From an uncultured Anaerolineae bacterium (GTDB lineage Bacteria; Chloroflexota; Anaerolineae; Anaerolineales; Villigracilaceae): a DNA stretch of 50,537 nt. Shown here in pieces: positions 1-50,537 of the stretch. Made by a program: the position numbers and the translations under genes. Positions within the stretch are counted from its first letter, which is position 1. Each line of letters starts with the position of its first letter. The notes under the pieces are model-generated. The model was not told the origin of the DNA and did no database searches. It was given only the letters and a program-made list of their open reading frames with translations. The stretch covers positions 1 to 50,537 of the forward strand of contig CAILYI010000113.1 of the NCBI GenBank assembly GCA_903838415.1, read 5' to 3'.

Positions 1-95
1 CTAGCACAATAAGAAAACTATTCAAGAGGGAATATCTAATCAGTTTTGTGACGCAAACAGTGCTGATCAAACCGACCCGATATTGGGAGATTCCA

Positions 96-1097
96 TTAAC
101 TCCCGGAATCTCGATTCTGTCGGTGGGGTCGATACTCCCCTACACCGTCAAAGTAAATCCCAAGCCACCTGTCCCAGGGAACAATATCTGACCCAAAATT
201 ACAGGTCACGTATTTATGGTGTAGATAGTGGAAATAATCGCTCGTTACAGGTTTCCCATTTATTTTGGGGCCTTCAAATCCCACATGCCCGACCACCGGG
301 GAGACAGCCAGGTGGTATGCCTGGAAATAGAAATGCAAAGGGTGGGAAGGAATGATAAAGTGCAACAAGACTCCGGTGAAATAAAACAAATGTTCAACCG
401 GGTGCATAGCCAACCCGGACCACGGCCCTGGATTGGAGTTGTAATGATGCACGCTGTGCACATATTTGAACAATGGCTTCCAATGAATCATGCGATGAAT
501 AAAGTAAAAGTGAGTATCTCGGAAGAGCAGCAGCACAAAGAAGTAAACGCAGAACCAGATTGGGTGTTCCTGAAAGCTGAGATAAGGAACTCGTCCATTG
601 GCTGCGGCCCAAAGATACAATACTTCGTAAGCCGTCCAAATCGGCAAAGCCGAAATCAAGGTGCGAAAAATATTGTCGTAAAGTTGCTTTCCAAACAGAA
701 ATTGCTTTTTGGTTTCTTCTTGAAAACTGGGATTGTATTTCCGTTCAGTCCCGCTCAATTTAAAGGTGTAATAGGCCAGGTGCATGCTGCCATACACAAC
801 CAGCAGAACGATAAGGTTGCGGAGCAGAACCAAACCAATCCAGCCCACTTGCAGGTTTTTGGCTGTTTCAAGCGAGGGTTGAAAAAATGTAAACGTCACC
901 AAACCCAACAGGAAAACCAGCGTGTTGAAAGGCCACAGCACGCCAGGGAAGCCAAATAACCAAATCAGGATGGCTTTCAGGTTAATCGGCCAGGCAAATA
1001 ACGGGGAAAATCGAGCCGGATAAGGAGGCTTCCAGTGTCCTCTTGCATCGCGGGTACCGTATTCCGGCTTTGGGGTGGCGTTTTTGGTCAGATTCAT
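96..1097 (-). CDS. Fatty acid hydroxylase / sterol desaturase family membrane protein
   Basis: A 333-residue integral membrane protein of the fatty acid hydroxylase superfamily, a non-heme diiron group that hydroxylates or desaturates lipids such as sterols, carotenoids and fatty acids. Hydrophobic segments lie at about residues 42-75, 85-110, 145-165 and 180-195. The histidine clusters that bind the two irons are visible: HFYFIH with HRMIH (196-205), HSVHH (214-218), a further H-x3-H (232-236) and YLHH (291-294). The start MNLTKN is preceded by a GAGAGG ribosome-binding site. The substrate cannot be told from sequence. It is the only gene at this end and is not operonic with the kinase gene that follows on the same strand. 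The 95 bases to its left show nothing I can name. Confidence 0.85.
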   Translation of the reverse strand: MNLTKNATPKPEYGTRDARGHWKPPYPARFSPLFAWPINLKAILIWLFGFPGVLWPFNTLVFLLGLVTFTFFQPSLETAKNLQVGWIGLVLLRNLIVLLVVYGSMHLAYYTFKLSGTERKYNPSFQEETKKQFLFGKQLYDNIFRTLISALPIWTAYEVLYLWAAANGRVPYLSFQEHPIWFCVYFFVLLLFRDTHFYFIHRMIHWKPLFKYVHSVHHYNSNPGPWSGLAMHPVEHLFYFTGVLLHFIIPSHPLHFYFQAYHLAVSPVVGHVGFEGPKINGKPVTSDYFHYLHHKYVTCNFGSDIVPWDRWLGIYFDGVGEYRPHRQNRDSGS

Positions 1098-1213
1098 GGC
1101 AGCACCTCTCGAAAAAATATCGTATCTGACTAATTGTACCGATTTTATACACTCGTGTCTCGCATAAAAGGATTAACTTTCCGCATGAATGGATTGTTAT
1201 GGAAGGGTAAACA

Positions 1214-4200
1214 TCATCCTTTTGGATAATCGCTGGGCGAGATCCCCATCTCTTGACGAAAAACCCTGCCAAAGTAATTGCTGTCTGAAAACCCAACCAT
1301 CTGGGCGACTTCGGTAATGGTGAAAATCCGCCTTTCAATCAGTTCCCGGGACATAAGAATGCGGTAGCGATTGAGATAGGTGACCGGCGTGATACCCAGT
1401 TCCTGATGGAAACAGCGCGTCAGGTAGCGATCGCTCACTGCCAGGTGTCCGGCCAGTTCGCTGCGCGAGATGGGTTCAGCGTAATGTTCATGAAGATAGG
1501 CCATGGCCTGCCGCACCGTGCGCGAAGCCTGGCTGCCGAGTCGTTTGCTATGACTGAGCGCAATTTCAACCTGGTTGAGCACTTCATCCATGCTGAACAG
1601 ACCTTTGCCCAGCACAGCCGCCACACCCTCGTGCAACCTGAGCATATCGCTGGCGGTCAAGATTTGAGCCGAAAGGACGAGCACAGGCACGTTGCGCGTG
1701 GCATCCTGTTCACGCATGACGCGCAGCACTTCAAAACCATCCACCTCGGGCATCATCAAATCCAACAGCACCAGCGACAAACGGTCAGTCTGCATGATTT
1801 CCAAGGCTTTTTTGCCGTTGTTCGCCCTCAGGATGCGGCAACTCACCAGACCTTCAAGCATGCGCACGTGCATATCAAGCACTTTCGGGTCATCATCCAC
1901 CACCAGGATGGTCTGTCGCCCGTCATTACTCTTTAATCCCAAACGTTCGAGGGCCTGCGAAAGCTCCGCGCTGCCTACCGGTTTGCTGAGGTAATCCATT
2001 TCCAGGATGGCGCCGTTCGAACGCTCAGCGGAGAGACTGTAAAATACCACCGGGATATCACAGGTTTCAGGATTTTGCTTGAGGATCTGCATCAATTCCC
2101 AGCCGCGCTCAGTGGCTGGCTGGAAATCCAGCACCACGGCCCCAGGCGGGCGTGAAATTACAAGTGAAAGCCAATCCGGTTGATGGGAAACATCCAAAAC
2201 TTCCACTTCGAAACCCTTTTGGCACAAGTGTTGCTGGAGGTGTAACCACTCAGAAGAGCTTTCGATCAACAAGAGAACGGTGTTGCGCCGATTATTTCGG
2301 GACTCGACAGTCGTCAAAATTTCAGCCATGACTGGCAGGCTGAAGGAGAAGGTGGAGCCGGTTTCTTCCACGCCGGTTGAGCGGACTTCAATCTGGCCGC
2401 CATGCAGCTCAATCAAGCGCCGCGTGATGGCCAATCCCAGACCCATGCCGCCATAGCCGCGCGCCACGCTGCGCTCTGAACGGCGAAATTCATCGAAGAT
2501 CACAGCCTGTTCATCAAGCGGAATCCCCATGCCGGTATCACTGACGTCCACCAGAATGTGCGTGTCGCTGGCACGCACCAGCAGGCGCACATAGCCGTGC
2601 TCGGTGAATTTGACTGCGTTACTGACCAAGTTGAGAATTACCTGGCGCAGGCGGGTGCGATCGCCCATGACCAGCGGCAGGCTGGCGGGAATCTGCTCGC
2701 GCCACTCCAGGCCTTTTTCACGCGCCATTGTTTTTCCCAGGATGGCAGCTTCAGAAAACAGCTTGGACAGATCCAACGGTTCGGTGACCAGGCGCAATTC
2801 TCCGGCCTGGTTGCTGGCCAGATCGAGCACATCGCCGATGAGACGAAACAGGTGCTGAGAGCTGGTATGGATGCTGTCCATATCCTTACGATAAGGCGCG
2901 GGCAGGGGCGGATTGCCGCCTGATTTTTCCTCCTGCAGCATCATTTCAACCGTACCCACGATCAGGGCCAGCGGAGTACGCAATTCGTGGCTGACCATCG
3001 AAAGAAAGCGACTCTTGAGCTGATTGGCCTGCTCAGCGGCCTGGCGCGCATCCACAGCTTCATTGAAAAGCCGGATGTTGCGCTCGGTCAGGATGGCTCG
3101 CTTTAGCGCGGCGCTGATCTGCCCGCCCAGGATTTCATAAATGGCCTCTTCACGCGGATCAGCCTCGAAAACAGCGTAGCCAAGTTGGTCTTCGCGGAAA
3201 AAAAGCGGTTCCACCACCAGGCTGTACTGTCGATCCGCGGATAGCAGGCCGGGCGGCAACAACTGGCGGGCCGGGAACAAGACGCTGCCTTGCTGCGCGG
3301 CGCCACGCTGATTTTTTTCGTAGGAAAATATCATGCGCGCCAGGCCTTCGGGATTGCCGGGGTCCTCATATAGGAACAGGGAATAGCGTGAAATTTTAAG
3401 CCGCTGAATGGAACGTTCCAACATGGCGGTCAATTCAGCGGTGGTGGTGATGATATTCAATCCCTGGCTGATCTCCCCCAGGATGTGCAGCTTCTCATCC
3501 GCCTGGAGGGTTTGATAAGCAAAATAACGCCGCGCCGATTCGCCGATCAAGACCCGCGCCTGCTGCGTCAGGTTCTCAACACGAAGTCGAGATGGGGCAT
3601 CCGCAAGCTGGGAAATGGCAAATTGACGCAGGGTGGAAAGAATCTCATGCCAGCGCAGGAAAGAATCACTGGCGCTGTCAGTCTGTTGGAGGGTTTTGGC
3701 CAACAAGCTGAGAAATTTTCCAGACGATTTGCCCTGACTCTCCGCCAGGAAAGCTTTGAGCAGCGCGGGGAAGGATTTGCGCAACGGTTCATCCGGCCGG
3801 GGCTTCAGGCTGGCATTCTCTTCGCCAAAAACCAGATTGTCCAGCAGTCGGATTTCATCAGTAAAGGAATCCAGCTTCTCGGTATGAGGGATCGCTTCCG
3901 CGTGAGTTACCAGCGGGTCGGCGCATCCGCAAGATTGGCGCACCACCATGCGGGTGGGCAAAATCACCTTCAGCGGCACTTCCTGACCCTGTAGTAATGA
4001 CAGCACCATCATGGTGGCCTGGTAGGTCTGTTCATAAAAATGCAGCGGAGCTGTGGTCAGCGGAGGCGTAATCACCAGCCCCTGATCCTCCCCGTTTAAT
4101 CCGGCAATGGCCACATCCTCAGGTACATGCAACCCGCGGGATTGAAAGGTTTTCATCGCGCCCAGCGCCATGTTGTCGCTGGCAGCCACCAGTGCATCGA

Positions 4201-4822
4201 ATGTTACCTGGCGCTCGTCCAGCAAAACCTTGGCCCCCTTCACCCCGCCACTTTCCTTAAAATCGCCCTGATAAACAAGCTCGGGATCGATGGGAATGTC
4301 GTGTTCTTTCAGAACGTCCAGATAAGCCTGATAGCGCTCAGCCGCTTCCTGGTGGTTAGCCGGGCCGCGAATAAAAGCGATGCGACGACGGTCGTGCACG
4401 GTAATCAGGTGATTAATCACCTCACGCATTCCATAATAATTATCAGCCGAGACGCCTGGAACTCCTTCCAGGATGATCCCCGTGGTGACAACGGGCATGG
4501 GGCGAAAGCGATGAATGAAGGAATAGGTTTCTTCCATATCCATCCACGGATTTAATCCCCAAAACACTAGGCCATCCACCGTATCCATATCCACCAGATG
4601 ATAAATGATGTTACGCTGGACTTCAAACTCGGCGGGCGAACGCATTGGGCGACCGGGATAACAGATCAGGTTCACCCCGGCATCGCGCGCAGCCGCCGCC
4701 GCTCCAGACCAGATGGCGCGGTTGTTGGGATCAATCGCACCCTGAGTCAATAGCGCCAGCGTAATGCGACGATGTTGTCCGTTATGGTAAATCATGTTGG
4801 AGATTTGCGTCTGGTCTGCCAT
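1214..4822 (-). CDS. One-protein hybrid two-component system: LacI-type ligand domain, histidine kinase, two receivers, AraC DNA-binding domain
   Basis: A 1202-residue fusion. Residues ~15-320 resemble the sugar-binding (type 1 periplasmic-binding-fold) part of LacI/GalR regulators but lack their N-terminal helix-turn-helix. Residues ~430-600 look GAF-like. The kinase core follows (~620-860) with H-box [12 protein letters not shown]-box NLVSNAVKF, DTGMGIP and GMGLGL. A first receiver (~875-985) keeps an Asp (VVLDF) but lacks the N-terminal acidic pair, so it is probably degenerate. A second receiver (~993-1110) is complete (VVDDD, LLDLMMPEVDG). An AraC double HTH closes the protein (~1105-1202). 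No signal peptide or membrane helix is seen, so the ligand is probably sensed in the cytoplasm and the output is transcription. It is divergent from the LacI operon, which it may control together with the repressor (inference). A TATAAT box lies at 4842-4847 on this strand. Confidence 0.88.
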   Translation of the reverse strand: MADQTQISNMIYHNGQHRRITLALLTQGAIDPNNRAIWSGAAAAARDAGVNLICYPGRPMRSPAEFEVQRNIIYHLVDMDTVDGLVFWGLNPWMDMEETYSFIHRFRPMPVVTTGIILEGVPGVSADNYYGMREVINHLITVHDRRRIAFIRGPANHQEAAERYQAYLDVLKEHDIPIDPELVYQGDFKESGGVKGAKVLLDERQVTFDALVAASDNMALGAMKTFQSRGLHVPEDVAIAGLNGEDQGLVITPPLTTAPLHFYEQTYQATMMVLSLLQGQEVPLKVILPTRMVVRQSCGCADPLVTHAEAIPHTEKLDSFTDEIRLLDNLVFGEENASLKPRPDEPLRKSFPALLKAFLAESQGKSSGKFLSLLAKTLQQTDSASDSFLRWHEILSTLRQFAISQLADAPSRLRVENLTQQARVLIGESARRYFAYQTLQADEKLHILGEISQGLNIITTTAELTAMLERSIQRLKISRYSLFLYEDPGNPEGLARMIFSYEKNQRGAAQQGSVLFPARQLLPPGLLSADRQYSLVVEPLFFREDQLGYAVFEADPREEAIYEILGGQISAALKRAILTERNIRLFNEAVDARQAAEQANQLKSRFLSMVSHELRTPLALIVGTVEMMLQEEKSGGNPPLPAPYRKDMDSIHTSSQHLFRLIGDVLDLASNQAGELRLVTEPLDLSKLFSEAAILGKTMAREKGLEWREQIPASLPLVMGDRTRLRQVILNLVSNAVKFTEHGYVRLLVRASDTHILVDVSDTGMGIPLDEQAVIFDEFRRSERSVARGYGGMGLGLAITRRLIELHGGQIEVRSTGVEETGSTFSFSLPVMAEILTTVESRNNRRNTVLLLIESSSEWLHLQQHLCQKGFEVEVLDVSHQPDWLSLVISRPPGAVVLDFQPATERGWELMQILKQNPETCDIPVVFYSLSAERSNGAILEMDYLSKPVGSAELSQALERLGLKSNDGRQTILVVDDDPKVLDMHVRMLEGLVSCRILRANNGKKALEIMQTDRLSLVLLDLMMPEVDGFEVLRVMREQDATRNVPVLVLSAQILTASDMLRLHEGVAAVLGKGLFSMDEVLNQVEIALSHSKRLGSQASRTVRQAMAYLHEHYAEPISRSELAGHLAVSDRYLTRCFHQELGITPVTYLNRYRILMSRELIERRIFTITEVAQMVGFSDSNYFGRVFRQEMGISPSDYPKG

Positions 4823-4899
4823 AGAAAAACCTGTTTATCCCATTATAAACCAGCAAAATGATTCCGTTATCGGGCGGATATTTTGTTTCCCTGGCCCGC

Positions 4900-4929
4900 T
4901 TGACATTCCGGCCAGGGTTGTGATATTCT
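4900..4929 (+). promoter_or_regulatory. Sigma-70-type promoter of the lacI-galactokinase-like operon
   Basis: A perfect -35 box TTGACA (4900-4905), an 18-base spacer and the -10 box TATTCT (4924-4929), preceded by TG one base upstream (extended -10). Transcription should start near 4936, directly against the operator palindrome. Confidence 0.75.
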
Positions 4930-4937
4930 AGCACCAC

Positions 4938-4959
4938 TTTCGGAAACCGGTTTCCGAAA
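4938..4959. promoter_or_regulatory. LacI-family operator, perfect 22-bp palindrome
   Basis: Positions 4938-4948 are the exact reverse complement of 4949-4959; the core is GGAAACCGGTTTCC with a central CG, typical of LacI/GalR operators. It lies between the predicted transcription start and the repressor ATG at 4976, so a bound repressor would block its own operon. No second copy was noticed elsewhere in the window. Confidence 0.8.
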
Positions 4960-4975
4960 CCAAGGAAAGCGCCCA

Positions 4976-5992
4976 ATGCCACGCCCCACCATTCAAGATG
5001 TCGCCAAAACTGCCCAGGTCTCCAAAAGCACGGTGAGCCGCGTCTTGAGTGGCAACTATGAATATATGCGCGCCGATACGCGCGAAAAAGTTGAGCTGGC
5101 GGTCAAACGCCTGGGATACCGCCCCAGCAGCATCGCCCAGAGCCTGACATCCAAACGCACCAATACCGCCGCCATTTTGATTTCCGATATCGGAAACCCT
5201 TTTTACCCGGATGTCATCCACGGGGTTGAGCAGATTGCCTTTGAGAATCAGTATGGCATTTTTCTCTGCAACACCAACTACGACCTCGATCGCGGCCTGG
5301 AATTGATCCGCTCGCTGATTGACAAACGCGTGGATGGCGTCATGCTCATGTCGAGCAGCATGACGGATGACTGGCTGGATGAACTTGTCGATAACGGCAT
5401 CCCGACGGTTGTCCTGGATTGGGATATCAAGCTGGCGCAAAGAAATCTCAGCACCATCCAGGTCGATTATGAGCCGGGCATCAAGGCTGCGGTCAATCAT
5501 CTCGTTTCGCTGGGACATACCCGCTTTGCGCATGTCAGCGGGCCGCTCACCTGGCCAACCTCACGCACCCGGCGGGATGTTTTTTTATCCGCGCTGAAGC
5601 TTCACCAGATTTTTCCAGAAAATGTGCCCATTCTGGAGGGAAACCTGCGCATGGACGGCGGCCGCCAGGCGGCCATCCAGCTGATGGGCTTATCAGAAAG
5701 ACCGACCGCCATCTTCGCGGCAAATGACCTGACCGCGCTGGGCCTGATGGCGGAGCTAAAAGCCCAGGGTCTGCGCATCCCACAGGATATGTCAATCGTC
5801 GGCCTGGACGATATTTACCTGTCTAGCCAGTCAGATCCGCCGCTGACCACGGTGGCCCTGCCGCGCCGCGAAATTGGCGAACTGGCGATGAAGATGCTCT
5901 TACGCTGGTTCAAAACAGGCGCGGAGCCCGTGATCGAAAGGGTCGAATCTTCGCTGGTGATTCGGGCCTCAACCGCAACATCAACGCGCTGA
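4976..5992 (+). CDS. LacI/GalR-family transcriptional repressor
   Basis: A 338-residue regulator. The N-terminal helix-turn-helix is classic (TIQDVAKTAQVSKSTVSRVL, residues 4-23), followed by the hinge helix region and a periplasmic-binding-type effector domain (residues ~60-335, with GNPFYPDVIHGVE and DDIYLSSQSDPPLTTV typical of the family). It is the first gene of a four-gene operon and sits just downstream of a 22-bp palindrome at 4938-4959, so autoregulation is likely. The effector is probably a sugar or sugar phosphate, inferred from the GHMP kinase three genes downstream. The stretch to the next gene is 47 bases with no terminator. Confidence 0.93.
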   Translation: MPRPTIQDVAKTAQVSKSTVSRVLSGNYEYMRADTREKVELAVKRLGYRPSSIAQSLTSKRTNTAAILISDIGNPFYPDVIHGVEQIAFENQYGIFLCNTNYDLDRGLELIRSLIDKRVDGVMLMSSSMTDDWLDELVDNGIPTVVLDWDIKLAQRNLSTIQVDYEPGIKAAVNHLVSLGHTRFAHVSGPLTWPTSRTRRDVFLSALKLHQIFPENVPILEGNLRMDGGRQAAIQLMGLSERPTAIFAANDLTALGLMAELKAQGLRIPQDMSIVGLDDIYLSSQSDPPLTTVALPRREIGELAMKMLLRWFKTGAEPVIERVESSLVIRASTATSTR

Positions 5993-6039
5993 AATTTTCG
6001 GCGTATTTACCCGTTTTCGCACAAGGAGTACCCAATCCC

Positions 6040-7386
6040 ATGTCAATCCCACCCCTGGCCGGACTTTGCACCTATCAGGAAGCCGGAAAACCGGCTTACG
6101 ATGTTGAAGCAAATGTCAAACGCCTGCTGCGCTATGCCTGGATCGAAAAAAAGCTAATGGATGTTGGGCTTTACTGGCTGGCGCCCACCCCGGAATGGGA
6201 AGTGAAGGAGGCCTTGGGGCTGCATCTCAGTCTCGATGCGGATCACGCCGCCGCCATTCGCACCCGCATCAGCGAAATGCGCAGCCCCGCGCCCCGTATG
6301 GATGTCAGCCCGGATGCCGCCATCGATCAGTTTTTCGATGAGCTTTTGACCGCTCAAACCACGCCGGAAAAATTGGTCGGCCTGTATGCTGTCTTGAGAC
6401 CGGCCCTGTTACAGGCCTATCGCGCTCATTTCCAAAACAGCCATCCGGTAATTGACTATCCCACCCGCCGGATGCTCAAGCATATCCTGATCGACGAGCA
6501 AGAACAAATGGAGTGGGGCGAGGCGGCCGTCCTGGCTGTCACTCCCACATCGGAAGATAAATCCGCGGCTGAAGCCTGGAAAACACACCTTTTGGCCTAT
6601 CTCCAAAACATGGGCGGTATCATGGGCGATCAGGAAAAGCCCGCCAGCCTGCCAGCTTCGCGCAGATTGAAGCCTTTCGAGCCCGATTTCTTCCCCCAAC
6701 GCGATGAGCGCTTTGAGATGCGCTGGAATTTTGTCAATCCGCAGCGCCAGGTCTCTTTAAACGAAAATATTCCGCTGGATGAGCGCACGCTGGCACTGAT
6801 GTGTCGCCGCATCGTCGAGATGGATGTTCCCGAATACATGACGCGCCTGATTGCCCAAGCGACAGATGAGCCCTGGGAATATTACGTGGAAATGACCCGC
6901 CAGTTGTGGGATGAGGTGCGTCACGCCATGCTGGGCACCATTTACTTTGAAAATCGCGGCGTGGACTGGAAAAAGAGTATCGCCATTCATCCCGGCATGT
7001 CCATTCGCCTGAACCAGGTTCCCATTCAGGATGTCCACAACGTCCTGTTCGCCATTGAGCAGAATCTGATGCCTGCCAAAACCGGCAAGCGGCTGGAATA
7101 CGAAATCAGCAAAAATGCCAATGATCCGCTCGCCATGCTGATACAGGATTACGATTGGGCGGATGAAGTTTTGCATGTCCACATCGGCCGGAAGTGGCTG
7201 TTGCCTAAAACTGGCTTATCTTCCGGCGAGGCCGTCAAAAAAGGCTGGGAAATTCGCGCATCGACAGCCTCCGTGCTCGATGGCTATGAAGCGCGCGGAG
7301 AACAAAAGAACTGGTGGCCCGCTTTTGTCCGCCAGGTATTGGGACGGGAAACCGCCCAAAAAGAATTCAATCTTGAACGTCTATAA
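6040..7386 (+). CDS. Ferritin-like predicted diiron protein of unknown function
   Basis: A 448-residue soluble protein that I do not recognise as a named enzyme. Its second half has the spacing of a four-helix ferritin-like diiron site: Glu260 or Glu265, then E292-x-x-H295 (DEVRH), Glu340 (AIEQN), then E376-x-x-H379 (DEVLH). The last helix (DEVLHVHIGRKWL) resembles the DUF455-type ferritin-like family. The N-terminal half is also helical and carries the acidic stretch DEQEQMEWGE (152-161), so a duplicated fold is possible. A ribosome-binding site (AAGGAG) precedes ATG 6040. It lies between the LacI repressor and the URO-D-family gene, with 17 bases to the latter, so it is probably co-transcribed. 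The diiron reading is inference from residue pattern only. Confidence 0.6.
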   Translation: MSIPPLAGLCTYQEAGKPAYDVEANVKRLLRYAWIEKKLMDVGLYWLAPTPEWEVKEALGLHLSLDADHAAAIRTRISEMRSPAPRMDVSPDAAIDQFFDELLTAQTTPEKLVGLYAVLRPALLQAYRAHFQNSHPVIDYPTRRMLKHILIDEQEQMEWGEAAVLAVTPTSEDKSAAEAWKTHLLAYLQNMGGIMGDQEKPASLPASRRLKPFEPDFFPQRDERFEMRWNFVNPQRQVSLNENIPLDERTLALMCRRIVEMDVPEYMTRLIAQATDEPWEYYVEMTRQLWDEVRHAMLGTIYFENRGVDWKKSIAIHPGMSIRLNQVPIQDVHNVLFAIEQNLMPAKTGKRLEYEISKNANDPLAMLIQDYDWADEVLHVHIGRKWLLPKTGLSSGEAVKKGWEIRASTASVLDGYEARGEQKNWWPAFVRQVLGRETAQKEFNLERL

Positions 7387-7403
7387 CAAGTCAGGACGGG
7401 AAC

Positions 7404-8420
7404 ATGACAATCACTCGTAAGGAACGCATGCGAAAGGCCCTCAGGCACGAACAGGTGGATCGCCTGCCAACCCAAATCAACTACACAGGCGGCATGGGAC
7501 AGAAAATGGCTGAGCATTTTCAAATCGCACCCAAAGAGTTACCCGCCTTTTTGGGCAACCACATGATTCGAGTCGACTTGAACAGCCCCGAGCGTCTCAG
7601 CGCCGACGGCAAAGTGAAATTTGACTGGTGGGGTGTGGGCTTCGACACCAAGGAGGAGGGCTACTTTGCCGCGGTCAGCCCGCTGAAAGAAAACCCCGAC
7701 CTGCAGGCCTATCCTTGGCCGGACCCAGACGAGGCGACGCTCTTTGAAACGGCCAAAAGCGTGATCCAAGAAAAGGGGCAGGAATACTTTATCACCCCCA
7801 ATTTTGGCTTTGTGCTGTTTGAACGGGCCTGGACTCTGCGTGGTTTTGAGCAATTTTTCATGGATATGGGCACCGATCCCGGCTACACCGGCGAGCTGCT
7901 CGACCGTATCACCGACATTCAACTGAAACTGATCCATAAATATCTCGACCTGGGGATTGATGGCGCTTATTTTGGCGATGACTACGGCGCCCAGAAAGGC
8001 CTGCTGTTTTCCCCCGGCATGTGGCGGACTTACATCAAGCCGCGCCTGGCCAAAATGTTCGCGCCCTTCGTTGAGCGCGGCCTACCGATCCTGATGCATT
8101 CGGATGGGCAAATCCAAAAAATCCTGCCGGACCTGGTGGAAATTGGTTTGACGGCGCTGAATCCGGTCCAGCCGGAAGTTCTCGATCACGCCTGGTTGGC
8201 GGAGAATTTCAAGGGCAAACTAGCCTTCTATGGCGGCATCTCCACCCAGACGGTACTGCCCAACGGCAGCCCCGAAGATGTCCGGAAAGCCGTTTCAGCC
8301 TGCGTTGAGACGCTCGCGCCAGATGGAACGGGCCTGATTATCGCTCCATCTCATCGCATGATGACCGACATTTCCATGGACAACGTCACCGCACTACTGG
8401 AAGCCTTCGGTTCAAATTAA
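7404..8420 (+). CDS. Uroporphyrinogen decarboxylase (URO-D) superfamily protein, not HemE
   Basis: A 338-residue TIM-barrel protein of the URO-D/methyltransferase superfamily, which includes heme-pathway decarboxylases and the MtaA/CmuA-type corrinoid methyltransferases. It lacks the N-terminal Arg-rich substrate motif of genuine HemE, instead starting with RMRKALRHEQVDRLPTQ. C-terminal family motifs are present: PGMWRTYIKP, LMHSDGQI, LNPVQPEVLD and FYGGISTQT. The position inside a LacI-regulated operon beside a GHMP sugar kinase argues against a heme role. Family members of unknown function occur in carbohydrate clusters of other bacteria. The actual reaction is unknown; a methyl or one-carbon transfer is only a possibility. 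Confidence 0.8.
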   Translation: MTITRKERMRKALRHEQVDRLPTQINYTGGMGQKMAEHFQIAPKELPAFLGNHMIRVDLNSPERLSADGKVKFDWWGVGFDTKEEGYFAAVSPLKENPDLQAYPWPDPDEATLFETAKSVIQEKGQEYFITPNFGFVLFERAWTLRGFEQFFMDMGTDPGYTGELLDRITDIQLKLIHKYLDLGIDGAYFGDDYGAQKGLLFSPGMWRTYIKPRLAKMFAPFVERGLPILMHSDGQIQKILPDLVEIGLTALNPVQPEVLDHAWLAENFKGKLAFYGGISTQTVLPNGSPEDVRKAVSACVETLAPDGTGLIIAPSHRMMTDISMDNVTALLEAFGSN

Positions 8421-8434
8421 TCCCGGGAGAGAAA

Positions 8435-9607
8435 ATGAACATCGACGAACGAAAAACTCTGATCAGCAAGCAGTTTCAGCAGGCTTTTGGCGCACTTCCC
8501 GAGCTTTGGGTGCGCGCCCCCGGCCGGGTCGACCTGATGGGCAGCCACACCGATTACAACATGGGCTACGTCATGACCATGACGGTCAATCAGGATACCT
8601 GGATTGCGGCGCGGCATCGCCCGGATCGACAGGTTTGCCTGCGCTCGTTGAATATCGACGGCCAAAGCTGCATCGATCTGGACAACATCAGCCATGATAA
8701 AGATGTGCCCTGGAGTAACTATGTGCGCGGCGTGGCAAAGGTTCTGCAGGAAAAAGGCTACGCCCTGCAGGGCTTTGACGGCCTGATTCACAGCACGATT
8801 CCCTTCGGAAGCGGCTTGAGTTCATCCGCCGCATTGGAAATGGCCAGTGCCATCGTCTTTCAACAGGTCGGCGGATTTAGGCTGGATCCCGTGCAAATGG
8901 CGCTGCATGGACAGGAAGCCGAGAACAAGTTTGTGGGCGTGAGTACCGGCATTCTCGATCAATACAGCTCGGCCATGGGCAAGGAAGGCTGCGCCCTGAA
9001 GCTGGACTGTCGTTACCTGGTCAGCGAGAACGTTCAAATCTCCAGTGAGTTGCAGGTCGTGATCTGCGATACGCGGGCAGAACGCAACCTGGTCGGCTCG
9101 GAATATGACGATCGCCGCAAACAATGCGAAAGAGGAGTCCGCTTTCTCCAGCAGTTTTACCCGGAAATTAGCGCGCTGCGCGACGTCAGCCTGGATCAAT
9201 TTTCAGCCCACGCCGGGGAAATGCCCGAATTGGTGGCCCGGCGCTGCCGCTTTATCATAGAAGAAAACCAGCGTGTCCTGGACCTGGCGGAAGCTTTCCC
9301 GCGCAATGATCTCGCGACCATCGAGAAGCTGTTTTCAGCCTCCTATGCCGGAGCGCGCGATCTCTTTGAAATTGGCGCCCCGTCCATGGAAGCCATGATC
9401 AGCGCCATCCTGAACAGCCCGGGCATTGTTTCGGGTCGTCAGGCGGGGGCAGGATTTGGCGGCTGCATGGTTTCGCTGGTTAAAGCCGATCAGGTGGAAG
9501 CCTTTTCGCAGCAGGTTCACAAACTGTATCAGGAAAAAACTGGCATCGCGCCGCGTATTTTCAGCACCAGCGCTTCAGCCGGGGCCGGTTTATTGAATTT
9601 TGGGTAA
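8435..9607 (+). CDS. Galactokinase-like GHMP sugar kinase
   Basis: A 390-residue GHMP-superfamily kinase with the galactokinase layout. Motif 1 is APGRVDLMGSHTDYN (residues 28-42), motif 2 FGSGLSSSAALE (124-135), and motif 3 AGAGFGGCMVSLV near residue 340. The catalytic Asp175 (GILDQ) and Arg31 are in place. The usual GEHTDY signature reads GSHTDY: the Glu that contacts the C6 hydroxyl of galactose in characterised galactokinases is Ser37. The substrate may therefore be another sugar, perhaps a pentose or deoxysugar (inference). It is the last gene of the LacI operon, 14 bases after the URO-D gene, and is followed by strong hairpins. No galT or galE is seen in this window, so galK is not assigned. 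Confidence 0.85.
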   Translation: MNIDERKTLISKQFQQAFGALPELWVRAPGRVDLMGSHTDYNMGYVMTMTVNQDTWIAARHRPDRQVCLRSLNIDGQSCIDLDNISHDKDVPWSNYVRGVAKVLQEKGYALQGFDGLIHSTIPFGSGLSSSAALEMASAIVFQQVGGFRLDPVQMALHGQEAENKFVGVSTGILDQYSSAMGKEGCALKLDCRYLVSENVQISSELQVVICDTRAERNLVGSEYDDRRKQCERGVRFLQQFYPEISALRDVSLDQFSAHAGEMPELVARRCRFIIEENQRVLDLAEAFPRNDLATIEKLFSASYAGARDLFEIGAPSMEAMISAILNSPGIVSGRQAGAGFGGCMVSLVKADQVEAFSQQVHKLYQEKTGIAPRIFSTSASAGAGLLNFG

Positions 9608-9622
9608 GGTTTTGTCATGAGA

Positions 9623-9639
9623 GCGAAGCGTTGCTTCGC
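9623..9639. other. Small hairpin after the galactokinase-like gene
   Basis: A 7-bp stem GCGAAGC/GCTTCGC with a 3-base loop, 15 bases after the stop codon. It has no long T tract. It may assist the larger terminator 40 bases further on. Confidence 0.4.
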
Positions 9640-9679
9640 CTTTACATCGATGAAGCTGTCAAGTTCTTGGGAAGTTGCC

Positions 9680-9718
9680 TGAATGAAAGGGCGCAGCAAT
9701 GCTGCGCCCTTTCATTCA
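9680..9718. terminator. Bidirectional hairpin between convergent genes
   Basis: A perfect 18-bp stem (9680-9697 with 9701-9718) around the loop AAT. A/T-rich stem ends give A and T stretches on both sides, so it can serve both the operon ending at 9607 and the VOC gene ending at 9750. Confidence 0.8.
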
Positions 9719-9749
9719 AACCAGTCTACCGCGAATGTTACAACTCTGA

Positions 9750-10178
9750 TTACGCACCCGACAGGAATTGGTTAAACTCCACTTTTTCGCCATCCGGGCC
9801 GCGGACGGTGAAAAATTTGACGCCATGCGCCCAAAAGGGCAGAAAAACCGGCGCATCCTGTTCGAGGATCGTAAACCCGGCAGCTTTAAGCTCCGCATAA
9901 GCGCTGTCAATATCCAGAACATTCAGAGCAATGTGATCGATATGCCCGTCGTGGCGCCCGGCGATTTCGTCTCGTTCCTGGCCAGATAACTGGTAAAGCT
10001 CAATCGTAAAGTTGTCCTTTTCCAGCATTGCTACTCGCACAGGCTGATCCTGGGGCGGCAAATCGAGGCGCATGGCCTCGACAAAACCAAAACTCTGATA
10101 AAACGCCTTTGACTGTTCCAGATTTGTCACGGGCAGGCCAAGATGCTGAAAGCCTTGTAAATTTCCTTGCAGGTACAT
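9750..10178 (-). CDS. VOC (glyoxalase/bleomycin resistance) family protein
   Basis: A 142-residue single-chain vicinal oxygen chelate protein. The two beta-alpha-beta-beta-beta modules are visible: residues ~8-58 (FQHLGLPVTNLEQSKAFYQS) and ~82-138 (HIDHIALNVLDIDSAYAELK). Likely metal ligands are His13, His82 or His85, Glu60 (TIELYQL) and Glu132 (KVEFNQ). Such proteins act as dioxygenases, epimerases, isomerases or antibiotic-binding proteins, and the substrate cannot be inferred. A clear AAGGAG site precedes ATG 10178. It follows the HAD gene by 24 bases on the same strand, so the two are probably one transcript. Confidence 0.85.
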   Translation of the reverse strand: MYLQGNLQGFQHLGLPVTNLEQSKAFYQSFGFVEAMRLDLPPQDQPVRVAMLEKDNFTIELYQLSGQERDEIAGRHDGHIDHIALNVLDIDSAYAELKAAGFTILEQDAPVFLPFWAHGVKFFTVRGPDGEKVEFNQFLSGA

Positions 10179-10202
10179 AAACAGCTCCTTTTTTACAAAA
10201 AA

Positions 10203-10868
10203 TCAAACCTGGGAAATTCCCAATATCATTCCCAATTGGTCAAAAGACTCGGCCAGCACATCCGCGCCGGTCGCGGCGAGTTCTGCGGCGCTGAAGGTGG
10301 TGGTAATGGCGGCAACGACACAGCCTGCCGCTCTGGCAGATTGAATACCATTGGGCGAATCCTCGATGACGAGGGTCTCGTGGGGAAGAACATGGAGGGC
10401 GCCCATGGCTTTGAGATACGGTTCGGGGTGAGGCTTGTGTTGGGCGGTATCCGCACCGGTGACAATGGCATCAAACCAGCGCTCGAGATGGAACTTTTGC
10501 GCCGCCAGCGAGAAATCCCGTCCGGTGGCGGAGGTGGCCAGGCCAAGTTTTTTGTATCCAGCCCGTGCCGCGTCGATGAAATTGACCACACCCGGCACCA
10601 GCTGAATATCATCAAACAAGTTCAAATACTGCTGGCGTTTATACACATCCATTTCGTCGGAATTGGCGCGGCCATGCGCAAACCGGGCCGCCACGTAATC
10701 AAAAAAAGCCAGGTCGGTGCGTCCCTTGAAATCGGAGAGCAGCCCATCCGGGTAGGGAATTTGAAAATGCTCGAGCGTAAGATGCTTCGCCTGAGCGTGC
10801 AAAGGTTCCGAGTCAATGATGACTCCGTCAAAATCAAAGATACAGGCTGCGAAGTGATTGTTATGCAT
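10203..10868 (-). CDS. HAD-superfamily hydrolase, beta-phosphoglucomutase-like
   Basis: A phosphatase or phosphoglucomutase of HAD subfamily IA. Motif I is FDFDGVIIDSEP with both catalytic Asp residues, a helical cap follows, motif II/III are seen as LGLATSATG and KPHPEPYLKA, and motif IV is VIEDSPNGIQSARAAG. The start was moved to ATG 10868 (MHNNHFAACIFDFDG, 221 residues) rather than the upstream GTG at 10886, because the HAD fold begins right after it. A possible promoter on this strand (TTGACG 10900-10905, 17-base spacer, TTAACT 10877-10882) would give a nearly leaderless mRNA. It heads a two-gene unit with the VOC gene. The substrate is probably a small sugar phosphate, by family analogy. 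Confidence 0.87.
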   Translation of the reverse strand: MHNNHFAACIFDFDGVIIDSEPLHAQAKHLTLEHFQIPYPDGLLSDFKGRTDLAFFDYVAARFAHGRANSDEMDVYKRQQYLNLFDDIQLVPGVVNFIDAARAGYKKLGLATSATGRDFSLAAQKFHLERWFDAIVTGADTAQHKPHPEPYLKAMGALHVLPHETLVIEDSPNGIQSARAAGCVVAAITTTFSAAELAATGADVLAESFDQLGMILGISQV

Positions 10869-11024
10869 TGACGGCAAGTTAAGCACATAAACACTTTATC
10901 GTCAAGATAACTTGCTCAAATCAACCAGGCTTTCTTCGTATTGAGAGTGGCAAACTCTGAAGAAGTCTCCGCGTATCCTTTCAGCCCAAACCGGGTTCCG
11001 CTGATCGAAGGAACTCAATCACCT

Positions 11025-11639
11025 ATGCTGCGTAAGATCCTGCTCGTCACATCCGGCTTATTCCACCCGCCGTATTTCGGACGGATGGCTGTGCACTTAG
11101 CGCTCAAGTCAATGGATGGATTCGCTTTTCAACATATCTCAGCGCTGGGGAAGTTACCCGCCAACCTGGGTGACTTTTCGGCGATGGTGCTTTATTTTCA
11201 CCACAAAACCATCCCGGATGCGGCGCTCAAGCAGTTGGAGGGTTTTGTCAGCAGCGGCGGTGGAATCCTGGCGATCCATTCGGCGACGGCCTCCTTCAAG
11301 GCTGCGAAAGGTTACTTTGACATTCTCGGCGGTCGTTTCAGCGGGCACGGCCCGGTGCAGGATTTTGAAATTGTCGGGCAGCAAACTGGCATTTTTGATG
11401 GGGTCATGCCGTTTCGCATCAAAGATGAACTCTATCTGCACGAACTCCAGCCCGGGATCGAGGTTCATTACACAGCCAGTCTCCAAGGACAGCATATCCC
11501 GGTAGTGTGGACCTATCGTTACGGTCGAGGCAAAATCTGTTACGCGGCGCCGGGACACACTGTCGAGAGTATGAAGCATCCCGCCATGCAGGAAATCTTG
11601 CGACAAGGGCTTAAGTGGACGTGCCGTGATGATGACTAA
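11025..11639 (+). CDS. ThuA-like domain protein
   Basis: A 204-residue protein of the ThuA-like family (glutamine-amidotransferase-like fold), named after a trehalose-utilisation protein of rhizobia. The core is recognised by SSGGGILAIHSATASF, FSGHGPVQDFEI and a C-terminal PVVWTYRYGRGKICYAAPGH, the usual end of ThuA domains. The reading frame is open from 10941, but the fold starts at MLRKILLVTSG, so ATG 11025 is chosen; GAAGGA lies about 13 bases upstream. It overlaps the start of the Gfo/Idh/MocA gene. ThuA and Gfo/Idh/MocA proteins are frequent partners in sugar oxidation clusters; the exact reaction is not known. Confidence 0.85.
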   Translation: MLRKILLVTSGLFHPPYFGRMAVHLALKSMDGFAFQHISALGKLPANLGDFSAMVLYFHHKTIPDAALKQLEGFVSSGGGILAIHSATASFKAAKGYFDILGGRFSGHGPVQDFEIVGQQTGIFDGVMPFRIKDELYLHELQPGIEVHYTASLQGQHIPVVWTYRYGRGKICYAAPGHTVESMKHPAMQEILRQGLKWTCRDDD

Positions 11640-12654
11640 AAAAATGAGAATCGCCATCGTCGGATGCGGAGACATTGCCGGGTTTACGGCAATGTTTGCC
11701 CGCTTGAATCGAAACATCGTCATGACCGCCTGCTGTGATGTTTCGCGGGAGCGCGCCGAAGCCTTTTCCAGACGACACGGAATCGCGCAAGTCTTCACAG
11801 ATTACGCCAAAATGCTGGCGAACGCGCCCCTGGATGCGGTTTACCTGGCGGTTCCACACAATTTGCACTTTGAAATGATGCAACTGGCGATTGCGGCGGG
11901 CAGGCATATCCTGGTTGAGAAACCATTCACACGGCTGCAGGCCGAAGGCATAGAAATTGTGCAAATGGCGGAAAACGCCGGGGTGAAAGTGGCGGTAAAT
12001 TACCAATATCGCTATGACGCAGGCTGTTTCCGCCTGGCGCGCGCCGTGCAAAGCGGACAAATTGGCGAGGTACGCCACGCGCGCATCAATATTCCCTGGC
12101 ACCGCGAGCCGAATTATTTTGAAATGTCAACCTGGCACAAGAGCATGGCCCAGGCAGGTGGCGGGACGCTCATCACACAGGGCAGTCACTTTTTGGATGT
12201 GACGCTGTGGGCCTGCGGAAGCCATCCAGCACATGCCATCGGGATGACCGCGCAGCGAGTATTCAAGAGCGTTGAAGTGGAAGACCTGGCAATGGGCATT
12301 CTTGAATTGGAAAACGGGGCTTTGATAGAACTATGCAGTTCGATGGCGACGGCAAGTGAGCAGGCGACCTCCATCGAAATTTACGGTTCAAAAGGCACCG
12401 CAATCTACACGGACCATCCCTGGCCGCGGGTACGCTTTATCGGTATCAGGGTGAAAGCTGAAGCTGTGCCAATTTTGGGGCTGCACGCTCTCCAGCGCAG
12501 CATCGAGGGATTCAGACGCTGGGTGGATGGTGGGAATCCGCACCTGGTGACGGGGCGTGAGTCGCTGCCCGTGCTGGCAGCGGTGGAGGCGATCTATCGG
12601 TCGGCGCGCAGCGGTAAGCGGGAGCCGGTTGAAGCGGGCAAAATTTCCATTTAA
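11632..12654 (+). CDS. Gfo/Idh/MocA-family NAD(P)-dependent oxidoreductase
   Basis: A ~340-residue dehydrogenase. The N-terminal Rossmann fold has the dinucleotide loop VGCGDIAG, and the family motif EKPF (HILVEKPFTR) is present. The C-terminal alpha/beta domain contains GGGTLITQGSHFLDV with the likely catalytic or substrate-binding His. Members oxidise or reduce sugars, inositols and related polyols. The start is uncertain: GTG 11626, ATG 11629, ATG 11632 and ATG 11644 are all in frame, and the last would start directly with MRIAIVGCG. The gene overlaps the end of the ThuA-like gene, so translation is probably coupled. No transporter accompanies the pair. Confidence 0.9.
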   Translation: MTKKMRIAIVGCGDIAGFTAMFARLNRNIVMTACCDVSRERAEAFSRRHGIAQVFTDYAKMLANAPLDAVYLAVPHNLHFEMMQLAIAAGRHILVEKPFTRLQAEGIEIVQMAENAGVKVAVNYQYRYDAGCFRLARAVQSGQIGEVRHARINIPWHREPNYFEMSTWHKSMAQAGGGTLITQGSHFLDVTLWACGSHPAHAIGMTAQRVFKSVEVEDLAMGILELENGALIELCSSMATASEQATSIEIYGSKGTAIYTDHPWPRVRFIGIRVKAEAVPILGLHALQRSIEGFRRWVDGGNPHLVTGRESLPVLAAVEAIYRSARSGKREPVEAGKISI

Positions 12655-12780
12655 CGGCGGGAAGCACCACGGGTAAGTCACATCCAATTGAAAAATTATC
12701 AGCCTGAACCCCATCCCAAAAACCCTGACGGCCAGCCATCAGATTTGTAAGGCTGCCCTTTCGGTTGGGATTGTGTCTTT

Positions 12781-15700
12781 ATGCCTGCGAATAAACTTAT
12801 AATAAGCTTGTGCAAAGGGTTTTACTCATACCTAGGAAAGCGCTTGAAAAATCCACACTTTTTATCAATGGTTCGCCGCCTGGCTGAAATTGTCCTGGTT
12901 GCAATCTTTTATTATCTGACAGCCCGACTGGGTTTTTCCCTGGCGTTGCCGCCCGGTAATGTCACGATACTATGGCCTCCATCCGGGCTGGCGCTGGCGA
13001 GCGTCATCTTGTGGGGCTGGCCAATGGGGGCTGGAATTTTTGCCGGGGCCTTCCTGGTCAATTTGGGAACGGTAAGCGGGGCAAACTCGCTGCCTGTGGC
13101 CGCCGCCATCGCCACGGGATCGACGTTACAGGCTTTGCTGGGAGCCTGGTTGCTCCAGCGCTTCATCAAGCCACTTCCACCTGAAACAATTCGTCATACA
13201 CTTCTGGTAATCGTCATCACTTCCGTGGTTACCTTGCTTGCCCCGGCAGTGGGCGTAACCAGCCTGTGCCTGGCAGGAACAGCGCCGTGGCACAACTATG
13301 GCACGCTGCTGTGGACATGGTGGCTGGGCGATTTTATCGGCATCCTGGTATTCGCGCCGCCGCTGATCATCTGGCTCAAAAACAACCGCAAGCAAAATAC
13401 CCGCGAACCTTATCTGTGGCCGATCACCTGTTCCATCATCGGACTGGCCTTGTTTGCCTTTGTTCTGATCAGGAATATCGAACAACAAAAGGTGCTCGAG
13501 CGGCAGCAGCGGGATGCGATCGAAATGGCTGACGTCCTTCAAAATGCGATCAATCATGAAATCTATGCCCTGACTGCAATCCGCGCATTCTATGGATCTT
13601 CACAAGAAGTTAATCGCGAAGAATTCAGCTCTTTTACGGCCTCGCTACTTTCCAACTCTCCCGAAACATCGGGGCTTGAATGGGTGCGGCGCACAACTCA
13701 AGCTGAGCGCCCGGGCTTTGAGCAATCGTTCCGCGAACTGGGTTATGCTGATTTTTCGATCTATGAAAAAGATGCCGCTGGAAACAACATTCCGGTTGCG
13801 ATTCGCGCTGAATATTTCCCCGTCACGCTGATCGAACCCTTCACCCCCAATCAGGCCGCATTCGGTTTCGACCTTGGCTCGAACCAGGAGCGCCTGTCAG
13901 CCATCAATCGGGCGCGCGACAGCGGCGAACCAACCACAACCGGTCCCATTCATCTGGTACAGGAAACCGGCAACCAGATCGGCATTCTAATCATGATGCC
14001 GATCTATCTGAATGGAGCTCGCACCGACACGCTCGAAAGCCGCCGCGCCAATCTGCAAGGCCTGGCGATTGGCGTGTACCGCATGGGAATTTTGGCTGTG
14101 AATGCGCTCAAAGACATCACTCGCCATGACATTGAGCTGTATATTTACGATATCTCGGAGGCCAGCAACCCACAGTTCCTGGCTTTCTATCCTTCCATAA
14201 CCGGTGCCCAATCGCTGCCAGAGAGTGGACCACCCACGCCTTCGGCCATACAGATTGGGATGATCCAAACCGAAACCTGGCAGATTGGCGGTCGCGATTG
14301 GATGATAGTCGCACGCCCGGGTCCCGCCTACGAACATTACTCAAACGAATGGGCAGCCTGGGTAAGTCTGCTGGTTGGATTTGTGCTGGCAGGCACCTTC
14401 CTGACGTATGTTGCCTCCCGCCAGAGAACGGAAGCAGCCCTGACACGCTCCGAAGCCCAATTCCGCACGCTCTTTGAGAACATCCCGATGAGCGGCGTCA
14501 TCTATCGGCTGATTCTCGATGAGCAAAACGAAATTGTGGACTGGGAATTGCACGAAATCAATGAAGCGGGCGCCGCTGATATCCACCAAAGCCCATCCGA
14601 GCTGATCGGCAAGCGCGCTTCCGACCTGTTCGGCGCCGAGGTCATGAAACCGTATCTGGAACAGTGCCGAACCGTGGTCGCATCCGGGCAGGCTCAACAA
14701 ATCGAAACCCATTTTTCCCACAACGACAAGTATTATCTGACCGCCTTGTTCACAATTGGGACTGATTTCTACGCCAACGTGAGCATTGACGTTACCGAAA
14801 GCAAACAGGCCGAACAGGCCTTGCGCGAGAGCGAAGCGCGCTACAAGAGCCTGTTCGAAAATAACCAGGCCGTCATGCTGATTATTGATCCAGACAGCGC
14901 CTACATCGTGGATGCCAATGCCGCCGCAACTGAGTACTATGGCTGGAGTCGCGAAGAACTGCTGAAAAAGAAAATCAGCCAAATCAACACGCTGACCCCC
15001 GATGAGATTAATAATGCCTTGCAAGAGTCTAAAGCTCAAAATCGCAATCACTTTTTCTTCAAACACTGCCGGGCGGATGGTTCCATCCGCGACGTGGAAG
15101 TTTATAGCGGGCCGCTGGTGCTGGCAGGCAAACATTTGCTCTATTCCATCATTCACGACATCGCCGAGCGCAAACTGGCAGAAGAACAATTGCGCGCCAG
15201 TAATGAACGCTTCAGCCAACTCGCCAATAACATTCAGGAAGTGTTCTGGATGTTCGATCTGGCTGCTCAAAAGATTAGCTACATCAGCCCGGCCTACGAG
15301 ATTATTTGGGGGCGTACTTGCGCAAGTCTGTATCAAGACTCGCGCGAATACTACCAAAGCATCCTGCCTGAAGATCAGCCAATCATGATTGACGCGCTGG
15401 AAAAACAAGCCCAGGGCCAGCGCACCGAAATCGAATATCGCATCCAAAAACCCGATGGCAGCGTCCGCTGGGTGTGGGATCGCAGTTTCCCAATTTTTGA
15501 TAAAAAGGGAATATTGACCACCAATGCCGGGGTCGCAACCGATATCACGGAGATTAAAACCACCCAGCGTGAATTGGAGGCGTTGAACAGCGAACTCGAA
15601 GAGCGCGTCGAGGAGCGCACCGCGCAGGTCCGCCAGAGCGAAACAACCTATCGCGCCCTGTTCGAGAACTCAAATGATGGGATTTTCTTAATCTCTCCCG

Positions 15701-17205
15701 AAGGGGTTGAGTTACAGGCCAACCACCAGGCGCTTGATATGCTCGGCTACACCCAGGAAGAGTGGAACACCATCAACAACAATCAATTGGTGCCCTTTGA
15801 CCAGCAGCAGAACGCCGATGAGAATTTTCAAGCCGCGGTTCGCGGGGAATACGTGCCGCTTTACGAGAGAACCTTGCTGACGAAAGACGGAAAAAAGATC
15901 GAGACGGAAATTAACCTTTCTGCTGTGCGAGATGCCAGTGGAAAAGCGATTCTCGTGCAAGGCGTGGTCCGTGACATCACCGAACGTAAAAAAGCCGAAG
16001 AAGCCCTGCGCAGCAACCGCGATAAGTTGAGCGCCGCCAACGCTGCGCTCGAAAAAGCCTCGCGTCTGAAAGATGAATTCCTGGCAAGTATGAGCCATGA
16101 ATTGCGCACGCCGCTAACCGGCGTACTCGGGCTCGCCGAAGTCTTACAGCTGCAAACCCATGGATCGCTCAATGAAAAACAACTCAGAGCCTTGAAGGGC
16201 ATCGAGAACAGCGGACGGCACTTGCTCGAACTGATCAACGATATTCTCGACCTATCCAAGATTGAAGCCGGAAAGCTGGATATGCGGTTGGAGGCCTGTT
16301 CGGTGGCAGATCAATGCCGGGCCAGCCTGCAACTCGTGAAAGGCATGGCCAATCAAAAGAACCAAAAAATTGACTTCCAGATGCAGCCCGCCTCCATCAC
16401 CCTGCGCGCCGATGCCCGGCGCCTGAAACAAATGCTGGTCAACCTGCTCAGCAATGCCATCAAGTTCACCCCCGAAGGTGGAGAGTTGGGATTGGATGTT
16501 AATCTCAACGAGGACGAGAAAACGGTCATTTTCAGCGTTTGGGACGAAGGCATCGGCATCCAGCCACAAGAATTGGGCACCCTTTTCAGACCCTTTGTCC
16601 AACTGGATAGCAGCCTGGCGCGGCAATATACCGGGACAGGCCTCGGGTTGTCGCTGGTAAAACGGATGGCAGAACTGCTTGGAGGTAGTGTCCGGGTCGA
16701 AAGCACACCCAAGCTCGGCAGCCGCTTCACCATCATCCTGCCCTGGTCTGAAGATGTGACACAGCCTGTCCCGGATTTGTCTGAAGACAGCCCAGACCTC
16801 CTGACTTGGGCGCGAAACACTGCTCCGTTGATTTTGATGGCCGATGACAATGAGATCAGCCTCGAAATAATCACCGGTCTTCTGGAATCGACCGGCTGTC
16901 GGGTGATTTCGGCGCGCAGCGGCTACGAGTTATTCGAACGCACCCCCACCATCCAACCCGACATCATCCTGGTGGACATTCAGATGCCCGGCATGGACGG
17001 GATGGAAACCATCCGCCTGCTGCGCTCCCACATCGACCCAGCGATTGCTTCAATCCCGATTATCGCCGTCACGGCGCTGGTCATGCCCGGTGACAGGGAA
17101 CGCTGCATGGCAGCGGGCGCGGATGAATATGTCAGTAAACCCATCGTTTTTAGTAAGCTCATAAAACTTATCAACAGACTATTGGAACAGAAAAAGAAAT
17201 CGTGA
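12781..17205 (+). CDS. MASE1-CHASE-PAS hybrid sensor histidine kinase with C-terminal receiver
   Basis: A very large (1474-residue) membrane kinase. Domains in order: MASE1 membrane sensor (~30-235, with [20 protein letters not shown]), CHASE extracellular ligand domain (~245-510), a membrane helix (~520-542), four PAS domains (~555-680, 685-800, 805-930, 955-1080), a coiled coil, HisKA/HATPase (~1090-1325; [35 protein letters not shown]) and a receiver (~1345-1470; [16 protein letters not shown]). It resembles BarA-type kinases. The start is unsure: a TATAAT sits inside the frame at 12798-12803, so initiation could be at ATG 12868, just before the first membrane helix. The HD-GYP regulator 68 bases downstream is the likely partner. 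Confidence 0.9.
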
Positions 17206-17273
17206 AGATGCCGGGAGCGAAGTATCCGTGCAAGAGACAACAGTAAATTTTTACGACTACAAAAAAGGAAATA

Positions 17274-18263
17274 ATGGAAACTCAGCCAAGCATTTTAGTC
17301 ATCGACGATGAAGTGGTAATCCGCGATACGCTGGAGATGTTATTGAGCAACGAATACCGACTGTACTTCGCCGAAAATGGCGTGGACGGATTTTCGCTGG
17401 CACTGCAAATGCAACCTGATATCATGCTGTTGGATGTGATGATGCCGCGCATGGATGGGTTTGAAGTCTGTCAACGGGTGCGCGCCACGCCCATACTGGC
17501 AGACATGCCCATCATCATGATCACCGCCCTCGACGACCGCGAATCGCGGCTGAAAGGCTTGCGCGCCGGTGCCGACGATTTCATCTCCAAACCCTTCGAC
17601 AGCCTGGAACTTTTAGCGCGCGTCCAAACCATCACACGCCTGAATCGTTATCGTCACCTCGTTGAACAGCGCAATCAACTGGAGCAAGCGCATCGCGACC
17701 TGCTCAGCTCCTATACCAAGACCATTGAAGGCTGGGTGCATGCGCTCGATCTGCGCGACAAGGAAACCGAAGGTCACTCACAGCGCGTCACCCAAATGAC
17801 GGTGGAATTCGCCCGGTCCCTAGGCGTCAGCCAGGAAAAATTGGAAGATATCCGCATCGGTGCATTATTGCACGATGTCGGAAAACTGGGCGTCCCCGAT
17901 GCGATTCTGCTTAAGCCAGGGAAATTGACTCCAGAAGAATGGGAAGTCATGCACAAGCACCCGGAACATGCCTACAAATGGTTGGCTTCGATCGATTTCC
18001 TGCTGCCCGCGCTGGATATTCCCTACTGTCACCATGAGAAATGGGATGGCAGCGGATACCCTCGCGGACTTTCGGGCGAGGATATCCCGCTGGCGGCCCG
18101 CTTGTTCACCATTGTGGATGTCTGGGATGCCTGCCGCTCGAACAGGCTGTATCGCGCCGCGATGCCTGAGAGCGAAGTGCTGGAATATTTGCGAGCCGAA
18201 TCAGGGAAACACTTCGACCCATCTCTGGTGGATACATTCATTTCCCTGCAGCATGCGACTTGA
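17274..18263 (+). CDS. Response regulator with HD-GYP cyclic-di-GMP phosphodiesterase domain
   Basis: A 329-residue protein. The N-terminal receiver (residues ~5-120) has the acidic pair IDDE, phospho-acceptor LLDVMMPRMDG and the Lys of FISKPFD. The C-terminal HD-GYP domain (~145-325) carries HSQRV, LLHDVGKLGVPD, HHEKWDGSGYP and IVDVWDA, i.e. both the HD pair and the GYP signature, so it should hydrolyse cyclic-di-GMP. AGGAAA lies just upstream of ATG 17274. It is 68 bases behind the MASE1-CHASE kinase and ends before a strong terminator, so the two genes form a kinase/regulator unit that probably lowers cyclic-di-GMP on signal. Confidence 0.93.
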   Translation: METQPSILVIDDEVVIRDTLEMLLSNEYRLYFAENGVDGFSLALQMQPDIMLLDVMMPRMDGFEVCQRVRATPILADMPIIMITALDDRESRLKGLRAGADDFISKPFDSLELLARVQTITRLNRYRHLVEQRNQLEQAHRDLLSSYTKTIEGWVHALDLRDKETEGHSQRVTQMTVEFARSLGVSQEKLEDIRIGALLHDVGKLGVPDAILLKPGKLTPEEWEVMHKHPEHAYKWLASIDFLLPALDIPYCHHEKWDGSGYPRGLSGEDIPLAARLFTIVDVWDACRSNRLYRAAMPESEVLEYLRAESGKHFDPSLVDTFISLQHAT

Positions 18264-18285
18264 CGTTCGCCCTAATTTCAATCCA

Positions 18286-18327
18286 ATCAACAAGGCCGAC
18301 TCGCAGGATTGAGTCGGCCTTGTTGAT
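18286..18327. terminator. Bidirectional hairpin between HD-GYP and DUF2817 genes
   Basis: A perfect 17-bp stem (18286-18302 with 18311-18327) around an 8-base loop, between genes that converge at 18263 and 18368. Short A and T stretches flank it. Confidence 0.8.
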
Positions 18328-18367
18328 GATATTCCTTAAAATCCGCGCTAATAATTCGCTGCGAAAC

Positions 18368-19486
18368 TCACTCGATGAGACCGAAATCAGCAAAGACGCC
18401 CGTATACGCCTGCCTGCAATCGGCTTTGGCTTTTTCGCGCCAGCCGGTTTCAACAGGGAAAAACAATTCTTCGTATTCTTTTCTGACGGCCTGGCGCAGC
18501 GCTTCAGATTTTGCGCCATGTTGAAACAGGCGATTCTCCAAAATGGTGGCGCGCAGGCTGCGGATTTGTGCCGGGAGTGAGTCGCCAAAGGTGCCGAATT
18601 CGAAGCAGGTGGCAAACAAATCTTTCGAGGGGAATTTCTCGTCGCGCAGCTGGTAGAAATATTCGGTGATGTCGCCAGTGGTGGTGTAGAACTCGGACGG
18701 CGTGGCAGCCACAATCAAGGGATAGTTGAAGCGCTTGACCAATTCTGCCGAGGTGGCTTTCTCGCGTAACGAATTGACGAAACTCATCTGATAACGCGGC
18801 CCATAGCCGGTGTGCAAATCAAGATGGATGATGTGCTGATACTCTTCCAGCGTTTTTTGCAGCAGCCCGCGCAGCAGCTGCGCGCTCTCCTGGGTCGCGG
18901 TCCCGCCAAATTGCACGCCGCGCGCATGGCGATACTGTCCGCTCAACGTGCCCTGACGAATGCGCAGCATGCCAAGGCGAATGATTCTCTCAACCAAACG
19001 CGAGACGAAGGCCACATCGCTTAAAAACAGGTTCGCCAACGGACGGGCCGAATCCAAAAGGGGAATCAGTGGCTCGTAATCGGGATTGATCTTTGGATCA
19101 AAGTTTTCGTCCCAAAGGAAGTTGCGGTTTAAGTCGGCGTTGTTTTCGTTGTAGCGGCGGCGCAGCTTCATGCCAGACGGGTTGATGCTGTGAACCAGCA
19201 GCAGACCAGTATTTTCAACGTTCAGGCGCGGAGCGAACTCATCCATGAAGATTTTCAACATGCCAGAGCCGACATAGCCTTCGATGCCATGCAAACCCGT
19301 CGAAACCACGATTAGATTTTCCTTGTGGCGCGGCTCGGCCCAGCCGTAGTCAATGCTCAAGGACGGGTCGCTCTTTAATGGATAAGACTCAAGGCGGGAA
19401 TTTCCCCATTTGGCGCGCAGCAGGTCAAAGTCCTGGATGAAGCGCGCGCGGGAGGCCTCGTAGCTTTCAGGGAAGAGAGTTTCCAT
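18368..19486 (-). CDS. DUF2817 / M14-like metallopeptidase family protein
   Basis: A 372-residue protein related to the zinc carboxypeptidase/aspartoacylase fold (DUF2817). Family signatures are VVSTGLHGIEGYVGSGM (probable zinc ligands His and Glu in HGIE), LLVHSINPSG, NNADLNRNF and HLDLHTGYGP, the last supplying a third zinc-binding His. The frame is open to 19582, but METLFPESYE at 19486 is chosen: its ATG shares one base with the stop codon of the upstream carrier gene (TAATG), which indicates translational coupling. Family members probably cleave small amide or peptide bonds. Coupling to a YfcC-type carrier suggests uptake of a small peptide or acyl amino acid followed by hydrolysis (inference). 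Confidence 0.85.
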   Translation of the reverse strand: METLFPESYEASRARFIQDFDLLRAKWGNSRLESYPLKSDPSLSIDYGWAEPRHKENLIVVSTGLHGIEGYVGSGMLKIFMDEFAPRLNVENTGLLLVHSINPSGMKLRRRYNENNADLNRNFLWDENFDPKINPDYEPLIPLLDSARPLANLFLSDVAFVSRLVERIIRLGMLRIRQGTLSGQYRHARGVQFGGTATQESAQLLRGLLQKTLEEYQHIIHLDLHTGYGPRYQMSFVNSLREKATSAELVKRFNYPLIVAATPSEFYTTTGDITEYFYQLRDEKFPSKDLFATCFEFGTFGDSLPAQIRSLRATILENRLFQHGAKSEALRQAVRKEYEELFFPVETGWREKAKADCRQAYTGVFADFGLIE

Positions 19487-20934
19487 TAAAAAGGCCCAAG
19501 TCCAATCGCCACGGCAATTCCCAAAAAGGCCACGGTTGCGAGAATGACCCACAGCCAGAGCTTGGCGGTCCAGCGCAGCCACTTGGGGTAACTGACCACG
19601 GTCAGGCCCAGGCTGATCAGCAAAACGGGATTGGTGGGATAAGCCAGGTTGGAGAAACCGTCGCCGAAGATGTAGGCGAGCACGGCGGTCTGACGGGTGA
19701 CGCCGATCAAGTCGGCGAGCGGCAGGACGATGGGCATCATCAGGAAGGCTTTGGCCGAACCGGAAGCGATGAAGAACTCAATGCCCAACGCCAGCCCGTA
19801 AATGACGATCGCAGCCGGGAAAGCGCCGAGCTTGGTGAAGGGATCGGCGGCGGCGTGCAAGATGGTGTCGGTCACTCCGCCACTGTCGATGATGAAGCGA
19901 ATGCTGGCTGCCATCAGGATCAGCGGCACGGATGGCGCGAGACCGCCCCAGCCTTCGATGAGTCCCTGCCAGACAACCCGGCGCCCTGCGCCCGAAATGA
20001 AACCCGCGCCCAATCCGCCGATCAGAAAGAGAATGCCGACGATGGGCAGCGCGTAATCGGAAATGGCGGGAACGAACGGGGCGGAAAGCATGGAGATGAA
20101 GATCAGGATCACGAATAAACCGAAGAACTGCATGGCCCGGTCCTGTTTGGGGTCATCGGCGATGAAGGAGGCATCGACGGTTTTATATTTTTCGCGTTCA
20201 GCCAGGTCTTCGCCATGTAACAGGGATTTCTTGGGGTCTTTGTCGATTTTGTGGGCATACCCCGAAAGAAAGGATGCAAAAATCAGATAGATGACAACAA
20301 ATATGATGACGCGAAACCAGGCGCCGGAAAACAGCGGTAAGCCCGCCAGCTGCTGTGATACTCCCAGCGTGTACGGATTGGAAATGGCCGCCGAGAACCC
20401 CATGTTGGTCGCCAGAATGGACATGCCCAGGCCAACCAGCGCATCCCAGCCGAGCGTATACGAGAGCGCAATCATGAGCGGCACGAGCAGCACAACTTCT
20501 TCAAACGTGCCCAGGGTTGCGCCCAGGAACATAAAAGCCAGGGCAACCACCCAGAGCAGGGTGTACTTCCGCCCGCTGAAACGTCTCACGATGTTGCCGA
20601 TGAAAGCGCGCAGCGTGCCGGTCTTGTCCATCACGGCGAAGGCGCCGCCCGCGAAAAACAGCACGATGATAATGACAATGACGGTCAATCCGCTGCTGCT
20701 GCCGAGCACTTCGATCGGCGCAATGAACCAGCGCCAGACCGGATAGTTCGGGTGATCAATCAGTTTGAAGGAGGCCGGATCGATGGTTTGGCGTCCATCC
20801 ACGTCAATGTGAGCATACTGCCCGGCCGGGATGACAAGCGTCAGGATTCCGGCGACCATCATCAAGACAAATAAAATCGCCAGCGACTGAAAAAAGGCTC
20901 GCTGGCTGATTTGTGCACCTGCTTTTTGTTCCAT
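19486..20934 (-). CDS. YfcC-family (AitC/arginine-ornithine antiporter-like) membrane carrier
   Basis: A 482-residue polytopic membrane protein with about 12 hydrophobic helices, of the YfcC / anaerobic C4-dicarboxylate carrier superfamily. Diagnostic stretches are VIPAGQY after the first helix, FFAGGAFAVMDKTG, FLGATLGTFEEVVLLVP, SNPYTLGVSQ and the late re-entrant region FIASGSAKAFLMMPI. Substrates in the family include amino acids and small peptides; this one is unassigned. It is translationally coupled to the DUF2817 gene downstream. A promoter with the AAAATGTACAC block lies at 20958-20987 on this strand, giving a short leader with GGAGCATTCC before ATG 20934. Confidence 0.88.
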   Translation of the reverse strand: MEQKAGAQISQRAFFQSLAILFVLMMVAGILTLVIPAGQYAHIDVDGRQTIDPASFKLIDHPNYPVWRWFIAPIEVLGSSSGLTVIVIIIVLFFAGGAFAVMDKTGTLRAFIGNIVRRFSGRKYTLLWVVALAFMFLGATLGTFEEVVLLVPLMIALSYTLGWDALVGLGMSILATNMGFSAAISNPYTLGVSQQLAGLPLFSGAWFRVIIFVVIYLIFASFLSGYAHKIDKDPKKSLLHGEDLAEREKYKTVDASFIADDPKQDRAMQFFGLFVILIFISMLSAPFVPAISDYALPIVGILFLIGGLGAGFISGAGRRVVWQGLIEGWGGLAPSVPLILMAASIRFIIDSGGVTDTILHAAADPFTKLGAFPAAIVIYGLALGIEFFIASGSAKAFLMMPIVLPLADLIGVTRQTAVLAYIFGDGFSNLAYPTNPVLLISLGLTVVSYPKWLRWTAKLWLWVILATVAFLGIAVAIGLGPF

Positions 20935-20957
20935 GGAATGCTCCTATATCGATTTTA

Positions 20958-20987
20958 TGTGTACATTTTACTACAAGGGTTTAACAA
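20958..20987 (-). promoter_or_regulatory. Promoter of the YfcC-type carrier, shared AAAATGTACAC block
   Basis: Read on the minus strand: TTGTTA (20987-20982), an 18-base spacer ending AAAATG, then TACACA (20963-20958). The AAAATGTACAC core also occurs at the promoters at 26.4 and 44.2 kb. Confidence 0.5.
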
Positions 20988-21109
20988 TACATGACGTGGT
21001 CGGGATGATTTTCCAAACACCGCCCACGCGCGCCTGCAGTGCTACCAAAATACCAAATCCTTGGCTATACTTAATGGTGCCTTCCCGCCCCTCCACCAAA
21101 GGAAAACTC

Positions 21110-22966
21110 ATGGAAAAAATCATCCCGGTCACCGAAAAATACGAACGCAATGGCTGGCCAGCGCTGCCCCGCCCGGATATCAAGCCGCCCACCGGCTGGA
21201 ATCTCGACCTGATTACCGCCCAGGAACGCATTCGCAGCCATCAGCTCTCGCCGGATGGAGAGCGCATTACCTTCATCAAGGACGATGGCCAGCTTTCAGA
21301 TGTTTTCACCCTGCCCGCCAGCGGCGGCTGGCCGGGCCGCGTCAGCACCAATCGCGGCCTGGTGGCTTATTGGGATGACGAGATTCCGCAGTGGTCACCG
21401 GATGGCGAATACCTGGCCTTTTGTATTGATGGACACGTCCACATCAGCAATCAGCGGGGCAACGGGCTGCCGGAAAAGATCACGGATTTCACCAGCGCAG
21501 CCGGGTCGCCACGCTGGATGCCGGACTCCAACGGCTTGATCGTTTCCGTCACGCGCCACGAAGCCGACCAGTTGCTGTTGACCGATAAAGCAGGCGCGTG
21601 GCCCCGGCAGTTGACCAACTCCGCGGATGGCGATCACTGGGATGCCCAGCCCAACCCGGACGGCAAATTCGTCGCGTTCACCTTCCGCCCCTTCGACGAC
21701 CTGAACCGGCTGGATATCTGCCTGATTGACCTGGCCGATGGCGCCATCCGCACGGTGTACGGCAGTCCCAAGACCCGCGCCCGTGAACCGCGCTGGTCGC
21801 CCGACGGCCAATGGATCGCCTTTATCTGCCAGCAAGCCGGGCGCGACGATTTGTGGCTGATCCGTCCCAACGGCGAAGGCCTGCACCAGCTCACCCGCCT
21901 GGGGCATGACATCTTCCAATATAAGTGGAGCCCCGATGGCGCACAGATCCTGGCCACAGTCAACCGCGCCGGGGCCTTTGATTTGGCGTTGCTCGATCCA
22001 GCAACGGGGAGTCTGACGGACCTGCGCCGCGGAAATGGCTGTCACTTCAACCCCAATTGGTCGCCGGACGGACAATTCGTCAGCTTTGAGTATGAAAGCC
22101 CGGTTCAGCCGCCCGAAATCTACCTGCTGGAACTGGCCAACAAAACCGTCACCCAGCTAACGTTTTCGTTCATCCCGGCGCTGGCCGCCAACCCAATGGT
22201 CATGCCCGAACTGGTCAGCTATCCATCCTTCGACGGGCTGGAAATCCCCGCTTTGCTGTACCACCCGCTCAAACCCAACGGCGCGGCGATCCTTTATCCA
22301 CATGGCGGCCCTTCGGGGCAATCCTGCTATGAGTGGGATTTGCTGGCGCAATATCTGGTCGCCAAGGGCTACACCTTTATCGCGCCCAATTATCGCGGCT
22401 CCACCGGCTACGGCGTGGAATTTGAACATGCCAATTATGGCGATTGGGGCCTGGGCGATACGAAAGATTGCCTGGCGGGCGCGAAATACCTGGGAAGCCT
22501 GCCCGGCATCGACCCGGCGCGACTGGCGATCATGGGCGGCAGTTATGGCGGCTACCTGACCAACTGCTGCCTGGCGCGTGACCCGCAATATCTGTTTGCC
22601 TGCGGCATTGCCAAATATGGCGACGCCAACACCTTCAGCTCGTGGGCGCTGTGCAGACGTGAACTGCGCCTGTATACCGAAATCTTCCTGGGGCACCCGG
22701 CCAGAAACCGCGCGGCCTACCATGAAAGCTGCCCGATTTACGATGTGGAAAACGTCCAGAAGCCGCTTTTGCTCCTGCATGGCCTGGATGATGATGTTGT
22801 CCCGCCGGAAGCCAGCGAAGAATGGGCCGCGGCCCTGCGTGCGCACGGCAAGACCTTTGAGTACAAGACCTATGCCGGTGAGCCGCACGGTTTCCTGCGC
22901 CGCGAAACCATGTTGGATGTGTACGGCCGCATGGAGCGTTTTCTGGATTGGTACCTGCTTCCTTGA
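21110..22966 (+). CDS. S9-family (prolyl oligopeptidase-like) serine peptidase
   Basis: A 618-residue protein: an N-terminal WD40/TolB-like beta-propeller (residues ~45-360, repeated PRWSPDGQWIAF-type blades) and a C-terminal alpha/beta hydrolase (~380-615). The catalytic triad is visible: nucleophile in MGGSYGGYLT, Asp in GLDDDVVPPE, His in GEPHGFLRR. Oxyanion region is LYPHGGPSGQ. Such enzymes cleave short peptides in the cytoplasm; no signal peptide is seen. The frame is open back to 20933, overlapping the divergent carrier gene, so ATG 21110 is chosen; AAAGGA precedes it and a TATACT box lies at 21066-21071. A neighbouring peptide-type carrier and DUF2817 hydrolase suggest a peptide-utilisation locus. 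Confidence 0.92.
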   Translation: MEKIIPVTEKYERNGWPALPRPDIKPPTGWNLDLITAQERIRSHQLSPDGERITFIKDDGQLSDVFTLPASGGWPGRVSTNRGLVAYWDDEIPQWSPDGEYLAFCIDGHVHISNQRGNGLPEKITDFTSAAGSPRWMPDSNGLIVSVTRHEADQLLLTDKAGAWPRQLTNSADGDHWDAQPNPDGKFVAFTFRPFDDLNRLDICLIDLADGAIRTVYGSPKTRAREPRWSPDGQWIAFICQQAGRDDLWLIRPNGEGLHQLTRLGHDIFQYKWSPDGAQILATVNRAGAFDLALLDPATGSLTDLRRGNGCHFNPNWSPDGQFVSFEYESPVQPPEIYLLELANKTVTQLTFSFIPALAANPMVMPELVSYPSFDGLEIPALLYHPLKPNGAAILYPHGGPSGQSCYEWDLLAQYLVAKGYTFIAPNYRGSTGYGVEFEHANYGDWGLGDTKDCLAGAKYLGSLPGIDPARLAIMGGSYGGYLTNCCLARDPQYLFACGIAKYGDANTFSSWALCRRELRLYTEIFLGHPARNRAAYHESCPIYDVENVQKPLLLLHGLDDDVVPPEASEEWAAALRAHGKTFEYKTYAGEPHGFLRRETMLDVYGRMERFLDWYLLP

Positions 22967-22985
22967 TTTACAGCCCTAAAAAAAA

Positions 22986-23047
22986 CTTCCTGGCGCTGCG
23001 CAATGGGCAACGTCAGGAAGCAAGCCTCCGCCGGAAGGTGGGGGCTT
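22986..23047. terminator. Two adjacent hairpins between convergent genes
   Basis: Hairpin 1 pairs 22986-22995 with 23011-23020 (10 bp, one G-U). Hairpin 2 pairs 23022-23032 with 23037-23047 around GGAA (11 bp, two G-U). An A-run at 22978-22985 becomes a U-run for the minus-strand gene ending at 23049. Confidence 0.6.
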
Positions 23048-23048
23048 A

Positions 23049-23267
23049 CTATTTACGGGAAGCCAGAAACAGCTCCTCGACTTTCGTCCGCGCCCAGGGG
23101 GTGTGACGTAAAAACTTCAGGCTCGATTTGAGGCTGGGGTTTTCACGAAAACATTGGATCGGGATGCGCTTTCCCAGCTGCTCCCAACCGTACAGCTCCA
23201 TAAGTTGAGTCAGAATATTTTCAAGGGTTATGCCGTGCAAAGGGTTATTGGGCTGCGGATTTGTCAT
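23049..23267 (-). CDS. VF530-family (DUF2132) small DNA-binding-like protein
   Basis: A 72-residue protein that matches the small VF530 / DUF2132 family along its whole length: the conserved [10 protein letters not shown] opening, the central [12 protein letters not shown], then [20 protein letters not shown] and the end KVEELF. A member from Vibrio has a solved fold with a DNA-binding-like surface, but the cellular role is not established. It is convergent with the S9 peptidase and 37 bases downstream of the aldo/keto reductase gene on the same strand, possibly in one transcript. The ribosome-binding site (GAGAG) is moderate. Confidence 0.9.
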
Positions 23268-23304
23268 GGTGCTCTCGCTGGTCGGCCAGCTCCGAAGTGA
23301 TTGA

Positions 23305-24114
23305 TTATGCCAGTTGTTCGATTTCAGCGACGCTCAGGCGCAGGTCTCCCGCACGGAGATTCTCGGCCTGATGCTGAGGGTTGGTCGATTTCGGGATGGT
23401 GATGACGCGCGGCTGCTGCGTCAGCCAGGCCATCGCCACTTGCTGCGGGGTCAGCGCTCTGGCCCGGGCCATCTCCTGCAAAACCGTATGGCTGGCGATA
23501 TCCATGCGCTTCACCGGCGAATAAGCCGTCAACAGGATGTCATTCTGCTGACAATAAGCCAGCACGCCATTTTCCACATAGGTGCGATCGGCCAGGCTGT
23601 AGGGCACCTGGTTGGTGAGCAGCGGCATAGCTGACAGGGCCTGGGCCTGCTTGAGCAGCTCCAGGTTGAAGTTGCTGACTCCCAGATGCCTGACGCGCCC
23701 TTCGCGCAGCAGTAGATTGAGGGCGCGGAAGGTATCTTCTAGCTGCATGCCCTGCATGGGCCAGTGAATCAGGTACAGGTCGAGATAATCCACACCCAGA
23801 CGGCGCAGGCTGTGCTCGCAGGAATACAGCACGTCCGCATAGCGCAGGTGCTCCGGGGAGACCTTGGATGTAATAAATAACTTTTCGCGGGCCAGGCCCA
23901 TCTCGCGCACGGCTTGACCCAAAAGCTCTTCGGCGTGACCAGCTGCGTAGACTTCGGCTGTATCGAAGTGGCGATAGCCCAATTCCAGGGCCGAGCGCAG
24001 CGCCGCTAGGGATTGCGCATCCGTGGCCGGGTCGGGCGTTTCCCTTCCGCCGACCGTCCAGGTGCCAAAGCCGATCTTGGGAATTTGCAGGTTGTGGATG
24101 GTTTCTGTTTGCAT
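23305..24114 (-). CDS. Aldo/keto reductase
   Basis: A 269-residue NADPH-dependent oxidoreductase with the (beta/alpha)8 fold. The catalytic tetrad is seen: Asp in HFDTAEVY, Tyr in the same motif, Lys in FITSKV and His in YLIHWPM. Cofactor-binding signature near the end is [15 protein letters not shown]. Substrates are carbonyl compounds and cannot be assigned. The frame extends to 24141, but [12 protein letters not shown] at 24114 starts the domain. A TATAAT box on this strand (24127-24122) ends only seven bases before that ATG and no Shine-Dalgarno is present, so the message may be leaderless. Confidence 0.9.
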
Positions 24115-24213
24115 GGAGGCGATTATAGCATCAAGGCGCATGTCAGCGCTGCCAGGACTTCGTAACAGCTCGCCAGGCTGGACGGTAACCGGTTTTTTTC
24201 ATCAAAACTGGAG

Positions 24214-24243
24214 TGAAAATTACCCCTGTGTTGGTTATATAAT
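24214..24243 (+). promoter_or_regulatory. Promoter in front of the regulator remnant and membrane protein
   Basis: TGAAAA (24214-24219), an 18-base spacer and a perfect TATAAT (24238-24243). It was probably the promoter of the now broken MalT-type gene and may now drive the membrane protein at 24461 with a ~210-base leader. Confidence 0.5.
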
Positions 24244-24255
24244 GAATTTGTACAG

Positions 24256-24407
24256 ATGACTGAACGCTTCTGACGACGAAACTTCACCTGTCCATCCTCC
24301 GCAAAGAGATCATTCCACGCGGGCGATTGGTCGAGCGCTTGAAGGCGAATCTCTAGCAAAAGGATGGTTTCGTTCGCAAACTGACCCTGGTTTCCGCACC
24401 GGCGGGA
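24256..24407 (+). pseudogene. Remnant of a MalT/LuxR-type STAND ATPase transcriptional regulator (N-terminus only)
   Basis: No full reading frame exists, but translation reveals a decayed start. ATG 24256 reads MTER, then one missing base shifts the frame; from 24270 the frame reads LTTKLHLSILRKEIIPRGRL followed by VERLKANL, a TAG stop (24354-24356), then after six codons KLTLVSAPAG. This is the standard N-terminus of large MalT-like LuxR regulators (TKLHxPxxR...VPRxRLxERL...KLTLVSAPAGxGKTT). The homology stops exactly at the P-loop, where the sequence continues unrelated to position 24461. So the remnant has a frameshift, an in-frame stop and a truncation of most of an expected ~900-residue protein. 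Confidence 0.8.
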
Positions 24408-24460
24408 ATTCACGAGGAACGGTTTGCTTTTCCGGCTTGTCCGGGTTAGGAGGAACCAAA

Positions 24461-24847
24461 ATGACTGAACAAACTAAAAATCAGGTTGTCGTTAACCCCG
24501 AGAAGGCTGAACTCAACAAGCGCATGGAAACCATCGCCTGGGGCTGCTTCCTGATCATGTTGGGCGGTTTCATGTTTGTGCCCAAGGATCGCGCACCCGA
24601 AGGCTTATGGTCAATCGGCGTGGGCGCCATCATGCTCGGCCTGAATGCGGCGCGCTATCTTAATCAAATCCGCATGAGCGGGTTTACCACCGTGCTGGGC
24701 CTGCTCTCCGTGATCGGCGGCGTGGTGCAGTTATTCGGCGTCAAAAACCTGGAGGGAGCTTTCCTGCTGATCATCCTGGGGGCTTACCTGGTCATCAAGC
24801 CCTGGTTTGACCGGCGAAAATTGTTTGGCAAAGCCGAGGAAAGCTAA
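24461..24847 (+). CDS. Small four-helix membrane protein, function unknown
   Basis: A 128-residue protein with a short charged N-terminus and four hydrophobic segments: about residues 24-41 (GCFLIMLGGFMFV), 48-65, 75-95 (TTVLGLLSVIGGVVQLFG) and 97-115 (GAFLLIILGAYLVI). The C-terminus is basic and cytoplasmic-looking. ATG 24461 is chosen over an upstream in-frame start at 24437 because a perfect AGGAGG lies eight bases before it. I do not recognise the family. It sits immediately behind the regulator remnant, whose promoter it may have inherited. Confidence 0.75.
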   Translation: MTEQTKNQVVVNPEKAELNKRMETIAWGCFLIMLGGFMFVPKDRAPEGLWSIGVGAIMLGLNAARYLNQIRMSGFTTVLGLLSVIGGVVQLFGVKNLEGAFLLIILGAYLVIKPWFDRRKLFGKAEES

Positions 24848-24915
24848 CTATCCACCAACACATGAAGCCAGGGCGGGGACGAATCCTGGCGCAAAAGCCG
24901 TTTCATAGACCGCGG

Positions 24916-26271
24916 CTACTCAGCCGCCTTGCGCCGGACGGCCAGCATGGTGATGTCGTCAAATTGGCTCGCGCCCGCCGAGAATTCTTCAATTTGGTTT
25001 TGAATATGTTCCAACAGGGCAGAGAGCGCCCGATCTCCACCCAACAAGGGGGGCAGGCCGCGGGCCTCGAAAGTTTCCCCAGCCGGGTTGACCGCATCCG
25101 TCAAACCGTCGGTATAGGCAAAAAGCGTGTCGCCGTCTTCCAACTGCACCTCGCGGAGGGTGTAATCGACATCCGGGCGCGCCCCAACTGCCGGACCAGT
25201 CGGTTCCAGCAACTGCTTGCGGCCCTGCGAATTGAGCACCAGCGGCGGGAGATGCCCGCCGTTGAGATAGGTCAGCCGCCCGGACTGGAGATCGAGAATC
25301 CCAAAAAAGATGGTGGCGAACATGCCCGTTTCGCCGTGCGTTTCGACGATGTAATTATTGGTCAACGAAATGGCATTCTTGATGCGCGCCGCGGAGGAAG
25401 CGCCCTGACCAGAGTCAACGCGGGCATAAAAGTCGATGTTTGAGACCGCGCGCAGCAAACTGCGGAACAGGGTCATGAACAGCGCTGCGCCCAGGCCTTT
25501 ATCGCACACATCGGCAATCACCAGGCCGATGCGACCTTCCGGCAGCTCAAAGACATCATAAAAATCCCCGGCGACTTCGCGGGCGGGCTGAAGCGAGGCA
25601 GCGATCTCCCAACCGGCGGGCTGCGGCAGGATATCGGGCAGGAAGCCGGCCTGGATTTCACGCCCAATCTCAAACTCCCGTTCAAGCGCCTGTCGATACA
25701 GGTTTTCCTGTTCCCACAGGCGGGCGTTCTCAAGGGCGAGGCTCATCGAAGCGGCCAGCGTTTGCAGCAGGCGGACGTGCGATTCGCTGAAGGCGTTTTC
25801 CTGATCGATATTTTGCAGGCTCAAAATCCCGGTCACCTGCGCGCCAACAAACAAGGGCACGCCCAGCCAGGATTTGGGCGTGGTCGTGCCGGGCAGGGTG
25901 GGCTGCCCCAGGCGCGCGGCTTTTTCGGCCACGCCACTATTGACCAGAATAGGTTGGCGCGTCTGGATGATTTGCGAGCGAAAGCCGCCCGGCGGATGCG
26001 ACCCGGGCGAGAAAACACGCTGACCGCGTTCAATCGCATAGCGATGTTCAACCGTGTGCGTATGCGGGTCATAGGTCGAAAGCATCACGACCTGCGCGTC
26101 GAAAATCTCGCGAATCTTCTCACCCACCAAATCATAAATAGCCTGGACATCCAGATGATAGGCCAGCCCCTGCTGAACGCTGTTGATGATATCCAGTTCC
26201 GCTTCGCGCTGAATCAGTTTCTGCCTGAGCTGCGAAATATCTTCCCTGGCTAAGTTGGTTGGGTCGATCAT
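24916..26271 (-). CDS. GAF-domain SpoIIE/RsbU-type PP2C serine phosphatase
   Basis: A 451-residue signalling phosphatase: a short coiled coil, a GAF domain (residues ~35-185) and a PP2C/SpoIIE domain (~215-448) with EVAGDFYDVFELPEGR, VIADVCDKGLGAALFM, YLNGGHLPP and FAYTDGLTDAVN. The metal-binding Asp residues of GDFYD and ADVCDKG are present. Such enzymes dephosphorylate anti-sigma-factor antagonists in partner-switching systems; no antagonist/anti-sigma pair lies in the window. The start is ATG 26271, with GGAGG seven bases upstream; longer in-frame starts are less likely. It is driven by the TTGACT/TACACT promoter at 26372-26400. Confidence 0.9.
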   Translation of the reverse strand: MIDPTNLAREDISQLRQKLIQREAELDIINSVQQGLAYHLDVQAIYDLVGEKIREIFDAQVVMLSTYDPHTHTVEHRYAIERGQRVFSPGSHPPGGFRSQIIQTRQPILVNSGVAEKAARLGQPTLPGTTTPKSWLGVPLFVGAQVTGILSLQNIDQENAFSESHVRLLQTLAASMSLALENARLWEQENLYRQALEREFEIGREIQAGFLPDILPQPAGWEIAASLQPAREVAGDFYDVFELPEGRIGLVIADVCDKGLGAALFMTLFRSLLRAVSNIDFYARVDSGQGASSAARIKNAISLTNNYIVETHGETGMFATIFFGILDLQSGRLTYLNGGHLPPLVLNSQGRKQLLEPTGPAVGARPDVDYTLREVQLEDGDTLFAYTDGLTDAVNPAGETFEARGLPPLLGGDRALSALLEHIQNQIEEFSAGASQFDDITMLAVRRKAAE

Positions 26272-26371
26272 CCTGCCTCCTGCCGAATTGTGCTGCAATG
26301 CCCCCGGTCGCAAATTGCGGTTTTCCACTTAAGCAAAAAGCGCAATTTGTGACCGTGCGGGGTATAAAGTC

Positions 26372-26400
26372 AGTGTACATTTTCAGGGCGGTATAGTCAA
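26372..26400 (-). promoter_or_regulatory. Promoter of the GAF-SpoIIE phosphatase
   Basis: Minus strand: TTGACT (26400-26395), 17-base spacer ending AAAATG, TACACT (26377-26372). The boxes and the end of the spacer are identical to the promoter at 44161-44189. The expected leader to ATG 26271 is about 95 bases. The rest of the 358-base gap up to 26629 holds only the terminator of the upstream gene. Confidence 0.7.
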
Positions 26401-26573
26401 TGGGGTTTGATGAAAAACTGCCGTGTAAAGCGCAAAAGAAACAGCTTAATCTGCAAATCAAACGCCGAAACATGGTCATCGCAAGGCTTAGCTCCAAATA
26501 GTCTAGCGGCTTAATCTTCCGATTTATTGGCTGAAACCAGTGGCACAGCAGCGGCTTTTGGCCGTTAAATAAT

Positions 26574-26602
26574 CAGGGTGAGGCGCCTGACGCCCCACCC
26601 TG
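26574..26602 (-). terminator. Terminator after the RsbQ/diguanylate cyclase pair
   Basis: A 12-bp stem with one mismatch (26574-26585 with 26591-26602), loop CCTGA, followed on the minus strand by an A/T-rich stretch (ATTATTTAAC). It lies 27 bases after the cyclase stop. Confidence 0.6.
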
Positions 26603-26629
26603 GGTGATTCTATTCGGTCTCGAAACAAA

Positions 26630-27643
26630 TCAAATGAAGAGCGTTCTCCGCACTGCTGAGCTGGCGCGCAGGTCTGCGGCGTGAGTGACCCGGTTGCGGC
26701 CCTGCTCCTTCGAAGCGTACAGGGCCTGATCCGCCAAAAAGATGAAGGCGGTCTCGCTGTTAATCGCCGGTTCGAGAGTGGCAACGCCCAGGCTGACGGT
26801 AATGCCAAGCTCCGGCCAGGCCGCCGAGGCAATCGACAGGCGCAATCTTTCAGCGATCAGCATGGCAGTGGCCTTATCGGTGTTGGGTAAAACCACCGCA
26901 AACTCCTCGCCGCCATAACGGGCCGCCATATCAAACTCGCGTAAATTCTCCCGCAAAAACTCGGAGAGCATTTGCAAATATTTATCTCCCATTGGATGCC
27001 CATAGGTGTCATTGATGTTCTTGAAGTAATCCACATCAATCATCAACATGGAAAGCTGGGAGGGGACGCGATTGGTGAAGGCCATCTGAAAAACGAGGTA
27101 ATCCTGAAAGGCGCGACGATTCTTCAAGCCGGTCAGATGATCCAACGTGGACAGAGCTTCCAGCCGGGCGTTCGCTTCCAGCAATTCCGCCTGACGGGCC
27201 ATCAGCGAGGCTTGAGTTTCTTCCAACGAGATCACCGCCTGAATTTTGAGACGGGCTGCGTTTTCGGCATCTTTTCGGGCGCGCAAAATCTCGTCTTCAT
27301 AAAGGGAACGCCGCCGCATGGGCATCAGGATGCAATCATCCACGATCAGCCCCTGCCGTTCGCGCCGAATGGCGTTCACGAGCATGGGTTCTTCACGCCC
27401 ATTCTTGGAGACCAGCGAAAAAAAGAGTTCCTCCGCCCGGCCATGCGCGGAAAGAAGGGGTAGAAAAAAAGATTGGAAAAGCAGGCGGCTGGGAAGAGGC
27501 AGGATCGTCTCCAGCCGCTGTCCGCTCAGTTCGTCCAACTGGTACCCAAGCAGTTCCAGCAAAGTGGCATTAACCGCGACGATGACCCCTTCATTCGTCA
27601 GCGAAATGAAGCCACAAGGCGCGTTGTCCAACAGATTATCCAT
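26630..27643 (-). CDS. PAS-domain diguanylate cyclase (GGDEF), partner of the RsbQ-like hydrolase
   Basis: A 337-residue protein: N-terminal PAS domain (residues ~1-120, APCGFISLTNEGVIVAVN), a coiled-coil linker (~125-170) and a GGDEF domain (~175-335). The active site is GGEEF in RYGGEEFAVVLP, and an RxxD inhibitory site (REFD) lies five residues before it, so it should make cyclic-di-GMP under product inhibition. Its ATG is separated from the stop codon of the RsbQ-like gene by only two bases, indicating coupled translation. By analogy with RsbQ/RsbP, the hydrolase probably supplies the ligand or signal to this PAS domain; here the output is a cyclase instead of a phosphatase. Confidence 0.92.
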   Translation of the reverse strand: MDNLLDNAPCGFISLTNEGVIVAVNATLLELLGYQLDELSGQRLETILPLPSRLLFQSFFLPLLSAHGRAEELFFSLVSKNGREEPMLVNAIRRERQGLIVDDCILMPMRRRSLYEDEILRARKDAENAARLKIQAVISLEETQASLMARQAELLEANARLEALSTLDHLTGLKNRRAFQDYLVFQMAFTNRVPSQLSMLMIDVDYFKNINDTYGHPMGDKYLQMLSEFLRENLREFDMAARYGGEEFAVVLPNTDKATAMLIAERLRLSIASAAWPELGITVSLGVATLEPAINSETAFIFLADQALYASKEQGRNRVTHAADLRASSAVRRTLFI

Positions 27644-27645
27644 GC

Positions 27646-28470
27646 CTAGGATAAAACGCTTTGGGGCTGAGCAAGATACTGCTTGATGACTTGAATCGTC
27701 TCATCCGGAAAGCTCAAATGCGGAAAATGCCCGGTAGCCTTCATCCATGCCACCGTGCTGCCGGTCAACTGCCACTGCAGATATTTGGCGATATGAAGCG
27801 GCACAAAAGCATCGTCGGCGGGCTGCATGATCAGCGCCGGAACGCTAACTCCGGGCAGCGCTGCGCGCACATCCGAAAGGAAGGTAATCTCGGCAAATTG
27901 TTTCATAATGTAGTGATCGGTGGCGTTGAAGCTGGCCTCCAGTTCGAGCGCCAGCTCGGGCCGGTCGGGGTTTTTCATGGCGACAGGCGCGACGTAGTTC
28001 GCCCAGCCCAGGTAGTTCTTATCCATCATGCCCAACAGACCTTCCAGGTCGGCCCGATCAAACCCGCCCTGATAAGTGGGAAGCTCATTCATGTAACAGG
28101 GGGAGGCGCCCAACAGAATCAGCCTGCTAAAAAGCCCCGGAGCCTGGATGGAGGCCAGCAGGCCGATCATGCTGCTGACGGAATGCCCGACAAAAACCAC
28201 ATCTTTCAAATCCAGCGCCTGGCAAATTTCGAGCACATCCTGGGCGTAGCCAGACAGGCTGCTGTAGCGCTGGGGGTCGTATGCCTTGCGATCAGATTTA
28301 CCGGAGCCCACATAATCAAACAGGATGACGCGATAATCTTCCTCGAAGGCCGGCGCCACAAAACGCCAGAAGTTCTGGTCGCACCCGAAACCATGTCCGA
28401 ACAGCATGGGCTGGGTACCCTTGCCAGAGATTTGCACGTTATTCCGATTGATAATCGTATCTTGAGACAT
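27646..28470 (-). CDS. RsbQ-like alpha/beta hydrolase (D14/KAI2-related signalling hydrolase)
   Basis: A 274-residue alpha/beta hydrolase of the RsbQ type, the group that also includes plant strigolactone and karrikin receptors. The catalytic triad is seen: Ser in VGHSVSSM, Asp in QPADDAFVP, His in TGHFPHLSFP. The N-terminal NVQISGKG followed by MLFGHGFGCDQNFW is typical of RsbQ. ATG 28470 (MSQDTIINR) is chosen, with GAGGAG upstream, over a start five codons earlier. It is the first gene of a two-gene unit with a PAS-GGDEF protein, two bases apart. In Bacillus subtilis RsbQ works with the PAS domain of RsbP in energy stress; a comparable sensing role is inferred here. Confidence 0.9.
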   Translation of the reverse strand: MSQDTIINRNNVQISGKGTQPMLFGHGFGCDQNFWRFVAPAFEEDYRVILFDYVGSGKSDRKAYDPQRYSSLSGYAQDVLEICQALDLKDVVFVGHSVSSMIGLLASIQAPGLFSRLILLGASPCYMNELPTYQGGFDRADLEGLLGMMDKNYLGWANYVAPVAMKNPDRPELALELEASFNATDHYIMKQFAEITFLSDVRAALPGVSVPALIMQPADDAFVPLHIAKYLQWQLTGSTVAWMKATGHFPHLSFPDETIQVIKQYLAQPQSVLS

Positions 28471-28602
28471 TTCACTGCTCCTCATACAAAAATGAACATC
28501 CGTGTTTGGGCAAGGCGTGGCTTACATACAAAATTTCACGAAGTATACCCAAGTTTTGCCGAAAATCCTATTTTTCTGTAAATATTGAAATGGAATTTAC
28601 AC

Positions 28603-28630
28603 TTGTTTTTTTGCGGCTTTCTCATATACT
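28603..28630 (+). promoter_or_regulatory. Possible promoter for the tandem RNA-like units
   Basis: TTGTTT (28603-28608), 16-base spacer, TATACT (28625-28630). Transcription would start near 28637, about 80 bases before the first repeated unit. Confidence 0.45.
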
Positions 28631-28714
28631 GTATGTATCATTTCCTGGGCGTGATAATTTTGCTTTCTTGGAAAGATACAACAGGTTCAAATACAGCCAT
28701 AGCAGTGGAAATGA

Positions 28715-28831
28715 AAGGAAGCGTTGATCCAGGGATATTCTGGTCGCTCCACATTCCAGGTCAATTGACCGGAAGATGGCGTCCCTGGGGAGCAAGTGGC
28801 GAAACCGATCCCAGTAGAGGTCGGTTTTTTT
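28715..28831 (+). ncRNA. Putative structured RNA unit 1 (tandem copy) ending in a terminator
   Basis: A ~117-base non-coding unit that recurs almost identically 156 bases downstream. The most conserved block is about 28759-28807, including the self-complementary GGTCAATTGACC and GGGGAGCAAGTGGCGAAACC. A 7-bp long-range stem (CCAGGGA 28729-28735 with TCCCTGG 28782-28788) encloses most of the variable part, and GCTCC (28746-28750) can pair with GGAGC (28789-28793). The unit ends in an intrinsic terminator at 28804-28831. It resembles a riboswitch/attenuator or a small RNA gene, but I could not match it to any family I know. Confidence 0.5.
28804..28831 (+). terminator. Intrinsic terminator of RNA unit 1
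   Basis: A 7-bp stem (28804-28810 with 28819-28825, one G-U), an 8-base loop and seven T from 28825 to 28831. Confidence 0.75.
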
Positions 28832-28870
28832 GTTTAATGGCGCCAGGTCGTTTGCAAGCAAGAAGAATAG

Positions 28871-28986
28871 AAGGAAGCGTTGATCCAGGGATTTTTCTGG
28901 TCGCTCCTCTTCCCGGTCAATTGACCGGAAGATGGCGTCCCTGGGGAGCAAGTGGCGAAACCGGTCCCGTTCAGGGCCGGTTTTTT
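28871..28986 (+). ncRNA. Putative structured RNA unit 2 (tandem copy) ending in a terminator
   Basis: Second copy of the unit at 28715-28831. The blocks AAGGAAGCGTTGATCCAGGG and the core from GGTCAATTGACC to GGCGAAACCG are identical, while the spacers differ in sequence and length (seven instead of eight bases between GCTCC and GGTC; one extra T before CTGG). The terminator stem carries a compensatory change (A-U in unit 1, G-C in unit 2), which argues for selection on RNA structure. The 40 bases between the units share no similarity with the region before unit 1, so the unit boundaries are well marked. Confidence 0.5.
28958..28986 (+). terminator. Intrinsic terminator of RNA unit 2
   Basis: A 7-bp G/C-rich stem (28961-28967 with 28974-28980, one G-U), a 6-base loop, then six T (28981-28986) that can extend the stem with the A-run 28958-28960. 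Confidence 0.8.
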
Positions 28987-29028
28987 GTTGTAAGGCGTTA
29001 AAATATCGAATCGGACGAGGATATTAAC

Positions 29029-29253
29029 ATGTCATTCATTTTTTCTACAAATAGGCATATACTGATTAATAGTGAGAGTTTATTAAAAACCAACCAGCCT
29101 AATCAGGCCGATCAGGATTCGAGGGCGGTTGCATTGGTTTTCATGATAGAGCGGGTTGACAGGTGTCGAATTTTCTTATCGGTCGTGTTTAATGCTATTC
29201 AGGGTGAGTTAGTCAAAGCTGCGACTCTTTTTCGTATTCCTTTCGTTATGTAG
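29029..29253 (+). CDS. Possible small protein (74 residues) upstream of the sigma factor
   Basis: A short open frame between the RNA units and the sigma gene. The only support is a GAGG ribosome-binding site eight bases before ATG 29029. The product (MSFIFSTNRHILINSES...) shows no domain, signal peptide or convincing membrane helix, and its codon use looks more A/T-rich than its neighbours. A TTGACA at 29156-29161 inside the frame could instead be the -35 box of the sigma gene, although no good -10 is seen at the right distance. It may be spurious. Confidence 0.25.
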   Translation: MSFIFSTNRHILINSESLLKTNQPNQADQDSRAVALVFMIERVDRCRIFLSVVFNAIQGELVKAATLFRIPFVM

Positions 29254-29269
29254 TGTAGGTAGGTTGAAA

Positions 29270-29821
29270 ATGCAAGATACAAATTCGCGCCTGGTGGCGC
29301 CAAATCCTGACTTGATTCAACGTGCGCAACAGGGCGACAGAGAATCAATCAGTTGGCTGTTCAATCGCTTTCAGCCAAGTATCTTTCGATATTTGTATTA
29401 CAAAACCGGTCACCGCGAGACCGCAGAAGATTTAACTTCAGATGTTTTTGTGCGGATGCTGCGTTTTTTACCTGCCTACCAAACTCAGTCAGCCTCATTT
29501 CAAAGTTGGCTGTTCCGGATCGCCCACAATCTGGCGGTGGATTACTTCCGAAAATCTGGTTTCAGCACTGAATTGACCGATGACATACCCAACTCGGATC
29601 TTTTGCCGGAAGCAGCCGTTGAACAAAGTCTCTCGCACGAAGAATTACGCCAGGCCCTGTCCAAACTGGGCGGCGAGCAAACCGATGTGATCATTTTGCG
29701 TTTTGTTTTAGGGCTGCCGATCGCCCAGGTGGCCCAGGTCATTGGCAAAAGCGAAGATGCGATTAAAGGTTTACAACGCAGATCGTTACTGAACCTCCGC
29801 GAAGCACTGCACAAACGATGA
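29270..29821 (+). CDS. ECF-type RNA polymerase sigma factor
   Basis: A 183-residue sigma-70-family protein of the extracytoplasmic-function group. Region 2 is at residues ~22-90 (LFNRFQPSIFRYLYYKTGHR, then AEDLTSDVFVRML, and FRIAHNLAVDYFRK) and region 4 at ~120-180 (LSKLGGEQTDVIILRFVLGL, QVAQVIGKSEDAIKGLQRR). ATG 29270 is used; a TTG two codons earlier is also in frame. The FecR-like gene starts 32 bases downstream, the typical sigma/anti-sigma arrangement, and Tad-type pilus genes follow. The sigma factor may therefore control surface or pilus genes (inference). Confidence 0.92.
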   Translation: MQDTNSRLVAPNPDLIQRAQQGDRESISWLFNRFQPSIFRYLYYKTGHRETAEDLTSDVFVRMLRFLPAYQTQSASFQSWLFRIAHNLAVDYFRKSGFSTELTDDIPNSDLLPEAAVEQSLSHEELRQALSKLGGEQTDVIILRFVLGLPIAQVAQVIGKSEDAIKGLQRRSLLNLREALHKR

Positions 29822-29853
29822 GCCTTTAATGGAGTTTACGGGAAGAAGCAACC

Positions 29854-31926
29854 ATGATGAATGACCAAGAACTGGACAACCTGTTCGAAAAAAGCCTGCA
29901 AGTCCTTGAAAATGGGGGTGACTTACGGCTCGCCGAAGCCGCATTTCCAGATAATACAGAAGAACTCATTTCTCTAATTCAACTGGCAACTGCACTGCAA
30001 GAGATTGCCCACCCCGAACCATCGGTCACTGCAACCAGGGCCACCCAGGCGCGCCTGAGTGCTCTGGCCGATGAACTCGCTCCCCACAAAATATCCCGCC
30101 CGGCTTATCGCTGGGCATGGTCATTTAGAAGTCCCATTTTTGCTGCGGCATTATTGCTTACCATATTTTTATTGGCCGGGGTCAGTTTTTGGGGGTATGG
30201 CCCCATTCCTGCCCATGCGGCCGCCTTTGCGGATTTAAGCGGAATGGTGGAAGTTGCATCCGCCAATGTTGATGATTGGAAGCCTGCGACCATTGGAGAA
30301 ACTCTGCAATCGGGAGCCCGAATCCGAACGAGCGGAGATGGCACTGCCACCGTGGTCTTTTATGAAGGCACCCGCCTGACACTGGAAAATCAATCTGAAC
30401 TGACGCTGACACGTGTGGCGGGCAACTGGGGCAATGTGCTCCAGGTGGAGCTGGCACAAAAAGTGGGCAGCGCGCGTTATAACGTGGTGCCTTTGCGCGG
30501 CAGTTCGAGTCACTTTGCGGTGAGTACACCGGCCGGGTTGGCCAGCGTCCACGGCACCAACTTTGTTGTCACCGTCAATCAGCAAGGGCAAACCCTGGTT
30601 TCGGTCGACGCCGGTGAAGTGGTGGTCGCCAATGCCAATACACAGGTCTCGGTTTTACCCGGAAAAACCACCATCTCCGAGCCAAACAGCGCTCCACAGG
30701 CCCCCGCGTTTCGGTTCGCCACAAATAACACGCTGACCAGCATGGACGGCAATACCTGGAAGCTGTACAACCTGTCCGTTCAGATCAACGAAAAGACTCT
30801 GCTCAGCACCACCCCCAAGGTCGGGCAAACCCTCTTTATAGCGGGCCGTGTCCTGGGAAACAATCAATATGTTGCTGATGTAATCATGCCCGGCGATCAA
30901 TTAGGGCCAAGGCTGGAATTTGCCGGGATCGCGCAGAAGGTCGATGCGGCAAATTGGATGGTGAACGGCGTGCCGATGAGCGCCAGCGAAGCCACAACCC
31001 TCAACAAGGATATTCAGCATGGCGATCGCGTCTTGGCGAAATTTACCTTACAGACCAAAGAGCGCTGGCAGGCTGCAAAAATTGTCGATTTGGAAATTGA
31101 GAAGGAAGCGCGCTCAGGCTGCACCGGGGCAGCTCCGCAGCCCAAAGGACAAGATCTGGCTGAAAAATATGGCTCATCCTACTCTGAGATCATGGATTGG
31201 TTCTGCCAGGGTTTTGGCTTCGGTGAAATTGATCATGCTTACCAATTGAACCTTGACACAGCGGCACCTGTAGCGGATATTTTTGCCTTGCGCCGCCAGG
31301 AAACAGGCTGGGGAAATATTCTGCGCAACTTGCAGGCTTCGCCAGCGTCCTCCACCAGCACGGATGCAACCGTCCCCGCATCTGTGACACCAGTTGTGGC
31401 GATTTTCGCCTCGCCTTCAGAATTCGAAAGCTCCGGATCGAACTGCACTGGCACTGGCTCACAGCCCGAAGCACAGACTTTGGCAGATCACTACGCGGTG
31501 GAATACGATGAAATTATGGGCTGGTTTTGCCAGGGTTTCGGTTTTGGCGAAATTAAGCAAGCCTATGATATGAGCCTCGGTTCCGACAATACAGTGGACG
31601 AGTTGTTTGCGATGAAAAAGTCGGGCATCGGTTGGGGCGAGATCAAGAAACTGGCTGACGAACAGAAAGCGAAAAACATCAATAACAATAACAGCAACGC
31701 TGGCAACAACGCTGGCAACAACGGTAACAACAATAGCAACAGCAATAACAACAGCAATAACAACAGCAATAACAACAGCAATAACAATAACAACACTGCC
31801 AAGGATAACAAAGATAACAAGGACAGCAAAGATAACAGTGGTAATGCTGGGAACAATGGCAATGCAGATAACAACGGGAATACTGACAATAACGGTAATA
31901 CCGACAATAACGGCAAAAAGAAATAG
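29854..31926 (+). CDS. FecR-like membrane protein with duplicated CxG...WFCQGFGFGEI module and Asn-rich tail; likely anti-sigma partner
   Basis: A 690-residue protein. Residues 1-90 form a cytoplasmic helical region suited to anti-sigma function, followed by one membrane helix (~94-115). A FecR domain lies outside (~127-280; GARIRTSGDGTATVVF, STPAGLASVHGTNF), then a beta-rich DUF5666-like region (~285-415). Two ~45-residue repeats start near residues 421 and 530, each with one Cys at the start and WFCQGFGFGEI near the end. The last ~80 residues are almost only Asn, Ser, Gly, Lys and Asp. The module repeat and tail are unfamiliar to me. It follows the sigma gene and precedes Tad-type genes, suggesting a transmembrane signal relay or a surface-structure role. 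Confidence 0.85.
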   Translation: MMNDQELDNLFEKSLQVLENGGDLRLAEAAFPDNTEELISLIQLATALQEIAHPEPSVTATRATQARLSALADELAPHKISRPAYRWAWSFRSPIFAAALLLTIFLLAGVSFWGYGPIPAHAAAFADLSGMVEVASANVDDWKPATIGETLQSGARIRTSGDGTATVVFYEGTRLTLENQSELTLTRVAGNWGNVLQVELAQKVGSARYNVVPLRGSSSHFAVSTPAGLASVHGTNFVVTVNQQGQTLVSVDAGEVVVANANTQVSVLPGKTTISEPNSAPQAPAFRFATNNTLTSMDGNTWKLYNLSVQINEKTLLSTTPKVGQTLFIAGRVLGNNQYVADVIMPGDQLGPRLEFAGIAQKVDAANWMVNGVPMSASEATTLNKDIQHGDRVLAKFTLQTKERWQAAKIVDLEIEKEARSGCTGAAPQPKGQDLAEKYGSSYSEIMDWFCQGFGFGEIDHAYQLNLDTAAPVADIFALRRQETGWGNILRNLQASPASSTSTDATVPASVTPVVAIFASPSEFESSGSNCTGTGSQPEAQTLADHYAVEYDEIMGWFCQGFGFGEIKQAYDMSLGSDNTVDELFAMKKSGIGWGEIKKLADEQKAKNINNNNSNAGNNAGNNGNNNSNSNNNSNNNSNNNSNNNNNTAKDNKDNKDSKDNSGNAGNNGNADNNGNTDNNGNTDNNGKKK
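31678..31916 (+). repeat. Low-complexity AAC/AAT/AGC triplet repeat encoding the Asn-rich tail
   Basis: Tandem triplets such as AACAACAGCAAT, in frame, encode runs of Asn with Ser, then Asp/Lys- and Gly/Asn-rich variants (DNKDNKD, NNGNTDNNGNT). It is prone to slippage, so its length may vary between strains. Confidence 0.85.
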
Positions 31927-31968
31927 TTGACCGGCGAAACGAAAAGCTACTTTTTATTGGTTGCGCAA

Positions 31969-33210
31969 ATGGTAAATATTTTTACTTGGTTTCGTTCAAG
32001 AACAAAAAAGTTGCGAGATGTTATGCAAAGAAAAAAACTTGGAATCGCCCAATCTGCTGTTGAGTTTGCCCTGGTGCTGCCTCTGCTGCTATTTGTGGTT
32101 GTTGGCACGCTTGAAATGGGGCGGCTGGTGTTTATTTATGTTGGCGTGATTAACGCCGCGCGCGAAGCGGCCCGCTACGGAGCGGCTTCTGGCAGCCTGG
32201 GAAGTGGTACCGACTTTCAATACTCCGACTGCCAGGGCATTAAAGATGCAGCGCGCAGGGTAAGCTTTTTGGTACCCCTGTCCGATGACAATATTTCCAT
32301 TCGCTATGACCAGGGACCTGGCTCGCCGCCGACAGGTGAATGTTCAGTCGGCACGGTGCCCGCGGTCGGGTACGTTCGCACCGGAACGCGCATTTTAATC
32401 AACGTGGATATCCCTTTCGCGCCCATGCTGGGGATCATACCGCTTACCTTGCCGAATGTGGCCTCCAATACTGCGCGCACCCTCCTGGCAAGTGTCGATA
32501 TCAGCGGCAGCGCGATGCCCCCACCCACCATCAATTATTCCGGTGGAGGAACGGTGACACCCACCCGAACCAAAACCGCCACTCCAACCATCACGCCGAC
32601 TTTCACAATTACACCCAGCCCCACGCAAACCGGCACGGCTACCTTCACACCCACCGCTACGGCAACTCCGCTCTATACGGCGACGGCGAGTCGAACACCA
32701 ACTGCCAGCTTCACGCCCACCGACACCTTCACGCCCTCTCCGACCGCGACGGTGACCAGTACAGCCTCCGCAACACCGACCGGCACCGCCACACAAATAC
32801 CATCCTGCGCCAGTCTCTCAGTCAGCACGCCGATTATCCAGGTGGATAATTCATCTGCGCATACCTGGACGATAACCCTGAAGAATAGCGGCAGTGTTCC
32901 AATGCGGATGGAAAAAGTTCAGGTTCTTTGGTTTCAGAAGGGATCAACATTCGCCAATTTGTATGGGATCAGCGCGAACGGTTCCACCCCATCCTTTAAT
33001 GTTATCGGGCTTAATAACGCGAGTGGAAGCTACACCTATACCTTCCCTTCATCGCCCGAGTATTACATCCCTGCCAAAGCCGCCCAGGATGGCACGGTCA
33101 CGCTTCAAATTACCTTCACCGGCAGCGGCAACAATATATTGCCCAATTTATCCAACAGTGAATTCATAAATGTAACGGCGTCAAGTTGTTCAAAAGCAGC
33201 GCCAGGTTAA
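31969..33210 (+). CDS. TadE-type pseudopilin with Thr/Pro linker and C-terminal beta-domain
   Basis: About 413 residues. The N-terminus is TadE-like: AQSAVEFALVLPLLLFVVVG with the conserved Glu, then NAAREAARYGA. A beta-rich domain (to ~residue 180) is followed by a ~80-residue linker of TPT/TAT repeats (PTPTRTKTATPT type) and a C-terminal domain (~280-410) that looks like a cell-surface beta-sandwich (TWTITLKNSGSVPMRMEKVQ). This layout suggests a surface-exposed subunit of a Tad/Flp pilus or related envelope structure. The frame is open back to 31927, directly at the FecR stop; ATG 31969 and ATG 32023 are both plausible and neither has a strong ribosome-binding site. Confidence 0.8.
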   Translation: MVNIFTWFRSRTKKLRDVMQRKKLGIAQSAVEFALVLPLLLFVVVGTLEMGRLVFIYVGVINAAREAARYGAASGSLGSGTDFQYSDCQGIKDAARRVSFLVPLSDDNISIRYDQGPGSPPTGECSVGTVPAVGYVRTGTRILINVDIPFAPMLGIIPLTLPNVASNTARTLLASVDISGSAMPPPTINYSGGGTVTPTRTKTATPTITPTFTITPSPTQTGTATFTPTATATPLYTATASRTPTASFTPTDTFTPSPTATVTSTASATPTGTATQIPSCASLSVSTPIIQVDNSSAHTWTITLKNSGSVPMRMEKVQVLWFQKGSTFANLYGISANGSTPSFNVIGLNNASGSYTYTFPSSPEYYIPAKAAQDGTVTLQITFTGSGNNILPNLSNSEFINVTASSCSKAAPG

Positions 33211-33285
33211 TAAATCCTAAATCAAGCATATTCTGGCGCTCCTTTACTGTTATTTCTTCCGTGCCGGAAATTTATTGGAGTAAAA

Positions 33286-33759
33286 ATGAAAACAATTTCG
33301 CAAATTTCTAATCCGTTCACTCGTTCAAGCCGGGGCCAAAGCCTGGTGGAGTTTGAATTGGCCCTGGTCATCATGATCTTTATGATGCTGGCCGTCACTG
33401 ATTTCGGTTTGGCTTTCTTTTCGTGGATTACACTGCGCGACGCCGCACAGGAAGGCGCAACGTATGCCTCGGTCGCGCCGCCCTTCGACACAAACAGCGT
33501 CGCAGCCATCCGTTCCAGGGTAAAAGAAGCTTCGGTTTCACCGGTCAATTTGGGCATCCTGGCTGACGATCATATCAATGTTGATTTGGTCGGCACCGGA
33601 ACCACGGCCTGCCCGGGAAACGGCGTGCGCGTTACTGTGACTTATGACTATCGCATGATTTCACCCTGGATCATCGGCGCACCGACCATCCCGGTTTCCG
33701 CCAGCGTCACGGATACGATTTTGAAGGCAGCCAATGGCGTTACATGCGGTGGAAGTTAG
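33286..33759 (+). CDS. TadE-like pseudopilin
   Basis: A 157-residue small TadE-family protein. After a basic N-terminus (TRSSRGQSLVEFELALVIM) one membrane helix runs from about residue 20 to 45, with the typical Glu five residues after the Gly. The motif LRDAAQEGATYAS matches the AAREGARYA stretch of TadE proteins. The rest is a short beta-rich ectodomain with one Cys pair (ACPG and TCGG). GGAGTAAAA precedes ATG 33286. It lies between the long TadE-type gene and the TadG-type gene and is probably co-transcribed with both. TadE-like proteins are minor subunits of Flp/Tad pilus assembly. Confidence 0.87.
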   Translation: MKTISQISNPFTRSSRGQSLVEFELALVIMIFMMLAVTDFGLAFFSWITLRDAAQEGATYASVAPPFDTNSVAAIRSRVKEASVSPVNLGILADDHINVDLVGTGTTACPGNGVRVTVTYDYRMISPWIIGAPTIPVSASVTDTILKAANGVTCGGS

Positions 33760-33797
33760 TCCCTGGAATGTTCGGATTTTATCAGTAAGGAGGCACC

Positions 33798-35168
33798 ATG
33801 ATTAAGCGACCCCGGTCTGAACAAGGTCAGGCCATTGTGATGATTGTTTTTGTGATTGTTGGCTTATTCGCGCTGGTTGCGCTGGCCATGGACGGCGGAC
33901 AGGCTTTCTCAGATCGCCGCCAGGCCCAAAACGCGGCCGATGCCGCCGCGCTGGCTGCCGCGCTTTCCTACCAATTGGGAAACGGCAGCACCGCCCATGT
34001 GGAGGCCCGCGCGCTCGAAATCGCCGCTTCCAATGGCTACTTCAACAGCCTACCGCGCAGCAGCGTCACAATCGACCCGAATGGCACTGCCGTGGTGGGG
34101 GCTTGCCCGAACAATCAAAACGGCAGAGATTTTACAGTAACGATCGAATCCAACATTAATACCTGGTTTGCCTCCATCTTTGGCGTAACAATGATGCATA
34201 ACACCGTCACGTCCACCGCCCGCGGTTGTGAATTTTATTGGAAATCATTATTTGATGGCAATGCGATTGTGGCTACGGCCCCGGTGGGCACGAGCGGCTT
34301 TAATGCTGGGGGTAACGGTATTTGGAAGGTGGCTTGCACTGATGGAACTGTCAGCGGCGGTATTTTTTCAAACGGTGACGCTGATGGCAGCGGATCATCC
34401 ACTACGACTGCATCCAGCCTGACGGTCGTTGGCAGCGGCGGGGATACGTTTGCAGGCCAACCGATTGGGCAAATTCTAAAAGGAACGCCTTACGCGTTTC
34501 CGGGGGACATTATTACCAAAATGCCGCGCATTCCAGCCTGCGATGGCACCGCCTATCTTGATCCGCATGATGGCGCCTACCACCCCGAAGCCGGTAAAGA
34601 TGGCAGCGTCATCCCGGTGGCGCTCGACGGCGGTCAGACCTATACCAGCGGGCTGTATTGCGTCACAAAGGATAACGGCAACTGGAACAACGGTACGCTC
34701 TATGCACGCGACGCGACTTTCTACATCATGAAGGCAGGTTATGATCTCAAGTTCGCTGGCGGCGGCTCAGGCGGAGAAGGTTTCGATATCACCGCCACCC
34801 AGAACGGCGAGTATGCCGGGTATGCCATCATCCTGCCCTTGACCTGTCAGGGGGCAACCTCGCATTCCCCGGATATTATCTGTAATCTGACTAAGCTCGC
34901 GGCCGGTCAGCAAACCATTGCAACCTGCGATGGTTCTTCGGATACCCCAAGGTTGGATCTTCGCGGCAATGGCGCGACCGGCATCTTCGGAACTGTCATG
35001 GCGCCCACGGCCTGCCTGACGATGTTGGGCAACTCCTTAACTGAAAATCACGGCCAGTTGATCGGTTACGTCGTCGATGCAAGCGGTACCGCCGATGTCA
35101 ACGTCTGCTTCAAAGGCGATGAACACCCCAAGGAACCGGTTCCGCCCTCGGTGCAACTCCTGAGATAG
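33798..35168 (+). CDS. TadG-type (Tad_N/DUF2134-like) pilus-associated membrane protein
   Basis: A 456-residue protein with the TadG-like N-terminus EQGQAIVMIVFVIVGLFALV (residues 8-27), a single membrane helix, and the classic DGGQAFSDRRQAQNAADAAA motif directly after. The remaining ~390 residues are an extracellular Gly-rich region with several Cys residues. An AGGAGG site precedes ATG 33798. It completes the sigma/FecR/TadE/TadE/TadG run and is followed by a strong terminator. No Tad ATPase, secretin or prepilin peptidase gene is in the window, so the machine itself must be encoded elsewhere. Confidence 0.88.
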   Translation: MIKRPRSEQGQAIVMIVFVIVGLFALVALAMDGGQAFSDRRQAQNAADAAALAAALSYQLGNGSTAHVEARALEIAASNGYFNSLPRSSVTIDPNGTAVVGACPNNQNGRDFTVTIESNINTWFASIFGVTMMHNTVTSTARGCEFYWKSLFDGNAIVATAPVGTSGFNAGGNGIWKVACTDGTVSGGIFSNGDADGSGSSTTTASSLTVVGSGGDTFAGQPIGQILKGTPYAFPGDIITKMPRIPACDGTAYLDPHDGAYHPEAGKDGSVIPVALDGGQTYTSGLYCVTKDNGNWNNGTLYARDATFYIMKAGYDLKFAGGGSGGEGFDITATQNGEYAGYAIILPLTCQGATSHSPDIICNLTKLAAGQQTIATCDGSSDTPRLDLRGNGATGIFGTVMAPTACLTMLGNSLTENHGQLIGYVVDASGTADVNVCFKGDEHPKEPVPPSVQLLR

Positions 35169-35189
35169 TTCCACTGTGATCAATTGATG

Positions 35190-35226
35190 GCTGGCGGTCT
35201 TCCCGGGAAGGCCGCCAGCGTTTTTT
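35190..35226 (+). terminator. Intrinsic terminator after the TadG-type gene
   Basis: An almost perfect inverted repeat (35190-35204 with 35205-35219, one G-U), whose central bases form the loop, followed by six T (35221-35226). The T-run overlaps the stop codon of the convergent gene. Confidence 0.85.
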
Positions 35227-37330
35227 AATCGTGACCGACCAGAACCTGGTCCGTGCCGATGCGCCCTGCTTCACAGACCAGGGCGATGCCGCCGCCCAGG
35301 AGCGGGCGCAGCGCATCTTCAACCGTAAACAGCAGGCTTCCATCCACCCAGGCCTGGATCTGAGCGCCCTGCACCGCGAGCCGCAAATGATACGGCTGGC
35401 CGAACTGCCAGGGGAAGGCCTGCTCGGCCAGGATTGTTTCTCCATCCAGGCGCTTGACCAGCCTGATGGTTTGTGGATCGGAGAGCAGCAAGGCATAATA
35501 GCGCTCCTGTCCCTGGACGCGCGCCGCCAGGCCAAAGGCCTGCACCATGTGGGGCGTGATGACCGCCTGCACGTTGTAATCGCTCCACTCGCGCGTGCCA
35601 GTCATGACCAACCCGCGGCCACGGTTTTGCATCACCCGAAACGCTTCGCCAAACTCATCCGCGAAATAATCCGCCGCATTGACCCACTGACGCACCCACA
35701 AGCGGCCGGGCGCGGCAGGCCGGTGGAAGCTGACCTGCGGGGAACCGTCCCAGGAAAGGCGATCGAGATAAACCACGCCCTCCTGGACCAGATCGGACGA
35801 GATACAAATCCCGACCTGCGCGACCGGCGCGCCTGCCAAATCTGGCAGCTGCCATGCCAACTGGGCAGACTGGCCCGGAAGCAGGCTGTGCTGCGGCCCG
35901 TTGATTTCCAGCGTTTTATCGGCCAGGCCGTAGCTTTGCAGTTGGATTCCCACCGTGACCGGCCCGGGGTTTTTCCCATCCGCCAGCAGCGTGGCGCGCA
36001 CCGTTTGACCGGGATAGACCGTCGGGGAGGCCAGCAAAGTATAGCCGGGCATGTCTATCGCCTCGGGGGGGATAAAGGTGGGAGTCAGCGCGACGGCTGT
36101 TTCTCCCGGCTTGAGCGCATAACGCAGCGCCAAAACCCTTTCAGCGGCCTGGGCTGGATGTGGCGTATTCTCAAGCGTCAGGTTTTTCTGGGAGCGGAAG
36201 CCCTGCACGGAGCCGGGCAGCGAAAAATGGAAGCGGGCCCCAGCCTTGGGCGGCATCCAGCGCTCGCCCCGAATGGCAAGCGCCAGCTCAAGGATGTAAT
36301 CCGTCTCGCGCAGCGCGTCGCTGATCGCCCGGCCTCCATCCGCAGTTGACAGATAGAGCTGATCTGCCACCGGGCCGCGCCAATCGGGGCCGCCTGCGAA
36401 AGCGGCCAGGCCATTGCGCACCCCCAAAATCGCGCCGACATTGGCGGCGTTGCAGTCGGTATCCCAGCCGCAGGTATTGACGATGCTCTGGGCGAGGCTG
36501 AAGTCGCCCTGGCTGTAGAGCAGGCTGAGAATGACCAGTCCATGATTGGGAACGATGTGACAGTTTCCGCCATATTGATCGTAGCCGTAGCGCGCGGCCA
36601 GCTTCGCGCGGGCGGCATGCCAATCCTGCGGATCAGCGGCGTGCCAGGCGCGGATATCCGCGATCAGGTGAGAGATGACCGAATCGGCGGGAATGAAGGC
36701 CAGCGCGGTATCGAGCAATTTGTCGAGATCAGATTCGATGAAGGCCTGGGCCACCAACGCCGCGATGACTTGCGCGCCATAAATGGCCTCGCCATCGTGG
36801 CTGACGCTGGCTGCGCGACGCGCCAGCTCAACCGCCAGGGCCGGGTCTCCGGGGGCAATCAGGCCCCAGCCGTCTATGAAGATTTGCGCCCCAATCTGTT
36901 CGGCAACCACCTTGCTGTTCAATTCCATCGAACCGGAGCGCGGCGCGGGGATGCCATCCTTGAGCCGCAAATAGACGGTGTGTTCGGTGGAATTGCCAAA
37001 GCCGCCCCACCACAGGATGGTGCGGTTTTCGATGATGTAATTCAGCCAGGTCTGGCCGATTTGGGCCGGGGTCAGGCTGAGCGAGTTGTCGTAATCGGAC
37101 AGCGCGCGTAAAAAGGTAAATGTGCCGGAGATATCATCATCCGTGACGACGAGATGGTAATTCCGTAAAGGCAGGTCGCGGCGCTCATTGACGTAATACT
37201 TGATTTCGCCAAAACTAGCCCGGATTTGCTCATAGCTCCAACTTTCAAAGGGCCGCCCCAGGTAAACGCCGATAATTTTCCCGAGCACACCGGCATAGAC
37301 TTTTTCGATGATCGCTTCAGTCAGCTTCAT
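35225..37330 (-). CDS. ADP-ribosylglycohydrolase-family protein with C-terminal lectin-like domain
   Basis: A 701-residue protein. Residues ~1-350 are an ADP-ribosylglycohydrolase-type domain: GVLGKIIGVYLGRPFE at the start, VTDDDISGTFTFLRAL (first metal-binding acidic cluster) and CGWDTDCNAANVGAILG (second, the GxDTDxxA signature). Residues ~380-520 look like beta-sandwich linkers, and ~540-700 resemble a concanavalin/LamG-type domain (ADEFGEAFRVMQNRG ... LVKRLDGE ... AWVDGSLLFTVED). Family members remove ADP-ribose or hydrolyse related bonds; a carbohydrate role is possible with this C-terminus. No signal peptide is seen. It is transcribed alone, convergent with the TadG-type gene. Confidence 0.85.
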   Translation of the reverse strand: MKLTEAIIEKVYAGVLGKIIGVYLGRPFESWSYEQIRASFGEIKYYVNERRDLPLRNYHLVVTDDDISGTFTFLRALSDYDNSLSLTPAQIGQTWLNYIIENRTILWWGGFGNSTEHTVYLRLKDGIPAPRSGSMELNSKVVAEQIGAQIFIDGWGLIAPGDPALAVELARRAASVSHDGEAIYGAQVIAALVAQAFIESDLDKLLDTALAFIPADSVISHLIADIRAWHAADPQDWHAARAKLAARYGYDQYGGNCHIVPNHGLVILSLLYSQGDFSLAQSIVNTCGWDTDCNAANVGAILGVRNGLAAFAGGPDWRGPVADQLYLSTADGGRAISDALRETDYILELALAIRGERWMPPKAGARFHFSLPGSVQGFRSQKNLTLENTPHPAQAAERVLALRYALKPGETAVALTPTFIPPEAIDMPGYTLLASPTVYPGQTVRATLLADGKNPGPVTVGIQLQSYGLADKTLEINGPQHSLLPGQSAQLAWQLPDLAGAPVAQVGICISSDLVQEGVVYLDRLSWDGSPQVSFHRPAAPGRLWVRQWVNAADYFADEFGEAFRVMQNRGRGLVMTGTREWSDYNVQAVITPHMVQAFGLAARVQGQERYYALLLSDPQTIRLVKRLDGETILAEQAFPWQFGQPYHLRLAVQGAQIQAWVDGSLLFTVEDALRPLLGGGIALVCEAGRIGTDQVLVGHD

Positions 37331-37408
37331 TTTTTCATCTCCATCTCGTTTTGATTGCCAACTGCGCCGTTTTTTGCTACGGCAAGACCGGGCAGCGGCT
37401 TGGTTTCA

Positions 37409-37510
37409 AAGTTTGTTGGCTTAATTCGCAAGTTTGTTGGCTTAATTCAAAAGTTTGTTGGCTTAATTCAAAAGTTTGTTGGCTTAATTCAAAAGTTTGT
37501 TGGCTTAATT
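37409..37510. repeat. 21-bp tandem repeat, five copies
   Basis: The unit AAGTTTGTTGGCTTAATTCA plus one A is repeated head to tail at 37409, 37430, 37451, 37472 and 37493; the last copy lacks its final three bases. The first copy ends GC instead of AA. There are no spacers, so it is not a CRISPR. It lies between the ADP-ribosylglycohydrolase start and the ABC operon; the 78 bases to its left show nothing recognisable. Confidence 0.9.
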
Positions 37511-37578
37511 GGCGTCTTATTTGCCAGGCCAGGAACAATAAGATTTTACACGAAAGGACCGGTTGCTGCACCCATGGC

Positions 37579-37708
37579 TTTCTTAAAGTCAGCGTGGTTT
37601 TATCGCCAAGACGCCAAATCTGCCAAGTGCGCCAAGATTTTTGATGTTTTCTTGGCGTTCTTTGTAAAAACTTGGCGGGCTTGGCGATGATGTTTAGACT
37701 TTAAGAAA
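37579..37708. repeat. 130-bp palindromic element with 12-bp terminal inverted repeats
   Basis: Ends are TTTCTTAAAGTC (37579-37590) and its exact reverse complement (37697-37708). Inside, nested inverted repeats of CGCCAAG/CTTGGCG pair, including the 8-bp CGCCAAGA/TCTTGGCG around 37630-37657. No coding capacity or clear target duplication was found. It resembles a miniature inverted-repeat or palindromic intergenic element. Confidence 0.6.
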
Positions 37709-37875
37709 ACCCTGTTATGGCGCAAAACCTGCCTGAAGAGACCGGGCGCTTATTGGTAAAATCAAAGGACGCCCGATCAATCTCCGAGAATTGGGCGTAT
37801 TGGAAAAGATGCTCGCCCTCGGCGACAGAACACTCCCTTTTATTGAAAATAACCAGTCACCCAGGTAACCCAGAC

Positions 37876-38856
37876 ATGCCCCAGGAAACAATCCTCGTTG
37901 AACAATTAAGCAAAACCTATCAGGTACCCGAACGCGAAGGCGGATTCTCCGCCGCAGTGCGCAGTTTTTTCAAACGCAAATATAAGGATGTGAATGCCGT
38001 TCAAAAAGTCAGCTTTCGGATCGAGCCGGGTGAAGTTGTCGGCTTTCTCGGCCCGAATGGCGCAGGAAAAACGACCACCCTCAAAATGCTGTCCGGCCTG
38101 CTGCACCCGACTGGCGGGAACGCTCACGTGCTCGGCTTCACACCCTGGAAGCTGGAAGCCGCCTACCTGCGTTCCATGACCCTGGTGATGGGCCAGCGCA
38201 ACCGCCTTTCGTGGGATATCCCCGCCGCCGATTCATTCCTGCTTAACCAGGCCATCTACCGCCTGCCAGACGATGAATACCAGGCCACGCTCAAGGAACT
38301 GGATGAACTGCTCGAACTTGGCCCGCTGCTGAAAAAGCCGGTCCGAAATCTCTCGCTTGGTGAACGTATGAAGTGCGAAATTGCTGCCGGGCTGCTGCAT
38401 CGTCCCAAAGTATTGTTTCTCGACGAACCCACCATCGGTCTGGATATCACCGGGCAGATACGCATCCGCGAATTTTTGCGTGAATACAACCGCCGCACCG
38501 GAGCCACCATCCTGCTCACCAGTCATTACATGGCCGACGTGACCGCCCTGTGCGAACGCATTATCATCATCCATCACGGAAAACTCAAATATGATGGCGG
38601 GATTACCGATCTCTCGCGCCGCATTGCACCCTTCAAGTTGATCGGCGTGATGCTCGCGGATGCTGATTCGCATGATTTGAGCATCTATGGCACCCCCGTG
38701 GAAAACGAGGATGATGCCGAAAAACGTTACATCCAGGTGCCCGCCGCAGACGTGACCGGCATCACTGCGCGCCTGCTGGCTGATTTACCTGTCCACGACA
38801 TCACCATCACCGACCCGCCGATCGAAAACGTCATCGAGCGGGCGTTTAACGAGTAA
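37876..38856 (+). CDS. ABC transporter ATP-binding protein (ABC-2 exporter)
   Basis: A 326-residue ATPase with Walker A GPNGAGKTT, signature LSLGERMKCE, Walker B VLFLDEPTIGLD and the H-loop LTSHY. The N-terminal stretch with KTYQVPEREGGFSAAVRSFF and the length fit the family paired with DUF990-type permeases. The frame is open to 37717, but MPQETILVEQLSKTY at 37876 begins the domain and is chosen. The two permease genes follow, the first three bases after the stop. Substrates of such exporters include drugs, lipids and polysaccharides; none can be assigned. Confidence 0.93.
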   Translation: MPQETILVEQLSKTYQVPEREGGFSAAVRSFFKRKYKDVNAVQKVSFRIEPGEVVGFLGPNGAGKTTTLKMLSGLLHPTGGNAHVLGFTPWKLEAAYLRSMTLVMGQRNRLSWDIPAADSFLLNQAIYRLPDDEYQATLKELDELLELGPLLKKPVRNLSLGERMKCEIAAGLLHRPKVLFLDEPTIGLDITGQIRIREFLREYNRRTGATILLTSHYMADVTALCERIIIIHHGKLKYDGGITDLSRRIAPFKLIGVMLADADSHDLSIYGTPVENEDDAEKRYIQVPAADVTGITARLLADLPVHDITITDPPIENVIERAFNE

Positions 38857-38859
38857 CCA

Positions 38860-39657
38860 ATGCTAAAAATCTACCAACGTCTCTGGCAGGTCAACTGGGC
38901 CGAACAGTGGCAGTATCGCGCCAACCTGATCATGTATCTGCTGTACTGGCTGGTTTCCCCGGTTGTTTATCTGGCCGTCTGGACAACAATCGCCCGCAGC
39001 CAGGGCAGCGTAGGCGGCCTGACAGTCAACGATTTCGTCACCTACTACATGACTCTGCTGATCGTCGACCAACTGACCAGCGAAATCACCATCCACCTGC
39101 TGGCTTATAAAATCCAGGATGGCACGCTTTCCGGTGAGTTGATCCGGCCCATCCACCCCATCCTGACCAACACGCTGATGAACAACCTGGCCTTCAAAGT
39201 CCTGACCATCCTGGCGCTTGTGCCGGTCTGGATTGTGCTGTGGTTCCTGTTTAGACCCGATTATTCCAGCGTCACCCTGTCCAACCTGCTGCTGGCGCTG
39301 CCCGCCATTTTGCTGGGATTCACAATCAGTTTTCTGCTTGGCGCCGCCCTGACCTGCGTGGCTTTCTGGACAACGCGCGTCTTTGCCCTTTCGGAATTCT
39401 ACTGGGCGCTGGCAGTCATGTTTTCCGGGCAGTTTGTCCCGCTGCAATTGATGCCCAGGCTGGTTCAGCAAATCGCGGGATACCTGCCTTTCGCCATGTT
39501 CAAATATATCCCGATCCAAATCATCCTGGGACGTTTGAGCGCGCAGGAAATCACCCGCGCTTATCTGGTCGGAATTTTCTGGTTGCTGATTTCAATCCTG
39601 CTGTTTCGCTGGATCTGGCGCGAAGGCGTGAAAAAGTTTTCAGCGGTCGGAGCCTGA
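38860..39657 (+). CDS. ABC-2 family permease 1
   Basis: A 265-residue membrane protein with six hydrophobic helices (~residues 20-45, 55-75, 105-130, 140-170, 180-205, 230-250). It matches the ABC-2/DUF990 permease type by length, by the opening KIYQRLWQVNWAEQWQYRAN and by the conserved DGTLSGELIRPIHP, the latter a usual cytoplasmic coupling motif. It begins three bases after the ATPase stop, so it is co-translated with it. The second permease gene lies 529 bases further, beyond a palindromic element, which is unusual for this family. Confidence 0.9.
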   Translation: MLKIYQRLWQVNWAEQWQYRANLIMYLLYWLVSPVVYLAVWTTIARSQGSVGGLTVNDFVTYYMTLLIVDQLTSEITIHLLAYKIQDGTLSGELIRPIHPILTNTLMNNLAFKVLTILALVPVWIVLWFLFRPDYSSVTLSNLLLALPAILLGFTISFLLGAALTCVAFWTTRVFALSEFYWALAVMFSGQFVPLQLMPRLVQQIAGYLPFAMFKYIPIQIILGRLSAQEITRAYLVGIFWLLISILLFRWIWREGVKKFSAVGA

Positions 39658-39763
39658 CCCTCTTCGTTTCCCCCTAACCCGGGCAAGCCGGAACGGTTGT
39701 CGAGCTTATCGAGACAAAGAGAAAACAAACCGCGAAGGATAAACGCGGAAAGCCCATACTGAT

Positions 39764-40079
39764 AGCAATTCCAAATCTAAAATTCGTTTTTTGAAAATAA
39801 GCGAATTTTTCTGACAAGATACGTTTTTGACTGGCATTTTTAGCCCCCATCCCCCGCCTTCCCCCAAATCCAAGAGCAGGATTTAGGGGAAGGGGCTGCT
39901 CATTTGAAAGAAAGCGGGGTTCCCCTCCCCTAAATTCCCCGGTTTTGGGAATTTGGGGGAGGCGGGAGGGGCTGAGTGCGGGCAAAAAGTCATTCTGGCT
40001 ACAAAAAGCTACGATTAATGGTCAAAAACTGGCTTGAATACTAACTTTTGGCTGTTCAAGTTTCAGATTTGGAATTGCT
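39764..40079. mobile_element. 316-bp nested-palindrome (MITE-like) element splitting the ABC exporter operon
   Basis: The ends are perfect 15-bp inverted repeats (AGCAATTCCAAATCT at 39764-39778 and its complement at 40065-40079). Inside, C-rich and G-rich arms (about 39842-39870 and 39949-39973) are imperfect complements and enclose two smaller hairpins built from CCCAAATCC/GGATTTAGGG and CCCTAAATTCCC/GGGAATTTGGG. The 9-mer TACTGATAG occurs at both sides (39757-39765 and 40084-40092). There is no reading frame of interest. Between 40081 and 40150 lie three imperfect copies of a CTTACTGAGAACTTGAT-like stretch. Confidence 0.6.
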
Positions 40080-40186
40080 GCCTTACTGATAGTCTCTTAC
40101 TGAGAACTTGATAACTTCTTACCGAGAAGTTGATGGTCTCTTCGGACAAGCGTGGTACTACCCCCAAAAACGGGGCCGGAGCATAA

Positions 40187-40972
40187 ATGAATTATTTCAA
40201 ACTGATCGGCGTTTTCCTGAAAATCAACCTGCAGATGTCGCTCGCCTACCGGGCGGATACGGTCATCAACATTCTGCTCAACTTGATGTGGCTGGGCTGG
40301 GAACTGCTCAGCTTGAGCATCATCTTCAGCAACACCGCCACGCTCGGCGGCTGGGGCCCCGGTGAACTAATCGCCCTGCTGGGCGTTTTTCGCCTGGTCA
40401 ACACGCTCATGGCGGCCCTGATCTGGCCCAACACCGAAAAATTCAACGCCAGCGTGCGCGACGGCTCGCTCGATTACACCCTGCTCCAGCCGGTCAACAG
40501 CATGTTCCTGGTCAGCTTCTCACGCATCACCGTCTGGAGGGTCTGGGACCTGGTGCTGGCATTTATCCTGATTATCACCGGCATCAACATGGCCGGAGAT
40601 AGCGTCACGGCACTCAGCCTGCTCAGTTTCATCTTTCTGACCATTTCCGGCGCGATCGTGATCTACAGCCTGTGGATTGTGCTGATCGCCCTGACCTTCT
40701 GGTTCACCAAATTCGACAATAACGTCACCATCCTGCAGGCTTTGCTCGATTCTGGCCGCTACCCGGCCACAGTCTACCCGATCTGGCTGAGAATCATCGT
40801 TACTTTCATCATCCCAATTGCCGTGGCAACAACCGTCCCGCTCCAGGCCCTGCGCGGAGATTTGACCGGCTGGCAGATTGTACTCTTCGCCGGAGTGGGT
40901 CTCGCCAGTTTCCTGATCGCCTCGCAAGTCTGGAAATTCGGCATCAAACGCTACAGCGGGGCAAGCAGCTAA
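40187..40972 (+). CDS. ABC-2 family permease 2
   Basis: A 261-residue membrane protein of the DUF990-type ABC-2 family with about six helices. The opening FKLIGVFLKINLQMSLAYRA and the motif VRDGSLDYTLLQPVNSMFLV match permease 1 functionally (an amphipathic start and a DGxLxxxLxxP coupling loop). GGAGC lies five bases before ATG 40187. Together with the ATPase and permease 1 it should form a heterodimeric exporter. The 529-base gap to permease 1 contains a nested palindrome, so its transcription may now differ from that of its partners. Confidence 0.9.
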   Translation: MNYFKLIGVFLKINLQMSLAYRADTVINILLNLMWLGWELLSLSIIFSNTATLGGWGPGELIALLGVFRLVNTLMAALIWPNTEKFNASVRDGSLDYTLLQPVNSMFLVSFSRITVWRVWDLVLAFILIITGINMAGDSVTALSLLSFIFLTISGAIVIYSLWIVLIALTFWFTKFDNNVTILQALLDSGRYPATVYPIWLRIIVTFIIPIAVATTVPLQALRGDLTGWQIVLFAGVGLASFLIASQVWKFGIKRYSGASS

Positions 40973-41010
40973 CCCGGCCAAGATGACATGCCACGCAAAA
41001 AAGGTCCTTC

Positions 41011-42348
41011 ATGCTCAACTCCCAATCATTCCTGACTCATACCCTTGCCCAGCACCCACAAGGACAGGCGGTCGCCAGCATCCTGGCGGCGGCCATCCAG
41101 GCGGTTGAACCACAGGCCGCAATCCAACGATTTGTCCAGCGCCGCGGGCAAACGCTGGTGATTGACGGGCGGGAATATCCACTGGAAAAAGACGGGCGGA
41201 TTCTGCTGCTCGGGCTGGGGAAAGCCGCTCCCGCCATGACTCAGCCGCTGGTGGATTTGCTCGCGGATTTTTCTCCCCGCGGCCTGCTCATTCCAAAACA
41301 GGCCCCCGTCCAACCCCTGAGCGGATGCGAAATCCAACCCGGCGGGCATCCCGTTCCAGACGAGAACAGCCTGCGCGCCGGTGAAAAAGCCATCCGGTTG
41401 GTTTCGGAAAAAAACCTGACAGAAAACGACCTGCTGATTTGCCTGATCTCCGGCGGCGGCTCGGCACTGATGAGCGCCCCGCAAACCGGCATTTCCCTGT
41501 CCGATTTGCGTGAACTCACTTTGGCCTTGCTCGCCTGCGGCGCGCGCATCGACGAAATCAACACCCTGCGCCGCCATCTCGACCGGCTCAAAGGTGGCGG
41601 ATTGGCGCGCCTGGCATCCCCAGCGCGCGTTGTCAGCCTGATCCTGTCAGACGTGGTCAACAGCCCGCTCGAAGCGATCGCTTCCGGCCCCACCGCGCCG
41701 GATCCATCCACCCGGGCAGATGCGCTCGAAGTGCTGGAAAAATACGGATTACAGTCCAAAGTCCCGGCGGCGATACTCAAAGTGCTGGAAACTGCCCCTG
41801 AAACCCCCAAGCCGGGCGACGGCTTGTTTGAACGCGTGCAGAATGTGATCGTCGGCAGCAACCTGCTCGCGGCGCAATCCGCTTTGGAGCAGGCCAAATC
41901 CGCAGGTTTCGAGCCGCAGTTGTTGGGCAATGACTGGCAGGGCGAAGCGCGCGAAGTCGCGCGGGACTTGTGTCACATCCTGAAAAGTGCCACACATCAG
42001 CGCCCCTTTTGCCTTGTGGCGGGCGGAGAAACCACCGTCACCCTGCGCGGGCGCGGACGCGGCGGGCGCAATCAGGAATTGGCGCTGGCTGCCGTGCGCG
42101 AATTGGCAGGCCTGCCGGACGTGCTGCTCGTCAGCCTGGCCACCGATGGAGAAGACGGCCCGACCGACGCCGCCGGGGCCGTCGTCAGCGGCGAAACCCT
42201 TCGGCGTGGCTTGGCGCTGAACCTTTCCCCCGAGCCTTTTTTGGACGAGAACGACGCCTATACCTACTTCAACGCGCTGGGTGATTTACTCAAACCCGGC
42301 CCAAGCGGAACCAATGTCAACGATCTGATGCTGCTGTTTGGCTTTTAA
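41011..42348 (+). CDS. Type-2 glycerate kinase (DUF4147/MOFRL family)
   Basis: A 445-residue kinase that phosphorylates glycerate, usually to 2-phosphoglycerate. The N-terminal DUF4147 domain (~15-240) shows LLGLGKAAPAM, GGHPVPDENS, LISGGGSALM and DEINTLRRHLDRLKGGGLA. The C-terminal MOFRL domain (~325-440) shows VAGGETTVTLRGRGRGGRNQ and SLATDGEDGPTDAAGA. It can act in glyoxylate, serine or sugar-acid breakdown. It follows permease 2 by 38 bases with no obvious terminator between, but the functions are unrelated. It converges on the lactate permease gene. Confidence 0.93.
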   Translation: MLNSQSFLTHTLAQHPQGQAVASILAAAIQAVEPQAAIQRFVQRRGQTLVIDGREYPLEKDGRILLLGLGKAAPAMTQPLVDLLADFSPRGLLIPKQAPVQPLSGCEIQPGGHPVPDENSLRAGEKAIRLVSEKNLTENDLLICLISGGGSALMSAPQTGISLSDLRELTLALLACGARIDEINTLRRHLDRLKGGGLARLASPARVVSLILSDVVNSPLEAIASGPTAPDPSTRADALEVLEKYGLQSKVPAAILKVLETAPETPKPGDGLFERVQNVIVGSNLLAAQSALEQAKSAGFEPQLLGNDWQGEAREVARDLCHILKSATHQRPFCLVAGGETTVTLRGRGRGGRNQELALAAVRELAGLPDVLLVSLATDGEDGPTDAAGAVVSGETLRRGLALNLSPEPFLDENDAYTYFNALGDLLKPGPSGTNVNDLMLLFGF

Positions 42349-42368
42349 CCGGTCAGCCGGGCGCTTCA

Positions 42369-44015
42369 TCAACCCATGAGCTTGGTCAGGATGAGAGTCA
42401 CCACGCCCATAATCAGGCCAATCGCCAGCCCGTAGGGAATGGTCGTGCGCAGGACTTCACCCTCATGGCCCTGCCGGTTGACGGTGCTGAGACCAACGAT
42501 GACTTTTGCCGGAGCGATCATGCTTCCCAGCGAGCCGCCGGTCGTCTGGGCTGATACGAGAATTGCGGGGGACAGTTTCAAAATCAGCGCGATCCCTTCC
42601 TGCAGGGACGCAAAAAGAACGTTTGAATTGTTATTACTGCCTGTGGCAAAGGCTCCCAGCATCCCAAGCAACGGCGAAACCAGCGGGAAAGCCCCATAAA
42701 AGACATTACTCAGCAGTTTTGCCAGCAACAGATTCATGCCAGTATGATCCATCAAGGTGGAGAGTCCCACCATGGCCAAAATCCCCACGATCGCGGGTAA
42801 AGTTGAGTTCAAGGTGAGAGCCGTGATTTTCCAAAAACCGGTCGATTGATAAAAGCCCGCCTTTTTATTCGCCAGGTAACTCAACAGCGCAACCAACAAA
42901 ATTGTCGTTCCAGGGTGGATTAAGGGCTGGTAGGTTTGATTGTGCTTGGCAGCTGTCACAAAGCCGCTCAAGGTCTGCACTTCGGGAAAGGAAACCGTCC
43001 AGACCACTTGCCCCAAAGCCTGCCGCAGAGGGAGAATCAGGTTGATGATCGCCATAATCAGCGCCAACAAGCCATAACTGACCAGGGCCGAGGTCAACGA
43101 ACGGGACATTTTCGGTTTCGCCCCGTCAGGGGATTCGACTCCCTGGGAAGGCGCTGCGTTGTTCTGACGAAACCAGATGCGATTGATAAAAATCCCGCCC
43201 AACACCCCGGACAAACCAGCCAGCAGACTTGCCAACGCCGATAATTGAGAAACCGCGCAAATATACTGGACAAATCCCATTAATCCTGCAAGAAGTATCA
43301 CCACTGGCCAGCGATCCAGCCGTTTGAATAATTTCGCAACCGCGAGGCCACAGAAAAGACCCGCAATTCCCAGCATGATGGTGACTGTGCTGGCCAAACT
43401 GGCCGGATCTTCCTTGACGAGGGCGGTCAGAGTCTGGAAAACGACGCCCATATCCCCAAACGTGACGGCCCAGGCGTGACCGATCGCCACCGAAGCTACC
43501 GCCAGGATGGGATCAATCCCCAGTCCAACCAGCATGGGCGACACAATGGCGACAGGCAAGCCAAACCCTGCCAGGCCTTCCAGCATGGCGCTGAAGGCCC
43601 AGGCGATCACGATCAAGAGAATCCCACGATCGGTGATGAGCTTTTCCAAAGCCTGGGCCACCGCCTGGATGCCGCCCGCCTGGTTGACAATGTTGTACAG
43701 GAATAAGGCTGGCAGGAAAACAGCGATCACGAACAAGCTGAGAATAATGCCCTTAGCCTGGGAGACCCACAGCACGGACAGGGATAGCCCAAAGGCCTGG
43801 GAGGCAACCACGATCCCAGTCAGCAACCCGATCGGTCCGGCGTACTGACCTGCCACCCGGAAAGCGATCATGATAATCAAAACCACCAGGATCGGCGCGG
43901 CAGCCAGAAAATAGCGCAATCCCGGCACATTATTTTGAGTCACTTGATTGAGCGTGAGTAGGACGAAGAGCGGCAAAAACACGTAAAGCAGGATGCGTCC
44001 GAATTTGGTTGTCAT
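42369..44015 (-). CDS. L-lactate permease (LctP/LldP) family transporter
   Basis: A 548-residue polytopic membrane protein with about 13-14 helices, length usual for LctP/LldP proteins that import lactate or glycolate with protons. Family stretches include AFSAMLEGLAGFGLPVAIVS, IGHAWAVTFGDMGVVF, GAFATGSNNNSNVLFASLQ and TTGGSLGSMIAPAKVIVG. ATG 44015 is chosen because GGAGA lies six bases upstream; the frame runs to 44033. It is convergent with the glycerate kinase, suggesting a local two- and three-carbon hydroxy acid pathway (inference). No lactate dehydrogenase lies in the window. Confidence 0.93.
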   Translation of the reverse strand: MTTKFGRILLYVFLPLFVLLTLNQVTQNNVPGLRYFLAAAPILVVLIIMIAFRVAGQYAGPIGLLTGIVVASQAFGLSLSVLWVSQAKGIILSLFVIAVFLPALFLYNIVNQAGGIQAVAQALEKLITDRGILLIVIAWAFSAMLEGLAGFGLPVAIVSPMLVGLGIDPILAVASVAIGHAWAVTFGDMGVVFQTLTALVKEDPASLASTVTIMLGIAGLFCGLAVAKLFKRLDRWPVVILLAGLMGFVQYICAVSQLSALASLLAGLSGVLGGIFINRIWFRQNNAAPSQGVESPDGAKPKMSRSLTSALVSYGLLALIMAIINLILPLRQALGQVVWTVSFPEVQTLSGFVTAAKHNQTYQPLIHPGTTILLVALLSYLANKKAGFYQSTGFWKITALTLNSTLPAIVGILAMVGLSTLMDHTGMNLLLAKLLSNVFYGAFPLVSPLLGMLGAFATGSNNNSNVLFASLQEGIALILKLSPAILVSAQTTGGSLGSMIAPAKVIVGLSTVNRQGHEGEVLRTTIPYGLAIGLIMGVVTLILTKLMG

Positions 44016-44160
44016 ATGATTCTCCAGACGCAAATTTTAACCGATGCAGTGAGAGTTTGATAAACGAGAGTCGCTTTGCAATTTTACGAATCCAAAGCCC
44101 GGCTGCAAAATCTACCCCATGAACCTGAAAATCTGTCTCAGAATTGAAAGCGGGAAATGA

Positions 44161-44189
44161 TTGACTTTCTCCTCTCCAAAATGTACACT
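44161..44189 (+). promoter_or_regulatory. Promoter of the GAF hybrid kinase operon
   Basis: TTGACT (44161-44166), 17-base spacer ending AAAATG, TACACT (44184-44189). Both boxes and the spacer end match the promoter at 26372-26400. The expected leader to ATG 44318 is ~120 bases. The remainder of the gap from 44016 shows nothing else. Confidence 0.72.
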
Positions 44190-44317
44190 AAAAAATGAAT
44201 ATGTTGCATCCCAAAAGGAATCGGCTGCCCTGGGTAAAGCGGTAGCGACCAGGCAATTCAGCCTGCCAATCTGGACAAATCATTTCGGCATCCAAATCAA
44301 CTATGGTGGAAAACGCG

Positions 44318-47300
44318 ATGAGCACAGAGCATATTATCGATCCGGGGATTGTTTTACAGACTTGGCGCATCAAAGTATTGAATGGTTTCCTGGTCGTCGC
44401 GGCAGTTGCGGCCGCGGCTGGCACCGTGATGACTGTGTTGGGGGCGATTTCAAGCCCGGGACAATGGCCGTCCATCGCACTCTACTCCGCTTTGACGCTA
44501 ATTCTCGCGCTGCTGGCAATTTTCCGCCGCATCGACAGCCGCCTGCGCACCTGGGGCTTGCTGCTGGTGGCCTATTTCACCGGCGTCACCGCGCTGGCCA
44601 CGCTCGGGCTGGGCGGCAGCGGTCGCCTGTACCTGATCAGTCTGCCGGTCATCGCGCTGATTCTGCTCGGCGTACGCTCCGGGGTTTTCATGTCGGTGCT
44701 GAGCGTGCTGACATTGACAGTCTTTGCGATACTGGCCGGGACCGGCGAAACATTGCGCTTCCTGGTCAGCGAGCGGAACTCCCTGCGCCTGGCGGATTGG
44801 CTGTCCGAAAGCAGCGACACGCTGATGATTCTGAGCGTAATCATGCTGCTGCTAATCCTGTTCTACCGCTTTCAGGAACAATTGATCGACGAGGAACGCC
44901 GCACCCAGACCGATCTACGCCGCGCCCAGGCTTTGCTCGAGGAACAAAACGCCACGCTCGAGCTGAAAGTGCAAGAGCGTACCGCCGAATTGCTCAAAAG
45001 CAACAAAATCCAGACGGCGCTGTTCAAAATCACCAACGCTGCCAGCATTTCGCGCGACATGCCGGAATTTTACGCAAACATCCACCAGATCATTGGCGAG
45101 CTAATGTATGCGGGGAATATATTCATCGCGCTGTATGATGAAACCAGCGGGCTGCTGAGTTTTCCGTATTTCGTCGATGAACAGGATGAACCTTTCCCAA
45201 CCCAGCCACTAGAAAACTTCCACGGCATGACCAGCTACGTCATCCGCACCGGGGAATCGATTCCGCACGGCTGGGATAAATTTCAGCAATTGATCGAGCA
45301 ACATGATGTCGAGGTGGCTGGCACCCTCAACGAGGACGGCATCGGCGTCCCGCTCAAAGCGGATGGGAAAATTATTGGCGCGATTTTTGTCCAGAGTTAC
45401 ACCCAGGGCATCCATTACAGCGCCCAGGATGACGAAATCCTGGCCTTTGTCGCCCAGCACATCGCCACTTCCCTGACGCGCCTGCGCGCGCTGGAAGCCG
45501 AACGCCAGCGCACCAGGGAGCTCGCTATTCTGAACAGCATCAGCGAAGCCATGGTCAAGACACTCGACCTGAAAACCCTGATGCGCCTGGTCGGCGACAA
45601 AATGCGCGAAATCTTTGACGCCGACTCGACGCTGATTATGCTGCTCGACCGGCACACCAACCTGATTAACGTCCCTTATGAATTTGACCGCAACGAGGGC
45701 GGCTACATCGATTACGTCGAACCATTCCCACTCGGGACAGGTTTATCGTCCAAGGTCATCACCACCGGCCAGCCGCTGATGCTGGGCTCGCTCGAGCAGG
45801 AACTTGCCAATGGCGCCTACTTCCCACCCGAAATCATCGAAAAAGGATCGGGCTTTTTCAGCCAATCCTGGTTGGGCGTGCCTGTCATCGCCAAGGAACA
45901 GGTGCTCGGCCTGGTGGCCCTGGCGGATGCCCGCGCCCACGCCTTTGACGAAAATCACCTGCATCTGCTGCAGACCCTTTCCGCCAATATGGGCATGGCG
46001 ATTGAAAATGCGCGCCTGTTTGATCAGGCCCGTGAAGCCCGCGTTGCCGCCGAACAGGCCAGCCAGGCCAAAAGCGCCTTCCTCGCCAACATGAGCCATG
46101 AACTGCGCACCCCGCTCAACGCCATCATCGGCTTCACGCGCATCATCCGCCGTAAAACCGAAGGCCAGATCGCCGAAAAGCAGACCGAAAATCTCGACAA
46201 AGTCCTGAGCAGCGCCGAACACCTACTCAGCCTGATCAACACCGTGCTCGACATCGCCAAAATCGAAGCCGGTCGCATGGATGTGCTTGCCGCCAACTTC
46301 CGCATCGCCTCCCTGGTCGACCTGTGCTACAACACCGCCCAGCCCTTGCTGCGCCCCAGCGTGATCCTCGAAAAGCAAATCGACGAAAGCCTCGGCACGC
46401 TCTACTCCGACCAGGACAAAATCCGCCAGATCGTGCTCAACTTGCTCAGCAACGCCGCCAAATTCACCCACACGGGCAGCATCATCCTCGCCGCCAGCCA
46501 CGACGGCGATAACCTGCGACTTGCCGTCAGCGATACTGGCATCGGCATCAGCGCCGAAGCCCTGCCGCGCATTTTCAAAGAATTCCAGCAGGCCGATAAC
46601 ACCACCACCCGCCAGTATGGCGGCACCGGGCTGGGACTCTCCATCAGCCGCAATTTAGCCCACCTGCTCGGCGGGGATTTAACTGTCGAAAGTGAACCAG
46701 GGAAAGGGTCGACCTTCACCCTCGTCATTCCGCTGCAATTTGGCAGCAAACCCGCGCCCCAAACCCCGGAACACGAACCGGCTCCCCTTCCGAAGGCCGC
46801 TCCGCATGCCGCGCCTGATCCCGCCAAAAAACGCCTGCTGGTCATCGACGATGACCCCGACGCGGTCTACCTGCTGCAAGAGAATCTCAACCAGCAGGAA
46901 TTTGAAATCCAGGGCGCGCGCAACGGAGCGGACGGGCTGCGCAAAGCCCGCGAACAACAACCCCAGGCCATCCTGCTAGATATCGTCATGCCCGGCGCGG
47001 ACGGCTGGCAAGTGCTTCACGATTTGAAGGAAGACCCGCACACCGCCCACATCCCCGTCATCCTGCTGACCATCGTCGATAAAAAAGCGCTCGGCTTCCA
47101 GCTCGGCGCTTCCGCCTACCTGCTCAAACCGCTCGACCCGCTCGCCGTCCGGGAGGCCCTGCAGCGCCTCATTCCGCGCGATAACCGCCAGCAAAAACAC
47201 CTGCTGGTGGTGGATGACGACCCCGGCATCGCCGATATGCTGCGACAGTTCCTGCCCGAATCCGAATACAAACTGGCTTCCGCCCTGGATGGCGTGGCTG

Positions 47301-47581
47301 GTCTGGCCGCAATCGCCGCCAGCCGTCCCGACGTGCTACTGCTGGATATCATCATGCCGCGTCTGGATGGCTTCGCCGTCATCGAAGCCTTGCGCGCCGA
47401 TCCGCAGACCCGCGACTTGCCGATCATCGTCATCAGCGCCAAAGACCTGACCAGCGCCGAAGCCGCCCGGCTGAAGGAAACTGTCGCCGTCGTCATGCAA
47501 AAACAGGGCTTCCAGGGCGAAAAACTGATCCAGGAGATCGAGAGCGTATTGAAAGATTTACCAATCTACGGAGAAAAATGA
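44318..47581 (+). CDS. Membrane hybrid histidine kinase with two GAF domains and two receivers
   Basis: A 1087-residue kinase. Five or six membrane helices occupy residues ~20-185, followed by a coiled coil. Two GAF domains (~235-395 and ~405-575), HisKA/HATPase (~590-815; [43 protein letters not shown]) and two complete receivers follow (~845-955, IDDDPD and LLDIVMPGADG; ~965-1080, VDDDPG and LLDIIMPRLDG). ATG 44318 is preferred over 44303 because GGTGG lies before it. The next gene, a stand-alone receiver, overlaps its stop by four bases (ATGA), and a receiver-phosphatase follows, so a phosphorelay ending in a phosphatase is likely. Confidence 0.92.
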   Translation: MSTEHIIDPGIVLQTWRIKVLNGFLVVAAVAAAAGTVMTVLGAISSPGQWPSIALYSALTLILALLAIFRRIDSRLRTWGLLLVAYFTGVTALATLGLGGSGRLYLISLPVIALILLGVRSGVFMSVLSVLTLTVFAILAGTGETLRFLVSERNSLRLADWLSESSDTLMILSVIMLLLILFYRFQEQLIDEERRTQTDLRRAQALLEEQNATLELKVQERTAELLKSNKIQTALFKITNAASISRDMPEFYANIHQIIGELMYAGNIFIALYDETSGLLSFPYFVDEQDEPFPTQPLENFHGMTSYVIRTGESIPHGWDKFQQLIEQHDVEVAGTLNEDGIGVPLKADGKIIGAIFVQSYTQGIHYSAQDDEILAFVAQHIATSLTRLRALEAERQRTRELAILNSISEAMVKTLDLKTLMRLVGDKMREIFDADSTLIMLLDRHTNLINVPYEFDRNEGGYIDYVEPFPLGTGLSSKVITTGQPLMLGSLEQELANGAYFPPEIIEKGSGFFSQSWLGVPVIAKEQVLGLVALADARAHAFDENHLHLLQTLSANMGMAIENARLFDQAREARVAAEQASQAKSAFLANMSHELRTPLNAIIGFTRIIRRKTEGQIAEKQTENLDKVLSSAEHLLSLINTVLDIAKIEAGRMDVLAANFRIASLVDLCYNTAQPLLRPSVILEKQIDESLGTLYSDQDKIRQIVLNLLSNAAKFTHTGSIILAASHDGDNLRLAVSDTGIGISAEALPRIFKEFQQADNTTTRQYGGTGLGLSISRNLAHLLGGDLTVESEPGKGSTFTLVIPLQFGSKPAPQTPEHEPAPLPKAAPHAAPDPAKKRLLVIDDDPDAVYLLQENLNQQEFEIQGARNGADGLRKAREQQPQAILLDIVMPGADGWQVLHDLKEDPHTAHIPVILLTIVDKKALGFQLGASAYLLKPLDPLAVREALQRLIPRDNRQQKHLLVVDDDPGIADMLRQFLPESEYKLASALDGVAGLAAIAASRPDVLLLDIIMPRLDGFAVIEALRADPQTRDLPIIVISAKDLTSAEAARLKETVAVVMQKQGFQGEKLIQEIESVLKDLPIYGEK

Positions 47582-47931
47582 AAACCATCCTGATTGTGGA
47601 AGATCTCGAACTCAATATCGACCTGCTCACCCAGATCCTCGAGGACGAGTTCAGCCTGCTCGTCGCCAGGGATGGCGCGCAGGGCGTGGCGCTGGCTGAA
47701 CAGCACAGACCAGATCTGATCCTGATGGATATTTCCCTGCCGGTCCTGGACGGGTACGCCGCCACGCGCCAGATCCGCCAGACTTTCTCAACCCTGCCGA
47801 TCATTGGCCTTTCGGCCCACGCCATGAGCGGCGACGATGACATGGCGCGCGCCGCCGGTTGCAACGCCTATCTGACCAAACCCGTGGACGAAGACCTGCT
47901 GCGCCAAACCTTGAAAGAATTCCTGGGATAA
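47578..47931 (+). CDS. Stand-alone receiver (CheY/DivK-like response regulator)
   Basis: A 117-residue single receiver domain. The acidic residue cluster is VEDLELN, the phospho-acceptor Asp is in LILMDISLPVLDG, the conserved Ser/Thr is in GLSAHAMSGD and the Lys in YLTKPVD. The sequence resembles DivK-type receivers. It has no output domain and probably shuttles phosphate between the upstream hybrid kinase and other proteins. Its ATG overlaps the kinase stop by four bases, and the receiver-phosphatase gene starts four bases after its own stop, so the three genes are translationally coupled. Confidence 0.93.
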   Translation: MKTILIVEDLELNIDLLTQILEDEFSLLVARDGAQGVALAEQHRPDLILMDISLPVLDGYAATRQIRQTFSTLPIIGLSAHAMSGDDDMARAAGCNAYLTKPVDEDLLRQTLKEFLG

Positions 47932-47935
47932 CCCC

Positions 47936-49111
47936 ATGCCCAACCCGAAAATTCTGATCGTCGACGATGAAATCTATAACGTGGATTATCTCGAACAGGA
48001 ACTCGAAGACCTGGAATACAGCCTGATTTCCGCTTCCAATGGCCAACAAGCCCTCGACAAAGTCGACAACGAAGCCCCAGACCTGATTTTGCTGGACATT
48101 ATGATGCCGATCATGGATGGTTTTGAAGTGCTGGCGCGACTCAAAGCCAATCCCGCCACGCGCGACATTCCCGTGATCGTCATTTCAGCCAACAACGACT
48201 TGAACAGTGTGGTCAGGGGCATTCAACTCGGCGCCGAGGATTACCTGCCCAAACCATTCGAGCCTACTCTGCTGCACGCCCGCCTGGCCTCCTGCCTCGA
48301 AAAGAAACATCTGCGCGACTTGCAACAGCTCTACCTGAAAGGCCTAGAACGCGAACTGGACATCGCCCGCGAAATCCAGCTGGGATTCCTGCCCACCGAA
48401 CTGCCCAAAGTCGACGGCTGGGAAATCGCCGCCTACTTCAAAGCTGCGCACGAAGTGGCGGGCGATTTCTACGATGCATTTTTCCTGCCGGATGGAAACC
48501 TGCTGTGCGTGATCGGGGATGTGTGCGACAAAGGCGTGGGCGCAGCCCTGTTCATGACCCTCTTCCGCAGCCTGATCCGCGCCACAGCCACCACCGGTGA
48601 TTTTTCCACCTCCAAAAAGCTGCAGGCGCTCACACCTTCTGAGCGCCTGCAGCATGTCATTTCATTTACAAATAATTACGTTTCTGAAACGCACGGCGAT
48701 GCCAACATGTTCGCCACCGTTTTTATCGGTATTTTCAACCTTGCAGATGGCACGCTTTCCTATATCAACTGCGGGAATGAATCTCCACTGATATTGAGAA
48801 ATGGAGCTGTGGCGTTTTCCCTACAACCTACCGGACCGGTCGTTGGCGTGATTCCGCAGGCAAAATTCTCGGTAAAAGAAATCTTTCTGGATAAAAATGA
48901 CCTGTTCCTGGCTTTTACCGATGGCATCCCGGACGCTCTCAACACAGACAATATCTCATTCGGGAGTGAGCGCTTGCTCAAATTATTGGCTGGGGTTGAC
49001 ACAGCCCCAGCCGCGCTGCTCAAAAATATCGCGGAACATCTGCGCCAATTCATAAGCACCGCAGATCAATTTGACGACATCACACTGCTGGCGCTCAAAA
49101 GAGTTGCGTAA
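47936..49111 (+). CDS. Response regulator with SpoIIE/RsbU-type PP2C phosphatase output
   Basis: A 391-residue protein. The receiver (~1-120) has VDDE, LLDIMMPIMDG and the Lys of YLPKPFE. A coiled-coil linker (~125-150) leads to a PP2C/SpoIIE domain (~160-388) with EVAGDFYDAFFLPDGN, VIGDVCDKGVGAALFM, YINCGNESP and LAFTDGIPDAL. It should dephosphorylate an anti-sigma antagonist when its receiver is phosphorylated by the kinase two genes upstream. Its phosphatase domain is closely similar in motifs to that of the GAF-SpoIIE protein at 24916-26271, whose promoter also resembles this operon's. Confidence 0.93.
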   Translation: MPNPKILIVDDEIYNVDYLEQELEDLEYSLISASNGQQALDKVDNEAPDLILLDIMMPIMDGFEVLARLKANPATRDIPVIVISANNDLNSVVRGIQLGAEDYLPKPFEPTLLHARLASCLEKKHLRDLQQLYLKGLERELDIAREIQLGFLPTELPKVDGWEIAAYFKAAHEVAGDFYDAFFLPDGNLLCVIGDVCDKGVGAALFMTLFRSLIRATATTGDFSTSKKLQALTPSERLQHVISFTNNYVSETHGDANMFATVFIGIFNLADGTLSYINCGNESPLILRNGAVAFSLQPTGPVVGVIPQAKFSVKEIFLDKNDLFLAFTDGIPDALNTDNISFGSERLLKLLAGVDTAPAALLKNIAEHLRQFISTADQFDDITLLALKRVA

Positions 49112-49213
49112 TAATCACTTCTGACATTTCGATTGGCGCTGGTCGAATCCCAGGGTGGAAACGGCAGTACCAATTTTTTCTAGGCAAAGTATCTCACAAC
49201 TGCTTGATAACCC

Positions 49214-49645
49214 TTATGGCGTTTCCGTGCTTTTTAATTGGACAGTGCCGAGGTTGGTGACCTGACCAGGTTGAATGATCGCCGGAAACTCGCGCCCACT
49301 GACGCCGTCCGCCACAACAACGAGCTGCCTGCCAACTGGAACGTTACTCAAACTAAACGACCCATCGGCATTGGTTTTGGTTGCCAGCCTGGTACCTTCG
49401 ATAAAGATATCGCCAAGTAAAGGCTGGCCCAAGGCATCCACAGCGACGCCTTGAACTGTGCCTGTGCCGCGCAAAGGAGCAGTCAAATCACTCGTCCACA
49501 AGTTTAACAACCCAAGCAGAAGGATGATGATCCCAAATCCTGCCAGCAAGAGGCGTACCCGTTTTTGTTGAGGCGTAATTTCCTTGGGAGATTCGGGAAT
49601 AACCTCAGCAAAATCATCCATGGAAGGTGGTTTTTCGAATGACAT
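49214..49645 (-). CDS. Membrane-anchored protein with carboxypeptidase-regulatory-like beta-domain
   Basis: A 143-residue protein. An acidic cytoplasmic N-terminus of ~28 residues is followed by one membrane helix (~30-50, LLLAGFGIIILLLGLLNLW) and a beta-sandwich of the CarboxypepD_reg type (~62-140; VQGVAVDALGQPLLGDIFIE, TNADGSFSLSNVPVG). Such domains occur in surface and envelope proteins. It follows the pilin-like gene by 11 bases on the same strand and is probably co-transcribed, so it may be an accessory of that pilin. I do not recognise the full-length family. Confidence 0.75.
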   Translation of the reverse strand: MSFEKPPSMDDFAEVIPESPKEITPQQKRVRLLLAGFGIIILLLGLLNLWTSDLTAPLRGTGTVQGVAVDALGQPLLGDIFIEGTRLATKTNADGSFSLSNVPVGRQLVVVADGVSGREFPAIIQPGQVTNLGTVQLKSTETP

Positions 49646-49656
49646 CGCGGATCTCC

Positions 49657-50355
49657 TTAGGGCGTGACTGAATTGATTGAGAAGTCGTCAAGACAAAGGT
49701 TAGTGCTATCCCAGGTTCGAAGCCCCGTACCACCCGAAGTATATGTATTGTCTTGTCCGGTAAGCACAGCCTGCCCATCCACATAGCCGGTGAAGGTATT
49801 CCCAACGACTTTTATAGAAAGGTCATGCGGAGATCCGTACCAGTTGTTACCCGGGACTGATTTATAGACGATAGCCGGGTTGATCTCAGAGCCATTTATC
49901 CATTTGCGGATCACATAACCATTCAGGCCGGGATCATATTGGAAGGCATAACCATTAATCCCCGAACCGGTATTCGTGGCTCGGAAGAAAATCCCATAGC
50001 CATTCCCGGAGGTCAAAGCTGCACCTTTGACTTGAGCCGAATAGTCAGCGGCTGACAATTGAGTTTGGGAGCATTTATTCAACAAAGTACCGCCGCCTTG
50101 AATGCAGGCCCGACCATTGGTGGCTGCCCAGGGACCTATCACGCTTTGTGATCCACTCATATTATCGAAATTATCCTGGCAAAGGGAAGTAGAACCTGAA
50201 CAGGCAGTGGTGGTAAAAACGCCAGCGATGCGGCAATAAACATCCTTTACCGAAATCCCCATTAACTGTAATGTAAGCAAGGCGCCAATGGCAACGAGCA
50301 ATATCAAAAGGGCATACTCGACCATGCCCTGCCCGGATTGTTGTTTTGTTTTCAT
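49657..50355 (-). CDS. Flp-like pilin N-terminus fused to a concanavalin/LamG-like domain
   Basis: A 232-residue protein. The N-terminus KQQSGQGMVEYALLILLVAI is that of Flp/Tad-type pilins: a prepilin-type cleavage Gly, Glu at +5 and a hydrophobic helix. Instead of ending near residue 60 as Flp pilins do, it continues into a ~165-residue beta-rich domain with GYGIFFRATNT, YVIRKWINGSE, GNTFTGYVDGQ and LCLDDFSI, resembling lectin-like laminin-G or DUF1080 folds. ATG 50355 with GGAGGCC upstream is chosen. It may display a carbohydrate-binding head on a pilus or pseudopilus (inference). A transposase gene starts 97 bases upstream on the other strand and may have altered its promoter. Confidence 0.8.
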   Translation of the reverse strand: MKTKQQSGQGMVEYALLILLVAIGALLTLQLMGISVKDVYCRIAGVFTTTACSGSTSLCQDNFDNMSGSQSVIGPWAATNGRACIQGGGTLLNKCSQTQLSAADYSAQVKGAALTSGNGYGIFFRATNTGSGINGYAFQYDPGLNGYVIRKWINGSEINPAIVYKSVPGNNWYGSPHDLSIKVVGNTFTGYVDGQAVLTGQDNTYTSGGTGLRTWDSTNLCLDDFSINSVTP

Positions 50356-50452
50356 GTGGCCTCCAAAAGACATTCTGGCATTTCCCAGTCAGAGAACTGT
50401 CCATTCGCGGAAAAGGATTTTGAAATCGTGAATTCTTTGGTAAGCTCAAGGG

Positions 50453-50537
50453 ATGAGCGAACAACTTACAGTAACGACAGAACAAGTGGATGATTTTCCG
50501 CTATTGCTGGGCAATATGCTCCGGCTAGGGCTACCAG
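50453..50537 (+). mobile_element. Start of a DUF4277-type (IS1634/IS4-like) transposase gene, cut by the window edge
   Basis: Only the first 28 codons are present: MSEQLTVTTEQVDDFPLLLG then NMLRLGLP. This opening (TTExVDDxPLLLxxLxRxGxP) is the characteristic N-terminus of DUF4277-containing transposases common in Chloroflexota and cyanobacteria. ATG 50453 is preceded by AAGGG. The left end of the element is probably between 50374 and 50453, but no terminal repeat can be defined without the right end. Confidence 0.7.

Follow-up and report, generated by a model that had tools for sequence, protein, structure and literature searches.

Two similar units, each of about 117 nt and placed 156 nt apart, lie on the plus strand at 28715-28835 and 28871-28988 of the window (the whole stretch of 50,537 nucleotides that was analysed), ahead of a gene for an ECF-type sigma factor. 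The features of the locus are listed below. R1 in the list is a covariance model described later; it was built from these two units among others, and their R1 scores are high by construction.

26630..27643, minus strand: PAS-GGDEF protein, diguanylate cyclase-like, in the divergent operon (Pfam GGDEF, 2.1e-41)
28717..28811, plus strand: aptamer of unit 1, c-di-GMP-II type (R1, built from it, 94.6 bits; RF03169, 33.0 bits at 28709-28819; RF01786, 27.1 bits)
28729-28736/28781-28788, plus strand: P2 arms of unit 1
28741, plus strand: U37 equivalent of unit 1
28742-28747, plus strand: pseudoknot 5′ strand of unit 1, GGUCGC
28799-28807, plus strand: 3′ ligand/pseudoknot strand of unit 1, GCGAAACCG
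28801..28828, plus strand: intrinsic terminator of unit 1, 10-pair stem and T-run (terminator scan, MFE fold)
28873..28967, plus strand: aptamer of unit 2 (R1, 96.2 bits by construction; RF01786, 33.5 bits at 28864-28973; RF03169, 36.2 bits)
28885-28892/28937-28944, plus strand: P2 arms of unit 2
28899-28904, plus strand: pseudoknot 5′ strand of unit 2
28955-28963, plus strand: 3′ strand of unit 2, GCGAAACCG
28957..28984, plus strand: intrinsic terminator of unit 2, 11-pair stem and T-run, overlapping the aptamer 3′ strand (terminator scan, MFE fold)
29029..29253, plus strand: 74-aa ORF that follows the second terminator and precedes the ECF gene; a GAGGA-like sequence stands ahead of its ATG
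29264..29821, plus strand: ECF-type sigma factor gene, the first clear gene downstream (Pfam Sigma70_r2, 3.2e-17; Sigma70_r4, 5.6e-8)
29854..31926, plus strand: FecR-domain and DUF5666 protein (Pfam FecR, 2.3e-9; DUF5666, 2.6e-7)
31927..33210, plus strand: TadE-domain protein (Pfam TadE, 6e-13)

The two units are repeats in register. A repeat search gave three pairs of blocks at an offset of 156-157 (28754-28837/28910-28993, 87% identical; 28710-28739/28866-28895, 90%; 28738-28757/28895-28914, 85%), and the longest run common to both units without a mismatch is 49 nt, starting at 28759 and 28915. The entire 3′ ligand strand falls inside this run, and both units keep an intact pseudoknot 5′ strand. 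These values agree with the first-pass annotation, which had described two units of about 117 bp offset by 156 bp, sharing a core of about 48 bases and each closed by a hairpin and a T-run; terminator-like hairpins are indeed present at 28801-28828 and 28957-28984. The compensatory A-U to G-C change that it had noticed in the terminator stems can be read directly (ACCGAUC/GGUCGGU versus ACCGGUC/GGCCGGU). Its non-coding region of about 800 bp corresponds to 778 nt between the end of a divergent hydrolase gene (28485) and the start of the ECF gene (29264), and the 74-aa ORF inside this span could be a small gene. With 12 distinct copies in the genome, the repeat goes beyond chance. Folds of the minus strand reach the significance of those of the plus strand, since hairpins are symmetric. 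The plus strand is favoured because the T-runs and the genes of the homologues point that way.

The default Rfam scan (4227 families, gathering scores) gave no match in the 50,537 bases of the window. In a relaxed scan of 691 bases, unit 2 matched RF01786 (c-di-GMP-II; 33.5 bits, E 2.7e-5) and unit 1 matched RF03169 (c-di-GMP-II-GAG; 33.0 bits, E 1.8e-4); each of these matches spans its model from end to end. When the whole genome was searched, unit 2 scored 36.2 bits with RF03169 (E 5.2e-5) and unit 1 scored 27.1 bits with RF01786. The curated cut-offs of the two models, which belong to clan CL00127, are 53.5 bits (RF01786) and 40 bits (RF03169). With 27-36 bits, both units lie below every Rfam gathering score, and default annotation misses them because their scores are sub-threshold. 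The remaining matches of the relaxed scan (STnc320, mir-62, ylbH and isrO; E 1.1-9.8, all of them 30 bits or more short of their own cut-offs) were set aside as chance. By itself, the empty default scan would have pointed to an unknown class; the relaxed scan gave the c-di-GMP-II clan on both units. None of the copies in this genome reached the RF01786 cut-off. The RF03169 cut-off was passed by 4 of the 12 (40.8-43.5 bits), the window units not being among them; because of these four copies, the identity of the family does not depend on the weak scores in the window. Elsewhere, matches in 18 of 101 genomes of the order exceeded the RF03169 cut-off, and the RF01786 cut-off was passed by one homologue in the order (L045, 56.7 bits) and by four others in the phylum (58.5-64.5 bits). 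In 14 control genomes, the two Rfam models gave some match at E<=10 in 10 and 7 genomes, none above a cut-off, and RF03169 gave no match at E<=0.001. Judged by sequence, the window units are a tandem pair from the known c-di-GMP-II class and not from an unknown class. Thus, the clan matches on both units bear out the earlier reading as a tandem riboswitch or attenuator. They contradict the statement that the conserved core fits no known class, this class having been missing from the list considered; the oversight is understandable because the default Rfam search is empty for the window. An Rfam search had been proposed as the check on that statement: it places sister copies in a known family above the cut-off, and the window units themselves match the family at sub-threshold scores. 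The covariance-model scan that had also been proposed found homologues with covariation, as described below.

The assembly searched (5.67 Mb, 311 contigs, 99% complete, 8.6% contamination) contains 12 distinct copies, which were detected by DNA search and with both Rfam models and are arranged as three pairs, a triplet and three singles. The pairs lie in the window and on contigs C78 and C79, the triplet lies on C25, and the singles lie on C79, on C310 and at the start of C25. Copies at the ends of C83 and C116 are identical to the single at the start of C25, with an overlap of 113 identical nt, and were not counted as distinct. The three positions are as follows.

L025:20-112, minus strand: copy at the C25 contig start, with a transposase-like ORF nearby
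G000:C83:8797-8889, minus strand: identical copy at a contig end
G000:C116:20837-20929, minus strand: identical copy at a contig end

This triple copy is probably a repeat that broke the assembly, with the sequence at two or more places. Beyond the copy on C83, a polysaccharide flippase/ligase-like cluster was seen by eye. Also by eye, an ACAAC-like stretch stands about 22 nt before GGAAGC in most copies of this genome (on C78, C79 and C25), and not in window unit 2 or the C310 copy.

The covariance model R1 was built from the 12 copies, covers 96 positions and leaves out the pseudoknot. The training copies match it by construction, and searches with it favour copies that have the core letters of the training set. 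In the alignment of the 12 copies (A1), P2a, P2b, the pseudoknot and P3 are paired in 91.3% of cells, compared with 33-51% for slid structures; the pseudoknot is invariant among these copies. Within the order, R1 has matches in 110 of the 301 genomes, representing 63 of 112 genera; in a draw of 400 genomes from the phylum, which also contained order members, it has matches in 52. From the relatives, 98 loci (L056-L153) were used, which are not a random sample: most were taken from the R1 matches listed, and 11 (L136-L146) were taken via RF03169 matches. R1 found 116 copies (115 distinct) in these loci. In their alignment (A3), which was fitted to the nested helices of R1 and favours these, 92.8% of 2742 cells are paired versus 32-43% for slid structures. 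Double-sided changes occur in 636 cells, compared with a shuffled mean of 184, and are seen in 21 of the 26 pairs. None of 500 shuffles reached the observed value on any of five measures. Helices 1-3 (P2 with its internal loop, and the GC pairs of P2a) are paired in 92.8, 96.7 and 94.4% of cells, with compensatory changes. The pseudoknot, in contrast, is outside R1. It is paired in 99.9% of cells, shows two kinds of double-sided swap and has two unpaired A in its 3′ strand. The common form is GGUCGC/GCGAAACC, and the compensatory forms are GGUCAC/GUGAAACC and GGGCGC/GCGCAACC.

According to a table in PMC7288161, the contacts to c-di-GMP in 3Q3Z are A13, A14, U37, G39, U60, A61, C68, A69, A70, C71, C72, G73 and A74. 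We made the position equivalence to 3Q3Z here by aligning the cores, for 127 copies (one of the 116 rows of A3 was left out). The contact letter is kept at U37 in 121 copies, A61 in 123, A69 in 126, A70 in 127 and G73 in 125. Across the 127 copies, position 60 varies (C, U, A or G), position 68 is A in 125 and C in 2, and position 74 is mostly G. Both window units have U37, G39, A61, A69, A70, C71, C72 and G73; both have A at 60 and at 68, and position 74 is A in unit 1 and G in unit 2. In both, P2a ends in an A.A mismatch. A68 pairs with U40, in place of the canonical G40-C68. The copies share with RF01786 (3Q3Z) a P2 with internal GC pairs, a pseudoknot that joins the P2 loop to the 3′ strand, and the core A-A-C-C-G. 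They differ from it in that U40-A68 and G42-C66 replace G40-C68 and A42-U66, which is a compensatory change, in the addition of P3 in most order members examined, and in a short P1. RF03169 has the same U40-A68 and G42-C66 in its pseudoknot. In contrast, its consensus has C37 and G69 (CGAGACC), and nearly all Anaerolineales copies lack these letters, having mostly U37, and A69, that is GAA and not GAG at 67-69. The 11 loci that were picked through RF03169 matches likewise carry A69. Because C37 and G69 of RF03169 are absent, the form is placed nearer the canonical class, and we call it "GAA"; the Rfam variant names (GAG) presumably denote letters 67-69. The names of the c-di-GMP-II variants reportedly come from two papers of 2017. 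In the openly licensed PMC literature, we found no description of these riboswitches in Anaerolineae or Chloroflexota, and those two papers may mention them.

P3 is an extra covarying hairpin that most copies have between the pseudoknot 5′ strand and the P2 3′ arm. In the Rfam models it is an insertion outside their structure. In A3, 83.3% of its cells are paired and all nine pairs vary on both sides; its pairs also change in a compensatory fashion among the copies of this genome. In 9 of 115 copies, 30 nt or fewer lie between the pseudoknot strands, which we took as too short for P3. P1 has two contiguous pairs in each window unit. In the family, its mean length is 3.6 contiguous bp versus 2.75 (sd 0.10) when 3′ flanks are swapped (126 of 128 copies, 200 shuffles). 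The lineage-specific P3 and the sub-threshold scores are modest novelties. A larger claim would be that the Anaerolineales form, with its GAA core, P3 and terminator in the ligand strand, is a distinct c-di-GMP-II subclass in which P3 is functional and tandem copies whose letters differ at position 60 and in P1 act as graded sensors in series. We consider this improbable. If it were true, P3 might tune the affinity or the co-transcriptional timing, or contribute to a different ligand preference. Some Anaerolineales copies are missed or assigned to the wrong subtype by the curated c-di-GMP-II cut-offs, and a lineage-specific covariance model with P3 would improve the annotation.

The fold could also sense another cyclic dinucleotide, for example c-AMP-GMP. 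Among class I riboswitches, such a change of ligand to another cyclic dinucleotide has occurred. Here, pair 40-68 is U-A instead of G-C, and 68 is among the contacts given in PMC7288161; furthermore, position 60 varies and the best Rfam model for many relatives is a named variant, c-di-GMP-II-GAG. However, the change at 40-68 is compensatory, 121 of the 127 copies have the canonical U37 and 126 the canonical A69, and the C37 and G69 of RF03169 are nearly always absent. Moreover, GAA-core copies elsewhere in the phylum (L280, L287 and L288) exceed the RF01786 cut-off, and the downstream genes together with 30 GGDEF matches in the genome fit c-di-GMP. We regard a different ligand as unlikely, and infer that the ligand is c-di-GMP.

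The position of the terminators suggests how such a c-di-GMP riboswitch may work. In unit 2 the terminator stem begins at G67 (28957) and includes A68-G73, and unit 1 is alike. A terminator with a 5′ arm that begins inside the ligand strand/core, at least 7 net pairs and a T-run was found in 101 of 125 scored copies (3 of 128 were unscored), compared with 7.3% for dinucleotide-shuffled downstream sequence; the 24 copies that failed include some with longer stems that the script did not score (for example the C79 single). Because the terminator 5′ arm is the aptamer 3′ strand, the ligand-bound pseudoknot and the terminator are mutually exclusive, and therefore ligand-induced antitermination (an ON switch) is predicted from the anatomy. 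Without the ligand, GCGAAACCG(A/G)UCC would pair with the downstream GG(U/C)CGGUUUU and transcription would stop. When c-di-GMP is bound, the GCGAAACCG strand would be held in the pseudoknot with GGUCGC, with A69 and A70 in the binding pocket. The terminator would be blocked by this ligand-held strand, and read-through would turn the operon ON when c-di-GMP is abundant. With two gates in series for the polymerase, the leak would be lower and the response steeper. A sigma-70 scan of 28400-29400 gave no sigma-70-like promoter on the plus strand; its two hits, which are at the level of chance, lie on the minus strand. From the last aptamer to the start of the ECF gene there are 296 nt, in which a separate promoter may lie.

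The probable target of the pair in the window is the ECF operon. The 74-aa ORF could be the true first gene of the transcript, and the FecR/DUF5666 gene is probably co-transcribed with the ECF sigma gene. The operon may serve a Tad-type surface structure. The PAS-GGDEF protein of the divergent operon is a possible local source of the ligand. At the other arrays in this genome, the C310 copy is followed by a small ORF and two GGDEF proteins, of which the nearer one carries MASE3. The C25 triplet precedes a sugar-transferase/GGDEF protein at the head of an apparent polysaccharide operon (by eye), and the C79 single precedes a histidine kinase (sensor kinase). The C79 pair is followed by a small ORF and, after it, a frame that stays open for 829 codons or more and begins like a signal peptide. 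The C78 pair points off the contig end. Further Tad/Flp pilus-like proteins were seen by eye in the window, TadG-like and with a pilin-like N-terminus (33798-35168, plus strand; 49657-50373, minus strand).

Across the family, the copies stand in cis before mostly secreted-type genes. Gene models were simple ORF calls, and an antisense ORF was taken as the upstream gene in the window. Of 117 arrays, 108 have a downstream gene in the fetched stretch, and 97 have a same-strand first gene within 900 nt. The first downstream gene is on the same strand in 101 of the 108, whereas the nearest upstream gene is on the same strand in 67 of 113. A hydrophobic N-terminus, a rough proxy for secretion and not a signal-peptide predictor, is present in 77 of 97 downstream first genes versus 32 of 113 upstream genes (Fisher p 7e-14); the ECF sigma gene of the window is among the 20 first genes that lack it. 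The 97 first proteins have 61 Pfam families, among them PKD, MBG_2, cadherin, RTX, subtilase, Wzz, sugar transferase, TadE, response regulator and histidine kinase (1-3 each), and the commonest among the matches listed is Cu-oxidase_3 (4 proteins). Two AA_kinase/PUA (amino-acid-kinase/PUA) proteins are out of line with the envelope theme. Because the downstream Pfam families are diverse, no single target family can be named. The upstream Pfam scan covered 97 of the 113 genes; the 16 omitted were mostly genes between two copies or doubtful ORFs. A small conserved protein with a motif like DEFxGEMRKxGCSExTAxKxW is the first ORF after three arrays in two genomes (L022:4197-4466, L026:4106-4408 and L071:2601-2921).

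These gene positions bear on the idea that the units are small RNA genes that were duplicated, have a promoter and a terminator each, and act in trans. The units are short and separable, each has a full terminator, and the ACAAC-like stretch is common to the upstream spacers of several copies in the genome. However, the scan of 28400-29400 gave no plus-strand sigma-70-like promoter, the first downstream gene is so often on the same strand, the arrays of the relatives are single in 105 of 110 cases, and the strand that is conserved forms the ligand pocket in a known riboswitch class. We judge this explanation very unlikely. Equally unlikely are unregulated, decayed copies kept after duplication as passive tandem terminators: P1 is weak in the window units and both score below the cut-offs, but their 49-nt identical run covers the 3′ ligand strand completely, both retain an intact pseudoknot 5′ strand, and P3 varies in a compensatory fashion among the copies of the genome. 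We hold it very probable that two complete riboswitches of the c-di-GMP-II class, both of ON type and with a terminator apiece, form a doublet at this locus and lead the ECF sigma/FecR/TadE operon of a bacterium with Anaerolineales-type Chloroflexota as its relatives.

Tandem c-di-GMP-II riboswitches have precedents. PMC9481103 reports 59 doublets and 9 triplets, mostly in Paraclostridium and relatives and mostly before a surface-anchor gene. Like these, the present units are serial c-di-GMP-II riboswitches; unlike those, they belong to another phylum, and three doublets and one triplet occur in one genome. The multiples here stand before the ECF operon, a sugar-transferase operon, and a small ORF with a secreted-type protein, and one target is past a contig end. 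Of the 117 arrays, 9 hold more than one copy; 4 are among the 7 arrays of this genome and 5 among the 110 of the relatives. For a triple-tandem c-di-GMP-I riboswitch of Bacillus thuringiensis, control is described in PMC4759541 as more stringent and digital; this riboswitch likewise places serial gates under one ligand, in a different aptamer class. The claim of an orphan riboswitch is replaced by a concrete, testable regulon in a large and mostly uncultured bacterial order. In this regulon, genes of secreted type and some genes for exopolysaccharide and signalling are preceded by c-di-GMP-II-type riboswitches, whose apparent ON mechanism can be read from the sequence.

A pattern scan of named genomes gave at least 117 stretches, at least 112 of which have titles of Chloroflexota or Anaerolineae type. 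An exact 21-nt pattern had no match in viral contigs. Matches occur in the cultured species Anaerolinea thermolimosa, Longilinea arvoryzae, Bellilinea caldifistulae and Thermanaerothrix daxensis. Five of the matches listed have other titles, and all five are from MAGs: Acidimicrobiales (twice, from one MAG), Acidimicrobiaceae, Patescibacteria and Bacteroidetes (L207, L263, L244, L237 and L267). The two of these that were scanned, L207 and L237, are above the RF03169 cut-off (51.4 and 45.2 bits). Transfer, a wider distribution or mis-binned contigs are possible explanations of c-di-GMP-II-type copies in these MAGs. The Acidimicrobiales copy stands, by eye, upstream of a subtilase-like gene.
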